Of a stretch of 41,453 nucleotides of DNA, positions 1 through 41,453 are shown in pieces. The position numbers and the translations under genes were made by a program. The first letter of the stretch is position 1. Each line of letters opens with the position of its first letter. The notes beneath the pieces were generated by a model. That model did not search any database. It saw only the letters and a list, made by a program, of their open reading frames with translations, and was not told the origin of the DNA. This stretch comes from a virus. The stretch spans positions 1-41,453 of IMG/VR virus record IMGVR_UViG_3300021083_000107; one strand, written 5' to 3'.

Positions 1-33
1 CAATAATACTAAAATTAAAAAGATTTTTTTCAT
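1..33 (-). CDS. Truncated start of a signal-peptide gene, cut by the left edge
   Basis: Only 11 codons are visible, beginning at the ATG at 33 and running off the left edge. They read MKKIFLILVLL and are identical in DNA to the first 11 codons of the SGNH-like gene that starts at 2621. The preceding frame stops in a TAATG overlap, exactly as at the other copy. I infer a second, at least partial, paralogue of the 906-2621 gene continuing beyond the window. Whether it is intact cannot be seen. Confidence 0.5.
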   Translation of the reverse strand, partial: MKKIFLILVLL

Positions 34-67
34 TAACTTCCAACACCTACATGCAGAATAAGACTTG
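1..67. repeat. Direct repeat, left copy (partner 2589-2655)
   Basis: Positions 1-67 match 2589-2655 in the same orientation with one mismatch (G at 56 against A). The repeat covers the last codons of one gene, a TAATG junction and the first 11 codons of the next. Similarity ends abruptly after the bases agacttg. It could extend further left, outside the window. Confidence 0.9.
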
Positions 68-200
68 ATGATAGTGCCTACCCCGTCCCCCCGTTCGCGA
101 CTGATACTGGAACTGCAGGGCCAGGATTATATGTACCACCTGCATAAGCTGGAACTGACAGCAATAATAAAAGAGCAATGAAACGAAAAAAGTAAGGCAT
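33..200 (-). pseudogene. Short signal-peptide ORF joined to the tail end of a structural-gene paralogue
   Basis: An ATG at 200 opens a 40-codon frame: a hydrophobic Sec-type signal peptide ending in VPAYA, then about 20 residues ending in VANGGTG, a motif common in phage fibre proteins. It stops at a TAG at 80-78. The same frame stays open after the TAG for 14 codons, ending in SLILHVGVGS and TAA at 35-33, and those last residues are identical to the C-terminus of the 2621-2968 gene product. This looks like a recombination scar or a gene broken by an amber codon. Alternatively it is simply a 40-residue exported peptide followed by leftover DNA. A run of six G lies just upstream of the TAG, so a sequencing or replication slip is also possible. 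Confidence 0.5.
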
Positions 201-201
201 T

Positions 202-915
202 TTAAAAATACTCCACAATTAAAACCCCGGTTCCACCAACAGCACCCACAGCAGGTGTGCCTGATCCCGTTCCGGCTGTTCCGGCTGTTCCGCCTAAGCC
301 AACACTGTAGCTGTACACTGGTAATGGATTAACAATCCAAAACTCTGCACAACCGCCAGCACCGCCACCGGATCCATTAACATTATTGCCCGCAATTCCC
401 GAACCACCGCCCCCGCCACCTGTATTGGCTGCACCCGGATTAGCTGCGCCAAATAATCCAGCTCCGCCGCCGCCTACGCAAGAATCACCGCCACCACCGC
501 CCGCTAAGAACGTGTTGGCGGTCGAATCTGTGTAGTTTTGATGCCCACCTCCGCCTGTCCAGGCAACGCCCGTATATCCGCCAGAGCCAAGAGATGCAGT
601 TCCTCCTGCGCCCGCAGTGCCGCCGGATCCGCCGCCACCGCCACCACCGCTAGCTGTAGCTGTGCCAAAAGTGCTGTTTCCCCCTGTACCGCCGTTGCCG
701 GAAGCCGCGCCAGACCCTCCACCACCGCCGCCGCCGCCAATTATTTTTACATGAAGCATTTTAACATAAGCAGGGGTTAAAAATGTTCCAGACCCGGTGG
801 AGGTAACAACAAAAGGGGCGTTAATGTTATAAGCAGGCGTTTGCCAAACTTCTTGCTGACAAAAAGCAATAGACGGCCATAAAAGAAAAAAAAGTATAAC
901 TATTCTTATAACCAT
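202..915 (-). CDS. Exported glycine-rich adhesin-like protein
   Basis: About 237 residues from the ATG at 915; an in-frame TTG lies upstream at 930. An N-terminal hydrophobic stretch (about residues 4-18, ending near AFC then QQ) looks like a Sec signal peptide. It lacks a proper lipobox because the residue before Cys is Phe. After about 45 residues comes a domain of poly-Gly runs with Ser/Ala/Asn, opening with a VKIIGGGG-type strand and closing with GVLIVEYF. The same architecture (opening strand, Gly runs, closing GIVIVTEY) forms the C-terminus of the tail fibre at 3357-4769. Gly-rich tips of this kind bind receptors in some phage adhesins. A signal peptide on such a domain is unexpected for a virion part, so the protein may be exported from the infected cell. 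The gene overlaps the upstream stop by 10 bases, implying co-translation. The role is inferred only. Confidence 0.75.
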   Translation of the reverse strand: MVIRIVILFFLLWPSIAFCQQEVWQTPAYNINAPFVVTSTGSGTFLTPAYVKMLHVKIIGGGGGGGGSGAASGNGGTGGNSTFGTATASGGGGGGGSGGTAGAGGTASLGSGGYTGVAWTGGGGHQNYTDSTANTFLAGGGGGDSCVGGGGAGLFGAANPGAANTGGGGGGSGIAGNNVNGSGGGAGGCAEFWIVNPLPVYSYSVGLGGTAGTAGTGSGTPAVGAVGGTGVLIVEYF

Positions 916-2621
916 TGTTTGATCCCGCAATTGGTTAATTTTACTGTAGCTCCAGCAGAATTTGCTGCGCCGCTCCCATCAAACTGTATGGCAAATGATA
1001 TATTAACTGAATTTGTGGTTGCCGGAACGACCATAGGCGGTGTACGCATTGTCATTGGCTTGCTTGCGTCAAGACCGCCCAACGTCCCCGTATTAGCAAG
1101 AGTGTACTGCGTATCCCCACCATCGAATGTAGCTGCAATAACCGTAGGAACTGAATTAAAAAACCCAATATCCAAAGCTAAATTATTAATAAGATAGCCG
1201 TTATTTATTTCAACATCACATTCGCCGTAAATAGTTTCTCCTATTGAGATATTTAATGAAGCAATAGTCCCAGATTGAACAAAAGAATACTGCTCATGAT
1301 TAGTTAATCCACCCGTAGATATGGTGAATTGTTGGCGCTGTCCTGAAAACAAGTCAGTGCGAGTGCTTTCAAGTTGAGCGGTGCACGTTCCTGTGCCTGT
1401 TCCAGAGATATTCCCAAGCGTCCATCCCGATGCAACTGTCCCTGTACAAGGAGATGTTGCTGTGCCGCCGCTTGCTGTAATAAACGGATCAGAAGTTAAA
1501 AAGCCGTAAGGGTTGTTTGTTGCATCATAAACATCAAGCTGGTTGCCTGCGATGTCTTCATTCCAAGAGCCTACAATGGGTTTTATTTCTTGCCATAGTT
1601 TCCATCCCATAATCATAGCGTATGGCGTTTGTGGATGCACGCCTACCGATGTTTCAACCATATTAGCTAATGGAGCGCCCGCAGATGAAGTTGCATCAGT
1701 AGCTTCCGGCGTTGCGTCTAAATAATATATTTTGCCGCCACCGCGAGATTGTGCGCCCTGTATTCGTTGAATATATTTTTTGCGCCAAGCGTTAAGTTGT
1801 AGAATTTGTTTATATTGTGCTGCTGTGCGCGTCCCAGCGGAAGTCCATATTGGGCCTTCCATGACATCGACCACGATTTTTCCAGATGCTAACAGCGTAG
1901 TGTAAATTGTCGTTAGATTTGCTTCGGAGGTTGCTAAAGAAATCCCAGCTATTTGATCGTTAATACCGCCAATATGAAGAATAATAATGTTCGAAGTAGC
2001 TTTGGTAACATCGCTTATGCGGGCCAAGAATTGCGTGCTAGTTTCTCCGCCGTCGCCGTAAGTTCCGCTGGAACCAGTAACACCGTAGCCAACAAATCCG
2101 GAGCCAGTTGAAGTGGTAATAGAAATAGGCGTGACGCCGTTGCAGCCATAGCCTTGTGTTCCTAGCGCAATTGACTTAATGACGCCGCCAACTACAGTTA
2201 ACGAACCGGGAACCGGGTTGGATGTGCAGCCAGTAATCGCCGTTACGGTGTCTGAGCCGCTATAATTGATGCCACCATTTTGCACCACGTACTCGGCAAT
2301 CCCGTTCGAAGGGCCGATATAGCCATCTGACAGATCCATATAAACGCGACCGCGTGAAAAACGCTGCAGCCAAGTTAAGATGCCTTGGTCGTTATATGAT
2401 TTAAAAATGCCGTAAGTTGGATAGTTGCTAGTGGCATTATTTGCGTAATAAGAACAAATACTATATCCAGCACATTGAGCTGTGTAAGCGTTACCGAATC
2501 CTTGGCCGTATTGTGCTGTTGGCACGTTGGCAACGGGAAGGGTGCCAGTTACAGCTTTTAATCCAGCATAAGAAGGTGCCGATAAAAACAATAATACTAA
2601 AATTAAAAAGATTTTTTTCAT
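906..2621 (-). CDS. SGNH/GDSL-hydrolase-like protein with signal peptide (tail or secreted esterase)
   Basis: 571 residues. Residues 1-19 form a clear Sec signal peptide (MKKIF... ending SAPSYA). Around residues 215-225 is the SGNH block III pattern HIGGIND (G219, N221, D222). Around 327-331 is the block V histidine context GVHPQ (H329). Where the catalytic Asp normally sits three residues before that His, this protein has Val326. No clean GDS block I is visible; the nearest is KSYNDQG before a W. It may therefore be a degenerate or divergent hydrolase. Between the two blocks lies a Gly-rich beta module similar to one in the tail nozzle (14061-16946). The C-terminal 200 residues look like a beta-rich carbohydrate-binding region. 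SGNH domains in phage tail proteins commonly deacetylate surface polysaccharide. The start overlaps the previous stop (TAATG), with GGAAG upstream as a Shine-Dalgarno sequence. Confidence 0.65.
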   Translation of the reverse strand: MKKIFLILVLLFLSAPSYAGLKAVTGTLPVANVPTAQYGQGFGNAYTAQCAGYSICSYYANNATSNYPTYGIFKSYNDQGILTWLQRFSRGRVYMDLSDGYIGPSNGIAEYVVQNGGINYSGSDTVTAITGCTSNPVPGSLTVVGGVIKSIALGTQGYGCNGVTPISITTSTGSGFVGYGVTGSSGTYGDGGETSTQFLARISDVTKATSNIIILHIGGINDQIAGISLATSEANLTTIYTTLLASGKIVVDVMEGPIWTSAGTRTAAQYKQILQLNAWRKKYIQRIQGAQSRGGGKIYYLDATPEATDATSSAGAPLANMVETSVGVHPQTPYAMIMGWKLWQEIKPIVGSWNEDIAGNQLDVYDATNNPYGFLTSDPFITASGGTATSPCTGTVASGWTLGNISGTGTGTCTAQLESTRTDLFSGQRQQFTISTGGLTNHEQYSFVQSGTIASLNISIGETIYGECDVEINNGYLINNLALDIGFFNSVPTVIAATFDGGDTQYTLANTGTLGGLDASKPMTMRTPPMVVPATTNSVNISFAIQFDGSGAANSAGATVKLTNCGIKQWL

Positions 2622-2655
2622 TAACTTCCAACACCTACATGCAAAATAAGACTTG
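2589..2655. repeat. Direct repeat, right copy (partner 1-67)
   Basis: Second copy of the 67-bp direct repeat. It spans the C-terminal codons of the 2621-2968 gene and the signal-peptide codons of the 906-2621 gene. It marks a duplicated cassette boundary at the adsorption end of the minus-strand operon. Confidence 0.9.
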
Positions 2656-2968
2656 CGGTTCCGGTGTCGGTAATAGCGGAATAATATTGATTACCAGTAA
2701 CTCCAGAGACGTTACCAAGGCCAACAACCATAACAGCACCAGCAGGAATATAAACTTGTGTTGTACCTCCAGCAGCCGCTGTATTAACAGCCACTACAGT
2801 ATTATTACCAAAAGCTAATTGAACGCCAGCCGTTCCATTATTGACGACCATAACATCGGGATAATTAGGGGATGTCGTTAATAGTGCAGCGGCAGATGCA
2901 GTCGTTCCTACTGACGTATTACTGCGTTGAATGGCAGAAGTAAAATTCTGTATGGGCATTGCTGGCAT
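2621..2968 (-). CDS. Small beta-rich structural protein of the fibre region
   Basis: 115 residues from the ATG at 2968 (an in-frame ATG at 2959 is an alternative). The sequence is rich in Val, Thr, Ala, Gly and Asn with alternating beta-strand patterns and no signal peptide. It resembles small phage head or tail decoration proteins in composition, but no family was recognised. It sits between the fibre-chaperone-like gene and the exported SGNH-like gene. The last ten codons recur at the left edge of the window, showing that a paralogue existed there. Confidence 0.6.
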   Translation of the reverse strand: MPAMPIQNFTSAIQRSNTSVGTTASAAALLTTSPNYPDVMVVNNGTAGVQLAFGNNTVVAVNTAAAGGTTQVYIPAGAVMVVGLGNVSGVTGNQYYSAITDTGTASLILHVGVGS

Positions 2969-2970
2969 GA

Positions 2971-3348
2971 TTACGTTCCTTGTGGGTATGCTGGTTTCGT
3001 CGGCAACACGCCAACACTGGTTGATTTAAGTAATGCGCGAAGTGAACGACGATAATTAACGAATGTCACGACATCGGTAGCTGTCATGGTTGTTAAACCC
3101 AAAGATACGGCTTCGCTAATCCGATGCATCGTTGTGTCGGTATCGTCAAGGGCTGATTGAACGGAGGCGATAAATGCCGAAAGCAATTGTGCTAAAGTTG
3201 GACTTGGTTGAACTGGCGCACTGAATGCACCATTGGTATATGTCCATCCAATTCCGGCTGTATCGGTTTGAACATCATTTTCATTCAAAGCAGAATCAGA
3301 AACGTAAACGTTTGTGACAATTCCATTTTCTATGACTGCAAAACTCAT
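2971..3348 (-). CDS. Tail fibre assembly / chaperone-like protein
   Basis: 125 residues. The N-terminus has the layout of many small phage proteins encoded just after fibres: a short strand with Ile-Val, 'GxVxNVYV', then 'IGWTYTNGAFSAP', followed by a Pro-rich hinge and an alpha-helical C-terminal half. Such proteins are usually annotated as tail fibre assembly or tail assembly chaperones. The family call rests on layout and position directly after the fibre gene. ATG at 3348 with AGGTAAAACC upstream. Confidence 0.6.
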   Translation of the reverse strand: MSFAVIENGIVTNVYVSDSALNENDVQTDTAGIGWTYTNGAFSAPVQPSPTLAQLLSAFIASVQSALDDTDTTMHRISEAVSLGLTTMTATDVVTFVNYRRSLRALLKSTSVGVLPTKPAYPQGT

Positions 3349-3356
3349 GGTTTTAC

Positions 3357-4769
3357 CTATGCGCTGACGTATTCTGTGACGATGACAATGCCATTACCGC
3401 CTGTGGCACCTGCAAAAGAAGAATTGTTGGAAACGTTACCAGATCCACCTTGTCCTAAAGTACCAGCTAAGCCAGCACTATTCTGGCCACCACCTTGGGG
3501 ATTGGGATTATAAGGTGCCAAAGCACTTCCACCACCTCCACCAGCAATAGCAAAAGCTGATCCAGTAGCTATGCCACATGAACCGTAGCCTCCTGAAACA
3601 GAATAGTCGCTGTTTGTTACAGTGCTGCCTCCGCCGCCGCCTGCGCTAACAATTGTACCACCGGCTGCGTTTGTGCTTCCGTATCCACCCGTTCCTCCTG
3701 TTGCGGATAAAGTAAGGCCGCCCGTGCCAGTAAGGACAACACTTGTTGTTCCGCCTGTACTGCCATTGTTATTTCCAGATGCCGCAGATCCGCCAGCACC
3801 AATGGTAACTGAAGCTGATGAACCTATTTGAGCTGATGTAACAACTTTTTTGCCATAAGCACCACCACCTCCACCGCCTGAGCCAGAAGTAGAACTGGTA
3901 CCACCAGCTGTGCCACCACCACCACCACCTGCGCCCAAGAATTCAATAACAGCGTAAACCATCCCGGTTGTTGGCGTATAAGTGCCTGATGATGTAAATT
4001 TCTGAACAATGATCTTATCAAAAACAGGAGAACCGTTGAGTTTAATACTGGTCGATGCAGCAACAGTTGATCCGCTTGTGTTGCCAATAACATTACCCGT
4101 AATAGTGCCAGAAGCATTAATAGCGGCTGTCGTCGTCGTCCCCGTAACACCCAAATTCCCTGATATTGTGCCGCCAGCAAGCGGAAGATACGTGCCGCCA
4201 ACATTAATTGTTTGCACATTCAACGCCAACGACCAATCCCCAGCAGCTAAATCCGTTGCCCATGTGCCAGATGTATTGGCAATAGCGCAGACATATAAAT
4301 TATTTGTATACGCGCCATTAACGCCGTCCTGAACGATATCGCCAAAATTGTAGACAATATTGGTAGCCCAAACGCCACGGTATGAACCACCGCGAGCAGA
4401 CACTTGCTGGATTTCCATGCAAAGAGTATCAAGGGCTTGTTCTGTAACTTGTGGCGCATAATCGCCTTGATTCTGGATGCTGATAAGTTGCTGTAAAGGA
4501 AGCGTGCGCGTAATCGTACAAGTATAACCAACGCCAGGGGCACTATTTAAAGTTACATATCCCCCCACACCCCAGAGCTGACCAGCCGTGGCTGAATTAA
4601 GCGTTACCGTATATTGTGATGCTGTTAGGGTGGTAGATGCGCCAGTGCTTGTATTTGTGGTCTGAACAGTAATGTCAGATGCAGCATCGGCGATAAATGA
4701 AAATGGAACGACAGTTTGAGCCGCTATCAAAACAACGGTAGTAGATGAAGCGGTTGTGCTGATTGTCAA
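3357..4769 (-). CDS. Tail fibre with T7 gp17-type N-terminus and glycine-rich tip
   Basis: 470 residues, starting at a TTG at 4769 preceded by GGGAG at good spacing. Residues 1-125 match the layout of the T7 gp17 N-terminal domain that docks the fibre to the tail: 'VVPFSF', a central 'YTV' strand, 'TITRTLPLQQ', and 'ALDTLCMEIQQ'. Residues about 130-195 form a small module with 'RGVWATNIVYNFGDIV' and 'LYVCAIANTSG', as in carbohydrate-binding modules of fibres. The last 200 residues are poly-Gly loops with Ser/Asn/Thr, opening with 'VIEFLGAGGGG' and closing with 'GIVIVTEY'. This is a Gly-rich receptor-binding tip. It ends with TAG. The protein should be the main receptor-binding fibre. Confidence 0.85.
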   Translation of the reverse strand: MTISTTASSTTVVLIAAQTVVPFSFIADAASDITVQTTNTSTGASTTLTASQYTVTLNSATAGQLWGVGGYVTLNSAPGVGYTCTITRTLPLQQLISIQNQGDYAPQVTEQALDTLCMEIQQVSARGGSYRGVWATNIVYNFGDIVQDGVNGAYTNNLYVCAIANTSGTWATDLAAGDWSLALNVQTINVGGTYLPLAGGTISGNLGVTGTTTTAAINASGTITGNVIGNTSGSTVAASTSIKLNGSPVFDKIIVQKFTSSGTYTPTTGMVYAVIEFLGAGGGGGGTAGGTSSTSGSGGGGGGAYGKKVVTSAQIGSSASVTIGAGGSAASGNNNGSTGGTTSVVLTGTGGLTLSATGGTGGYGSTNAAGGTIVSAGGGGGSTVTNSDYSVSGGYGSCGIATGSAFAIAGGGGGSALAPYNPNPQGGGQNSAGLAGTLGQGGSGNVSNNSSFAGATGGNGIVIVTEYVSA

Positions 4770-4844
4770 TATAGTCTCCCTGTCTGCATCACGCAGATAG
4801 TTTGGGCAGTATTATAGGCTATATTTGGTTAAAAGGCTAGGGGG
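4770..4844 (-). promoter_or_regulatory. Possible promoter and small hairpin ahead of the fibre gene
   Basis: On the minus strand a perfect TATAAT lies at 4816-4811, without a good -35 box at 17 bases. Downstream, TCTGC (4783-4787) and GCAGA (4793-4797) form a 5-bp stem with a 5-base loop just before the fibre's GGGAG. This is one of the few untranslated gaps in the structural block, so separate expression of the fibre genes is plausible but unproven. Confidence 0.3.
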
Positions 4845-7800
4845 TTATTTGTTATGAAGTTGTTCTTTAACCTCCGCCGCCCTATCCCTAATATCTGGAT
4901 ATTTTGATGTTATATACGCAACACCAGCATCTCGTGTAGCTGTAATAGCACTATCAATTACTTTTGCCTGATCGTAATGAGATAGTTTCTCAAATCCGGG
5001 GATTTGCAAGATTCCATTATTCTTGTCATTCCACAAAGCATCCCTGAGAGCAAGCCCAGATACTACGGCATATTCATGGTATTGATCTGGCGTCAACTTT
5101 ATACCCATAATTTCTTTTGGAATGGTTGAAATTCCAATATCCAATTTTTGTAATTTCTGAACTATGGGGTCATTATTATCCCACCCCATTCCCATACCAG
5201 TTCCACTAGGCAACTTACCGCCCAACACATTAACCTTTGGATCAAGCATATAAGAAACGAATGGCAACCTATTGGCTATCTTGGGGCCGAAACCCCATAG
5301 ATTACTTACGCCATTGCTTGTTACCGACCTAGCCGTGGGGTCAACCTGTTGTCTTGTCATGTTCAATGCGGCTGAATATGGAATAAAACCCGTAGCTAGG
5401 TTCTGTATATATTTCCATGCTGAATCTTGGTTTCTAAACATATCAACAAGCTGTGACATGCCATTTAGCCATGTGTCGCTGGTAATATTTTCTCCAAAAC
5501 TGGCAGCAATCCCCGTGGCTATGTGGACGTCAGCCCCACTTTCGAGGGAGTGAATACCATCAGCAAAATCAGCACATGCGCCGACAATAGGTGCCATTTC
5601 TCCAAGCCATTTTTTGTACGGGATATAAAGGTTCCCCACCTTAATGCTGTACGGTTTCCATCCTCCAGCTATAAGCACATTGCGTTGCTTATAATCAGTT
5701 GGCCCGCCCCCGGTTATAAAACCAGCCATTCCCATGCCGAAAGCTACCGTTCCAGCTGTTGCACCTAGCATCATCTTGGCTCCGGCGTTAGCCCTCGCAA
5801 TGTCACCGTTTTTGCCTAACAAATCGTCGCGCACAGACTGCTTAATAAGCCCAAGCGGTGTGCTTTCAATTAAACCTTGATCCAGCATGTTAACGCCAAT
5901 TTTGGCAAATGGCATTGCTAATCCAGTGACAAGCCTAAACCCTGGAATATTGTTATTCGATACCGTAGAAAGGACTCTATTCATTTCTGCGCTTGAAGTC
6001 TTCATATACATAGCTTCAAGAGATTTTTCGTGAGCGTCTTTCATCGCTTCGATTGGAGGGTTCTGTGTGTACTTCACAAGATGATTGCTCATTGCATCGC
6101 CAGTAAAGCCTTTCGACACGCCATCTTGGAAAGCTTTCTCTGCTATCCGCATTTCATAATTGACGGAATATGAAAGAGTATGGATACCAGCGATTGATCG
6201 CTCTGGAACGGTCAGAAAATGCCCAATACCACCCGGCAATGATTGTTTGTATCCCTTGTTCGATTTTTCAATTTCATTCTGTAAGTAAGTATGAATTGCA
6301 GGATAGGATTCCGCTTGTTTTGCTGCGGCATCTTTATTAGCACTTCGAAGTGCAAGGGTTGCATCAATGTCAGATATATTGACTTTATTAGCCCTAGCTT
6401 CAACTCTTGCCGCTTTTAACAGGTCGTTCTTTCCTGAGAATCTTTGTTGAAATACTTTATCGAGCGCAGTACGAGCAACACCTTCTTCCGAGCCGCGCAT
6501 AAATGGGATGCCGGATTTAACTGCCCCCCACGCCACTGGGAATGAGTTCATTGCGGCATTATTGAGGACAGTGAGCATGTATGGTATTTGTTCCAGAGTT
6601 ACTCTATCTGCATCTCCCCTTATCGCTCCAATCAACGCTGCGTAAGGCGTGTTTATTAAAGCGCGTCCATACGCTTTTACAAATGTATTGGACAAATACG
6701 CAAGATGCGTTAATGGGTTTGAAAGAACATTATTTCTAAAGAAAGCTAACGTTGCATCTTCAAAAGCCTTGTACCTACCTGTGCGCATATCAACGGCAAA
6801 CTCTGCCTTTGCTTCTGGCTTATCAATAGATTGCATGAGTTTTGCTTCTTCTTCTAATTGAAGAAGAGACTTCCCTGTGACGGATTTTATATATGAGGCA
6901 AGATCCGGGATATTTTCTGAACTGGATACCCTTCTAAGAGCGTGTCCAGCGTGCGCCCAGTCAGCTTGTAGTTCAGCCCTGATTTCTGCTGCTATTTGCA
7001 GTTGCTGAGTAATGCGGAGATACGCCAACATATCTTGTGGAGATTTCTTTGCATCAACCTTTAATGTTGCGGACTTTTCAGCTAGTTGTTCGATAAGTTC
7101 AAAATTAGCGTCAATAAGTTTTTGTTGCCTATATGCAGCATCCCCATAACGAGCGTCCATAATATCTGAATTATTGGCAACCAGTTCGTTTAGAGCCGCC
7201 ATCGCATCGGCACTTCCATTTATTTTATCAAGACGAAAACGTTTGCTGCTCTCGTCTAAATAATAGGGTTTGCCCCCTGCTGGATGTGTGGTTCCTGCGG
7301 CGGCTCTTTCTCCTGCTGCTGTTCCGGCATCGCCTGCGGCATTCCCGCTTCCTTCGCTTGCTGCTTTTCTATCGGCTGCGCCGAGTTCTCCGGTTGGCTC
7401 GGTTGATTCTGCTCCGGATTCTGCTGTTGGTCGTAACTCAGAGCCTTCTGGCGAAGTTGCACTTCCGCTTGTGCCGATCTTTGGAGGTTCTGACGCAGTG
7501 GCGTCTGTGGCAACTGACTCAGTCCCTGCACTATCTGTTGCGCCTCCGCTAATTTTTTCTGCGCTTGCGATAACATTTTCAGCCTCCTTGTCGCCATGCT
7601 GTTTGGCGGTTAAATTTATCTCATTACGAACATTATCGGCAACATCTGTTGCCTTATCCGGGGGTGTTTCTTTCGCATCCTGCTCATGTAAATCTGCAAA
7701 TTCTTTTCCAGACATATTTTCTGGGGTTATTACAGTCTCATAGCCACCTTCTCCGCCCCCAAGCATACGATCAAACATCTTACGAATATCATCATTTATC

Positions 7801-10121
7801 TGTACTTTTTGATCTGGTATATTCTCAACAGAACGATAAATATCGGTTAATAATTTCTTTAATTTAGCAAATATATCAGACATTGCCTCATTGGGCGCAT
7901 GACCTTCCATAAAATACCGCTCGGTAGCACGCGCAAATGATTCGTGCTGTGATCTAGTAAAGCCGCTCCAATTGCCTTTTGCGTTGCCGAGCCATTTTCT
8001 TATATTTGCAACATCATCGACTAGTTGCTTTGGCGCACCATCCTCAGCCGCATATTTTGCCATAATATCAAGAAAGTGATGTGCGCTTTCATGAATAAAC
8101 GTGGAGGCATCGGCACGCTTCATCAACCGTATTATAGCCCTACCAGTGTTGGATACATACGTAGGTATATACGAACCTTTGGCTTTTTGCTCCAAAGTTC
8201 CCTTTTGTGCAAGTTGGGTTACGCTTTGGTTCTGTTTTACGACATCGGCACCCTCGCGCTTATACCAATCTGCGATTGTTCCTCGCGCACCCCCATACAA
8301 ATCAGACATACTTTGGAAGAATGTTGCCACAACTTGTGCTGTTGAATGAGCTTCTTCTGCGCTCCTTCCTGCTGCGACTTGCTTGGCTATAACATCATTT
8401 ACCACGGAATTACGCATTTGCTCTTTCGATGCGGTATTTTCTTGTGGCTCTTCTTGTGGTTCTTTTTCTCCAATTATATCGCCAAGATGTGCCTCAACAT
8501 TATATTTTGCAACATTCAATTTTGGTTCTGGGACTGTTTGAGTTTCCGGCATTTTCTCGGAAGCATCTCGATAAGCTTTGTTTACCTCATCGGCCAAACC
8601 TTCGCGCTCTTTTGATAGATCGCTTATCTTACTTCTAACGACGGCCATGTCTGGCGTATCTTCTGTCTTCTTGCCTTCAACAAGTTCATTAAACGCATCC
8701 GTTGCATCAGATATTTGAGAGCGCAAATCAGCAAGCATAGAAGCTTGTTTATTTGTCAATCTATCCTCAACACCATTAACCTTATCAAGTATATCACTGA
8801 TTTTCTGATTATTTGTATCAGTCAAATTATCGACTTTGCCTTTCGCTTCAACAATATCAGGATCAATCATGATGTTATCATCACGCTTTTGCACCAGATC
8901 TTTCACCCATGTATGCAACCTTTGGAGTTGAGCCGTAATAGGGTCCCATTTAGAAAACACTTCAGGGTTTATTTGACGAGCAACATCGTGAATAGTTTGG
9001 GGTTCTACAGTCTTGACATTAATTGAAGGTGCTTCTTGATTTTCCGCTATCTCAGGCTTGATGGATGAATGAACTTCTGGTTCGCTAAATTTCAGAGGTT
9101 CTTTAAAGTAGTCGGCCTCCGTACCCATTGCGCTGGCGTTATTCAAACGCACAATTCTATCTGGCGGCTTTACCCACGAAGCACCTTCACCGCCCATAAC
9201 AATCTGGGAAACCTGCTGCCCCATATCAATGGCATCTTCTTTACTCATTCCAGATCGTTCGGCCTCTTCCTGCATAGCGGCACTAGCGCCTGACAATGTA
9301 GCTTCCATGCTAGGAAGAATCATTGCGGCCTTCATCATGACGGTTACTGGGTCTTCTGTGCTTACACCGCGTTCATCAACCTGTGGCGAAAACTGCTCAA
9401 TCGTAGAGCGCAATTGATCCATATATGCGCTTTGCATAAATGCAGTTGCGTATGGCTTAATAATATCACCCGCAAGATTGGCCATGCTTGCGGCATTTTC
9501 CTGAAAACCATTGGAGTTCTTAAAGCTCTTTAGATCAGAACTGATTTCGTCATCATGGGCTATACTGGCTTGATCTGGAACTTTTGCTCTGAATAAATTA
9601 ACCACATCATTGTTTATCGAATTTCCAATATTGCTCATGCCAAAGAATGCGGCCTTTGCCGCACCGCCCAATGCGCTTACCGTCTTATCAACATTCATCA
9701 TTGTTCTGGCATTATTAGGAGCAAGTTTTTGAAGTGCTTCGAATGCTGACTTATCCGTATCGTTCAATGTCGCCTTGTAATCGTCTATTTCCTTTTGTTC
9801 TTGAATCGGCTTTTGCTCAATAGCCAATTTCTCCTGCGCTTCAGGAGTGTTCATATGCGCAGATATATCCTCCGAAAAAGACGCCAAGTCGCTATTTGTT
9901 TGTTCCGCATGTTTTTGTGCTTCAGCGGCAAATGCGTTTAGATCGGATTGCTGCTGTGTCGCCTGTTCTGGCGTTATCGGTGCTGGCGCGACCTGTGGTG
10001 TGAGTTGTTGCTGTGCAGGTTGTTCAACAGTCTGTGATGTCGCAACTTGCTGTGGTGCGATTACAGGAGGCTGGTCAGGCTGTGCTGTAAGCACTTCTGT
10101 TTGGTTAACAGGATCGGCCAT
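4845..10121 (-). CDS. Giant internal virion / DNA-ejection protein with HExxH metallopeptidase motif
   Basis: 1758 residues, from an ATG in a TAATG overlap preceded by GGAGG. It sits last in the gp14/gp15/gp16-like series, where T7 gp16 (about 1,300 residues) builds the ejection channel. The N-terminal 100 residues are Gln/Pro/Ala-rich. Coiled-coil segments follow around 390-560. H677-E678-S-A-H681 forms an HExxH zinc-binding motif, followed about 55 residues later by a 'HESFARATERYFMEG' segment that could supply the third ligand. This resembles the metallopeptidase domains described in phage polyvalent proteins. Residues about 840-955 are a Gly/Ala/Ser/Thr/Glu low-complexity linker. The C-terminal 700 residues are helical, with a hydrophobic Gly-rich stretch near 1450 that may insert in membrane. 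It probably combines channel formation with a processing or envelope-related enzyme. Confidence 0.75.
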   Translation of the reverse strand: MADPVNQTEVLTAQPDQPPVIAPQQVATSQTVEQPAQQQLTPQVAPAPITPEQATQQQSDLNAFAAEAQKHAEQTNSDLASFSEDISAHMNTPEAQEKLAIEQKPIQEQKEIDDYKATLNDTDKSAFEALQKLAPNNARTMMNVDKTVSALGGAAKAAFFGMSNIGNSINNDVVNLFRAKVPDQASIAHDDEISSDLKSFKNSNGFQENAASMANLAGDIIKPYATAFMQSAYMDQLRSTIEQFSPQVDERGVSTEDPVTVMMKAAMILPSMEATLSGASAAMQEEAERSGMSKEDAIDMGQQVSQIVMGGEGASWVKPPDRIVRLNNASAMGTEADYFKEPLKFSEPEVHSSIKPEIAENQEAPSINVKTVEPQTIHDVARQINPEVFSKWDPITAQLQRLHTWVKDLVQKRDDNIMIDPDIVEAKGKVDNLTDTNNQKISDILDKVNGVEDRLTNKQASMLADLRSQISDATDAFNELVEGKKTEDTPDMAVVRSKISDLSKEREGLADEVNKAYRDASEKMPETQTVPEPKLNVAKYNVEAHLGDIIGEKEPQEEPQENTASKEQMRNSVVNDVIAKQVAAGRSAEEAHSTAQVVATFFQSMSDLYGGARGTIADWYKREGADVVKQNQSVTQLAQKGTLEQKAKGSYIPTYVSNTGRAIIRLMKRADASTFIHESAHHFLDIMAKYAAEDGAPKQLVDDVANIRKWLGNAKGNWSGFTRSQHESFARATERYFMEGHAPNEAMSDIFAKLKKLLTDIYRSVENIPDQKVQINDDIRKMFDRMLGGGEGGYETVITPENMSGKEFADLHEQDAKETPPDKATDVADNVRNEINLTAKQHGDKEAENVIASAEKISGGATDSAGTESVATDATASEPPKIGTSGSATSPEGSELRPTAESGAESTEPTGELGAADRKAASEGSGNAAGDAGTAAGERAAAGTTHPAGGKPYYLDESSKRFRLDKINGSADAMAALNELVANNSDIMDARYGDAAYRQQKLIDANFELIEQLAEKSATLKVDAKKSPQDMLAYLRITQQLQIAAEIRAELQADWAHAGHALRRVSSSENIPDLASYIKSVTGKSLLQLEEEAKLMQSIDKPEAKAEFAVDMRTGRYKAFEDATLAFFRNNVLSNPLTHLAYLSNTFVKAYGRALINTPYAALIGAIRGDADRVTLEQIPYMLTVLNNAAMNSFPVAWGAVKSGIPFMRGSEEGVARTALDKVFQQRFSGKNDLLKAARVEARANKVNISDIDATLALRSANKDAAAKQAESYPAIHTYLQNEIEKSNKGYKQSLPGGIGHFLTVPERSIAGIHTLSYSVNYEMRIAEKAFQDGVSKGFTGDAMSNHLVKYTQNPPIEAMKDAHEKSLEAMYMKTSSAEMNRVLSTVSNNNIPGFRLVTGLAMPFAKIGVNMLDQGLIESTPLGLIKQSVRDDLLGKNGDIARANAGAKMMLGATAGTVAFGMGMAGFITGGGPTDYKQRNVLIAGGWKPYSIKVGNLYIPYKKWLGEMAPIVGACADFADGIHSLESGADVHIATGIAASFGENITSDTWLNGMSQLVDMFRNQDSAWKYIQNLATGFIPYSAALNMTRQQVDPTARSVTSNGVSNLWGFGPKIANRLPFVSYMLDPKVNVLGGKLPSGTGMGMGWDNNDPIVQKLQKLDIGISTIPKEIMGIKLTPDQYHEYAVVSGLALRDALWNDKNNGILQIPGFEKLSHYDQAKVIDSAITATRDAGVAYITSKYPDIRDRAAEVKEQLHNK

Positions 10122-12463
10122 TACTGACCTCCGGCCAAAGGAACCGCCGGACTTGGTTTCCAGCCCATTGCCTTAGCTTCTTCCATATAAGCTTTTAATT
10201 TATCTGGATCATTTTGCACTTTTGAAGCATCATACAAAACATCAGGAATACTGCGAACTTTAGGAGCATTAGTCGCACTCTCAACAATTCCTGTTGCTTT
10301 TGGAACTGACAAATCTTTAACCGCATTTCCGATCCAATTCTTATTACTTGGATCATAATATTCCATTGGTGAAATGGGCGGCTTTGCATTTTGCATATTG
10401 AGTTCTATTTGTGGCAACATTGACATTACAGTATTTAATTTTTCAGCCGATGACCCTTTATTATCTGCATAACCCAAGATTTGTGCTTTTATAATGCCGT
10501 AAGCAGCAGCTTTTCTTTCTTTAACATTATATTCTTCGTCTATATCTTTCTTTGCTTGCTTAACGCCATCGCCGTTCAGCATTCCTTTTTTCATATAATC
10601 ATTAAGCTGAGAATAATCGGTTATTTTATGATTTATGATATCTTCCTGAACTTGTGCATAGTTTGAACCGTATTTTGTTGGGTCTGGCTTTCCGGCAGCT
10701 TCACGGTTGATTTTTGCCATTGATATGGCAGCATCCATTGTGGTTTTATCATTGGCCATAAATGTACGCATATCTGGCGTAATGCGCGGATCGGTAATGG
10801 AATAAAAATCAGGATTTGCTGTTACATCCTGAATTTTTGCAGAGTTTTGATTTTTGTATTGATCTGCAACTTCTTTTAACTGAGTAAAATGAGCTTTTAT
10901 TCCTTCAATAGTTGCATTTCTTTCATCTACATTTTGTATTGCGTTGGCTTGCTGTAACGCCCCAGATAAATCATAGTTTTGATACGCCTGTAAAGGATTG
11001 GCTGCTGGCTGTTGTGTAATTCCGCCCATTTGATGAGGCGCAAGAATTGCTTTTCCTAAATCAATTTTATTGCCATTATTATCAACCGTATCGCACTTTA
11101 CTTGACCATACATCGCGTCGCACTTCGATTGTATAAAATCAGTAAATTGCTTCGCTGTCATATCTACCCTACCGCCATTTTTGGCAATAGCTTGAACTGG
11201 ATCATAGGTTGGACTTTTGAATGGAGCTAAAACATCTACAGCTTTTTTATCAGGGTTGTTAAAGAGGGCAGGGCCACCACCAACACCTTGTTGATAAATG
11301 GTATAAATTTGTGCTGGCGTTGCTGAGCCGTTAAATAATTTGTTTGCAATAACGGATGCGTCATTAAGTCTATCGACCATAATATTTGCAGAATCTTGCT
11401 TATTAGCAGGAACAACACCTTGTACTTGCCCAATGTTATCACTTGTTCGCCCAAAAGATGATTCCAACCCGGCAGTCATTAGAGCAAGATTTGGATCAAC
11501 ATTTTTGGCTTGAGCCGCAGAAGCAACAGCAGATTTAACTTGAACAACAGACGCACCACCCAATCCTGATGGAGGAAGCGGTTGGCCTGCATTTATTGCG
11601 GCAACATTAGATGCAGCAGTATTTTTCAAATTTTCAGCGTGAAGCGTTTTTTCAATTTCAACTTGTTGAACGCCATCTAAAGCATCTTTATTTTGCAAAT
11701 AAATACTATTTGCAAAACTAATATCCCCACGGGCAACCGAAGCTCCTACGACTTGTTGTGTTATTTTACCTGTTATTTGTCGTGCATTTTCATCAAGAAT
11801 TACTTTGCCTTGAGGATCGTTAGGATCAACGCCTCCTCCAGTTGGACTAGTAGCGTAAAGGGTTGATTTACCAACAGCCGATTGAATAGCTTGATTAATA
11901 ACATTTGAGTTACTTCCAGCGCCGACAGCTATGCTTCCTTGTGCATCAACAAAATCATTTACGCCTTGTTTTTCATAAGCAGTCTGCTGTTCATCAAGAT
12001 GACGCGCCATACCATCTTGTAAATTACTTATATGCCTAACAGAAAAGCTTCGAACAAGGTTTTGTTGGATAGGAGGCAAATCTTTAATTGCATTTTCTTG
12101 TGCTTGATTTAAAGCATCAAGAGTTGGCTGGTATGCTTTTTGGGCATCCATGCCTTTCGTTTGATAATAATCACTAGATATTTTTGCGGTAGCAGGAACA
12201 AGTTGATTGGATATAATATCATCAGCATGGGCTTGCGAGGCCATTTCAGCGTAATGCGTAGCTATATCACTCGCTTCATCTCCTAACTGTTCGCCAACCT
12301 TACCAGCGCCTTGCAATGCACCGCCAACTTGTGCACCAAAATCGTCCGGGTTTGCATGAGCATCAAAACGCGGCCCACGACCCGCAGGTGAGTCCGTATC
12401 CGCAATCCCAGATGGACTTGCGTTATAACCTTGATAAACGTCTTGAGGTTTTGGACCAGCCAT
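10121..12463 (-). CDS. Internal virion protein with lytic transglycosylase domain
   Basis: 780 residues. The N-terminal 270 residues are helical and Gln-rich. Residues about 310-420 carry a soluble-lytic-transglycosylase-like segment: 'NVDPNLALMTAGLESSFG' with the likely catalytic Glu334, followed by 'GQVQGV' and a 'YQQGVGGG' element. The remainder is helical. In T7-like phages one ejection protein carries such a domain to open peptidoglycan for DNA entry (gp16 in T7); here it lies in the gp15-like position and the larger partner has the metallopeptidase motif. It starts 3 bases after the previous stop and overlaps the next gene by one base (TAATG). Confidence 0.8.
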   Translation of the reverse strand: MAGPKPQDVYQGYNASPSGIADTDSPAGRGPRFDAHANPDDFGAQVGGALQGAGKVGEQLGDEASDIATHYAEMASQAHADDIISNQLVPATAKISSDYYQTKGMDAQKAYQPTLDALNQAQENAIKDLPPIQQNLVRSFSVRHISNLQDGMARHLDEQQTAYEKQGVNDFVDAQGSIAVGAGSNSNVINQAIQSAVGKSTLYATSPTGGGVDPNDPQGKVILDENARQITGKITQQVVGASVARGDISFANSIYLQNKDALDGVQQVEIEKTLHAENLKNTAASNVAAINAGQPLPPSGLGGASVVQVKSAVASAAQAKNVDPNLALMTAGLESSFGRTSDNIGQVQGVVPANKQDSANIMVDRLNDASVIANKLFNGSATPAQIYTIYQQGVGGGPALFNNPDKKAVDVLAPFKSPTYDPVQAIAKNGGRVDMTAKQFTDFIQSKCDAMYGQVKCDTVDNNGNKIDLGKAILAPHQMGGITQQPAANPLQAYQNYDLSGALQQANAIQNVDERNATIEGIKAHFTQLKEVADQYKNQNSAKIQDVTANPDFYSITDPRITPDMRTFMANDKTTMDAAISMAKINREAAGKPDPTKYGSNYAQVQEDIINHKITDYSQLNDYMKKGMLNGDGVKQAKKDIDEEYNVKERKAAAYGIIKAQILGYADNKGSSAEKLNTVMSMLPQIELNMQNAKPPISPMEYYDPSNKNWIGNAVKDLSVPKATGIVESATNAPKVRSIPDVLYDASKVQNDPDKLKAYMEEAKAMGWKPSPAVPLAGGQ

Positions 12464-12465
12464 GT

Positions 12466-13152
12466 CTAACCTTCTTGTACATCTTGTGCTACTTGACCGG
12501 CTGGTGACATATTATTATAAGCCGTACCGCTATTCAAACCACTGCCGCCACCATTCATGGTAAATTTAGCGTAATTGCTGGCAGCACTTCCCAACCCACC
12601 AAGTACAGAACTAGCAGCGCCAATCTCGCCAGCTGTAGTCGCATTGTTGGCAGCCATACTGTCCAATGTAGATTGAGCAGTATCGTTAGCTCCCTGCACT
12701 TGATACCCATAAGCCGTTCGAGCAGCATTAGAGCGAATTGTAATGGCGTTTAATTCGCCAAGTTCACGAGCCGATGATTGTACTTGTAAGTTTGACCCAG
12801 AATTTATGTCAACGCCAGATGCACCTTCGTTAGCAACAATGGCACCAAGTTTTGCACGTGACTGAAGCCCAGCTTGTTCAGCCTGTGCTGTTCCTGCTGC
12901 ACCAGCGTAATTAGCACTTTGTGTAGCTATAATAGCATTATTAGCAGCTATCTGGGCGTTGTATTTGTCAGCGGCAGATGTCGCGTTTCCCTGTTCTATG
13001 GCACCAGCGGCACCAACGCCAGCAGCTGCTATGGATGTGATGGCACCTATAGCCCCCAAATTAGCTCCAATAGCTGCTGCGGCAGTTCCAAAGGTACCAG
13101 CCCCACCAGCGGCGGCGGCTATTCCAGCGGCAGATACAGTTCCACCCGACAT
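12466..13152 (-). CDS. T7 gp14-like internal virion protein B
   Basis: 228 residues. An Ala/Gly-rich, hydrophobic N-terminal third (about residues 5-52) could be membrane-interacting. It is followed by a long helix with the pattern seen in podovirus gp14-like ejection proteins: 'YNAQIAANNAI', then 'GLQSRAKLGAIVANEGASG' and 'NAARTAYGYQ'. T7 gp14 is ejected first and sits in the outer membrane. The gene lies directly before the two larger ejection proteins, as expected. It ends with TAG. Confidence 0.75.
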   Translation of the reverse strand: MSGGTVSAAGIAAAAGGAGTFGTAAAAIGANLGAIGAITSIAAAGVGAAGAIEQGNATSAADKYNAQIAANNAIIATQSANYAGAAGTAQAEQAGLQSRAKLGAIVANEGASGVDINSGSNLQVQSSARELGELNAITIRSNAARTAYGYQVQGANDTAQSTLDSMAANNATTAGEIGAASSVLGGLGSAASNYAKFTMNGGGSGLNSGTAYNNMSPAGQVAQDVQEG

Positions 13153-13158
13153 ATTATT

Positions 13159-13617
13159 TTACTCCCCCGTAATGGTAACATGATTGATGGCGTCTTCATT
13201 GCGCGAGAATAGAAGGTGCGTCTCATCCGTAAATTCTTCTTCAGCTTCTTCAACCGTTTTTGCGCTCGTTGGGAAGACCATTGTAACGTAAGTGTCACCT
13301 ATCGCATATCCAGCTTGTTTGCGGTTGGCGTTCCCAGAGAATACATTGTACCCATGCAATTCAATGGGTTCGTTATCAATATAAATAACAAAATCACCGC
13401 TCAAAATTAGTAATGTTGGAATCTTCATAAGCGAACCAACTATTGTCACACCAGCTGGAACCATAATCGTTCGTGAATACATTCCAGCGTGAATCAAATG
13501 AGATGTCGGAATTAAGGTTTGTGGTAATTGACCAACAAAAGCCTCAAGACGACGAACATTGGCAATCGTCACTTCACTCATAGTATCTATGCGACGCTCA
13601 GCCACTGCATTAGACAT
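13159..13617 (-). CDS. Cupin-like phage protein, likely without metal site
   Basis: 152 residues with alternating short strands: 'YSRTIMVPAGVTIVGS', 'LLILSGDFVIYIDNEP', then 'GYNVFSGNANRKQAGYA'. This is the order of a single-domain cupin beta barrel. The histidines that normally bind metal after the first Gly are absent, replaced by a Met-Lys-Ile context, so enzymatic activity is doubtful. Small cupin-like proteins occur next to tail genes in other podoviruses and may be structural. The start at 13617 overlaps the GNAT stop by 8 bases, with AGGA upstream; a second ATG at 13581 is possible. Confidence 0.55.
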   Translation of the reverse strand: MSNAVAERRIDTMSEVTIANVRRLEAFVGQLPQTLIPTSHLIHAGMYSRTIMVPAGVTIVGSLMKIPTLLILSGDFVIYIDNEPIELHGYNVFSGNANRKQAGYAIGDTYVTMVFPTSAKTVEEAEEEFTDETHLLFSRNEDAINHVTITGE

Positions 13618-14068
13618 TCGTTAATTTCCTGAAAAACACACGATTAGTCTCAACATACCCTATATGGGGTAAAACTTCAGCTAGATTACCACCAAAGGGG
13701 GCGCTAATAAAGAGGCATGGAGATTGTCTTTCTGCGGCATATTCTTCAGCAGCGCGAATAAGTTTAAGTCCAGCGCCTGTTTTACGATGCTCTTTGGCAA
13801 CAAAAAGGCTTTCAGTGACCGACATAAGAACCCCGCAATGAGGGAAAATAGATACTAAAACAGTTACAAAACCAACTAATTTATCGTCCAAAAAAGCACC
13901 AATCGCCTGCAAAGAACCCAATTTTTCAAGGTTATAATACATTTCCATCTTAGCAGAAAACGGGGGTGCGCCGTCCACAACAAGTTCAGTCGCATATTCA
14001 GCCAATAAATCTGAAAAATTTGGTGCAGATTCAAGGCGCGATACTGTACATTTACAAATATTAATCAC
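13610..14068 (-). CDS. GNAT-family N-acetyltransferase
   Basis: About 152 residues from a GTG at 14068. That start is favoured because GGGAG sits 5 bases upstream and it forms a tight GTGATTAA overlap with the nozzle stop; an in-frame ATG further up (14086) would lie deeper inside that gene. The core motif 'SLFVAKEHRKTGAGLKLIRAAEEYA' (split here: strand beta4, then the acetyl-CoA loop R-K-T-G-A-G) is typical of GNAT enzymes. 'GFVTVLV' precedes it and 'FFRKL' ends the fold. GNAT proteins recur between tail and ejection genes in podoviruses; substrate unknown. Confidence 0.75.
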   Translation of the reverse strand: MINICKCTVSRLESAPNFSDLLAEYATELVVDGAPPFSAKMEMYYNLEKLGSLQAIGAFLDDKLVGFVTVLVSIFPHCGVLMSVTESLFVAKEHRKTGAGLKLIRAAEEYAAERQSPCLFISAPFGGNLAEVLPHIGYVETNRVFFRKLTNV

Positions 14069-16946
14069 TCGTATCTCCCATTTCATACCAAACAATAAGG
14101 CTGTTAAGGTTTATAGGAAGGGGATACTGCGTCTGAACAGCAATTTGTGCATTGGTTTCCCAATCGGCGGGAGCTTCAATATATTCATCACCAGTATATA
14201 ATGGCGCTGAATTACCAGGAATAACAGCAGCATTTCGTTCTCTCGATGGATAAAGACCCGTCCACGTTATATTGGCATTATTTGGCTGGATGGATGCATC
14301 AGGCTGATTAACGCCGATTGAAATGCCCCTTGATGCCTCCATACGCGCCGTAACGCCAAATATCGACTTACGCTTGCCCTGTGGCGTGTCTTTTTGCCCT
14401 GGTGGGTCAAGGTACATAGTTTGTAATTGACACGTGTACGGCAATCCTACGGTTATTTGGGAGGCTGCCAGAGGCAATGTCACGGTGCCGTTAACAACAG
14501 TCTGACTAGGAACGACAGAGCCATCCGCCAATATAGAAACTTCCAAACCGTTTAAATGATTTAACCCGCTCACAGACGTTGTTGGCGTTCCTATTGACCA
14601 GTTCCCTGATATTTGGGGTATTGGCGTATTATTCGGGTCATTGGGAATAGTTTTAGTTATAGGTGTCGTTATGTTGGCCGTAACACTTGTTCCTGACGTA
14701 TAAGACGTAATTGTAGCCACCCCACCGCCAGTTCTAATAACATCCCCAATCATGCCAGAAGAAAAAACCGAGGATGAAGCTGTAAAAACAACATTATTGG
14801 TAATTACGGCGCTTACAACCGCACCCGAACCTGTACTATCGGATATTAATATACTGGTTTGACCTAATGTATAATTTTGACCTTCAGTTAATGGAGTAAC
14901 TGCTGTGATAACACCAGCAACAACCGTAACGCTAAAAGTAGCTCCAAAACCTTGCCCACTGGCATCGACCGCAACAGCAGTAGGCGATGTATATCCTTCT
15001 CCCCCAAAAGCCACGAGGGTATTTGATATATTACTTGTCCCGTTTGCCGATGTCGCATAAATTGTAGCTGATGGATAATTTAAAGCCAAAGTAAGCCCTG
15101 CATCAACGCACCAGCAACTACCAACATCTTGCCACAAACGATTATTCATGCGTTCTGAATAATAAACGTAAACACCATTTACCAAACGCTGCGTTACAAT
15201 ATACAAAGCATCTACAGGTGGCTCTACAACAGTGCAAACGCTGGCATACAATCCATTGGTGTCGTGTCTTGCCCAAGCATAAACATCTTGTTCTTTAAGG
15301 TATGTAAAAGACAACATGGTGCCATCATTTCTAACGCACCATATAAGTTTGTACGGTTCTTCAGCATAAGCCCATTGAATAATTTCATAACCAGTAAACA
15401 ACTGGTTTGAAAGAACGGTAGTGTCCGTTCCCGTATAAATGTTAACAAAGAAATTATAAGATAAATCTCTTACGATTGATCCTTTGGCTTGCACATATAA
15501 AATATCGTAATTAACCACAATAGGCGGGACGGTTGAATTGCACCCATTATAGGCTTGAGGTTGTGCGTCCTGATCTGACGGCGTAATAGCTGCACTATTG
15601 CCGCCGTTTAATTGCCATGCTCCAGAACCTGTCAAAACAACTAACCCACCTGGCATGGGAACAAGAAATTGAATACCATTAACCTGTTGCGCCCACGGTG
15701 ATCCAGTTATTGAGTCAGAGTCGGCAATAGGTATGGCATAGTCAAAATTAAGAAAAGCCCCTGGCTGGCTCATGTAATACGTATCTGGATTATCAATTGT
15801 ACTTGCATAAACGCGACGTTGCTGAAAATACGCTACGCATCCAGGGTAATAACCCGTCCCTGTAAAAGGGTTTTGATGCTGAGGGGGGACAGTCGTAAAA
15901 TCAGGTTGAATGTTTGTGTCAACAAAACTTGTTGATAAACTTGTTCCGGCAAAACCAAAAAGAACTCCAGAAGGTTGCGCGGTTCCATACGAAGGCGTTG
16001 CTTCATATATATTGTAGCTTGTAGCCCCGGTCACGGCTGACCACGTAATAGTATTGCTACCTGCGTATATTGATATGTCGTTATTGTAACATTGAGCTAC
16101 ATTTGAAGCGATACTTTCTTCGCCATCGGAAGCAACGGCAGTAACAACATACTGATAATAGGTTGTCGCAGTTGTGGAAGAATTGGCTGTAGCGGAGGCA
16201 CCAGTAGGGGCAGATATAGAAGAAGCAAATGTTACTTCTGTAAAAACCCAATCTGTCGCCCCATCACGCTGAAGATCATAAGGCGGATAATCATAAGGCG
16301 AACTTTCATCAACATAAGAAACACATGTCAAAGACATTGTGTTTGCGCTTTGAGTATATTTTAAATAAGACAAATCTTCAGCAGCATAAGGGGCTACCAC
16401 AGTATAAATACGGGCAACCGTGCCGCCAGTAGAAGCAGTTGCCGAAGTTACGTTATTTCCAAAAAGATCTTGAACATTAAAAGTATTAGTAGTTTCTGCT
16501 GTAACAACCCAAATTAATCCGCTAAAACCCGTGTTTCCCGAATCATAAAGCCAATCCCCGACACTATAACCATGAGCCGTAGCTGTAAACAGCCCAGCAG
16601 AACTGACACTTGTTACAGTAACGGCACTTTCTAAAACGTAAGCACCATCGGACAAGATACGCATATATTCATCGCCAAATTCCAGTGCGTATCCTTGGTC
16701 AATGTTAAATTGAAACGGAATAAGCCGTGGCGGATAGCTGGATACTGTGCCACCGACATTAGGCGCATTCTGCTTACACATTCCGCAATACGCAGTGCCT
16801 GCGCGTGATGCAGCCCCCCCACGATAATTGGCGAAGAAATTACGATAAGTAGAAGCCCCCGAATGATATTTTTGAAGATCCGTTCTGCCAAAAACGGATG
16901 GGCTAAGTTCACCTGAAGAAAAGCTATTTTGGATTGTGGTCAGCAA
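14061..16946 (-). CDS. Tail nozzle protein (T7 gp12-like tail tubular protein B) with added beta modules
   Basis: 961 residues, longer than T7 gp12 (about 790). The N-terminus 'NSFSSGELSPSVFGRTDLQKY' style sequence with the following Arg/Gly-rich 'RNFF...RGGAASRAGT' is the hallmark of podovirus nozzle proteins. Two inserts explain the length: a fibronectin-III-like segment (about residues 235-330, with 'YYQYVVTAVASDGEES' and 'ITWSAVTGATSYNIYE') and a Gly-rich beta module (about 640-720, containing 'GGEGYTSP'). The start is TTG at 16946, overlapping the upstream stop by 7 bases; GGGGA lies upstream. It builds the distal tube below the gp11-like adaptor and holds the fibres. Confidence 0.85.
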   Translation of the reverse strand: MLTTIQNSFSSGELSPSVFGRTDLQKYHSGASTYRNFFANYRGGAASRAGTAYCGMCKQNAPNVGGTVSSYPPRLIPFQFNIDQGYALEFGDEYMRILSDGAYVLESAVTVTSVSSAGLFTATAHGYSVGDWLYDSGNTGFSGLIWVVTAETTNTFNVQDLFGNNVTSATASTGGTVARIYTVVAPYAAEDLSYLKYTQSANTMSLTCVSYVDESSPYDYPPYDLQRDGATDWVFTEVTFASSISAPTGASATANSSTTATTYYQYVVTAVASDGEESIASNVAQCYNNDISIYAGSNTITWSAVTGATSYNIYEATPSYGTAQPSGVLFGFAGTSLSTSFVDTNIQPDFTTVPPQHQNPFTGTGYYPGCVAYFQQRRVYASTIDNPDTYYMSQPGAFLNFDYAIPIADSDSITGSPWAQQVNGIQFLVPMPGGLVVLTGSGAWQLNGGNSAAITPSDQDAQPQAYNGCNSTVPPIVVNYDILYVQAKGSIVRDLSYNFFVNIYTGTDTTVLSNQLFTGYEIIQWAYAEEPYKLIWCVRNDGTMLSFTYLKEQDVYAWARHDTNGLYASVCTVVEPPVDALYIVTQRLVNGVYVYYSERMNNRLWQDVGSCWCVDAGLTLALNYPSATIYATSANGTSNISNTLVAFGGEGYTSPTAVAVDASGQGFGATFSVTVVAGVITAVTPLTEGQNYTLGQTSILISDSTGSGAVVSAVITNNVVFTASSSVFSSGMIGDVIRTGGGVATITSYTSGTSVTANITTPITKTIPNDPNNTPIPQISGNWSIGTPTTSVSGLNHLNGLEVSILADGSVVPSQTVVNGTVTLPLAASQITVGLPYTCQLQTMYLDPPGQKDTPQGKRKSIFGVTARMEASRGISIGVNQPDASIQPNNANITWTGLYPSRERNAAVIPGNSAPLYTGDEYIEAPADWETNAQIAVQTQYPLPINLNSLIVWYEMGDTSD

Positions 16947-17731
16947 AGGCTAAATCCCCAACTAATGTTGTCATACCCTACGCCTTGCCAAACATCCCAA
17001 CCGCCGGAGCCGCCAGAACGCGCTCTTATCCAATCAGGTTGATTGTCCTGACAATTACTGCCTTCATTTCCATCTGCTGTCCTAGCTTGCATAATAATTT
17101 CTTCGGCCATGCGGGCTTGCATTTGCATCAACGGCAAATTCATGGCAATGCCTGGACATAAAAAAGCCGCCAAAGATGCTACAAATGCAGCTTCAAATTG
17201 CGAATCCCAAATCGTTGGAATTGGTTGATTAACAATATAATTAAGTTGAGCCTGATCTTGATTAGTAAGGATAACGCTAATAGGACTTCCGCTTGAATTT
17301 GTGCTGTAAGCAACCTTAAAAGGGATTTGACCACGACCACGAAAATAAATAGGCGCTGGAACACTACCAGTTGTATAATTCGTGCCACTTAACTGGGCCG
17401 GATACGTAGGAACAATAGCTCGTGCTTTAAGCATGTCAGTAGGGGCTGCATACATATAAAGCCAAGGTGTAGGAACGGTTAAACCATAGCCAGTAGTTCC
17501 ACCTTCAGGCGTACCTGCTGCCGCTCCCAATATTGACAATGAAGCTTGCTGAGATAAACAATTCCACCAAGCAGTTCGCGCTAAAGATTGAAATGTAGGA
17601 AGATACAAAAGATTGCAAGCATTTGCGGCAACACTTTGATCGCTAGGAAATACGCTGCTTATGGTTGATTTGCCGCCTATTGCCATTAAAGATCGTTGGC
17701 ATAGACTTAATTGGCTTGATGCTGATGTCAC
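16940..17731 (-). CDS. Tail tubular protein A-like adaptor (T7 gp11-like)
   Basis: 263 residues. The N-terminal pattern 'LCQRSLMAIGGKSTISS', then 'SVAANACNLLYLPTFQSLAR', matches gp11-type proteins that form the ring between portal and nozzle. 'AAPTDMLKARAI' and a helical 'FEAAFVASLAAFL' segment follow as usual. A C-terminal Gly/Trp-rich extension is present. It stands directly before the nozzle gene in the same order as T7 genes 11 and 12. Confidence 0.8.
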   Translation of the reverse strand: MTSASSQLSLCQRSLMAIGGKSTISSVFPSDQSVAANACNLLYLPTFQSLARTAWWNCLSQQASLSILGAAAGTPEGGTTGYGLTVPTPWLYMYAAPTDMLKARAIVPTYPAQLSGTNYTTGSVPAPIYFRGRGQIPFKVAYSTNSSGSPISVILTNQDQAQLNYIVNQPIPTIWDSQFEAAFVASLAAFLCPGIAMNLPLMQMQARMAEEIIMQARTADGNEGSNCQDNQPDWIRARSGGSGGWDVWQGVGYDNISWGFSLC

Positions 17732-17742
17732 GCTTCACCTGC

Positions 17743-18120
17743 TTAATAATACAGGTTGCGACCTTTATTGCCACGACCTTTGAGTTTCTTTTTTGGCATT
17801 TCCTCACGTTCGAATTCGGCTTCTTCTGCCTGCTCGTTCTCACAACTCATAAATTTGATTTGCAGACTAACGCGGCATTTTTCACCGTCTTCATTTTGTT
17901 CAGTGTTAATCCCCGTAACTTCCGCCATACAAAACAAATGAATCAAATCGCCAATTTCGCAATTTTCATCCAAACCAAGCTTTTCAAGTTCAGCATCACA
18001 AAGTGTAATTTGAAGGCCATAAGGATATTTAGGAACAGATTCGCCTAGAGCAAATGGAACGCCCATCGACTTTTCATCTTCAAGGCTTCGCGCCATATCT
18101 ACCATACGTGGCATTTTCAT
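17743..18120 (-). CDS. Capsid-staple-like small virion protein
   Basis: 125 residues. The central block 'YPYGLQITLCDAELEKLGL', followed by 'GDLIHLFCMAEVTGI' and 'CRVSLQIKFM', is a conserved unit in small phage proteins annotated as capsid staple proteins, which tie capsomers together. The C-terminus is a basic KKKLKGRG tail preceded by an acidic stretch. The gene starts 9 bases after a TAG that ends the glycosyltransferase and is in the same frame as it. The family assignment is from memory of the motif and is moderate. Confidence 0.5.
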   Translation of the reverse strand: MKMPRMVDMARSLEDEKSMGVPFALGESVPKYPYGLQITLCDAELEKLGLDENCEIGDLIHLFCMAEVTGINTEQNEDGEKCRVSLQIKFMSCENEQAEEAEFEREEMPKKKLKGRGNKGRNLYY

Positions 18121-18129
18121 TTTAAACCC

Positions 18130-18852
18130 CTAAGCCGCAAGATTTTCAATTTCATCAACAGAAATAGGTCGGATATCTTCAGCCACATGCTCTACTGGAG
18201 TCACAGTTGTTACTTTTGGAAACATATATTCATATTCACCAATATGCCCAATTTCTTGCGATAAATCATGATCGCAAAACATTTTTACGCCATGAACACG
18301 TAAAAGCGTCGAAAAATAAACATCCGATCCAACATAATCTTGTTTTTCTTCAAGCCAACGGATTTCAAAACGAGGCTTAGGAATTTCTCTAAAAGACGAC
18401 ACGCGAGCCAAAAAACTTGCACCCCCCATGGAAGAGACTTCTTGTAATCCTGTCTTACCAGTTGAATTCAAGCGGTTGCCGCTGGTGTCGCACAAAATAC
18501 CCTTAACTTCATTAATATCATGCATAGTTTTGTGACGATAATTGGTTGTCACAACGTCTTTATTGTGCTGAATAAGACGATCAACAATATTGTTAGGAAA
18601 TGTCATATCGTCATCTAAAGATAACCAATGGGTGTAATTCCCATTAATCATCTCATCGACAAATTTTTCTTGGGCTATAGGAAGAACGCTAACTTGGCCG
18701 TATGAACGAAACTGGACATCTTGAAGTTTATATCCAGATACGCCAATGCCAGTTGTCATCAAATAGGACATAAGTCCTACAAGGGAAGAACCAAATTTGC
18801 CCTTCCAATCCCTGTTACTGGCCACGCTAACATAAAGCCTTACATTCTCCAT
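18130..18852 (-). CDS. GT-A-fold glycosyltransferase
   Basis: 240 residues. 'HWLSLDDDMTFP' contains an Asp-rich metal and sugar-nucleotide motif (D80-D82) after a strand, as in GT-A glycosyltransferases. A later 'GGASFLARVSSF' and 'EIGHIGEYEY' segment fits the acceptor half of phage-borne GT2-like enzymes. There is no transmembrane segment. It is embedded between capsid-associated and tail genes, so a virion protein is a reasonable acceptor, but host surface glycan or nucleotide targets are equally possible. It ends with TAG in frame with the next gene. Confidence 0.7.
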   Translation of the reverse strand: MENVRLYVSVASNRDWKGKFGSSLVGLMSYLMTTGIGVSGYKLQDVQFRSYGQVSVLPIAQEKFVDEMINGNYTHWLSLDDDMTFPNNIVDRLIQHNKDVVTTNYRHKTMHDINEVKGILCDTSGNRLNSTGKTGLQEVSSMGGASFLARVSSFREIPKPRFEIRWLEEKQDYVGSDVYFSTLLRVHGVKMFCDHDLSQEIGHIGEYEYMFPKVTTVTPVEHVAEDIRPISVDEIENLAA

Positions 18853-18863
18853 TAAAATCCTCT

Positions 18864-19391
18864 TTACGACAGACGATCAACCCAGAAATTAGAACCTGCG
18901 TTAAGCGTAGTAGCCGTTGCATTGCTGACATTTTGCGAGAAAGATAGCGCAAAAGTACCTGCCGTTGCAGCTGAAATCGTACCTGTAACGTTAACTGTAG
19001 TAACCAATCCTGTGTAAGCTAAAAGATTGCTGGACAGGGCCGTAATATTACCTTGTGCAGCCACCGTAGCGGTATTGTAAGCCCATGTATCAGCAGACAA
19101 AGTTGTCGCCGTAGCTGTGCCAGTAAATTGAAGCTTTAGACCGCCAGATGCACCGTTAGTTACCGACAAATAAACGTCAAAAACGTAAACGCCAGCGGCT
19201 TGCAAACTAACTGACATGCCGCTTGACGTAATAACCGTAGTCGAAGTTACCGAAACGCTATTGGCAAGATACGTGCTGCCCTCAAAGTTAGTGATTTGCG
19301 TAAGACTGAATTGCTCAGTCGTAGCCGCAGGATAACCGTTTCCAGAAATACCCTGTACGATTACTAGTTCGTTACCAATAGGATTTGCCAT
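18864..19391 (-). CDS. Beta-sandwich virion protein, possible head decoration or fibre-like
   Basis: 175 residues from the ATG at 19391 (AAGGGA upstream; the upstream TTG is not needed). The sequence is almost all beta-prone with Thr/Ser/Val/Ala repeats such as 'SVSVTSTTVITSSGM', 'GVYVFDVYLSVTNG' and 'FALSFSQNVSNAT', the pattern of a C1q/TNF-like jelly roll. Not identified at family level. Its position between head and tail genes suggests a virion surface component. Confidence 0.6.
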   Translation of the reverse strand: MANPIGNELVIVQGISGNGYPAATTEQFSLTQITNFEGSTYLANSVSVTSTTVITSSGMSVSLQAAGVYVFDVYLSVTNGASGGLKLQFTGTATATTLSADTWAYNTATVAAQGNITALSSNLLAYTGLVTTVNVTGTISAATAGTFALSFSQNVSNATATTLNAGSNFWVDRLS

Positions 19392-19393
19392 GA

Positions 19394-19801
19394 TCAATCA
19401 TTCCCTTCTTTTTCGCCACCTTTAGTGGCTTTGTCTAAAATTTTGTCTTTCTTTTCGTGCGATTGCATTTCTTTTTGATGTTCGGTTTCGCCAAGCTCTT
19501 TTTCATGGCGAGAATGCATTTCTTTCATTTCTTTTTCGTGACGAGTATGCATGTCTTTTTTATCAGTTTTGCCAACCGTGTCATGCATAGCGTGTTCATG
19601 TTCATGGCGGCTGTGCATATCATGACGTTCTTTGACGTGACGGACATGTGCTGGCATTACTTCATGATTATCGGATTCTTTCATGGTTTCATCGTTGCCA
19701 GATTTTTTGGAATCTTTCTCAATACGGCTAATTTCCATATCGCCGTCTTCTCCACGTTTCATCGTAGGCGATTTGCCATACATACGCGATGCTCTGCTCA
19801 T
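19394..19801 (-). CDS. His/Met-rich, highly charged repeat protein
   Basis: 135 residues. The central part repeats a unit of the type MH-S/T-RHEKE: 'ERHDMHSRHEHEHAMHD', 'MHTRHEKEMKEMHSRHEKE', then 'HQKEMQSHEKKDK'. Lys/Glu on either side predict a long single helix or coiled coil with His and Met on one face, which could bind divalent metal. No family recognised. It overlaps the preceding gene by 4 bases (ATGA) and is followed by the beta-sandwich gene. Confidence 0.6.
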   Translation of the reverse strand: MSRASRMYGKSPTMKRGEDGDMEISRIEKDSKKSGNDETMKESDNHEVMPAHVRHVKERHDMHSRHEHEHAMHDTVGKTDKKDMHTRHEKEMKEMHSRHEKELGETEHQKEMQSHEKKDKILDKATKGGEKEGND

Positions 19802-20082
19802 TTTTTAACCTTTCCATACATAGATTTCATAAGAGCCTTAGCCCCAACGTGCTTTTTCTTATGTGCTTCTTTTTCAAACGTTTCAGCTAAACGAGCTTCT
19901 TTGCCAAGCTTACCTGGTGCATTTTTTTCTTCTTCAGCGTATTCATGAACGGATTTACCGGCAGCTTTTGCTTTAGCCGTAAAAATCCCTTTATGACTTT
20001 CGGGAACTGCTTTTTTCATCCATTTCTTTTTTGGTTTTTCAGACATTGATTTTGCACCATCAACAAGATTGGACATTACCAT
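19798..20082 (-). CDS. Small basic conserved phage protein
   Basis: 94 residues, strongly basic. 'WMKKAVPESHKGIFTAKAKA' followed by 'HEYAEEEKNAPGKLGKEARLAETF' recalls a short lysine-rich protein common near capsid genes in phages, where a helix 'KxxRLAETL' ends the unit. Function unknown; DNA or scaffold contact is possible from the charge. Start ATG at 20082 or 20076. Confidence 0.6.
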   Translation of the reverse strand: MVMSNLVDGAKSMSEKPKKKWMKKAVPESHKGIFTAKAKAAGKSVHEYAEEEKNAPGKLGKEARLAETFEKEAHKKKHVGAKALMKSMYGKVKK

Positions 20083-20087
20083 TTAGA

Positions 20088-20564
20088 TTAACCAAGTTTT
20101 TCAATTTTAGAAGCACGTTCTTCATTGTTTGCAACAAAGTCAGAAGTTGTTTCTGGGTTAACTTTTTGGATGCGCTTTTTGCTATTCATTTTAGCACCCA
20201 TGATTTTAACGCCATTGGGATTTTGAACCGTTTGCAAGCGACGAGCATCTTCTGAAGCGTTGGCGATCATTTCATCTTTAGTGCGTGGACGACCGGCATA
20301 ATAACGGCCATTGCGTTCAGCTACAACGCGGGCGCTTTCTTCCAAGGCGTCAACATATTTTTCAAACGCTTCCCGCGCAAGTTCATTCATTGGTTCCATA
20401 TCTTCGTTTGGCGTATCATAAAGAACAATGAGTTCGCCTGCTGGATGCAGCGTGTCATCTGGGCCAAAAAATCCCTGTTCATTAAGAATACGATAAACAG
20501 GCCGATCTTGCGGAATAGCAGGATCGCGTTTTTGAACGGGAGGGGCTGTAAAAAGCTGAACCAT
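20088..20564 (-). CDS. Hypothetical head-region protein
   Basis: 158 residues with AAAGGAG ahead of the ATG at 20564. The N-terminal half ('RPVYRILNEQGFFGPDDTLH', 'GELIVLYDTPNEDMEP') has the look of small head-completion or head-tail proteins; the C-terminal half is helical and charged. No family recognised. It directly follows the cement-protein gene. Confidence 0.6.
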   Translation of the reverse strand: MVQLFTAPPVQKRDPAIPQDRPVYRILNEQGFFGPDDTLHPAGELIVLYDTPNEDMEPMNELAREAFEKYVDALEESARVVAERNGRYYAGRPRTKDEMIANASEDARRLQTVQNPNGVKIMGAKMNSKKRIQKVNPETTSDFVANNEERASKIEKLG

Positions 20565-20620
20565 AAAGTCTCCTTTGTTTAGAAAAACCCGTGACCATTT
20601 CTGACCACGGGGTATTTGTA

Positions 20621-21178
20621 TTAACCGGCAATAAAATTCGAAGCGTATTGATTGCCCAGCAAACCAGCTTTTGTGCCAGCAAAGCTTGGAGGATTTAGCG
20701 TTATAAACGAATTGACGCTAAGGGTAATGGTCGTGTTCGATACCGTGTAAACAAGCTTGTAAAAGCGAGGAAGTGCTTCGCCCATAGCTGCCAAGGTAGG
20801 CGGTACAGGAAAGTACAAAACAGAACCAGCGTACAGCATCGTACTGCCAGAAAGTGCAGCGGACGTGTAAATGGTAGTGTAAGTTCCTTGACCATACGAA
20901 CCGCTATCAGGAGCTGCCTGCAAGGTGATTGTCATGGTTCCGGTTACTGTCGTGACGGTATTAATCGTTACGACAACATAAGGTTGCGCCATTCCATCGC
21001 CGACACCGTAATCAACGCCGATTGCAGTATTGGTTGCAGGGAAGCCATTAATCATTGCGGGAGCAGTGCCTGAGCCAGCACCCGTAATATCAATGATGGT
21101 GGAGGTTGTGGTTGTATTAGCAATTGCTAGTACAGTGTTGACCGCCGTATTGAAAGAAAGTGAATTGTCGAGATACAT
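20621..21178 (-). CDS. Bbp16-like capsid cement protein
   Basis: 185 residues. It begins with 'MYLDNSLSFNTAVNTV', then a string of Thr/Val-rich strands, 'PYVVVTINTV', 'MTITLQAAPD', 'YFPVPP', and 'RFYKLVYTV', and ends 'LNPPSFA'. The layout fits the cement protein that follows the major capsid gene in BPP-1-like phages and stabilises the shell. It is encoded immediately after the capsid gene, with AAGGAG as Shine-Dalgarno sequence. The family call is by layout and synteny. Confidence 0.7.
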   Translation of the reverse strand: MYLDNSLSFNTAVNTVLAIANTTTTSTIIDITGAGSGTAPAMINGFPATNTAIGVDYGVGDGMAQPYVVVTINTVTTVTGTMTITLQAAPDSGSYGQGTYTTIYTSAALSGSTMLYAGSVLYFPVPPTLAAMGEALPRFYKLVYTVSNTTITLSVNSFITLNPPSFAGTKAGLLGNQYASNFIAG

Positions 21179-21189
21179 TATTTTGCTCC

Positions 21190-22254
21190 TTACGACAGTG
21201 TTGCTTCAGTGTTGGTCAAAGCATCGACCACACGGATGGGGATATCGCGGAAGGCCAATACAGGATCACCTGCAAAATCCTTACTCGACAACAAAACGTT
21301 TTTGTCGCGAATAGCTTGGATATCCAAGTTTTCACGAACAGTACGGTTGCAATACCAAGCTGGATTAATACCAGGTGCTGGTTCACGAGGACTATCACTT
21401 TCAGTAATGCCAGAAGCGCGACGAGTAAGGGTCGGCAACTTAACAACTGCACGCGACATCAAAGCAAACAAGTCAGGAGGTGTCGTTGAGAACAATCCGC
21501 CTGCGTTTGTAGTCGTATCAATGTTGCAGATACGAACCGTATAGCGCCAATCCTTAACAGCTAGGCCGCACTTCCAGCAGAAATAGCTGGTGTAACCTTC
21601 AAACTGGTTGCCGTTGGTATCGTAAAGAGCGCGAACGTCACCCTTGTCTTCATACTGAAGACCAGCTGGCGAACCTTTGGGGAAAATACCAAACAAAGTT
21701 TCATCGCCCCACCCACCAAGCCACAAAGAGGCGTTGGCTGATGCTGTACCGCCAGCATTAAGTACGTTTACGGCATTCTTCGCATTTGAAGACGTAATCG
21801 TATTATACTGAGGTGCAAGACCCGTAAACTGTTGTGGGTTTGTGGCTTCGTTCGAGTAGAACAGAGCCGAAGCGATCTGCTGGCTAAGACCTTCGATGTG
21901 CGCCATATCTTGCGACAAGCGGAAAGCATCTACATCACCGTTCAAAGATGCTTCAGACTTATCTACCAAGCTGTAATCAACCAATTCGCCAATGGCAAAC
22001 TGGAACTGAGCTTGGAGGGGTTTTGTGGACGCAACGCCTTGGTTGTTGCCACGCCATGTACCTTGCGGCAAACCAGCGCGAACCGAGATTTTGTGGCCAA
22101 GAGGAAGATTGCCTTCCTTCCAGATAATATCCTTCAGGACTTCGTTGCATTGAGAAAGCAATTCTGCAATGTCAGCAACTGCACCATCGGGATCGACGCT
22201 TCGTGCCCAATCAACGAGATTTGGTAGGACGTTATAGCTAAATGCACCAGCCAT
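21190..22254 (-). CDS. Major capsid protein (Bbp17-like, HK97 fold expected)
   Basis: 354 residues. Features include 'LVDWARSVDPDGAVADIAELL', 'GNLPLGHKISVRAGLP', 'GTWRGNNQGV' as a loop, 'YSLVDKSEASLNGD' and 'FRLSQDMAHIEGLSQQIA', and a 'LWLGGWGDETLFGIFPKGS' region. These match major capsid proteins of the BPP-1 group. The gene has a strong GAAGGAG, as expected for the most abundant product, and lies between scaffold and cement genes. Confidence 0.85.
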   Translation of the reverse strand: MAGAFSYNVLPNLVDWARSVDPDGAVADIAELLSQCNEVLKDIIWKEGNLPLGHKISVRAGLPQGTWRGNNQGVASTKPLQAQFQFAIGELVDYSLVDKSEASLNGDVDAFRLSQDMAHIEGLSQQIASALFYSNEATNPQQFTGLAPQYNTITSSNAKNAVNVLNAGGTASANASLWLGGWGDETLFGIFPKGSPAGLQYEDKGDVRALYDTNGNQFEGYTSYFCWKCGLAVKDWRYTVRICNIDTTTNAGGLFSTTPPDLFALMSRAVVKLPTLTRRASGITESDSPREPAPGINPAWYCNRTVRENLDIQAIRDKNVLLSSKDFAGDPVLAFRDIPIRVVDALTNTEATLS

Positions 22255-22338
22255 ATTATTAGCTCCTTCTAAGGGATGGGACGATTCACATCGTTCCAGT
22301 TATGCCTTGCTAAAGGGCGATAATTACTTCGAGAAGTG

Positions 22339-23187
22339 TTAGCTTTTCTTCCCGTAAAATCTTTGTTTGCGCGAAACTTGTTGAGCGGGTGGAGTTCCGG
22401 CAGGGACAGCCGTAGGCTCAGAAAGATTCGCGGTAGCTTTAGCAAAAGCGCGAATAACAGCTGGATGATTGCCAATGCCCGTTGTTTGCATAAGCGTTCT
22501 AAGTTCCTTTTGCTGTTCCTCACTTCCGCCATGACGACGAATAAATTCACGTGCCGCAGCAGCAGTCTCGTCTTTACGATTTCCGCCAATTTCAGGATCT
22601 TTAACAAAAGAATCGTACCAATTTTGAGTTTGGTTTTTCCAAGATTCTTTGTAAGCTTCTGCAATTTTTTCGGCAACCGCTTGTACGTTTTCAATATAAC
22701 GATCAATGATTTTCTGTCCAAACTTTTGAACTAAAGCATGGTCTGCTTTAGACTCAAGTTCAAATTCAGCAAACATTTTGTTAACTTCTCCCAATTGGGT
22801 TTGGTCAACAGTCATATTTTCAGGAAACTTCCACGGCTCATAGGATGGCAACGGAGCTGGTTCATCAGACTGGTCGCCCTTTTCCTCTTTGTTTGCTTCA
22901 GTCGCTTTTTCAGCGCCATCAGCAGAATCTTGTTTAGTGTCTACTTTAATGTCCGACTTAACCTCAGATTTTAAATCTTTTGGTTCAGTTTTAATTTCTG
23001 TCGAAACATCAGATTTATTATCAGATTTAATTTCTGTAGATACTTCGGTTTTTACATCAGCTGATGTCGTATCTACAACGTCACTACCCAATACGGTATC
23101 CATAGATGCCGATGCGCTCTCTGTTGATAAAACAGGAGCAGATTGTACTGGCTCTGATGCCGTAACATTAACCACTTCTTCAGTCAT
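22339..23187 (-). CDS. Capsid assembly scaffolding protein
   Basis: 282 residues, acidic and hydrophilic. The first 100 residues contain degenerate Lys/Ser/Asp/Glu repeats such as 'TEVSTEIKSDNKSDVSTEI'. Middle and C-terminal parts are helical, with 'DPEIGGNRKDETAAAAREF' and 'GIGNHPAVIRAFAKA', a signature of phage scaffolds, and a basic end 'RKQRFYGKKS'. It should be removed after shell assembly. The start (ATG 23187) has a weak ribosome site. A TATAAT at 23201-23196 just upstream lacks a -35 partner. Confidence 0.8.
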   Translation of the reverse strand: MTEEVVNVTASEPVQSAPVLSTESASASMDTVLGSDVVDTTSADVKTEVSTEIKSDNKSDVSTEIKTEPKDLKSEVKSDIKVDTKQDSADGAEKATEANKEEKGDQSDEPAPLPSYEPWKFPENMTVDQTQLGEVNKMFAEFELESKADHALVQKFGQKIIDRYIENVQAVAEKIAEAYKESWKNQTQNWYDSFVKDPEIGGNRKDETAAAAREFIRRHGGSEEQQKELRTLMQTTGIGNHPAVIRAFAKATANLSEPTAVPAGTPPAQQVSRKQRFYGKKS

Positions 23188-23246
23188 GGTTAAATATTAT
23201 ATAGAAAATTTATGCCAATTAATATCCTACGGAAGCATGACGTACG

Positions 23247-23447
23247 TTAAATATGCAATGAGCCATTGGAAACTAAAATTGCAACAGCGTGCGGAATATT
23301 ATGAGCTTCAATTTTATTCCTTACAGACAGAACGTGAGTCTTTATTGTTGTTATTTCCAATTTAAGATTTTGTGCAGCTTCTTGGCATGTTAATCCATTT
23401 GCCAAAAGCATCATAACTTGCTGTTCTCTAGGACTCAGTTTCTTCAT
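23247..23447 (-). CDS. Stand-alone LuxR-type (GerE) HTH protein
   Basis: 66 residues that are almost entirely a LuxR C-terminal HTH: 'LSPREQQVMMLLANGLTCQE' for helices 1-2, then 'AAQNLKLEITTIKTHVLSV' with the recognition helix, then 'RNKIEAHN'. There is no receiver or ligand domain. AGGA precedes the ATG, and the gene overlaps the Bbp19-like gene by 20 bases. It may regulate late genes or the host. The DNA-binding fold is clear; the target is unknown. Confidence 0.85.
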   Translation of the reverse strand: MKKLSPREQQVMMLLANGLTCQEAAQNLKLEITTIKTHVLSVRNKIEAHNIPHAVAILVSNGSLHI

Positions 23448-23757
23448 TTTTTCCTGCTTCTTTACGCATTTTTATACAAAGTTCAGGGGCAGCTTCTTCA
23501 ATTTCCATCCAAATCATTTTACCAAGGTTAGCCATTCCGATATTGCAATAAGTTTCGTGAGAATCCCCACGGACAATAGGATTTCCAAACATAAAGCTGG
23601 CTTCAAGTATATGGTATATCCATGCGCGTCCTTCTTTAACGGACATAATCCCACGTATAACTTCGTCGCGCTGTATTTTTGCGCGAGCGGCCTTTTTGCG
23701 TGCTTTATTAACTTGTTCTTTGTCGTCAGCATTATACTGATCTTCTTCTTCAATCAT
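23428..23757 (-). CDS. Bbp19-like phage protein
   Basis: 109 residues from the ATG at 23757, which forms a TAATG overlap (an ATG at 23772 would add five residues). The conserved part is 'SVKEGRAWIYHILEASFMFG' followed by 'GDSHETYCNIGMANLG' and 'EIEEAAPEL', the pattern of Bbp19-family proteins encoded between portal and scaffold in BPP-1-like phages. Their role is not established. Lys/Arg-rich helix at the start. Confidence 0.75.
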   Translation of the reverse strand: MIEEEDQYNADDKEQVNKARKKAARAKIQRDEVIRGIMSVKEGRAWIYHILEASFMFGNPIVRGDSHETYCNIGMANLGKMIWMEIEEAAPELCIKMRKEAGKNEETES

Positions 23758-24026
23758 TATAATTTTGCCCATCTAACATTGATGTCATGAAATAATGCGG
23801 TCACAGCCGATACAATTTGTGACCACGTAGAAGACCCATGGCATATTTGAGTAAACACATGCCCGTTGCTCTCAATATAAGCCACGCACATTCCGGTTAA
23901 TTCACCACGCTCTGCTTTTTGATTAAGGTCCTCCAATAAACAAATAATGGAGGTAGGCGTATCACCTGTGGGTAAATGTGATTCCGTTAACGCAATAATT
24001 TCAGCTGATTTGCGTTCTTTGGGCAT
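23757..24026 (-). CDS. Hypothetical small head-region protein
   Basis: 89 residues. 'LTGMCVAYIESNGHVFTQICH' is the core, a strand-turn-strand unit seen in small proteins near phage portal genes; the rest is alpha/beta. Function unknown. It is coupled by TAATG overlaps on both sides. Confidence 0.6.
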   Translation of the reverse strand: MPKERKSAEIIALTESHLPTGDTPTSIICLLEDLNQKAERGELTGMCVAYIESNGHVFTQICHGSSTWSQIVSAVTALFHDINVRWAKL

Positions 24027-24340
24027 TAGTTGATAATAAGCTTTTGCGGACGGCTTTCATCAAGAGCAGCAACGGATTTCTTTTGTTTGCCATCTATCAT
24101 TTGCAAAACATCAAAACGAGACATTGGTTTTGATTTCCATAAACTAACACCATGATTATGGATTTCGTCCAAAAGTTCACTAACATCGGCCCAAATTGGG
24201 TGATTTTGCAAACGAGACATTTGCATAGCCGCAGATGATGCTTGCCTTAAACCTTCAACAAAAAACTCAAATGTTTCTCTTTCAGTAATGGGTGTAAGAG
24301 ATTTATCTTTTGCATCTGTTGCATTAATGCCTATTGACAT
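24026..24340 (-). CDS. Small helical protein, paralogue of the preceding gene
   Basis: 104 residues. It shares with the 24324-24530 product the pattern F-x-x-G-L-x-x-x-S-x-A-A-x-Q-M, then a Pro ten residues later and a Leu-rich helix, so the two arose by tandem duplication. This copy has an extra 30-residue C-terminal extension rich in Lys/Ser. It overlaps its neighbour by 17 bases. Function unknown. Confidence 0.6.
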   Translation of the reverse strand: MSIGINATDAKDKSLTPITERETFEFFVEGLRQASSAAMQMSRLQNHPIWADVSELLDEIHNHGVSLWKSKPMSRFDVLQMIDGKQKKSVAALDESRPQKLIIN

Positions 24341-24530
24341 TTTCCACCTTTATGCCGCTTCCTTTAATGGCCATATTAATTGCTTTATCTCGAACCGCTA
24401 TAAGCTTTTCTTTAATTGGCAAAAATCGTGGATCTTGATGCGAATGAACCATTTGCGCCGCAGCACCACTAGATTTTGTCAATCCGTCAATAAAACGTTT
24501 TAGAATTTCAGTTTGTTTTTCTTCGGTCAT
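24324..24530 (-). CDS. Small helical protein following the portal
   Basis: 68 residues: 'EILKRFIDGLTKSSGAAAQM', a His/Asp/Pro turn, then 'IKEKLIAVRDKAINMAI'. Paralogous to the next gene. The start overlaps the portal stop (ATGA). Unknown role, perhaps a head-assembly accessory. Confidence 0.6.
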   Translation of the reverse strand: MTEEKQTEILKRFIDGLTKSSGAAAQMVHSHQDPRFLPIKEKLIAVRDKAINMAIKGSGIKVENVNRH

Positions 24531-26407
24531 TGGCCACCTCCGCCCGTGCCCAAAATTTGATTAAGAGCGGTTTGACCGCCGCCTATCTGAGTTGATGCAA
24601 GAGTTTGCCCAGCTTGTGCGGCTATATTTGCTGTTTGCGCAACATGCTGCATCGCTTGCATTTTAGCCGTTGCCTGAGCAGCCTTAGCTTGCATATCGTT
24701 AATCTGTTTATATTGATCTGGCGAACGAATGATGCGCTGCTGGTTGCCAAGCAAATCGTTCATGACACGAACATATTGTTCAGCATCAAGAATGTTTTTG
24801 ATTTCAGGATATATAGGAGCCATATTACCAATTAAAGCAGCCAAACGTTCCAATCCGCCTGTAGCAGCAGCTTTTTGAGACAACGCCAACATAGAAACAA
24901 AATTAACGCCCAGAGGCACGCCCCTTAACGAAGGGGGCGGTGGATCTATAAAACCTTTGCGTTGCAAAATTCCGTAAATACGTTTTAGTTTTAACTTTAA
25001 AACTCCAAGCATATTTTCAATAACAGGACCAAGTACAGTTAATTTTTCCTGAACTTTTTGCGCCACTTCGTATGCCGTCATACGATCAGAACCAGCGCCT
25101 TGCTCCAACATCAAAAACAAATCATTAAAAAAAGCTACCTTGATGCGCTGCTCAATTGCAGCAATGTTCGCCGACATTGCCGCCACATCAGGATTAACTT
25201 GATATATGGAACGCATACCCGTTCCAGCATCAAGTTTAGGCACGTATGTAACATGGCCGGGCAATGCCGACGATGGTTGGTTCTTCATTGACATATCGGC
25301 CAACAAAGGTGGACGAACCTGCTTTTCAATGGCTTCCGCTAATCTGCGTGTCATAACTTGAAGCTGAATAACATCAGGAAGGGCGTCCATTCCAGGACTA
25401 CGGCCATAGGCGTCGTTCGATTGTGTTGACCAACGAGCAACCGTAAACGGCTGGTCATGAAACCCACGAATTGATAAAGGCTCTTTGCTGCCAGAAGCCC
25501 ACACCCAGTAAACTTCTCTCCACGCAAAATCGCCAGGCACTTTACCAATTTTTCCTTTTCCAACAGCAAAATTTGGTTCAATAGAATGTGATATAATGCG
25601 TTCTTGATCTAACGCGGAACCCTTTTGTGACCACATAGCTTTAATATCATCAGGTGGTGTTTGTGAGCCAAAAAAGTCTATAGTTTGCAGAATGGTTTGT
25701 AAGAATTGACGATTAAACGTATCCACTCTATTTGAGCCATCATTCCCTAAATAATATTCGCCAATACAAGGATTATAACAACGAATAATGTCTCTTTGAT
25801 CTTCATAAATGAGACATGGAGCTGTCCCAAAAACAACCACATCTTCTTTTTCTTGGGCTTCAGATTCATAAAAATTAGAAGCAGCCAATATTTTATAAAA
25901 ACGATCTTCAGTTTCATCCATCCATTGGCGGCCAGCGGTATCAAGATCTTTATGGGCAATCGCCGAAACCATTTTAAACCATGGCCGCGATGGAGACACC
26001 AAGCCAGATACAAGGCCGCCCGAACAAATACGCGCGGCATAAGTAGCTGTAGGATCAACAATTGATTTATTGATTTCACGGCCACGAAGCATATTATTGG
26101 GGGTTGGCATACCACCAGAAGATTGAGTGAGCCAAATAGAACGACGAGGCAGTTCAAACTCAGCTAAATCAGACCAGTTTTGCATCCACCATGAATAACG
26201 CCATGCGCGTAATCCGTTTAATCGTTCTGTTAAATGCTTTTCAAGTTCTTGCCAATCTTTACCTACCGGTTTTTTGTTCATAGGCGGATCGTTTGGCTGC
26301 AAACTTAATACAGTTGGGCTTTCTTGATCGTAAAAAGCACCCACAGAATTTTTCGGCATTGCCACAGGGTTTTGTTTGGTTATTTTATTTAATAATGCCT
26401 TACCCAC
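24527..26407 (-). CDS. Portal protein (T7-type head-to-tail connector)
   Basis: 626 residues. The N-terminal region 'NGLRAWRYSWWMQNWSDLA', 'FELPRRSIWL', then 'REINKSIVDPTATYAARICS' and 'GGLVSGLVSPSRPWFKM' is diagnostic of the T7-type head-tail connecting family. Later 'MTAYEVAQKVQEKL' is the usual clip/crown helix. A Gln/Ala-rich C-terminus ends in a Gly run. Translation starts at a GTG at 26407 (GAGG upstream) that overlaps the previous stop. It forms the dodecameric DNA gate and packaging dock. Confidence 0.9.
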   Translation of the reverse strand: MGKALLNKITKQNPVAMPKNSVGAFYDQESPTVLSLQPNDPPMNKKPVGKDWQELEKHLTERLNGLRAWRYSWWMQNWSDLAEFELPRRSIWLTQSSGGMPTPNNMLRGREINKSIVDPTATYAARICSGGLVSGLVSPSRPWFKMVSAIAHKDLDTAGRQWMDETEDRFYKILAASNFYESEAQEKEDVVVFGTAPCLIYEDQRDIIRCYNPCIGEYYLGNDGSNRVDTFNRQFLQTILQTIDFFGSQTPPDDIKAMWSQKGSALDQERIISHSIEPNFAVGKGKIGKVPGDFAWREVYWVWASGSKEPLSIRGFHDQPFTVARWSTQSNDAYGRSPGMDALPDVIQLQVMTRRLAEAIEKQVRPPLLADMSMKNQPSSALPGHVTYVPKLDAGTGMRSIYQVNPDVAAMSANIAAIEQRIKVAFFNDLFLMLEQGAGSDRMTAYEVAQKVQEKLTVLGPVIENMLGVLKLKLKRIYGILQRKGFIDPPPPSLRGVPLGVNFVSMLALSQKAAATGGLERLAALIGNMAPIYPEIKNILDAEQYVRVMNDLLGNQQRIIRSPDQYKQINDMQAKAAQATAKMQAMQHVAQTANIAAQAGQTLASTQIGGGQTALNQILGTGGGGQ

Positions 26408-26591
26408 GATGATCGCCTCTATTAATTGAACCGCTTGTGGTATGAATAAGGTTATGTTTTGCTAAATTTAGTTTACCCGCAATCTTTTGATCTTTATTGG
26501 TATTAAGTTTAACAATGTGTTTACGATTGGCCCGTACCGTTGTTCCATCGGCTTTAATAGAAGGTCGAGACACAGGGGTGGGATCAACCAT
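26400..26591 (-). CDS. Small basic hypothetical protein
   Basis: 63 residues, Lys/Arg/His/Asn-rich, ATG at 26591 in a TAATG overlap and GTGGGTAA junction with the portal gene. No recognisable domain. Confidence 0.5.
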   Translation of the reverse strand: MVDPTPVSRPSIKADGTTVRANRKHIVKLNTNKDQKIAGKLNLAKHNLIHTTSGSINRGDHRG

Positions 26592-26788
26592 TAGCCGCCC
26601 CTTCCTACAACACGTTGATTAAGATATTCATCAATAATGTCTTTAGCACGATCTCGGTCAAATTTTAAATAACTGCCATTGTCATCAAATTCTATGGATA
26701 CGCATTCAGCAAGGGCGTCAAGCATTAATGTTTCCAGCCCACCCGTAAATATATTCTGACTACGATTGTCACGATAAGCTGTCGTCAT
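26591..26788 (-). CDS. Small acidic hypothetical protein
   Basis: 65 residues from the ATG at 26788, chosen because GGAG sits 7 bases upstream; a longer TTG start would swallow that site. 'FTGGLETLMLDALAECVSI' and 'LKFDRDRAKDIIDEYL' suggest a short helix-strand-helix unit. Function unknown. Confidence 0.55.
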   Translation of the reverse strand: MTTAYRDNRSQNIFTGGLETLMLDALAECVSIEFDDNGSYLKFDRDRAKDIIDEYLNQRVVGRGG

Positions 26789-27026
26789 TTTTTGCTCCAA
26801 ATAAAAGTCTTATGGCCATTTTAACTTTGTCTTTAAAAACATATTCTTTAGGATTGAGTAACTTTTTTCTGACAACCCAAAGGTGGTTCTGGATGGAAAC
26901 TGAGACTTGGGCCTGGCTAAATCCCATGGCCTTTGCCTGTTGGTCAAAATTTTCAAACCATTGTTCTTTAAATGTGACCCCCAGGCTTTCGGCATATTGT
27001 CGAGATCCTTCGTAATTATAATTCAT
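26769..27026 (-). CDS. Hypothetical protein
   Basis: 85 residues, helical, with 'YAESLGVTFKEQWFENFDQQ' and a basic C-terminal half. No family recognised. It overlaps both neighbours, so it is translated within the chain. Confidence 0.55.
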   Translation of the reverse strand: MNYNYEGSRQYAESLGVTFKEQWFENFDQQAKAMGFSQAQVSVSIQNHLWVVRKKLLNPKEYVFKDKVKMAIRLLFGAKNDDSLS

Positions 27027-27322
27027 TATTGTCCCAAAAGATTTGTCTGAGCCGTGCTTTGTGGAACCGTAAGTCCCTGTTCCCCCAGAGGCCCTGCTGT
27101 TCCACTGGCAGCAGCCGCCCCACCCGCCGAAGCAGCCGACCGACTGCGAGCCGTTGCGGTAGCCTCGGATGATTGATTAATTGTTTGAGCTGCAATAGGA
27201 GGGGAAGCAGCCGGAGGCGGCACAGGAATAGCAGCAGCCGCTGGAGCAGACGGAGCGCCTCCGCCGAAACCATCACGATTAGATTTTGCGCGGAATCGCG
27301 CATATTTAGAAAATAACTTCAT
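27026..27322 (-). CDS. Ala/Pro-rich low-complexity virion-associated candidate
   Basis: 98 residues with a basic N-terminus (KLFSKYARFRAK), an Ala/Pro/Ser/Gly middle, and 'GPLGEQGLTVPQSTAQTNLLG' near the end. Small proteins with a disordered middle and a short conserved 'G-L-x-x-P-x-x-x-x-x-x-x-L-L-G' tail are frequent near podovirus portal genes. Function unknown. Confidence 0.5.
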   Translation of the reverse strand: MKLFSKYARFRAKSNRDGFGGGAPSAPAAAAIPVPPPAASPPIAAQTINQSSEATATARSRSAASAGGAAAASGTAGPLGEQGLTVPQSTAQTNLLGQ

Positions 27323-27762
27323 TTTAACTCCTTGTTTAACAAAACGTGACCTCGGCGATACCCGTAGTTATTCATATAAACTTCCCATGTAGGCGGGCAT
27401 TCAATTTGAGACAAAGAGCAACCAATACTCTTTCCCCAATCTTCAATTTGTCGAACAAACCCCACCCAATCCTTAATTTTTTCCATGAAAGCCTGCCAAC
27501 CTTCAACACCAACCCCCATCAAACACATAATTCTTAAAGTCTTTGTCTGTGGATAATCAAGTACTTGTGTTAATACAAACCCATCTAACGTGTTATCATT
27601 AAAAGCTAACCATATTTGCATCGTGTTGGCTTTAATCTCGTTTATTAGATCTTCAGGTTTATATCGTCCCAAGCTATAATTACATGCAATTTCTAGTTTT
27701 GGCATTATGTCGTTTAAGACATCATGCAAATCCTCATACAGCGTTGGCACAAGCCGGTTCAT
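27319..27762 (-). CDS. T7 gp13-like / GNAT-fold protein
   Basis: 147 residues. 'ALIWLAFNDNTLDGFVLTQV'-type strands (here IWLAFND, then DGFVLTQVLDYP), 'TLRIMCLMGVGVEGW' and 'YMNNYGYRRGHVLLNKEL' at the end resemble the degenerate GNAT fold found in T7 gp13-like internal virion proteins. The acetyl-CoA R/Q-x-x-G-x-G/A motif is not evident, so it may be structural. 4-base overlaps with neighbours. Confidence 0.6.
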   Translation of the reverse strand: MNRLVPTLYEDLHDVLNDIMPKLEIACNYSLGRYKPEDLINEIKANTMQIWLAFNDNTLDGFVLTQVLDYPQTKTLRIMCLMGVGVEGWQAFMEKIKDWVGFVRQIEDWGKSIGCSLSQIECPPTWEVYMNNYGYRRGHVLLNKELK

Positions 27763-27926
27763 TTCTCCTTCTTATAAAATTTTGATTTACGGGATTGGAA
27801 TTTGGACTGCTTTTTGTCTGCATCAGTAAAATCTCTACCAACAGACTGCGGAATACCGGCGTATCCACCTTTTGTATGGGCGGCGATTTGCATTATCTTA
27901 TGTTGTGCTTTTGACTGACTTGGCAC
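27759..27926 (-). CDS. Small conserved phage protein (PSQSKAQ-type)
   Basis: 55 residues from a GTG at 27926, or 60 from a TTG at 27941; neither has a convincing Shine-Dalgarno sequence. The N-terminal 'PSQSKAQHKIMQIAAH', then 'GIPQSVGRDFTDADK', is a short Lys/Gln-rich unit found in many phages with no known role. Confidence 0.55.
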   Translation of the reverse strand: MPSQSKAQHKIMQIAAHTKGGYAGIPQSVGRDFTDADKKQSKFQSRKSKFYKKEK

Positions 27927-27935
27927 GCCTTTTGA

Positions 27936-27986
27936 ACCCAAAAAACGGTAATTTGGGTGTTATCTTAACACTAAATTTATGTTAAG
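27936..27986. repeat. Two adjacent 7-bp inverted repeats
   Basis: ACCCAAA (27936-27942) with TTTGGGT (27952-27958), and CTTAACA (27964-27970) with TGTTAAG (27980-27986), each around a 9-base loop. They fill the small gap after the 27988-28290 gene, and the first touches the next gene's start. No T-run follows, so they may be operators or weak terminators. Confidence 0.45.
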
Positions 27987-27987
27987 T

Positions 27988-28290
27988 CTAGATTATCGTT
28001 CTTGCATAACCCGTTAAAGCTTGAATGAATTTCCACGCAGATTCTTTATCGAACTGCATCCAAGCGCATTCCTTTTCAAATTCAAGCGTTAGCTTATTAT
28101 CGGATACGCCAATTTTCATTGCCATTTGAGAAGGCATCTCCGTTGGCTTAACAATTGTACCATCGGGCTTTGGCTTAAAAACAACGCCCTGATCCGGCGC
28201 TGCTGGTTTTGCTGCAAACCCAGTTCCATTGCCATCAAGATTATTTGGCAATCCCATTGCGCTACGAATCTTTTCAAAATTGTCGGTCAT
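27988..28290 (-). CDS. Hypothetical protein after the glycan cassette
   Basis: 100 residues. A flexible Gly/Pro/Lys N-terminal half is followed by 'NKLTLEFEKECAWMQFDKES' and a helix 'AWKFIQALTGYA'. No family recognised. It ends with TAG and starts 2 bases after the GT9-like gene. Confidence 0.5.
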   Translation of the reverse strand: MTDNFEKIRSAMGLPNNLDGNGTGFAAKPAAPDQGVVFKPKPDGTIVKPTEMPSQMAMKIGVSDNKLTLEFEKECAWMQFDKESAWKFIQALTGYARTII

Positions 28291-28292
28291 GT

Positions 28293-29030
28293 TTACTCCG
28301 TTATTTCCAAATGTTCAGCATCAGGCACAAAATGCCACGGCAGTTTTAAAATATTTACAAGCGGCTCAAAGCTAACTGGTTTGTAACGAGATATAACATA
28401 CAAAGGTTTTTGTAGTTTCAAAACCTCGCACAGCAACACCAGTGATGTATCTATTGTAATTACCCGTTCTGCTTTTTCAATAACTCCAATCCAATCAAAC
28501 AAAGTAAAACCAGAAATTTCACGCAAATACACCGCATTTAATTGCGTATTAATTTGCATTTCGCCCGTGCTGCAATGACCATTAACCAATGTGTAAGAGT
28601 TTTCAATTTTTAGTTTTTTTTCCAATTCTGCCTCTTTTTTAGGCAAACGTTTAATTTTGACATAATTTGCCCAATCCGACCAATCCATTTTCAAAAACGA
28701 ATATTTGGATGTCATCATACTGCCGTTCATCGCCTGATAGGCAGACCCTATGGGTAAAAACACGAACTTATCCGAATGACGGACAGGGGATGTAAACGGT
28801 TTATTGGCCGTCTCATTATGCAATTTGGTAAACTCGTTAGAATATTCAAAGTCAGTTCCTAAAATTTGATACTCGACATTAGGATGGGATTCAAAATAAG
28901 AAGCAATCCAATAATGGCGATCAAGTAATGGGAAAACAACTTTAAACCCCATGTCAGCATATCGCTTAACAATCTTTTGGATAAACATGACATCGCCAAT
29001 CCCATGCGGTTGGTCAATCATGATTTTCAT
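28293..29030 (-). CDS. GT9-like (heptosyltransferase-fold) glycosyltransferase candidate
   Basis: 245 residues. It begins 'MKIMIDQPHGIGDVMFIQKI', the strand-loop-helix of GT-B enzymes of the heptosyltransferase type with a Gly-x-Gly-Asp loop. The second half has 'VNGHCSTGEMQ' and 'IEKAERVITIDTSLVLLCEV', the usual nucleotide-sugar side with a conserved D-T-S. It is shorter than bacterial GT9 enzymes (about 320-350). It overlaps the FkbM methyltransferase gene by 4 bases. Acceptor unknown. Confidence 0.6.
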   Translation of the reverse strand: MKIMIDQPHGIGDVMFIQKIVKRYADMGFKVVFPLLDRHYWIASYFESHPNVEYQILGTDFEYSNEFTKLHNETANKPFTSPVRHSDKFVFLPIGSAYQAMNGSMMTSKYSFLKMDWSDWANYVKIKRLPKKEAELEKKLKIENSYTLVNGHCSTGEMQINTQLNAVYLREISGFTLFDWIGVIEKAERVITIDTSLVLLCEVLKLQKPLYVISRYKPVSFEPLVNILKLPWHFVPDAEHLEITE

Positions 29031-29710
29031 GCTTGCCTCGGTTTACACAAATAATTTCCACCCACAATTTCGCAATCATAATCGTAAGCCTCAAAAAACC
29101 TACGAATTGCCCCCATATTCGATTTTATAATTTCAACAAAACAAATGGGCTTACATCTTTTAATTGTTTCTCTTGCGCCTTCTAATACATCAAACTCCAT
29201 GCCTTCAACATCTATCTTGATCAACTTGGGTAACAGCCCAAACGCATCAATCATTGTTATACCGGCATGTTCGGTTGAATTTTGCCTAGGCTGAGTCAAT
29301 TGTTCAGTTTGTCTATCGCCAAATTCAATGCTGCCGAAATTTAATTCTTTTGAATAATCAAATTTTGGAACGTTAATATATCCATGCTGTTTTCCTACGG
29401 CCAAGTTATAAGCATAAACATTCTCAAAAGCATTCAAAGCAATGCTTCCACAAAGCATGTTATAAATTATACGTTGCGGCTCAAATGCAAAAACAGTTTT
29501 TGCCCTCGAAGCCAAAGCCAACGAGAAACAACCAAAGTTAGCCCCAACATCTAAAAAAACATCATCAGAACCAATTAATTTTTCCAATAATTCAATTTCT
29601 GCATGATCTATGGATTTGCCCGTTTCAACCAGAGCGTTTCTTTGATTAATGTCGTTTTTATTGACAAGCATTTTGCCGTAATTGGTGTCAATGATTTCAG
29701 TATAGCTCAT
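29027..29710 (-). CDS. FkbM-family SAM-dependent methyltransferase
   Basis: 227 residues from the ATG at 29710, which makes an ATGA overlap with the glycosyltransferase stop; a longer in-frame start at 29758 would overlap by 52 bases. Motif I is 'DVFLDVGANFGCFSLALAS', motif II 'TVFAFEPQ', and the family hallmark 'PKLIKIDVEGMEFDVLEGA' lies near residue 175. FkbM enzymes O-methylate sugars or polyketides. Together with the two neighbouring glycosyltransferases it suggests a methylated glycan. Confidence 0.85.
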   Translation of the reverse strand: MSYTEIIDTNYGKMLVNKNDINQRNALVETGKSIDHAEIELLEKLIGSDDVFLDVGANFGCFSLALASRAKTVFAFEPQRIIYNMLCGSIALNAFENVYAYNLAVGKQHGYINVPKFDYSKELNFGSIEFGDRQTEQLTQPRQNSTEHAGITMIDAFGLLPKLIKIDVEGMEFDVLEGARETIKRCKPICFVEIIKSNMGAIRRFFEAYDYDCEIVGGNYLCKPRQA

Positions 29711-30750
29711 GTCAAGGTTCCCAAATAGTCTTCCCATTCTTTTGCACGAGCATCCCAATTACACGCACGCGCGTAGGCAACTTGACCTTCCCTGTCAAAC
29801 CACGAAAGATTACTTATTGAATTAACAACATGCGCAGCAAACCTACCCGCCACGATAGGGGTAATATCAGGTTGTAAATCCATCAACGCCCCAAACCCAG
29901 CGCAGGTTTCAGGCAACGCGCCCAGCTCGGTTGATATAATCCCACAACCTGCCGCCATAGCTTCCATTGCGCTGATGCAAGAGGTTTCGGGAAACGTAGA
30001 AGGATATGTCCAGTAATCTATGCCAGCCAATTCATCAGCCAACCGAACTTGCGATAATGCGCCGACATACTCAACGCCTCGTATATTCTTGGCCGTTTCA
30101 TACAATCCTTCATAAGGGTCAGTTTCTCCATAAATCGCCATGCTCGAAAATATCTTTAATTGACATTCAGGTATATGCTTTCGTATCGTCGAAAACGCCA
30201 ACAACAAAACATCCAACCCGCGATAAGGCGTCGATGTATAAGCAAGCGTAATGTTATCATGCAAACAACGCTCAACATGTAAGAACGGTTCGCTTATCGC
30301 ATTTTTGATAATTCTGGTTTTATCAAATATGCGAAACGACAATTCGTAACGCGACTTTTGCCATTCGCTTACAAATACAAACCCGGAATAAATGGATTTT
30401 TCTTCCGGCGTCGCCAAATTAAAACACGCCGGTTGATTGCTATCATGATGCGCCCACAAAACAATCGGCTTCTTGCAACCAACAGATTTCAATTTGCGAC
30501 CCAATGGCACAGAAACGGGAATCAAAACATCATAATCATTGGGTTGAACTTTTTCACTTTGCGAAATGAATTTAACATTTTTAATTTCGCGTGGTTCCGT
30601 AACACCGTTTACAACCGTAATGTCATGCCCACGCAACGCCAAAGCTTCCGACAATCCGGCCACAGCCGATTGCGTGCCTCCAAGGGGTTCGCTTAAACCC
30701 GTTAAACAATCATAAGCGCGTGGGGAAAGATCAATAAAAAGAAGTTTCAT
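29707..30750 (-). CDS. GT4-family glycosyltransferase
   Basis: 347 residues, GT-B fold. N-terminal 'GGTQSAVAGLSEALALRGH' is the acceptor-side loop. The C-terminal domain has 'LAYTSTPYRGLDVLLLAF' and the E-x7-E motif in 'FPETSCISAMEAMAAGCGI' followed by 'STELGALPE'. Family GT4 uses nucleotide sugars with retention. No membrane segment. First gene of the three-gene cassette; overlap with both neighbours implies co-expression. Confidence 0.85.
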   Translation of the reverse strand: MKLLFIDLSPRAYDCLTGLSEPLGGTQSAVAGLSEALALRGHDITVVNGVTEPREIKNVKFISQSEKVQPNDYDVLIPVSVPLGRKLKSVGCKKPIVLWAHHDSNQPACFNLATPEEKSIYSGFVFVSEWQKSRYELSFRIFDKTRIIKNAISEPFLHVERCLHDNITLAYTSTPYRGLDVLLLAFSTIRKHIPECQLKIFSSMAIYGETDPYEGLYETAKNIRGVEYVGALSQVRLADELAGIDYWTYPSTFPETSCISAMEAMAAGCGIISTELGALPETCAGFGALMDLQPDITPIVAGRFAAHVVNSISNLSWFDREGQVAYARACNWDARAKEWEDYLGTLT

Positions 30751-30989
30751 GGCTCACCTGTGCGAATAATACGTACTCCACGGAAATGAAAAGTATCGTA
30801 AGCACCCTTCCATTCTTGGCCACTATCTGTGACGTATTGCCTGACTTCCCAAAGAAACTGGTCGAATGCGCGTGAACCCAAATAATGAACTTTTGGAAAA
30901 TGACCGCCCATTAGCGCGGCCATACTATCGAAATATCTGGCGTGCGCCGAAGCCATGTTTATTGTGGGCGATGGCGTAGGTTTACTCAT
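30747..30989 (-). CDS. Hypothetical protein
   Basis: 80 residues with aromatic-rich 'SRAFDQFLWEVRQYVTDSGQ' and 'YDTFHFRGVRIIRT'. GGCGG upstream of the ATG. No family recognised; overlaps the GT4 start by 4 bases. Confidence 0.5.
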   Translation of the reverse strand: MSKPTPSPTINMASAHARYFDSMAALMGGHFPKVHYLGSRAFDQFLWEVRQYVTDSGQEWKGAYDTFHFRGVRIIRTGEP

Positions 30990-30998
30990 TTCCGCCTC

Positions 30999-31082
30999 TC
31001 AATAACATTGCAGATAACCAGCGTTGCGAGTGCGAGGAGCCAGCTCAATTGGGTCTTGCAGTGGGGCTTGAGGATCAGTCAT
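30999..31082 (-). CDS. Microprotein, 27 residues
   Basis: ATG at 31082 with GAGGAAATAC directly upstream and overlap with the preceding stop. It reads MTDPQAPLQDP and ends GYLQCY. Good ribosome site and tight spacing support translation; no function is visible. Confidence 0.4.
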   Translation of the reverse strand: MTDPQAPLQDPIELAPRTRNAGYLQCY

Positions 31083-31260
31083 GTATTTCCTCCAAAGCGG
31101 AATCTATACCTTCAACATCAAAACAATCTTGGGGCAAAGCTTTTTTGGGATTGCATTTCCCGAAAGGTTTTTTCCAAAAGTTCGCAACTCCGCCATTATC
31201 ACGCGGACGCTTAATCTTCTTTTTTAGACGCGTTTTGTCACTATTTTCTTTATCAATCAT
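31075..31260 (-). CDS. Small basic hypothetical protein
   Basis: 61 residues, Lys/Arg-rich first half ('KTRLKKKIKRPRD'), then two Cys and an acidic end. Start in an ATGA overlap with the ribbon-helix-helix-like gene. Could be a nucleic-acid-binding accessory, but no domain is recognised. Confidence 0.5.
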   Translation of the reverse strand: MIDKENSDKTRLKKKIKRPRDNGGVANFWKKPFGKCNPKKALPQDCFDVEGIDSALEEIHD

Positions 31261-31406
31261 TTCTCACCACCCATTTTCACCAACAACTGTTCAATAATCG
31301 TGCTGATCTTTAATCCCGTTTTTTTGACACGATCCAATAATATTTTGTCAGCCATGCGCGACAAACTAATCGTTCGTCTTACTGTATTTCCATTATCTAC
31401 CGACAT
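31257..31406 (-). CDS. Ribbon-helix-helix-like small DNA-binding protein
   Basis: 49 residues. 'TVRRTISLSRMADKILLDRV' gives a short beta strand followed by helix A, then a Gly-Leu turn and a second helix 'ISTIIEQLLVKM'. This is the size and order of an Arc/MetJ/CopG-type ribbon-helix-helix. The start lies inside the upstream gene's last codons (the stop at 31397 is passed in another frame) and the stop overlaps the next gene (ATGA). A likely local regulator; repeats at 31677-31744 upstream are candidate sites. Confidence 0.55.
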   Translation of the reverse strand: MSVDNGNTVRRTISLSRMADKILLDRVKKTGLKISTIIEQLLVKMGGEK

Positions 31407-31663
31407 GTATAACAATCCCCAAACGTGTTCGTAAATCGTTCAGCCGGAGTTTGCGCGTTATACTGTTGCAGCTCACGTTGCTGATCTTGAATTTGCTGCT
31501 GATACTGCTGCTCTCGCACATCTTCCTGCATTTGCTGATTACGCGCCGCACCCTCATCATACGAATTGTCGTTATACGAATTATGCGACGAATACGAATC
31601 GTAACTGTCGTATTGAGCAAATGCAGGTGTCGAAATAACCATAAACAATAGTAGGTATTTCAT
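31397..31663 (-). CDS. Small exported protein with coiled coil
   Basis: 88 residues. Sec signal peptide 'MKYLLLFMVISTPAFA' with cleavage expected before Gln17. The mature part has Tyr/Ser/Asp repeats, then a Gln-rich helix 'QQMQEDVREQQYQQQIQDQQ', and two Cys in the last five residues. No lipobox, so not a classical outer-membrane spanin subunit, although spanin-like or envelope roles after terminase are possible. AAGGAG precedes the ATG. Confidence 0.6.
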   Translation of the reverse strand: MKYLLLFMVISTPAFAQYDSYDSYSSHNSYNDNSYDEGAARNQQMQEDVREQQYQQQIQDQQRELQQYNAQTPAERFTNTFGDCYTCR

Positions 31664-31676
31664 AGATGAACTCCTT

Positions 31677-31744
31677 AGTGTGAACTTTCATAATCTCAAT
31701 TTACACCTCCCGTAAAAAATAGCAAGCATAAAAGTGTGAAAGTT
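31677..31744. promoter_or_regulatory. Repeated motif upstream of the exported-protein operon
   Basis: AGTGTGAA occurs at 31677-31684 and 31733-31740. AACTTTCA (31683-31690) is inverted as TGAAAGTT (31737-31744). The paired sites flank about 50 bases just ahead of the 31397-31663 gene. They look like operator half-sites, possibly for the neighbouring ribbon-helix-helix protein (inference). Confidence 0.4.
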
Positions 31745-31766
31745 GTTTTTTCGGTGCGATATAGGT

Positions 31767-31802
31767 GGGGGTATATTGTATCCCCCAGACCGGATTGGGG
31801 GG
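31767..31802. promoter_or_regulatory. Mutually exclusive G/C hairpins between terminase and the next operon
   Basis: A C5 run at 31782-31786 can pair with a G5 run at 31767-31771 (stem extended by ATA/TAT with one bulge) or with the G6 run at 31797-31802. Only one of the pairings can form at a time, as in attenuators. No poly-T follows either stem on the minus strand. Confidence 0.35.
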
Positions 31803-31833
31803 TTTCGACTTATAGGCCGTCAAGGTATAAGGA

Positions 31834-31848
31834 ATGCGCTTCGCGCAT
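31834..31848 (-). terminator. Perfect hairpin after the large terminase
   Basis: ATGCGC (31834-31839) and GCGCAT (31843-31848) around a 3-base loop, about a dozen bases past the terL stop. On the transcript the loop is GAA with TTCCTTAT after it, a poor U-tract. Possible weak terminator or processing site. Confidence 0.4.
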
Positions 31849-31860
31849 CGGTCTATGTAA

Positions 31861-33312
31861 TTATAACCCTCTCGCTGCATCTGTCGTCAATGGATTGTAG
31901 TTATATTGATGATTGCCTTCATCATGCTTCATGCCGCCATCAGCCTTCTTTGTGTCGGGTCGTGAATAACGCAGCATCATCATGGCATAGCGACAAGCGG
32001 ATATTACGTCATCGAACTCTTTGACCACCTTGCCATCCTTGCGATGATACATAAGCATTTCATCAAAGAACAATTGGCAGCTATCAAAAACTTTGAATGT
32101 GCCATTCTCCATTCGTGTAAGCATTTCCATAATGCCAGCTTCGACGCCGTTTGATCCATCATCGAAAGTTGCGCGTTCTGGCAACATATTCAGACCTTCA
32201 CGCCGGTATTGATCGGCTAGGTTTTCACCTGATCCTTTATCATGCTGCAATCCGTCATGCGGCCACGACCACGGCAAATCTTTGCCCCATGATTTTAACG
32301 CGCTGGCATGAATGGCAGGAATAGCCTCAGAGCGTTTATAAACATTGATGAGATAAATAATATCCGAATCAGGATTGTAAGCCAGTTTGGCCGCCGCTGT
32401 CGGATGATCCCAACCAAAGTCAATCCCGCCGATCTTGCGATACCATTGCGGAACCTCGAAACGCGGTATTTTAATCGCTTCTTCGGAAATAGGAAATATG
32501 CGGCCACTGCCAAGCATCGGCTTGCCGTTAATGCGTGCCTCGCGTTCATGCGCGGGATAGCTGGCAATAATGCGCAGTTTTTCATCTTCTGAAATATGTG
32601 TCACATCGGATATCGTCATATTGATATCAACGCGATCCGGCGAAGGTTCATTCAAGAATCTACGGACAACGGTTGACATGCCAAGCAAAGGTGTAAATGT
32701 CGTCCACAAAATACCGCCGGTTGCATTGGTACGTGTGAGGATTTCCATATAAATATCATCTGGCGGTTCTTCGTCATTCCAAGCCCATTGCAACGTGTCG
32801 GCCTGGAACTTCTCGCGCCCCTGTTCATAGTATTTTAGCTTAATGCGCGACACGCCACCTCTGACATGCTGAACAAGTATCGTATCCGCAAGCCCTGCCA
32901 CCCCACGCGCGTTAATGACTTCTTTAATATCCTTATGCGGAATGAACCCCGTTCCCTCTTTACCCACGGCGCCAATCAATAATCTTTGGATGGTATCGCG
33001 TGTCACCTCGCCCGTAACACCGCTTGCCCAACCATCATTGGCTTTGTCAAAGCGTTTGCCATCCCACCAGTCAGGATAACGCCCCGTTGCGTGCATAGCA
33101 GCTTCAGCACCGCCAGCCAACGACTTGCCTAATTGGTTGCCTGCCCGAAACAATCTTTCACGTTTCGTCTTGCCCAGGCTGTGGAATTGTTTCTGTTTCG
33201 GGTACGGTTGATATAACTCGAGCTTCCGCCTCAATAACTGTTCCTCTATCTTGGCCTGAAACATCAGCAATTCGGATTGAGAGAACGTCCCTGAGTCGGA
33301 GAATGTCATCAA
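31861..33312 (-). CDS. terL: Terminase large subunit
   Basis: 483 residues. The adenine-binding segment 'YQPYPKQKQFH' is followed by Walker A G58-N-Q-L-G-K63-S64. Walker B is at 'LQWAWNDEE' (D180, catalytic E181). The nuclease domain opens with 'IGGIDFGWDHP' (D299) and continues with 'WPHDGLQHDKGSG'. It packages DNA into proheads through the portal. The gene starts well inside the small-subunit gene: overlap 155 bases from 33312 or 107 from the in-frame ATG at 33264. Because Walker A begins almost at the small-subunit stop, the overlap is genuine. Confidence 0.9.
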   Translation of the reverse strand: MMTFSDSGTFSQSELLMFQAKIEEQLLRRKLELYQPYPKQKQFHSLGKTKRERLFRAGNQLGKSLAGGAEAAMHATGRYPDWWDGKRFDKANDGWASGVTGEVTRDTIQRLLIGAVGKEGTGFIPHKDIKEVINARGVAGLADTILVQHVRGGVSRIKLKYYEQGREKFQADTLQWAWNDEEPPDDIYMEILTRTNATGGILWTTFTPLLGMSTVVRRFLNEPSPDRVDINMTISDVTHISEDEKLRIIASYPAHEREARINGKPMLGSGRIFPISEEAIKIPRFEVPQWYRKIGGIDFGWDHPTAAAKLAYNPDSDIIYLINVYKRSEAIPAIHASALKSWGKDLPWSWPHDGLQHDKGSGENLADQYRREGLNMLPERATFDDGSNGVEAGIMEMLTRMENGTFKVFDSCQLFFDEMLMYHRKDGKVVKEFDDVISACRYAMMMLRYSRPDTKKADGGMKHDEGNHQYNYNPLTTDAARGL

Positions 33313-33592
33313 GCGTTAACTCCTCAAATGGATCAAGTTTCTTAATATCGAGTTGTTGGATCGGTTTGCCTTCAACGCGGTTAATGATTTCCTGAATGGC
33401 GGCGGAGTTGCCTTGCCTTGCTTGGTCAATAAGCTTGGCCGCTATTTCATGCGAAATTTTGGCGTCTGAGGGCAGTAAAATATTGTCGCTACTCCCACTA
33501 GGTAAATTCAAACAAGCGACTAGAGCCTGTGTTATTGGCTTTCCTGATGGCCTTCCAGAAGGATTTCCAGATTGACCTGGCAAAAAAACCAT
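33158..33592 (-). CDS. terS: Terminase small subunit-like protein
   Basis: 144 residues from the ATG at 33592 (AAGGA nine bases upstream; an in-frame TTG at 33601 is less likely). The N-terminal 'PGQSGNPSGRPSGK' is the Gly/Asn/Pro/Arg signature of DUF5681-type proteins encoded next to terminases. Helices follow, including 'ISHEIAAKLIDQARQGNSAA' and 'IQEIINRVEGKP'. First gene of the leftward block. It should bind pac DNA and hand it to the large subunit. Confidence 0.75.
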   Translation of the reverse strand: MVFLPGQSGNPSGRPSGKPITQALVACLNLPSGSSDNILLPSDAKISHEIAAKLIDQARQGNSAAIQEIINRVEGKPIQQLDIKKLDPFEELTLDDILRLRDVLSIRIADVSGQDRGTVIEAEARVISTVPETETIPQPGQDET

Positions 33593-33601
33593 TGTTATCA
33601 A

Positions 33602-34061
33602 TCCTTAACATTTTGAACTTATTAATAATTGCCTATTTTCTAATCAAAAGTCAACCACAAATAAAACTGCCTATATTTTAGGTAAATAAGACCGTCTGAG
33701 ACTGCCACTACACTGCCACCTACACGGCAACCCCAGTATTTATTGGTACTTAAGACAGTATAAGACAGTTATTTATATATATAATAGAAAACGTACAGAG
33801 CAGTATATATAAGAGGAGGGAATAGGCTCGTTTACAGGACGGGGTTAGGAAAAAGTGTTAACGGCCACCCAAATGACACTTAAACACTGGTATCATTGAA
33901 CTAAATAGCTGAGGCAGTCGTTTTCATAGACTGCCACCAAACTAAAAATAGCAATAATATTTCGCGTGTAATGACATTATTTTATAGACTTGCCCTATAT
34001 TCTTTGGTAAGGTCTGAATATCAAATAGCTTGATGAAGCTAGCCAACAACTGGAGGATAAC
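33602..34061. promoter_or_regulatory. Divergent control region with repeated motifs
   Basis: No convincing gene lies in these 460 bases. ACTGCC occurs at 33666-33671, 33701-33706, 33712-33717 and 33930-33935; three of these extend to ACTGCCAC. GGCAGTC (33913-33919) and GACTGCC (33929-33935) form a 7-bp inverted repeat with a 9-base loop. TAAGACAGT is repeated in tandem at 33751-33759 and 33761-33769, followed by a perfect TATAAT at 33780-33785 on the plus strand. A second plus-strand possibility is ATGACA ... TATATT near 33971-34000. The region divides early (right) and structural (left) genes and is the obvious place for phage operators. Confidence 0.6.
33625..33654 (-). promoter_or_regulatory. 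Candidate promoter for the leftward structural block
   Basis: On the minus strand TTGACT (33654-33649) and AATTAT (33630-33625) are 18 bases apart, about 33 bases ahead of the small-terminase ATG. The -35 is a near-perfect sigma-70 box, the -10 is moderate. Confidence 0.4.
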
Positions 34062-34451
34062 ATGTCTAAGAAAACCACCCTCGCAACGCTTAAAGCGTTC
34101 ATTCGCAAAAACCGTTCTAATCTTCAAATCATGTGCAAGTCATCGTTTGACGGCATGATTGATGGAACGCGGTACAGCGAAAATCCAAAATTCCGCCCAA
34201 TAAAAGTAGATGCTGAACCAGGTTCATACATGACGTTCGAAACGCTCATGGATGCCAATAAGAACACACTCGGCATAGCTGGCGTCTGGCTGGTTGGATC
34301 AAGCCGCGACTATATCAAAGAATACAGCAAAGACGGCATGTTCGGCTATGAAGTTTATAACTGCTGCGGCTCGTTTGTGCTGGCTTTGAACTTGGCAGAA
34401 TGTGCAATTATTGATGCAGCGCGGGTTAGCGTTGCTGGAAAGGCGGCTTAA
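34062..34451 (+). CDS. Conserved hypothetical early protein
   Basis: 129 residues with GGAGGATAAC before the ATG. The N-terminal 'LKAFIRKNRSNLQI', then 'SFDGMIDGTRYSE', 'NTLGIAGVWLVGSSRDYI' and 'YEVYNCCGSFVLAL', form a globular alpha/beta protein of a type I have seen in phages and plasmids without known function. First gene of the rightward block, so probably expressed early. Confidence 0.65.
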   Translation: MSKKTTLATLKAFIRKNRSNLQIMCKSSFDGMIDGTRYSENPKFRPIKVDAEPGSYMTFETLMDANKNTLGIAGVWLVGSSRDYIKEYSKDGMFGYEVYNCCGSFVLALNLAECAIIDAARVSVAGKAA

Positions 34452-34453
34452 TC

Positions 34454-34681
34454 ATGAACACGCAACACACCTTCGGTTATGCTTCCTCATTCTACAAGGG
34501 CAAAAAATGCTATGTGCCAATGATTGACGGGCGTATGCCTTCCAGCCCTTCACATTACAAAACGCCCGAAGGGGCAGTTAAATTCGCCCGTGGCGTTGTA
34601 TGGGGGATTGTAGAGGCTATAAAAAACAACGGCCATGAAGCAACCGCTGTTTTCATCACTCACGACCAGAAGGGGGTATAA
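34454..34681 (+). CDS. Small hypothetical early protein
   Basis: 75 residues. 'YASSFYKGKKCYVPMIDGRM' and 'HYKTPEGAVKFARGVVWGIV' suggest a small alpha/beta unit. No family recognised. It begins 2 bases after the preceding stop. Confidence 0.55.
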   Translation: MNTQHTFGYASSFYKGKKCYVPMIDGRMPSSPSHYKTPEGAVKFARGVVWGIVEAIKNNGHEATAVFITHDQKGV

Positions 34682-34683
34682 TC

Positions 34684-34836
34684 ATGAAACGCTTTATAAT
34701 CGAAATGCGCCAAGGCTGGGAAGATGACACGCCGCTATTTTTCCCTTGTGATGCCGATGACGCCGACCACGCCGAGGAGCAAGCCCTAAACGCTTATCCA
34801 GAATGGCGAGTCGTAACGGTTTTTCAGGAGGTTTAA
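34684..34836 (+). CDS. Small acidic early protein
   Basis: 50 residues from the ATG at 34684: 'MKRFIIEMRQGWEDDTPLFF', a DADDADHAEEQA acidic helix, then 'YPEWRVVTVFQ'. The strand-helix-strand order resembles other short phage early proteins, including the interrupted one at 36252. Unknown function. It begins 2 bases after the previous stop and is followed by the next ATG after 2 bases. Confidence 0.55.
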   Translation: MKRFIIEMRQGWEDDTPLFFPCDADDADHAEEQALNAYPEWRVVTVFQEV

Positions 34837-34838
34837 TC

Positions 34839-35015
34839 ATGATTAAAATCAAAGAAACCGACTTCAACAAAATATCACCAGACTATAAAGGAACGCATGA
34901 GGGCAAGCGGACTGTATTCGCCGGTTGCATCATGCCTAACATGGGAACGAATATTGCAGTTGAAGGAACAGACTTTGAGATTGTTCCGACACCAAAAAAG
35001 AAGGCAAGATCATGA
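34839..35015 (+). CDS. Small early protein
   Basis: 58 residues from the ATG at 34839, preceded by CAGGAGGTTTAATC. 'ISPDYKGTHEGKRTVFAGC' and 'GTNIAVEGTDFEIV' form a small beta-type unit. Unknown role; overlaps the next start (ATGA). Confidence 0.55.
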   Translation: MIKIKETDFNKISPDYKGTHEGKRTVFAGCIMPNMGTNIAVEGTDFEIVPTPKKKARS

Positions 35016-35185
35016 CCTGGCTCACAAACAACCCCGAAGCCGCCTCAAAACTAAACGCCGCTGACCGCGCCTACAATAAAGCACGCGAGGCCGCAAAATC
35101 TCTTGGCTTGGCTGATAAGATTGTCGCTTTGCGTGAGGCTAAGGTTAAGCGCGTGGCGGCTTATGCAAAGGCGGTGAAATCATGA
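35012..35185 (+). CDS. Small Ala/Lys-rich helical early protein
   Basis: 57 residues, nearly all helix: 'NNPEAASKLNAADRAYNKAR', 'GLADKIVALREAKVKRVA'. ATGA overlaps on both ends. No family recognised. Confidence 0.5.
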   Translation: MTWLTNNPEAASKLNAADRAYNKAREAAKSLGLADKIVALREAKVKRVAAYAKAVKS

Positions 35186-35400
35186 CCCACGACCTCGAAT
35201 ACATCAATACGGGCATGTTCACCCGCTTTGTGCCGAATACGCCAGCCGGTGAGGATGCATGGCGGGTTATGGATGGTTGCGTGCTGTCTATTCACCTCGA
35301 CAACGTGCTGCGTCAGCTTCGTAAGGCTGGTTTGAGCGTAGGAAAGGCTAGACCGGCTCAGGTTAACGATGATGAACTGTTAAAGGAGTTAATGGCATGA
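35182..35400 (+). CDS. Small hypothetical early protein
   Basis: 72 residues. 'GMFTRFVPNTPAGEDAWRVM' and 'LDNVLRQLRKAGLSVGKARP' give an alpha/beta appearance. It overlaps neighbours by 4 bases each side. Confidence 0.55.
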   Translation: MTHDLEYINTGMFTRFVPNTPAGEDAWRVMDGCVLSIHLDNVLRQLRKAGLSVGKARPAQVNDDELLKELMA

Positions 35401-35555
35401 CCATGCTTACATGCAAGGAATGCGGCATATGGCTCGATCATGAACTAGCTCACGCAACATCGGTTAATCGTGACTACCCTTATTGCGACGAGTGCATAGG
35501 ATTGGCGCAGGAGCAGGAAGAAATGGATAATGGGCAGTTTGGGGTGGGGGCATGA
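35397..35555 (+). CDS. Zinc-ribbon-like microprotein
   Basis: 52 residues from the ATG at 35397. CKEC (residues 6-9) and CDEC (about 31-34) are two CxxC pairs separated by 21 residues, a likely zinc ribbon, followed by an acidic Gln-rich tail. Could bind nucleic acid or a host protein. ATGA overlaps on both sides. Confidence 0.55.
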   Translation: MTMLTCKECGIWLDHELAHATSVNRDYPYCDECIGLAQEQEEMDNGQFGVGA

Positions 35556-35791
35556 GAAACGCAGATTTAAATGATGTTGCCGACCAAAACTATAAAGAGG
35601 CGGTTGAGTATGAAAGAAAAGAACTGGAGCAACTTCTCGCAAAGCGTGATGCAATCCGAGCTAAACAAATGAAGCGTTACGATGATCGCTCAGCGACTCG
35701 CGCAAGAACAACCACGTCAAACGCCGAAGCTAGTCGCCTTAATGATCGTATTGAGTGGCTACGGTCTGAAATAAAGAAAATGCAATTATAA
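35552..35791 (+). CDS. Coiled-coil early protein
   Basis: 79 residues with heptad-like helices: 'EYERKELEQLLAKRDAIRAK' and 'LNDRIEWLRSEIKKM' separated by an Arg/Ser/Thr linker. Unknown role. Confidence 0.55.
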   Translation: MRNADLNDVADQNYKEAVEYERKELEQLLAKRDAIRAKQMKRYDDRSATRARTTTSNAEASRLNDRIEWLRSEIKKMQL

Positions 35792-35809
35792 TCATCAAAG
35801 GAAATAATC

Positions 35810-36058
35810 ATGCCTATCAGTATTGAGGAAAAACATGCAGCACAGGCTTGCAGTAAGCAAGAGTCACGCGACAAAAGAACTCCAGAACCATTAAACGAGG
35901 AGCTTGTTGAGGATTGTTTCTTTGAAGCAATCACCAGCACAGAGCAAATTTTTGATGATCTTGCAAAGCATAGGCTTTTTGACTTGGCAGATGTTTATCT
36001 TGAGCGGCTCGAAACGCTGCTTGAAAATGTCCAACTTGTAATTGACGATGCGAGGTAA
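35810..36058 (+). CDS. Hypothetical acidic helical protein
   Basis: 82 residues. The C-terminal half 'FDDLAKHRLFDLADVYLERL' is a helical hairpin. AAAGGA upstream of the ATG at 35810. No family recognised. Confidence 0.55.
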   Translation: MPISIEEKHAAQACSKQESRDKRTPEPLNEELVEDCFFEAITSTEQIFDDLAKHRLFDLADVYLERLETLLENVQLVIDDAR

Positions 36059-36062
36059 AACC

Positions 36063-36248
36063 GTGACTTTTGATCCTATGAAAACTGGCGAGAAGTGGTG
36101 CAAAGAAATTGACGCTTCAATTTTGCTTTGCATATCCATAGACGCCAACGGAAACATTGTTAGCTTCTCGCATGGCCGCACCAAGCAGTTATGCAAAGAG
36201 GCCGGAAAGATGCTTGATGAAATTCACGACAACATTGTCAAGGGATAA
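36063..36248 (+). CDS. Small hypothetical protein, GTG start
   Basis: 61 residues from a GTG at 36063 with GAGG 7 bases upstream; the upstream ATG at 36042 lies inside the previous gene. 'KTGEKWCKEIDASILLCISI' and a repeated SFSHGRTKQL segment. Unknown function. Confidence 0.5.
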   Translation: MTFDPMKTGEKWCKEIDASILLCISIDANGNIVSFSHGRTKQLCKEAGKMLDEIHDNIVKG

Positions 36249-36251
36249 GAC

Positions 36252-36410
36252 ATGAAGCGGTTTTTCGTAGCTAAAGATGACGGCGAATAGGCTGTATTGG
36301 TTCATCCTTATTCGTGTAACGAAGACCCAATCACAATTTTGGTTTATGAAACCAAGGACGAGGCTTTGGCGGTGAGGGATAAGTTTAATCAGCTTATGGA
36401 TGAGGTTTGA
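36252..36410 (+). pseudogene. Small early gene interrupted by an in-frame TAG
   Basis: ATG at 36252 gives MKRFFVAKDDGE, then TAG at 36288-36290. The same frame then runs 39 further codons to TGA: 'AVLVHPYSCNEDPITILVYE', 'TKDEALAVRDKFNQLM'. The start resembles the intact gene at 34684 (MKRF followed by strand). Restoring Gln or Trp at codon 13 would give a 52-residue protein with good strand-helix order. Either an amber mutation or read-through by a suppressor. Confidence 0.6.
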
Positions 36411-36412
36411 AT

Positions 36413-36547
36413 ATGGATAAAGTATTTGAACGCTTTGATCCGATAGGGTTGTTCTTTATCAACATTATGCTTGGTGAAGTGATGGATGGTTATATTTCGT
36501 TATTGATGGAAACGATTGCCGATTTCATGGATAAGGTTGTGAAATGA
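36413..36547 (+). CDS. Small amphipathic/hydrophobic protein
   Basis: 44 residues: 'FDPIGLFFINIMLGEVMDGY', 'ISLLMETIADFMDKV'. Mostly helical and hydrophobic with periodic acidic residues; may be membrane-associated. ATGA overlap with the next gene. Confidence 0.5.
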   Translation: MDKVFERFDPIGLFFINIMLGEVMDGYISLLMETIADFMDKVVK

Positions 36548-36645
36548 TCTCATGGTTCCGCAAACATCTTGTCACCCTATGCGAAGGATTTATGTTTGGA
36601 TTGGGAATTGGGATTGGCTCTAAGGTATTGGATATTTTTAAATGA
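36544..36645 (+). CDS. Micro membrane-like protein
   Basis: 33 residues with a single hydrophobic Gly-rich stretch 'GFMFGLGIGIGSKVL' after a basic N-terminus. Could be a one-segment membrane peptide; holin function is not supported by anything else. ATGA overlaps on both ends. Confidence 0.45.
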   Translation: MISWFRKHLVTLCEGFMFGLGIGIGSKVLDIFK

Positions 36646-37037
36646 TCGACCGCCGCAAAGTTAAAGGCACCATCTTACAACGCAAGGATTACGATTACGC
36701 GCGTCATAATGAATTGCGTGTGACGCCGTATGAGTATGCGCCAACATTGCCAATACTAGAAACGCCCCGCGATATTCAAATTATTGAAACAGGAAATAAA
36801 CCTGAATGGCGCGAAGTTAATAAATTAACGAATGTTGATAATGATTGGAACGGGCAACGCATTCGTTCCCTTCGCAAACGACTGAACCTCTCAGCGCGTA
36901 AATTCGGGCATCTGCTAGGCTTCCCCGGCAAGAACTGCCATATCACCATCTATCGCCATGAATCCGATAAGATCAAACCGTCAATACAAACGGTGATGAT
37001 TTTGGAGCAGTTGGAAAAATCTGTTCCGCAAGCGTAA
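36642..37037 (+). CDS. Cro/CI-type HTH regulator
   Basis: 131 residues. The N-terminal 60 residues are unrecognised. The C-terminal part is an XRE-type HTH: 'GQRIRSLRKRLNLSARKFGH', 'LLGFPG', 'ITIYRHESDKIKPSIQTVM'. It lies directly before the leader of the replication operon and could control that promoter or the 33.6-34.06 kb region. Family clear; targets inferred. Confidence 0.75.
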   Translation: MIDRRKVKGTILQRKDYDYARHNELRVTPYEYAPTLPILETPRDIQIIETGNKPEWREVNKLTNVDNDWNGQRIRSLRKRLNLSARKFGHLLGFPGKNCHITIYRHESDKIKPSIQTVMILEQLEKSVPQA

Positions 37038-37083
37038 CATAAATTTTCAATTCGAACCATCTTCCCAAAATATAAAAAATGTG

Positions 37084-37089
37084 TATAAT
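37084..37089 (+). promoter_or_regulatory. Candidate promoter -10 for the replication operon
   Basis: Perfect TATAAT after an A-rich tract. At 17 bases upstream the hexamer is CTTCCC, a poor -35, so activation by a protein may be needed. Transcription would start near 37096. Confidence 0.4.
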
Positions 37090-37095
37090 GATGGC

Positions 37096-37181
37096 GCTGT
37101 CTAAATGTCGGTTCAGCCGATTGACACGTCCTCAAGCGTGACAGCATCCAATTCTTGGGGAATTTCTTGAGGATTCCCCAA
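37096..37181 (+). promoter_or_regulatory. Structured 5' leader with Shine-Dalgarno in a hairpin loop
   Basis: GCTGTC (37096-37101) pairs with GACAGC (37140-37145). Inside, TCGG (37108-37111) pairs with CCGA (37117-37120), and CACG (37125-37128) can pair with CGTG (37137-37140). Downstream TTGGGGAAT (37155-37163) and ATTCCCCAA (37173-37181) make a perfect 9-bp stem. Its 9-base loop TTCTTGAGG carries the GAGG ribosome site, and the stem's last base is the A of the ATG at 37181. The design suggests translational control. Confidence 0.6.
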
Positions 37182-37405
37182 TGGCATCAAAGAAATGTCA
37201 GTTACCTGTTGAATTTGGCGTTTTCACGCGCTTTCCCCCACATCATATTGAAGCCATACAAAAAGTTTCACATGCGCTCGTAAAAGCATACGAATCGCAA
37301 GATAAATCTGCGTGGCTGGCTATTATAAATACAGCGAACAAGGATTTGACAAAGTTTGAGAGAGGCTTGTTCTCAGCATTCGCCATAATGATGGTGAAAA
37401 AATGA
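37181..37405 (+). CDS. Small protein leading the replication operon
   Basis: 74 residues. 'FPPHHIEAIQKVSHALVKAY' and 'IINTANKDLTKFERGLFSAF' are two helices. No family recognised. ATG sits against the leader hairpin; the stop overlaps the primase start (ATGA). Confidence 0.55.
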   Translation: MASKKCQLPVEFGVFTRFPPHHIEAIQKVSHALVKAYESQDKSAWLAIINTANKDLTKFERGLFSAFAIMMVKK

Positions 37406-39522
37406 TTGAGCAGCAATTTCTTGAACTAATGCTTAGCCACGGGTTCCAGCCCGGTCAAATAATTGCTGATGGTGAATACCACCGTTTTCCAATCAAGAAA
37501 TCTGATCGTGATGGATACTACGCATTAGATGCGAACGGATTTGGCGTTTTTGGTAATTGGAAAACTGGCGACCAATACAAGTTTCGCGCTGGTAAATCTG
37601 AACAGATGACCGAGCAAGAACGACAGGAATCTGCTGCAAAATACAAAGCTGAATTGAAAAAGAAAAAAGCCGAAAAAGAAAATGCCGAATCACGCGCAGC
37701 TATTGAAGCGAATAAAATATGGAATGAAGCAAGAGAAGCGCCCGCAGATCATTGGTATTTAGTAAAAAAACAAATCAAAGCACATGAAGCAAGAATAGAC
37801 GTTTCTAACAATTTATTGGTGCCCATTTATAGCAATCAAAAAATTGTCAATCTTCAGCGCATATTAAAAGACGGTAAAAGGTTTTTACCTGATGCGAAAA
37901 AGAAAGGTTGCTATGGCAAAATAGACGGACAGCGTGATGTTATTTTTATTGCTGAAGGTTTTGCTACAGCAGCAAGCATAAACGAAGCAACGGGCAAATT
38001 TTGCGTGATTGCGCTTGATGCGGGAAACCTATTACCAGTTGCCAAGTTTGTTCGTGAAAAGTTTGGCGTATCTCAAAGAATTGTTATTGCTGGTGATAAC
38101 GATCAATGGACGGAAGTTAAGGGAGAAAAACACAACACGGGGTTAATTGAAGGTGAGCGCTCCGCAAATGAGATATACGCTGAGTTAAAGTATCCCCATT
38201 TTCCGAGTGACGGTGAAAAATTTACCGATTGGAATGACTGGGCTTGTGAGTTCGGCCTTGAAGCAGTGCGCGACGAATTATTGCCACACAAGGAAATTGA
38301 GATATTAGAGCCTGAAGTTTCTACGGATGTCGCGCCATATGCGAAACCCGATTATGATCTTGATGATAATGGCCGGCCAAAATGCACTATTGAAAATTTG
38401 AGAAAGGTTGCCGATCAGAGAGGAATCATTCTACGCTACAACGTTATTAAGAAACAGGAAGAAATACTTATACCCAATGAAAGTTATAGCCTTGATAACG
38501 GCCTAAATGCTGCCTACGCACGCATAGTTTCTTTCTGCAAGCAAGAGGATATGCCAACATCACAGATTGGCGATTATCTGACTTACCTTTGCGATCAGAC
38601 GCAATACAACCCCGTTACAACATGGATAAAATCAAAGCCTTGGGATGGACACAGCAGATTACAGGAATTTTACGATACGATAGAGTCGCCAGATAGAGCG
38701 GTTAAAGAACTAATTTTAAAACGCTGGATGACATCTGCGGTTGCATCGGCGTTTTCACCCGATGGCCTTGCTACGCGCGGCGTACTTGTGTTTCAGGGCG
38801 AACAGTATTTAGGTAAAACGTCATGGTTTAAGAAACTTGCCCCGCATCATTTGGATGTTCGGAAAGACGGTTATATTTTGAGGCTTGATGATAAAGATAA
38901 TATCTTTCAATGCTTATCGCATTGGCTCATTGAATTAGGAGAACTTGAGGCTACCTTTAAAAAGTCGGATATAGCTCAGCTAAAGGCATTTATTCCTATG
39001 GACAAGGATATAATGCGCCGTCCATATGCGCGGAAAGATAGCCAGTATGGGCGCAGAACCGTGTTTTTTGCATCGGTCAATCAAAAAGAATTTTTATTTG
39101 ACGAGACAGGAAATACTCGTTTTTGGTCAATTGAAACAACTTTTATAAATTACAACCACAATATAGATATGCAGCAAGTTTGGGCAGAATTTTACATTTT
39201 ATACCAGAACGGCGAAAGTTACATTATGAGTCCCGAAGAAATGAAACGCATTAATACCAATAATGAAGCATTCATGGGGCCAGATTATCATAATGAATTA
39301 GCTGCCCGAAAGTTTGATTGGGAAGATTTGGAATCCAATGAAGGATCATGGAAAACAGCGACAGAAATATGCCATATGGTCGGCATTTTAAACCCCAAAC
39401 AAAGTGATTTAAATAAAATTGCAAAATCTATACGTCAGCACAACGGAGATAGAAACAAAAAGGGAGCCAAGGGCGTTAGGTTATTGCTGGTTCCGAGAGA
39501 AAGAAGCATGGTGCAAGAATGA
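37402..39522 (+). CDS. Toprim primase fused to VirE-type helicase
   Basis: 706 residues. The N-terminal 60 residues are a small domain. A Lys/Glu-rich helix lies at about 70-120. Toprim follows: E185 in 'VIFIAEGFATAASINEA' and 'IVIAGDND' (D232, D234). The C-terminal half is a VirE/VapE-type P-loop ATPase with Walker A G466-E-Q-Y-L-G-K472-T473, 'WLIELGELEATFKKSDIAQL' and 'QYGRRTVFFASVNQKEFL'. These are phage and mobile-element primase-helicases. It should prime and unwind DNA for a polymerase not found here. Confidence 0.85.
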   Translation: MIEQQFLELMLSHGFQPGQIIADGEYHRFPIKKSDRDGYYALDANGFGVFGNWKTGDQYKFRAGKSEQMTEQERQESAAKYKAELKKKKAEKENAESRAAIEANKIWNEAREAPADHWYLVKKQIKAHEARIDVSNNLLVPIYSNQKIVNLQRILKDGKRFLPDAKKKGCYGKIDGQRDVIFIAEGFATAASINEATGKFCVIALDAGNLLPVAKFVREKFGVSQRIVIAGDNDQWTEVKGEKHNTGLIEGERSANEIYAELKYPHFPSDGEKFTDWNDWACEFGLEAVRDELLPHKEIEILEPEVSTDVAPYAKPDYDLDDNGRPKCTIENLRKVADQRGIILRYNVIKKQEEILIPNESYSLDNGLNAAYARIVSFCKQEDMPTSQIGDYLTYLCDQTQYNPVTTWIKSKPWDGHSRLQEFYDTIESPDRAVKELILKRWMTSAVASAFSPDGLATRGVLVFQGEQYLGKTSWFKKLAPHHLDVRKDGYILRLDDKDNIFQCLSHWLIELGELEATFKKSDIAQLKAFIPMDKDIMRRPYARKDSQYGRRTVFFASVNQKEFLFDETGNTRFWSIETTFINYNHNIDMQQVWAEFYILYQNGESYIMSPEEMKRINTNNEAFMGPDYHNELAARKFDWEDLESNEGSWKTATEICHMVGILNPKQSDLNKIAKSIRQHNGDRNKKGAKGVRLLLVPRERSMVQE

Positions 39523-40964
39523 CTATTAGAATTAGGGATTATCAAAATGAATTAATTATTAAAACTAGACTTGCTCTTAAAGATAGCAATAGCGTGGTGA
39601 TGCAAAGCCCAACAGGATCGGGAAAAACTTTAACAACTGCATGGATTGTTAAATCAGTTTTAGAAAGAAAAAAGCGTTGTATTTTTTGCGTTCATAGGCA
39701 GGAGCTTGTCACTCAGACAAGCGCAGCGTTTGATAAAATGGGAATTGAACATGGATTTATTACATCTGATAAAGATTACGATGCAGAGAAATTTGTTCAC
39801 ATAGCTGGAATTGATACGTTGCGCCGACGTTTAGATGAAACTGTGCCACCTGATTTATTGATATGCGACGAAGGTCATAGATATATGGCCGATTCTTACA
39901 AGAAAGTCGTTGATTATTGGCCGAGCGCAAAAAAACTTATAATAACTGCGACACCAGAAAGAACCGATGGCAGGGGATTAAAACATATTGCTCAAAAGCT
40001 TGTCGTTGGAAAATCACCTCAATGGCTTATTGATGAAGGATTTTTGTCGCCTTATCGAGTTTTTGCTCCCAGTGATCCTGACCTAAGCGGCATAAAAACA
40101 ACAGCCGGTGATTACCAAGTAGATCAGCTTGCCGCAGCAATGAACACATCAGCAATTACTGGAAATGCTTTAGAACATTATAAAAAACATTGTGAAAACA
40201 TGCAGGCAGTTGTGTTTGCCGTAAATATTGAACATTCGAAAGCTATTGTAGCTCAATTTAATGAAGCCGGAATACCTTCTGCCCATCTTGACGGAAAATT
40301 GGGGAAAATTGAACGTGAAGATATTGTGGAGCGTTTTAAATACGGTGAAACAAGAGTATTAAGTTCAGTAAATATTTTGATTGAAGGGTTAGACGTTCCG
40401 AATATTCAAGCATGTATTATGTTAAGACCGACAAAATCATTGATTGTGTTTCTTCAAAGCGTTGGACGTGCTTTGCGCCCTGTTTATGCAGAAGGATATG
40501 ATTTGGAAACGGTAGAAGGCAGATTAAACGCTATTCAAAATGGGCCTAAGAAATACGCTATATTGCTTGACCATGCAGGAAATACAAAACGATTTGGCCT
40601 TCCTGCAACTGAGCGTCACTGGTCATTAGAAGGCAAAAAAGGTCGTCCCAAATCAAAGATAATTAACTCTACATGCGAAGAATGTTTCCATGTTTGGGAG
40701 CGTAAACCAAACGAACCAATTGAATGCCCTATTTGCGGTTGGAAACCAGAACCAAAAGAGAAAAAGGAAACAACGGCAATTGCAGGGGAACTAGAAGAGG
40801 TTATCGAAACAAAAAATCCTTGGGCATGGTCTAAAAATAAATCTCTAAGTGTAATTAAGCCGCATGTTAAAACGCACGCTGACCTTATTAAAATAGCTGA
40901 AGCCCGTAATTATAGAAAGGGCTGGGCATTTTATAAAGCTAAGGAATGGGGCATTAAGCGATGA
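39519..40964 (+). CDS. SF2 DNA/RNA helicase with zinc ribbon
   Basis: 481 residues. Q-motif 'RDYQ'; Walker A 'SPTGSGKT' (S30-T37); DEGH (D117-H120); motif III 'TATPERTDG'; motif VI 'QSVGRALRP'. After the helicase core a zinc ribbon, 'CEECFHVW' then 'CPICGW', is attached. Such helicases occur in phage replication modules and resemble UvsW/RecQ-like unwinding enzymes in outline only. It overlaps the primase by 4 bases. Confidence 0.85.
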   Translation: MTIRIRDYQNELIIKTRLALKDSNSVVMQSPTGSGKTLTTAWIVKSVLERKKRCIFCVHRQELVTQTSAAFDKMGIEHGFITSDKDYDAEKFVHIAGIDTLRRRLDETVPPDLLICDEGHRYMADSYKKVVDYWPSAKKLIITATPERTDGRGLKHIAQKLVVGKSPQWLIDEGFLSPYRVFAPSDPDLSGIKTTAGDYQVDQLAAAMNTSAITGNALEHYKKHCENMQAVVFAVNIEHSKAIVAQFNEAGIPSAHLDGKLGKIEREDIVERFKYGETRVLSSVNILIEGLDVPNIQACIMLRPTKSLIVFLQSVGRALRPVYAEGYDLETVEGRLNAIQNGPKKYAILLDHAGNTKRFGLPATERHWSLEGKKGRPKSKIINSTCEECFHVWERKPNEPIECPICGWKPEPKEKKETTAIAGELEEVIETKNPWAWSKNKSLSVIKPHVKTHADLIKIAEARNYRKGWAFYKAKEWGIKR

Positions 40965-41302
40965 GCGAGACTGACATACTTAAAGGGTGTTTGTCGGCAT
41001 TGTGCAAGCAATATGCAGGGTGTGGCTTATTTTACCGTAGGAATACAGGCGCTTTAGAAACACAATCAGGGTTTGTTCGCTTTGGCTTGCCTGGCATGGC
41101 GGATATTGGTGGTATTCTTGATTCAATCGCATACGAGATCGAAATCAAAACCCTCAAGGGCATACAATCTGAAGCACAAAAAAACTGGCAACGCGCAGTC
41201 GAAAAAGCAAGTGGAGTTTATATACTTGCTCGATCAGTCGATGATTGCCTAAAACAAGTCGCTCTCTGTCGGGAGAGATTTGCAACCACTCATTCCACAT
41301 GA
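40961..41302 (+). CDS. VRR-NUC-domain nuclease
   Basis: 113 residues. 'RFGLPGMADIGGILDSIAYE' followed by 'IEIKTLKGIQSEAQKNWQ' contains the E-x-K catalytic core and the conserved D of PD-(D/E)XK enzymes of the VRR-NUC type. 'GVYILARSVDDCL' closes the fold. Stand-alone phage versions usually cut branched or flap DNA and often follow SF2 helicases, as here. ATGA overlap with the helicase. Confidence 0.8.
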   Translation: MSETDILKGCLSALCKQYAGCGLFYRRNTGALETQSGFVRFGLPGMADIGGILDSIAYEIEIKTLKGIQSEAQKNWQRAVEKASGVYILARSVDDCLKQVALCRERFATTHST

Positions 41303-41453
41303 CCAAGTGCCTAACCATTTTTTGTCTTTGGTTTTAAATGCAAGCGGCAAATTTACATCACTACCAAAACATGATGGCATACCACACGTTTGGCATGGGT
41401 GGTGGAAAAACACGACACCAGATGGGTGCTTACGGATGGCGGGGAGGTTATTT
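41280..41453 (+). CDS. Partial unidentified gene at the right edge
   Basis: An open frame from a TTG at 41280 (GGGAG upstream) or a GTG at 41307 runs off the window end with 58 codons visible: 'FTSLPKHDGIPHVWHGWWKN', then Pro-Asp-Gly-Cys and an Arg-rich end. Composition is protein-like, with no domain recognised. It overlaps the nuclease by 23 bases if TTG is used. Confidence 0.4.
   Translation, partial: MQPLIPHDQVPNHFLSLVLNASGKFTSLPKHDGIPHVWHGWWKNTTPDGCLRMAGRLF

Follow-up and report, generated by a model that had tools for sequence, protein, structure and literature searches.

The leader of the replication operon in this virus record raises the question of whether RNA structure at the first start codon restrains translation of the gene that begins there and of the genes behind it. 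The window, meaning the whole stretch of DNA that we analysed (41,453 bases, ~43% GC), carries structural genes on its minus strand and an early/replication block on its plus strand. The described phages with related terminases are Rhizobium phages (57%), so an alphaproteobacterial host is likely. Within the plus-strand block, an HTH-like gene is followed by a 143-nt gap and then by a 74-aa ORF, and every junction from this ORF through the small endonuclease-like gene is a four-base overlap by ORF coordinates, the 74-aa stop and the primase start sharing ATGA (Table 1). Elsewhere in the window, a minus-strand ORF of 1,758 aa without a Pfam match (4845-10121) probably encodes a large virion protein. 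The gap between divergent operons holds a perfect 9-bp AT-only inverted repeat, TTATATATA/TATATATAA (33773-33812), in what is possibly an early promoter or origin region. A series of small plus-strand ORFs of 50-82 aa lies at 34454-36248, with a PHROG match in 0 of the 9 tested.

Table 1 Features of the leader and of the replication operon, in window coordinates
Feature	Position	Strand	Description
HTH-like gene	36642-37037		Resembles phage transcriptional regulators, PHROG 14076
−35 element TTCCCA	37062-37067	+	Weak; 16-bp spacer to −10
−10 box TATAAT	37084-37089	+	Consensus scan, 10/12 matches including −35
Outer helix P1, 5′ arm GCTGTC	37096-37101	+
Possible 21-codon leader ORF (MSVQPIDTSSSVTASNSWGIS)	37105-37170	+	TGA inside SD loop; no SD of its own
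Hairpin P2, GTCGGT-TCA-GCCGAT	37107-37121	+	Core probability 0.48-0.92 by context
Hairpin P3, ACGT-CCTCAA-GCGT	37126-37139	+	Core probability 0.30-0.86
Widened P3 loop, TCCTCAAG	37129-37136	+	Complementary to SD loop
Outer helix P1, 3′ arm GACAGC	37140-37145	+
Initiation-site hairpin	37155-37181	+	27 nt, 9-bp stem and 9-nt loop; sequence read directly
Hairpin 5′ arm, TTGGGGAAT	37155-37163	+
Hairpin loop, TTCTTGAGG	37164-37172	+
SD GAGG	37169-37172	+	In 9-nt loop at loop/stem border
Hairpin 3′ arm, ATTCCCCAA	37173-37181	+	Last A is the A of ATG 37181-37183
74-aa orphan ORF	37181-37405	+	First gene of operon; predicted helical
Primase/helicase (Toprim + VapE-like)	37402-39522	+	Pfam and PHROGs
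DEAD/ResIII-type DNA helicase	39519-40964	+	Same operon; Pfam and PHROGs
Small endonuclease-like gene	40961-41302	+	Plus-strand block

The hairpin at the first start codon

The original prediction described a perfect 9-bp stem that places GAGG in its loop and includes the A of the start codon, and the directly read sequence agrees with it exactly. The accompanying description of the SD as displayed in the loop holds for the bare 9-bp form only, since two further U-G pairs form over the GG of the SD in the minimum-energy fold, and an exactly complementary upstream loop can cover it. Start codon and SD share one stable hairpin, the arrangement of the MS2 coat-type sequestering hairpin. The pair probability of the SD stem was 0.95-0.96 in all six transcript contexts, whereas the outer helix P1, at 0.74 in the 88-nt leader, reached only 0.07-0.33 when the RNA was longer; the modelled folds thus present the SD hairpin as the solid part of the leader and the upstream three-way junction as conditional.

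A 9-bp stem could arise by chance or belong to the DNA rather than the RNA, and we assessed how unusual this one is. Between 33000 and 41453, no other start codon carries a perfect 9-bp inverted repeat with a short spacer. We counted perfect stems that place the SD at the loop across ~5,600 SD-start sites in fetched phage and host loci: 24 were of 7 bp, 8 of 8 bp and 3 of 9 bp. These base rates are rough, because the site lists are mechanical ORF starts and not curated genes. One of the three 9-bp stems duplicates the window, leaving two distinct sites. By local folding energy (−30 to +6), the site ranked second of 1,132 with GC of at most 50%, and 41st of 2,250 overall. The hairpin is real and unusual in form. 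The energy needed to open −12 to +3 was not extreme (rank 384 of 1,692, or 90 of 748 at GC of at most 50%) and placed the start site at about the 77th percentile, in the upper quarter of all sites. The total is unexceptional because other pairings can substitute.

These measurements bear directly on the possibility that the structure is a chance or neutral one with no regulatory role, the gene being translated from transiently open RNA or by other means. Such a reading draws on the ordinary opening energy, on the expectation that one among thousands of start sites will bear such a stem, and on the fact that no conservation is demonstrable, neither the leader nor the 74-aa gene having a found relative. 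It must be set against the local stability at comparable GC, the loop match described below and the start of P1 exactly at the predicted +1, and we consider it unlikely, although not negligibly so. At the DNA level, the 27-bp dyad might instead be a site for the adjacent HTH-like regulator, an idea encouraged by the kinship of that gene to phage transcriptional regulators. However, the half-site of the 3′ arm is found nowhere else in the window, the dyad lies at about +60 to +86 relative to the promoter, and it matches the SD and ATG exactly. We give this proposal very little credence.

We give similarly little to a known host regulator or thermometer, whether a CsrA site, a fourU/ROSE thermometer or a known riboswitch. 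A GGA at the loop edge and three U's opposite that GGA in the extended stem would suit such an element, but no Rfam covariance model matched at gathering score in the whole window, and warming from 20 to 42 °C lowers the opening energy by little, from 11.8 to 9.7 kcal/mol. CsrA itself was detected in only 28 of 142 alphaproteobacterial genomes. The protein prefers stems of at most 4 bp and 6-nt loops with ACARGGAUG (PMC7652899); a CsrA/RsmA site (RUACARGGAUGU, GGA in a hexaloop) was rejected, the stem here being 9 bp, the loop 9 nt and the A of GGA paired. A leader/gene-start duplication was also discarded as not significant (P 0.22).

The upstream leader and a complementary loop

The predicted −10 box suggests that the transcript likely starts at ~37096, a position that coincides with the first base of the GCTGTC arm of P1. 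The pairing of GCTGTC with GACAGC around two further hairpins (GUCGGU/GCCGAU and ACGU/GCGU), part of the original prediction, is present in the minimum-energy fold. Indeed, P1, both enclosed hairpins and the SD hairpin occur in the minimum-energy and the centroid structures of 37096-37183, a segment that folds at −30.7 kcal/mol (z −3.40), a value equalled by 1 of 200 shuffles. The segment 37060-37220, which begins upstream of the promoter, has an unremarkable fold (z −1.22). A nested alternative helix is 9 kcal/mol worse at −21.5 kcal/mol, and a bistable leader of the lambda cIII type was rejected on account of these dissimilar energies.

Overlooked in the original prediction was an 8-nt match between UCCUCAAG (37129-37136), in the widened P3 loop, and its exact complement CUUGAGGA (37166-37173), which sits in and beside the SD loop. 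Such a match arose in 0.7% of dinucleotide-shuffled upstream leaders, and in 0.05% inside a predicted hairpin loop, P values that were calculated after the fact and are hence optimistic. Were the two loops to kiss, the SD left in the loop of the 9-bp hairpin would be masked. An unbroken stack formed by P1/P3, the kissing helix and the SD stem would be expected to strain the 9-nt linker, so P1 or P3 may have to open partly for the contact to form. In its fullest version, the upstream loop would act as a built-in anti-SD that kisses the start-codon hairpin, creating a two-lock off state that a phage or host signal opens; we put this forward with considerable reserve.

The possible leader ORF crosses the same region. 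In the plasmid R1 tap-repA and ColIb-P9 repY-repZ systems, translation of a leader ORF is followed by re-initiation at the rep gene. By analogy, ribosomes on 37105-37170 might open P1-P3 and the 5′ arm of the hairpin and then halt at the SD, and re-initiation at 37181 might follow. The placement of the TGA within the SD loop and the extent of the ORF, which covers most of the structure, are consistent with this switch, and the complementary loops are reminiscent of the repZ pseudoknot system (PMC8383071). However, an ORF ending at this point occurred in 26% of shuffles and is not beyond chance; it lacks an SD, and 9 nt separate its ATG from the predicted 5′ end. The pairing, moreover, covers the SD instead of lying upstream of it, and the promoter scan returned no antisense promoter of note, its opposite-strand promoter-like match inside the 74-aa gene (37242-37271) being weak. 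We regard this leader-peptide switch as improbable.

Probable dampening of translation in the replication operon

The reading that we favour, at somewhat better than even chances, is that a cis-acting hairpin dampens translation at the head of the phage replication operon. Transcription would begin near 37096, and the SD and the start codon of the 74-aa gene, held in the 27-nt hairpin, would be available to the 30S subunit only in competition with folding, giving low initiation. The robustness and rarity of the stem, the fold of the leader from the predicted start and a computed cost of ~15 kcal/mol for opening the 30S footprint speak for this reading. Translation of the primase is presumed to be coupled through the ATGA overlap, so that one hairpin would set the output of both genes. 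Pairing of the P3 loop with the SD loop would produce a stronger off state. The computed ΔG of the hairpin is −11.8 at 42 °C, which by the published MS2 fit should permit ~0.7% of full expression at this temperature and less when cooler, an estimate that is carried over to a different host and leaves coupling, standby binding and co-transcriptional folding out of account.

Translational repression of the replication operon had been proposed at the outset, and part of that proposal stands: in an operon whose primase is identified by Pfam and PHROGs, the first gene has its initiation site inside the hairpin, and the predicted stability of this hairpin is enough to depress initiation. Any repressor or ligand is a candidate only. 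The hairpin might be bound by a protein of the phage, for instance the primase or the 74-aa product, that represses its own operon. The position of the hairpin on the initiation site of the operon's first gene would suit such an operator, as would the small orphan helical product encoded immediately downstream, and T4 replication genes are known for autogenous control (PMC3014915). The AlphaFold model of the 74-aa product (pLDDT 71) had no PDB match with E ≤ 0.001, however, and the protein matched no RNA-binding family in Pfam or PHROGs and no RNA-binding fold; a hairpin that is already stable could repress without any protein, and the features of RegA and gp43 operators are absent. Control by a protein seems to us improbable.

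Searches for relatives placed the leader in a single genome. The 74-aa protein had no relative in viral contigs, in phage/plasmid records, in 45 phage records or in 385 alphaproteobacterial genomes. Viral contigs were queried with the 74-aa protein, the HTH protein, the primase (as a single sequence and as an alignment), the helicase and the terminase, and genome contigs also with the primase alignment; none of the relatives recovered carried the leader or the 74-aa gene. Primase relatives were 31-51% identical, at most 51% over part of the protein; in the ones inspected, the sequence immediately before the gene held no leader like this one. Neither viral nor genome contigs contained the hairpin pattern. 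A search with the kissing pattern returned 117 stretches, with a comparable stem in none of those fetched, and a covariance model built on the leader gave no hit at E < 0.1 outside the window in 45 phage records and 99 loci.

By structural genes, the nearest relative (L014; terminase 98%) carries at the corresponding position a replication module unrelated to that of the window (L014/L013 compared with the window). This comparison suggests that the replication module has probably been exchanged as a block.

Should dampening by the hairpin prove correct, an environmental phage, probably one that infects an alphaproteobacterium, would limit its primase supply at translation by means of a single RNA hairpin, perhaps with an intramolecular kissing lock. 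It would offer a compact and testable scheme, beyond T4, for how translation can time phage DNA replication. At present, the leader is a plausible single-genome case.

Comparison with known leaders and operators

The proposed kinship with T4 regA/gp43-type controls does not stand up in detail in either of its parts. T4 RegA sites are A+U-rich and without clear structure (PMC3014915); like them, the hairpin overlaps the start codon of replication genes, but it does so with a stable G+C-containing 9-bp stem. The T4/RB69 gene 43 operator is a hairpin ~40 nt upstream with a UAAC-type loop that binds DNA polymerase (PMC3014915). It too is a leader hairpin of a phage replication gene, whereas the hairpin described here spans the AUG, and the genes that it precedes are an orphan and a Toprim/VapE primase, not a polymerase.

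Other leaders share particular elements. The lambda cIII leader, which adopts two balanced conformations (PMC4166951), is likewise a phage 5′ UTR whose structure governs access to the RBS. In the ColIb-P9 repZ leader, a pseudoknot forms upstream of the RBS and activates translation, and an antisense RNA blocks the pseudoknot (PMC8383071). As in repZ and related plasmid leaders, an upstream loop is complementary to sequence near the SD of a replication gene, and a leader ORF is possible. In contrast to repZ, the 8-nt match here covers the SD and would act with opposite sign, the pairing is a predicted one, and no antisense RNA is evident.

The MS2 coat initiator is a 27-nt hairpin that contains the start codon and a partial SD (ΔG ~−7.9), and its stability sets coat synthesis (PMC9894550). 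The hairpin at 37155-37181 matches this initiator, studied by de Smit and van Duin, in its length of 27 nt and in holding a start codon and SD. Unlike the MS2 element, it lies in a DNA-phage leader, is ~4 kcal/mol more stable at 42 °C, carries its SD mostly in the loop and has a complementary loop upstream in addition. Control by the hairpin itself would be of a well-known general kind, and the kissing-loop lock is the interesting, unproven part.
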